Assembly: GCA_030620115.1 (NCBI GenBank)
Contig: JAUXFG010000204.1
Coordinates: 1-5,893, forward strand
Direction: 5' to 3'
Source: Candidatus Fermentibacterota bacterium
Lineage (GTDB): Bacteria > JAFGKV01
Length of the DNA stretch: 5,893 bases
Shown here: one piece after another, positions 1 through 5,893 of the stretch
Layout of the letters: every line of letters starts with the position of its first letter
Position numbering within the stretch: position 1 is the stretch's first letter
The notes under the pieces: model-generated
Seen by the model: the letters and a program-made list of their open reading frames with translations, nothing else
The model's database searches: none
Told to the model about the DNA's origin: nothing
Position numbers and translations under genes: made by a program

Positions 1-20
1 CTCAATCCTCCCCCCGCCCA

Positions 21-53
21 GATTCTTCGGTCGCTCCGCTCCCTCAGAATGAC
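21..53. repeat. REP-like intergenic repeat (imperfect inverted repeat)
   Basis: This 33-nt element begins GATTCTTCGG and ends CTCAGAATGAC, with a CGCTCC-type core between. The outer parts form a short inverted repeat (ATTCT at 22-26 against AGAAT at 46-50). Read on the minus strand, it matches a motif I recall as widespread between genes in many bacterial draft genomes (GTCATTCTGAG, then a purine-rich core, then GAAGAATC). Only one copy lies in the window, so calling it a repeat family rests on memory. It is not protein-like, and its place just before a gene set fits an intergenic repeat. Confidence 0.5.
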
Positions 54-61
54 ATACAGTA

Positions 62-114
62 CTCCATTTCCCCAACCCCCCAATCCCCCATTCCAGCCTT
101 TCCTCCCGTTTCTC
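62..114. other. C-rich, G-poor tract upstream of the first gene
   Basis: Between the repeat and the first start codon the + strand is almost all C, T and A. By hand count, positions 61-114 hold 29 C and only 2 G. C runs fall at 70-73 (4), 76-81 (6) and 85-89 (5), separated by AA and AAT, and another run of 6 lies at 10-15. The minus strand therefore has closely spaced G runs that could form a quadruplex. The region has no ribosome-binding site and no convincing sigma-70 promoter. It may be a degenerate repeat remnant or the untranslated leader of the operon. Confidence 0.45.
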
Positions 115-119
115 ATGAA

Positions 120-1379
120 ATGTCAGCCATAGACATGCCGCCAACTGATCTACGGCCTCAAAACCAACAACTCCTGGAAGAACATCTTTCAGCCATCTCG
201 GAAACGCTCTCCACAGGGATGCCGGGTTTGAAAAGCCTGATACTTGGAGGTTCGTTCGGGAGGGACGAAGGCACAATGGTCATTTTTGGAGACACGTTGA
301 GGCCGTTCAAGGATTACGACCTTTTTGCGGTTGTGGAACAAGGATTGGTCCGGGAAGCTGCGGCGAGGATCCCCTCTCTTCGCGAGAGAATTTTCCGGGC
401 ACTTGATCTGGCTCCCTACTCGGAAGAGCATCCTTCTCCTGGTCGCTTCCAGATCAGCCTGGAGATCATCCCTGAGAACGCCCTCCCATACCTTCCCAAC
501 GACATAAGCAATGCGGAACTGAAACTCGCGAGCCGGCTCCTGTGGGGGCAGGACCTTCGGGAACGGATCACCGCGGATCCATCGCGTATTCATCCTGTCA
601 GTGGTCTTCGCCCGGTATTGAACAAACTCATCGGAATCCTCGAACAATGGGGACCCTGGGTCGATGAAGGGCACCACCCTGGTTCTGAGCTTGCATGTGC
701 GGTTGCGTATCACAAGGCGAAAGTAATACTAGATGCGTCGGCAGCTCTGTTGCTCCTTCGGGGGGAATGGGTGCCGGGGTATGCCGCACGGTTGGATGTG
801 GCCCACGATCTGGAAAGAGCCGGTCCGCTCCACCCCCGACTTGGTTTGCTCACTCCCCGTATCGAGGAGGCCTTCCAAATCAAGCTGGATCCACTGAAAC
901 ATGAGCCAGATGATCCCGCACAGCTCTGGGAAGCGGCCAGGAAAGAGCTGCTTGAGATCGTGGAGATCATCTCCAGTGAGGTCCTCGGATACGAGCCCGC
1001 GACTCCTGAGAACGGCTACTACGAATTTCTCGCGCATGCAAGATGGAGCTTGCTTAGACCCTACGCAGAAGACTTGCTTCGAGTCTGGGGGCTCCCTTTT
1101 GCCGCACGGTTCGCACCGTTCATCGTGGCTGCTTATTCTCTTGCCGAAAGCGCGCGAGTCCGCAGCCTACACCTGATTCATCCTCTCATCAGATCATATG
1201 CGTGCGCATGGGCGTGGTTGGGGGCAGGAATGGGGCCGGAGGAGCAGCGCCGATTATCCGCCTGGATAAGACCTCTGCTGCACGGGATCCCGGAATCACG
1301 CCCCGGCATGCGCCGGGGGATCATCGAGCTGTTCAAGGCTATCTCCACAAAGAAACGAATAAAGAGATCTTTCGCATGA
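120..1379 (+). CDS. Nucleotidyltransferase-like protein (Pol-beta superfamily)
   Basis: This is a 419-residue, probably cytoplasmic protein. It carries the Pol-beta-type nucleotidyltransferase signature GGSFGRDEG at residues 43-51, followed by DYDL at 65-68, whose two aspartates (D65, D67) would bind the catalytic metal. E115, in the strand QISLEI, is a candidate third carboxylate. The rest (about 165-410) is mostly helical and ends in a basic tail (KKRIKR). The motif spacing recalls GlnD-like and antibiotic nucleotidyltransferases, but I do not recognise a characterised orthologue and the acceptor is unknown. The family moves an NMP from an NTP to a protein, nucleic acid or small molecule. 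The ATG at 120 is the first start in this frame, which is otherwise open to the window edge; ATG at 135 is an alternative. Neither has a Shine-Dalgarno sequence. The gene leads the operon and its stop overlaps the next start, suggesting linked expression and a role in glycan metabolism. Confidence 0.8.
   Translation: MSAIDMPPTDLRPQNQQLLEEHLSAISETLSTGMPGLKSLILGGSFGRDEGTMVIFGDTLRPFKDYDLFAVVEQGLVREAAARIPSLRERIFRALDLAPYSEEHPSPGRFQISLEIIPENALPYLPNDISNAELKLASRLLWGQDLRERITADPSRIHPVSGLRPVLNKLIGILEQWGPWVDEGHHPGSELACAVAYHKAKVILDASAALLLLRGEWVPGYAARLDVAHDLERAGPLHPRLGLLTPRIEEAFQIKLDPLKHEPDDPAQLWEAARKELLEIVEIISSEVLGYEPATPENGYYEFLAHARWSLLRPYAEDLLRVWGLPFAARFAPFIVAAYSLAESARVRSLHLIHPLIRSYACAWAWLGAGMGPEEQRRLSAWIRPLLHGIPESRPGMRRGIIELFKAISTKKRIKRSFA
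1301..1318. other. Short GC-rich hairpin near the gene 1/gene 2 junction
   Basis: A perfect 7-bp inverted repeat (CCCCGGC at 1301-1307, GCCGGGG at 1312-1318) encloses the 4-nt loop ATGC. A 10-nt palindrome, CGGGATCCCG, lies just before it at 1283-1292. Both sit inside the last codons of the first gene, about 60 nt before the second gene's start. They could affect translation of the second gene, or could simply result from Arg/Pro/Gly codons in GC-rich DNA. There is no U-run after the stem, so it is not a terminator. Confidence 0.3.
1361..1366 (+). promoter_or_regulatory. Weak ribosome-binding site for gene 2
   Basis: The purine stretch AAAGAG lies 9 nt before the ATG at 1376 and is a weak Shine-Dalgarno candidate within the end of the first gene. 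It supports starting the second gene at 1376 rather than at the upstream in-frame ATG at 1202. The ATGA overlap would also allow re-initiation by ribosomes that have just finished the first gene. Confidence 0.35.
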
Positions 1380-2512
1380 GACCAGAGACGACGGTGCTGT
1401 TCCTGATCGATGGCCTCAGGCATCGAGATCACCAAACCCCCTGCAGAATCATGCCTGAACTGGGTTTCCGTTCTGTGGAGGCAAGCCTCTTCACGGGAGA
1501 ACCCCTGTCTGTACATCAGCAGTGGACAGACTACGAGCACACCGAATCCTCTCCTTTCTTGCCTGTCTGCCGTACCCCGGGACTGGCTGCGATATGGGAT
1601 TGCTGCCCCCGTCCGGCCAGACGATACATGAACTTCCTCATCTACAGATTATCGTCCCTGATCCATGGGATGGTGCTGCCCCGCTCCAGCATGATCCCAC
1701 CTGGTTTTCTCTGCCGCAGTCGGCCCACGCAAGACCGCTGCCCTGATTCCTCCCGTGCCTACGGGGAGATCGAATCACTCTTCGATCTCCTGCGAGATCA
1801 AGGACGATCCTGGCTCTACCTCGCGCCTCCAAAGATGGGGTTTCTTGGGGCACGGGACGAGAAGGTGGAATCACGCTTCTACGCCTCTCTATCCTCAGGC
1901 GTACGGGATTTCTACTATATCAAGTTCGGCGATCTCGATGGGATCAGTCATGCCTTTGGCCCTGATAGTTCCCAGGCACGCAGGTGCATTGTGAGAACAA
2001 AGCGCAGGATCCGCGCCATCTGCTCTGCACTTTCGCGCAGATCCTCGCACCTGCGATGGATCCTCCTTTCCGATCACGGATTCCTCCCCGTGACTTCCCT
2101 CATCCCGCTTCCCACCTGGTTGCCCGGCGCGCTTGCCGAGGGCACGCTCCAGCACTACTTTGTAGATTCCACATTGCTCCGGCTCTGGTTGAATAGGCCA
2201 AGCGAGAGAGACAATATCATTCAGGAGCTGCATACATGGGGAGGGGGAGATCTTCTGTCGGAAGAAACGCGGGAGCGACTAGGGCTCGCCTGGGGATCGC
2301 CACAGCTCGGTCATATCGTCTGTGTTGCGCCGCATGGCGCCATATTCTGGCCCGATTTTTTCTCGGCAAAAGCTCCAGTCGGCATGCACGGCTATCAACC
2401 GCATCCCGACTTGGTTTCGCCCATTGAGACACATGGGTTGGGGCCGTTGCCCTCGGAGATGGATCATGTTTTTGTGGGGCGCTGGCTCAAAGAAGTATTG
2501 CGGGATTCATAG
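1376..2512 (+). CDS. Alkaline phosphatase superfamily protein (type I phosphodiesterase-like)
   Basis: This is a 378-residue soluble enzyme with metal-site motifs in family order: D12 in LFLIDGLR; DGISH giving D188 and H192 with GP after it (family DxxxH..GP pattern); D233-H234 in LSDHGF; and H338 in GMHGY. These match the Asp and His ligands of the two-zinc site of nucleotide pyrophosphatase/phosphodiesterases. The LFTG at 38-41 matches the conserved TG after the nucleophile, but the usual Thr ten residues before that Gly is Phe31; Ser33 is the nearest hydroxyl. The family cleaves or transfers phosphoester groups. There is no signal peptide; the hydrophobic start is the first beta strand, so the enzyme is probably cytoplasmic. 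The frame is open from 1202, but those 58 extra codons overlap the first gene and lie before the first family strand, so I start at 1376. The start forms an ATGA overlap with gene 1. The substrate is unknown. Confidence 0.82.
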   Translation: MRPETTVLFLIDGLRHRDHQTPCRIMPELGFRSVEASLFTGEPLSVHQQWTDYEHTESSPFLPVCRTPGLAAIWDCCPRPARRYMNFLIYRLSSLIHGMVLPRSSMIPPGFLCRSRPTQDRCPDSSRAYGEIESLFDLLRDQGRSWLYLAPPKMGFLGARDEKVESRFYASLSSGVRDFYYIKFGDLDGISHAFGPDSSQARRCIVRTKRRIRAICSALSRRSSHLRWILLSDHGFLPVTSLIPLPTWLPGALAEGTLQHYFVDSTLLRLWLNRPSERDNIIQELHTWGGGDLLSEETRERLGLAWGSPQLGHIVCVAPHGAIFWPDFFSAKAPVGMHGYQPHPDLVSPIETHGLGPLPSEMDHVFVGRWLKEVLRDS

Positions 2513-2530
2513 GCATTCACAGGCGCCGGA

Positions 2531-3745
2531 ATGAGTAGCAAAGTCCTTGTTCTCGCCACTACCTTTCCGCGCTGGAAGAACGATACCGAGCCTGCGTTCG
2601 TCTACTACCTCTCGGAATTCTTGGCCCAGAGATCATTTTCCATGACGGTCCTGGTTCCCCATGCCGGCGGCGCGGCATTCCGCGAACGACTGGGTTCACT
2701 GGAGGTAAGACGTTTCCCGTATTTCCGGCCATACCAAAGGCAGAAGTTGTGCTACAATGGCGGAGCACTCCCGAATCTGAGGAGATATTGGCTCGCACGG
2801 TTCCAGCTGCCCCTCTTCCTCCTCGCGCAACGGAGAGCAATCACCCATACGATCAAGTCGGAACCATGGGACCTGGTGCATGCCCATTGGATCGTGCCGC
2901 AGGGCTACTTGGCCACTGCCCCCTGCCGGCGGCGAAACATCCCACTCCTTCTCACCGCCCATGCCGGTGACGTGTTCGCCATGCAACATCCCCTGGTGCG
3001 ACTTTTTGCCACCCACGCGCTCCGTCAGGCGGTTTCGTGTACGGTGAACAGCAACGCCACCGTGGAAGCTGTGCTTAGGCTTCACGGGAACAGCACCGTA
3101 AATCTCGTGCCCATGGGCGTGGACCTGGGACTGTTCCATCCAGGGCTCCCCGACGAGGGCATTACGAGGCGCTTCGATCTCCGTGGCAAGACCATCCTTG
3201 GCGTCGGCCGTTTTGCCCCAAAAAAGGGATTCCAGCATCTTGTGAATGCGGTCCATATTCTTGCCGGGCAGTGGAAAGAAATCCGGCTGCTGCTAATCGG
3301 CTTTGGTCCGGAAGAGGACGCCCTGAAAGCGCAGGTGAAGGATCTCAAGCTGGAGGATACCATCAAATTCGTGGGCAAGATCAGTCACGCGGAACTGCCG
3401 AAGTACTACCGGACGTGCCAGGCCTTTGCCGCGCCGTCGGTGGTCCTCCCCAGCGGCGATACTGAGGGTCAGGGCGTGGTTCTCTTGGAGTCAATGGCCT
3501 CGAGCGTGCCCACAGTGGCCTCCCGCGTGGGGGGAATCGTGGACATTGTGGAACACGAGATGAACGGTCTCCTGGTACCGCCTGAGGATCCGAAGGCCCT
3601 GGCGGAGGCACTTCGCCGCGTGCTGATGGACGAAACATTAGCCTCTGAACTCACCAAGAACGGCATCGATACCATACAAAGACGATTCTCTTGGGAGAGC
3701 ACCGCGGACCGCTTCGCTGAACTGTATCAAAGAATCATTGGATGA
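2531..3745 (+). CDS. Glycosyltransferase family 4 (GT-B, retaining)
   Basis: This 404-residue protein is a typical GT4 length and has two Rossmann-like halves. The N-terminal half opens with LATTFPRW and has FVYYLSEFLA (23-32), HAHW (117-120) and HAGD (144-147), as in acceptor-binding halves of polysaccharide GT4 enzymes. The C-terminal half has GVGRFAPKKG (224-233), LLIGFGPE (254-261) and the family E-x7-E motif with E312 and E320, which binds the nucleotide-sugar donor; VGGIVDIVEH and NGLLVPPED follow. It would transfer a sugar from a nucleotide sugar to a lipid-linked or growing glycan on the cytoplasmic face of the membrane. It resembles colanic-acid and exopolysaccharide GT4 enzymes, but neither sugar nor acceptor can be named from sequence. 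It starts 18 nt after gene 2, with a weak AGG at 2521-2523 seven nt before the ATG, and overlaps gene 4 by 4 nt. I see no truncation or missing key residue. Confidence 0.93.
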   Translation: MSSKVLVLATTFPRWKNDTEPAFVYYLSEFLAQRSFSMTVLVPHAGGAAFRERLGSLEVRRFPYFRPYQRQKLCYNGGALPNLRRYWLARFQLPLFLLAQRRAITHTIKSEPWDLVHAHWIVPQGYLATAPCRRRNIPLLLTAHAGDVFAMQHPLVRLFATHALRQAVSCTVNSNATVEAVLRLHGNSTVNLVPMGVDLGLFHPGLPDEGITRRFDLRGKTILGVGRFAPKKGFQHLVNAVHILAGQWKEIRLLLIGFGPEEDALKAQVKDLKLEDTIKFVGKISHAELPKYYRTCQAFAAPSVVLPSGDTEGQGVVLLESMASSVPTVASRVGGIVDIVEHEMNGLLVPPEDPKALAEALRRVLMDETLASELTKNGIDTIQRRFSWESTADRFAELYQRIIG

Positions 3746-5826
3746 TCCCCATCTTCTTCTGGATCGTGGCGGCCATGGCAAAAGGTGGCGGCACAGCCAG
3801 GGAAGTCGATATTCTCCCTGCCGGGCTCGACATGTGGAGAATCGAACCCATCATCATGGCCAGTGAAGCCTACGCCGGTCTTGAACTGCTCATGGATTCT
3901 CCTCTACCGGTCCCCCCGACGATCGGCGGTATGGGAGAATATACACTCAGCGTCCGGGAAGACTCCGCACTCACCTACATTCACGCTTCTTCCCCTGAGC
4001 TGTTCTCTACGGATGGTGTAGTCATTCATTCGAAGCAGAAACCCGCTGCCGGGGCCCTGCTTCGAGCAGAAGTCTGCTGGGATGAGAAAGAAAGAGAATG
4101 CCTTCTTCGAGGCCCTGCACACACCTGGCATTTCTCTTCGTCCTCTCCGATCCCAGAGCCCTGGGCTCTGATGAACTGTCACGCTCTGCCCCCAGAAAAG
4201 GAAAAGAACGCCCCTCTGGTCCTTTACACCCAAGGGCAGGGAACCATTGAAACCAGCCCGCGTTGGCAGGGACTCGACTCCTCTACTCACCCCGTGGCAG
4301 TGGTCCAGATGCTGGTGCATTCAGGACTGGGTACCGGCGTCTTATCCTGGGACTGCTCTTCACTCGCCGGCTCCGGCAGGATGGGATTCTCGCTTTCCCC
4401 CAACGGCCAGTGGATTCAGCAAATCGTTCCACTCTACAAGGATCCCAGATGGTCGGGAGAAGTCACGCGGCTTTCTCTGCGCCCTGTGGATCATCCGGCT
4501 CGCGTGGAGCTCGATTGGATACAGTTGCCGCGTCTGGCGGGGTTCTGGGCATACCTTCTGCGTTCGTCCCTTGGCAGATGGCTCTTCTTCGCGTTATTGA
4601 CACTGATCCTTTCCGCCATCTCTCGATCAGTGCTCACAAGAACCACTGCCGACGCGGTTTCTGTTGGTTTAGTGGGCGGGGCCGCTTTGCTCCCGGTTGT
4701 GCTCCCCTTCAACGAGCTGGTTCCTTCCCTCTCGTGCGGACCTGTTGTCGTCCCGATCTACCTTCTGATTCTGATGATCACTGCGGCGATGGCTCACTGG
4801 GGTCGGCGGCCCTCTGCCGTAGAGATGACGGCGTACTGCTGTATTCTTTTCACGCTAGCCCATGGCATGGTGGTAGCCAAGGGAGCTGGACTGGCCACGG
4901 CAGTAACCCTGCTTTGTGCGCCGCTCGCATTCTTGGCAGGTCGAGGGATGGCCAGAAGAGGGTATGGCAGGGGGCTTTCCGCAATAGTAATCGGGGGAAA
5001 TGCACTGATCTGTGTTTGTGCCATGCGGTATCACACCGCGGCGAGTGACCCTCTGTACGGCACGCTGCTCTCCTCCATCGGTAGACTCTACTGGGACAGC
5101 ACCACTGCTGGTCGATCTGCAGGCGCTTTTGTACATCCACTCGTGCTTGCCACCGTAGCGGCAACGCTTGGAAGCTCGCTCCTTGTTCGCCCTTTCAGAC
5201 CCATGGTTCTGACGATCCTTGCGGTTGCTCTATTCGTCATATCCGGATTCTCCACCATGTCCCGGTCTTTCGTGCTGATCACCGTGCTCATTGGTTCCAC
5301 TGCGTTCCTCCAGAACAGGCGACGCGCGGTCTGGGCCGCGGCGGCGGTAATGATCTTGGGATTGATATTGGTCTTCACTTTCCGTGCATCTCGAGACCAA
5401 GGCCTGCGCCGGGCTCTTCATGGGGACAAGCGTGGAGCAGGCTTTCAAGTGGCAACGGCCACGATACGCGCAAAACCCATCCAGGGAGTCGGCTGGGGGC
5501 GCTATTCTCGCGCCCTTGATCGCTTTGGCCCTGCTCATGCGAGGCTCCGCTCTTTCACCACCCCCGACAACAGCTATGTAAGAATCCTGACCGAAGCCGG
5601 CATCGTGGGGGCTATGGTGTGGCTTGTGTGGCTCGCGCTGCTCGCCGTGCGTCTGGGGCGGCATAAAGGCGTCCATGGGGGGATTATCTCACCGTGGATC
5701 ATGCTAGGTGCTCTCCTCTTCATGGCCGGTATCTTCGACGCCCTCTACTGGCCTGCCGCGGCTGTCCCCTGCTTCCTGTTGCTCGGCTGCATGGGAGGAG
5801 AAAAACTGGTGAGAAATGCAGTTTAG
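3742..5826 (+). CDS. O-antigen ligase/polymerase-like membrane protein with N-terminal beta-rich domain
   Basis: This is a 694-residue protein in two parts. Residues 280-690 hold about twelve hydrophobic segments and O-antigen ligase/Wzy-type motifs: GRSAGAFVHP (457-466), SRSFVLI (507-513), a polar loop at about 548-618 with PIQGVGWGRY (579-588), and PDNSYVRILTEAGIVG (608-623). Such proteins join or polymerise lipid-linked glycans on the outer face of the inner membrane. Residues 28-265 are hydrophilic and look beta-rich, ending in a pattern (W237 and LSLRPVD, then VELDWIQL at 255-262) like carbohydrate-binding jelly-roll domains. Known ligases are usually 400-450 residues, so this part is an addition. 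Residues 2-13 are a short hydrophobic stretch without basic residues: a weak signal anchor, or not one if translation starts at Met12 (3775). A stop codon eight codons upstream fixes the ORF limit. The ATGA overlap with gene 3 suggests coupling. Ligase or polymerase cannot be decided here. Confidence 0.8.
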   Translation: MIPIFFWIVAAMAKGGGTAREVDILPAGLDMWRIEPIIMASEAYAGLELLMDSPLPVPPTIGGMGEYTLSVREDSALTYIHASSPELFSTDGVVIHSKQKPAAGALLRAEVCWDEKERECLLRGPAHTWHFSSSSPIPEPWALMNCHALPPEKEKNAPLVLYTQGQGTIETSPRWQGLDSSTHPVAVVQMLVHSGLGTGVLSWDCSSLAGSGRMGFSLSPNGQWIQQIVPLYKDPRWSGEVTRLSLRPVDHPARVELDWIQLPRLAGFWAYLLRSSLGRWLFFALLTLILSAISRSVLTRTTADAVSVGLVGGAALLPVVLPFNELVPSLSCGPVVVPIYLLILMITAAMAHWGRRPSAVEMTAYCCILFTLAHGMVVAKGAGLATAVTLLCAPLAFLAGRGMARRGYGRGLSAIVIGGNALICVCAMRYHTAASDPLYGTLLSSIGRLYWDSTTAGRSAGAFVHPLVLATVAATLGSSLLVRPFRPMVLTILAVALFVISGFSTMSRSFVLITVLIGSTAFLQNRRRAVWAAAAVMILGLILVFTFRASRDQGLRRALHGDKRGAGFQVATATIRAKPIQGVGWGRYSRALDRFGPAHARLRSFTTPDNSYVRILTEAGIVGAMVWLVWLALLAVRLGRHKGVHGGIISPWIMLGALLFMAGIFDALYWPAAAVPCFLLLGCMGGEKLVRNAV

Positions 5827-5842
5827 CCCGAACTTCTCACCA
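5807..5842 (+). terminator. Hairpin spanning the end of gene 4
   Basis: TGGTGAGAA at 5807-5815 and TTCTCACCA at 5834-5842 form a perfect 9-bp inverted repeat around an 18-nt loop that contains the stop codon (5824-5826). No U-run follows, so this is not a standard intrinsic terminator. It could be a weak terminator, a 3'-end stabilising stem, or chance. Confidence 0.3.
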
Positions 5843-5870
5843 ACTTGCGGCTACAACCGCCGATATGGCA

Positions 5871-5889
5871 TCCCGCGTCCGACGCGGGA
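5871..5889. terminator. Perfect GC-rich inverted repeat downstream of the operon
   Basis: TCCCGCGTC at 5871-5879 and GACGCGGGA at 5881-5889 are perfect inverted repeats around one base. A real stem would have 7 bp (TCCCGCG with CGCGGGA) and the loop TCCGA. It lies 45 nt past the last stop codon, a reasonable place for an intrinsic terminator. Only ACTTC-type bases are visible before the window ends, so a following T-run cannot be confirmed. It could instead be a REP-type intergenic repeat. Confidence 0.45.
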
Positions 5890-5893
5890 CTTC

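Follow-up and report, generated by a model that had tools for sequence, protein, structure and literature searches.

A Wzy_C-family membrane protein of Candidatus Fermentibacterota with a carbohydrate-binding-module-like domain predicted in front of its membrane part

Members of the Wzy_C superfamily (Wzy polymerases as well as WaaL and PglL ligases) work at the periplasmic face of the membrane, where they transfer lipid-linked sugar chains. How Wzy-type enzymes grip the growing chain and how its length is controlled is an open question, and the control known so far resides in separate proteins. A histidine of the periplasmic loop is equivalent in E. coli WaaL (H338), PglL (H349) and MagA (H323) (PMC3643930, PMC3485256). 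Its substitution in MagA (H323A) abolishes capsule production, and the Wzy proteins of K. pneumoniae K57 and K62 have an aspartate at the position of the MagA histidine (PMC3485256).

A periplasmic CBM-like jelly roll on a membrane glycosyltransferase is known from another enzyme superfamily, namely the GT-C arabinosyltransferases EmbC, EmbA and EmbB. EmbC depends for its activity on its CBM-like subdomain, which binds the acceptor glycan; mutation of a Trp residue in this part diminishes both acceptor binding and activity (PMC3044687). In the open-access literature searched, no paper was found that describes a CBM on a Wzy_C enzyme. The protein described here shares with the Wzy_C superfamily (MagA/Wzy, WaaL, PglL) a Pfam match above the cut-off, many membrane spans and a set of MagA-equivalent residues; it differs by Asp609 in place of the conserved histidine, by a large N-terminal beta region predicted to be periplasmic and by the lack of a C-terminal extension. 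It resembles EmbC in bearing such a module, whereas the module studied in EmbC is C-terminal and no sequence kinship with EmbC was seen.

The membrane enzyme and its locus

The analysed stretch of DNA (the window; 5,893 nucleotides of Candidatus Fermentibacterota contig JAUXFG010000204.1) carries at 3742..5826 a gene for a membrane protein of 694 residues, recognized by its open reading frame, its PF04932 match and its orthologs; all features of the window given below lie on the same, forward strand. The reading frame opens at 3721, and the ATG at 3742 is the only possible start since the frame from 3721 contains no other start codon. Residues 276-693 (4567..5820) form a multi-spanning membrane domain with 13 helices predicted from the structure model and loop charges, a large loop at about 550-610 and a positive-inside pattern, in line with the ~10-13 spans expected for Wzy_C. 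The match to the curated Pfam profile PF04932 (Wzy_C, "O-Antigen ligase"; 36.4 bits, with a threshold of 31.7; E 5.5e-9) covers residues 493-628 (5218..5625) and includes the large periplasmic loop. Judged by these sequence features, the protein is a Wzy_C enzyme. The search of NCBIfam returned no match above a cut-off, and the whole 694-residue protein has no match in the PDB by sequence.

Several residues of the protein can be aligned with those of MagA: R564, P579, G582, G584, N610, G620 and G623 correspond to R290, P305, G308, G310, N324, G334 and G337. Arg564 (5431..5433) precedes P579 by 15 residues, as R290 precedes P305, and the spacing D609-G620-G623 equals that of H323-G334-G337. From the functionally important MagA set R290, G308, H323 and G334, the protein has Arg564, Gly582 and Gly620, and the histidine is replaced by Asp609 (5566..5568, followed by Asn610, Gly620 and Gly623) in all three orthologs; the loop histidine typical of WaaL (H338 in E. 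coli) is absent from them. Of 99 Wzy_C frames scanned, 95 show HN or HS at this place of the loop, and the three orthologs show PDN. As the conserved histidine is replaced by Asp609, both ligase and polymerase remain, and a polymerase role appears at least as likely as a ligase role. The earlier note, made from the letters of this DNA, had called the protein O-antigen ligase-like; this is only the name of the Pfam family, and the label of ligase is not established.

The phylum of the window was sampled by three genomes, one of them being the window's own (4.1 Mb, 296 contigs). The full-length protein is also encoded in the Ca. Eisenbacteria and Ca. Fermentibacteria assemblies (37% identity each), in both with a GT4 gene directly before it and a methyltransferase gene after it. 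The upstream neighbour in the window is likewise a GT4 glycosyltransferase gene (2531..3745), whose stop codon shares an ATGA with the start codon of the Wzy_C gene. Further upstream in the same operon lies a gene of the phosphodiesterase/alkaline-phosphatase superfamily (1376..2512; PF01663), assigned by Pfam and neighbourhood comparison. The conserved block is headed by a gene with a nucleotidyltransferase-like motif (120..1379; GGSFGRDEG..KDYDLF) and without a Pfam match. This head gene is kept at the ortholog locus L010 (4355-5590), again with the phosphodiesterase-superfamily gene next to it. The L010 block continues with GT4, Wzy_C, methyltransferase, GT2 and B12-binding radical SAM genes, along with additional GT2, methyltransferase and NAD-epimerase genes; the gene neighbourhood at L010 is of the surface-glycan type.

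Layout and fold of the N-terminal region

The region before the membrane domain consists of a short hydrophobic segment, beta domain A and module B. The segment (residues 2-13; 3745..3780) resembles a signal peptide or anchor by its sequence and is helical in the full-length model; the N-termini of the orthologs (MILLFVTALLG.. and MITLVVLAQLA..) are of the same kind. Domain A (residues ~20-114; 3799..4083) is defined by strands present in both structure models and shows 20-40% identity among the three orthologs. Module B (residues ~129-262; 4126..4527) is a probable CBM-like beta sandwich according to profiles and model, with 37-41% identity among the orthologs. Its final strands harbor the signature LSLRPVDHPARVELDWIQL (residues 244-262; 4471..4527), seen in the alignments. 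The residues W237, G239, L244, S245, R247, P248, D250, W259 and I260 are invariant in the three orthologs. The motifs quoted in the earlier note were found where it had placed them (W237, LSLRPVD at 244-250, VELDWIQL at 255-262).

Both structure models are all-beta across the N-terminal region, and the first membrane helix is predicted to start at about residue 266-276, which agrees with the ~265 beta-rich residues that had been proposed to precede the first span. These residues had been taken for a single domain; there are two. K or R residues occur in each loop predicted to be inside, and the N-terminal region falls outside. This positive-inside pattern puts the predicted beta region outside the membrane, on the periplasmic side.

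The prediction was based on three sequences only, and the mean pLDDT was 42.5 for the full-length model and 52.1 for residues 19-272 alone, where most of module B reached 60-73. For module B, modelled mostly at this confidence, the best matches among CBMs were CBM86 (Z 7.7, 112 residues aligned, rmsd 3.6) and the CBM of RfCel9A (Z 7.6, 110 aligned, rmsd 3.0). Together with CBM22/27/28/29 and with the domains by which BcsB (Z 7.1) and AlgX (Z 6.8) bind sugar, these matches span Z 6.6-7.7. Toxins and capsid proteins with jelly rolls were matched as well. The search of these low-confidence models against the PDB gave nothing at Z 8 or at Foldseek E 0.001. The models are consistent with a jelly roll in module B and do not prove this fold, because every structural match lies below Z 8.

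Residues 1-273 have no Pfam match up to E 1. For domain A, no convincing relative was found in 386 genomes; the best outside match (E 0.005) covers part of the model. Matches of the first model to CBM35 and other sugar-binding domains (residues 17-113, Z 4.4-5.7) were set aside as too weak. The carbohydrate-binding jelly-roll pattern that the earlier note saw at the end of the region is supported for module B, the only one of the two domains for which relatives were found.

Relatives of module B and the order of domains

Relatives of module B were gathered iteratively, starting from the Wzy_C family of the window, with profiles of three, seven and then twenty rows. The three-row profile detected one further copy in the window's genome and weak ones elsewhere, and the seven-row profile matched in 21 of 386 genomes. 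With twenty rows, 42 of the 370 genomes from a single large phylum gave matches. Module B is carried by WbsX/GH99-like proteins, by GH65C-type proteins, by a sulfatase and by many membrane proteins; several of the membrane proteins match PMT_2, and in them the module always follows the membrane spans. No Pfam family covers module B, and neither the window protein nor 20 module sequences match a CBM family of Pfam.

A profile built solely from module sequences outside the window's phylum recognized the window protein with E 3e-13 (best of 835 decoys, consisting of other ORFs and shuffled copies, 0.47), and a profile-profile comparison gave a probability of 98.6% over 129 columns; these tests are not fully independent, since the relatives had been recruited via a profile containing the window's family. 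Residues 489-626 of PDB chain 8GTC_M match the twenty-row profile with E 2.9e-8 (2.7e-7 without the window's phylum) and are a sequence-profile relative of module B along its whole length. The match required the wider module profile: the PDB search with the three orthologs alone gave nothing significant. In contrast to the window protein, this domain sits in a phage tail tip protein. Residues 482-629 of the roseophage R4C megatron protein were described as a carbohydrate-binding domain by their CtCBM11-like topology (PMC10276861), and the binding of the 8GTC_M domain is assigned by this likeness. The search of viral contigs with the full alignment found no relative. Taken at the level of profiles, a relationship of module B to a carbohydrate-binding jelly-roll module is supported.

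In other copies of the module a His and a Tyr residue are almost always kept; all three orthologs lack them, as does the aligned stretch of 8GTC. For this reason the ligand site in the three orthologs may differ or be lost. W141 and W237, found throughout the relatives of the module, probably belong to its core.

The order of domains in the window protein is unusual. The earlier note held that extra domains of this family are normally C-terminal, and this is so in the sampled proteins: about 90 other Wzy_C open frames, picked for high score and partly for length, have their extra length at the C-terminus and contain no convincing N-terminal extracytoplasmic domain. Among the loci examined with the module profiles in ~750 genomes, module B occurs on a Wzy_C protein only in the window's phylum, namely in the window protein and its two orthologs. 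One Wzy_C protein (L111) seemed to have an N-terminal extension of 560 residues and was set aside, as the extension looks like an Arg/Pro-rich out-of-frame run-on. At another locus (L118, G037:C107), a GT4-like part and a Wzy_C membrane domain share one open frame, being either a fusion or an artefact; an exact-match check did not support adapter sequence as the cause of the joined frame.

On PMT_2-type glycosyltransferases and similar multi-pass proteins, unlike in the window protein, module B is C-terminal, after the spans, and in place of Wzy_C the membrane domain is PMT_2 or unassigned. Among the 42 of 370 genomes with matches, many have such a C-terminal copy on PMT_2-type glycosyltransferases, and it was seen in other phyla too (L163-L190 and others in the phylum of G062; L028, L029, L031, L034-L039). 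In the window's phylum, each of the three genomes also encodes another multi-pass membrane protein, more than 1000 residues long, that carries module B at its C-terminus (L041:29-1945, L044:1405-3396 and L045:1381-3402) and has no Pfam match in the part read.

Possible role of the N-terminal region

We consider it fairly probable that the protein polymerizes or ligates glycans in the periplasm and that its tethered CBM-like module B holds the chain or the acceptor. The inner-membrane Wzy_C enzyme would act on lipid-linked sugar chains at the periplasmic face; its N-terminus would insert via the short hydrophobic segment and display the two beta domains in the periplasm. By analogy with EmbC, module B would most likely keep the growing or acceptor glycan near the catalytic loop (Arg564, Asp609). 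In this way it could raise processivity or select the acceptor, as the CBM-like domain of EmbC does on mycobacterial arabinan. We infer the binding of sugar by module B, as well as its sugar and the effect on the reaction. A sugar-binding-like module placed at the front end near the active site is an uncommon but understandable arrangement for retaining a chain. It is a more speculative and rather unlikely extension that these proteins represent a Wzy-type polymerase lineage whose built-in periplasmic glycan-binding head sets processivity or chain length, replacing a Wzz-type regulator or acting besides it.

The beta region may also be a platform for protein docking or assembly, receiving a chain-length regulator, an exporter or an acceptor protein, with no sugar binding. 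Jelly-roll domains have many roles, the shared tryptophans are probably core residues, the protein lacks the His and Tyr of the module signature, and domain A is private to this Wzy_C family; yet the identified hosts of module B are mostly carbohydrate-active enzymes and its solved relative 8GTC is annotated as carbohydrate-binding, and we regard this reading as unlikely. A PglL-like ligase role in O-linked protein glycosylation, with the N-terminal region recognizing an acceptor protein, is improbable. PglL does belong to the same superfamily (PMC3643930), but the histidine conserved in PglL and WaaL is an aspartate here, NCBIfam gives no match over a cut-off, and no candidate acceptor gene was seen adjacent, either in the window or at L010. 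The idea that an assembly or sequencing error fused two genes, or that the N-terminal part is open by chance, can practically be dismissed despite the fragmented draft (296 contigs), because three separate assemblies carry the same fusion with 37-41% identity in module B.

The covalent attachment of a carbohydrate-binding-like module means that it can be deleted or mutated in a test system with product length as the readout. Since the uncurated module B recurs on PMT_2-type glycosyltransferases and on glycosidases in many genomes, measuring the binding of a single member would be informative for a broad family.

The genome G185, from a small phylum, contains at least 18 module B matches (L140-L157), many of them in WbsX/GH99-like proteins and some arranged in tandem.
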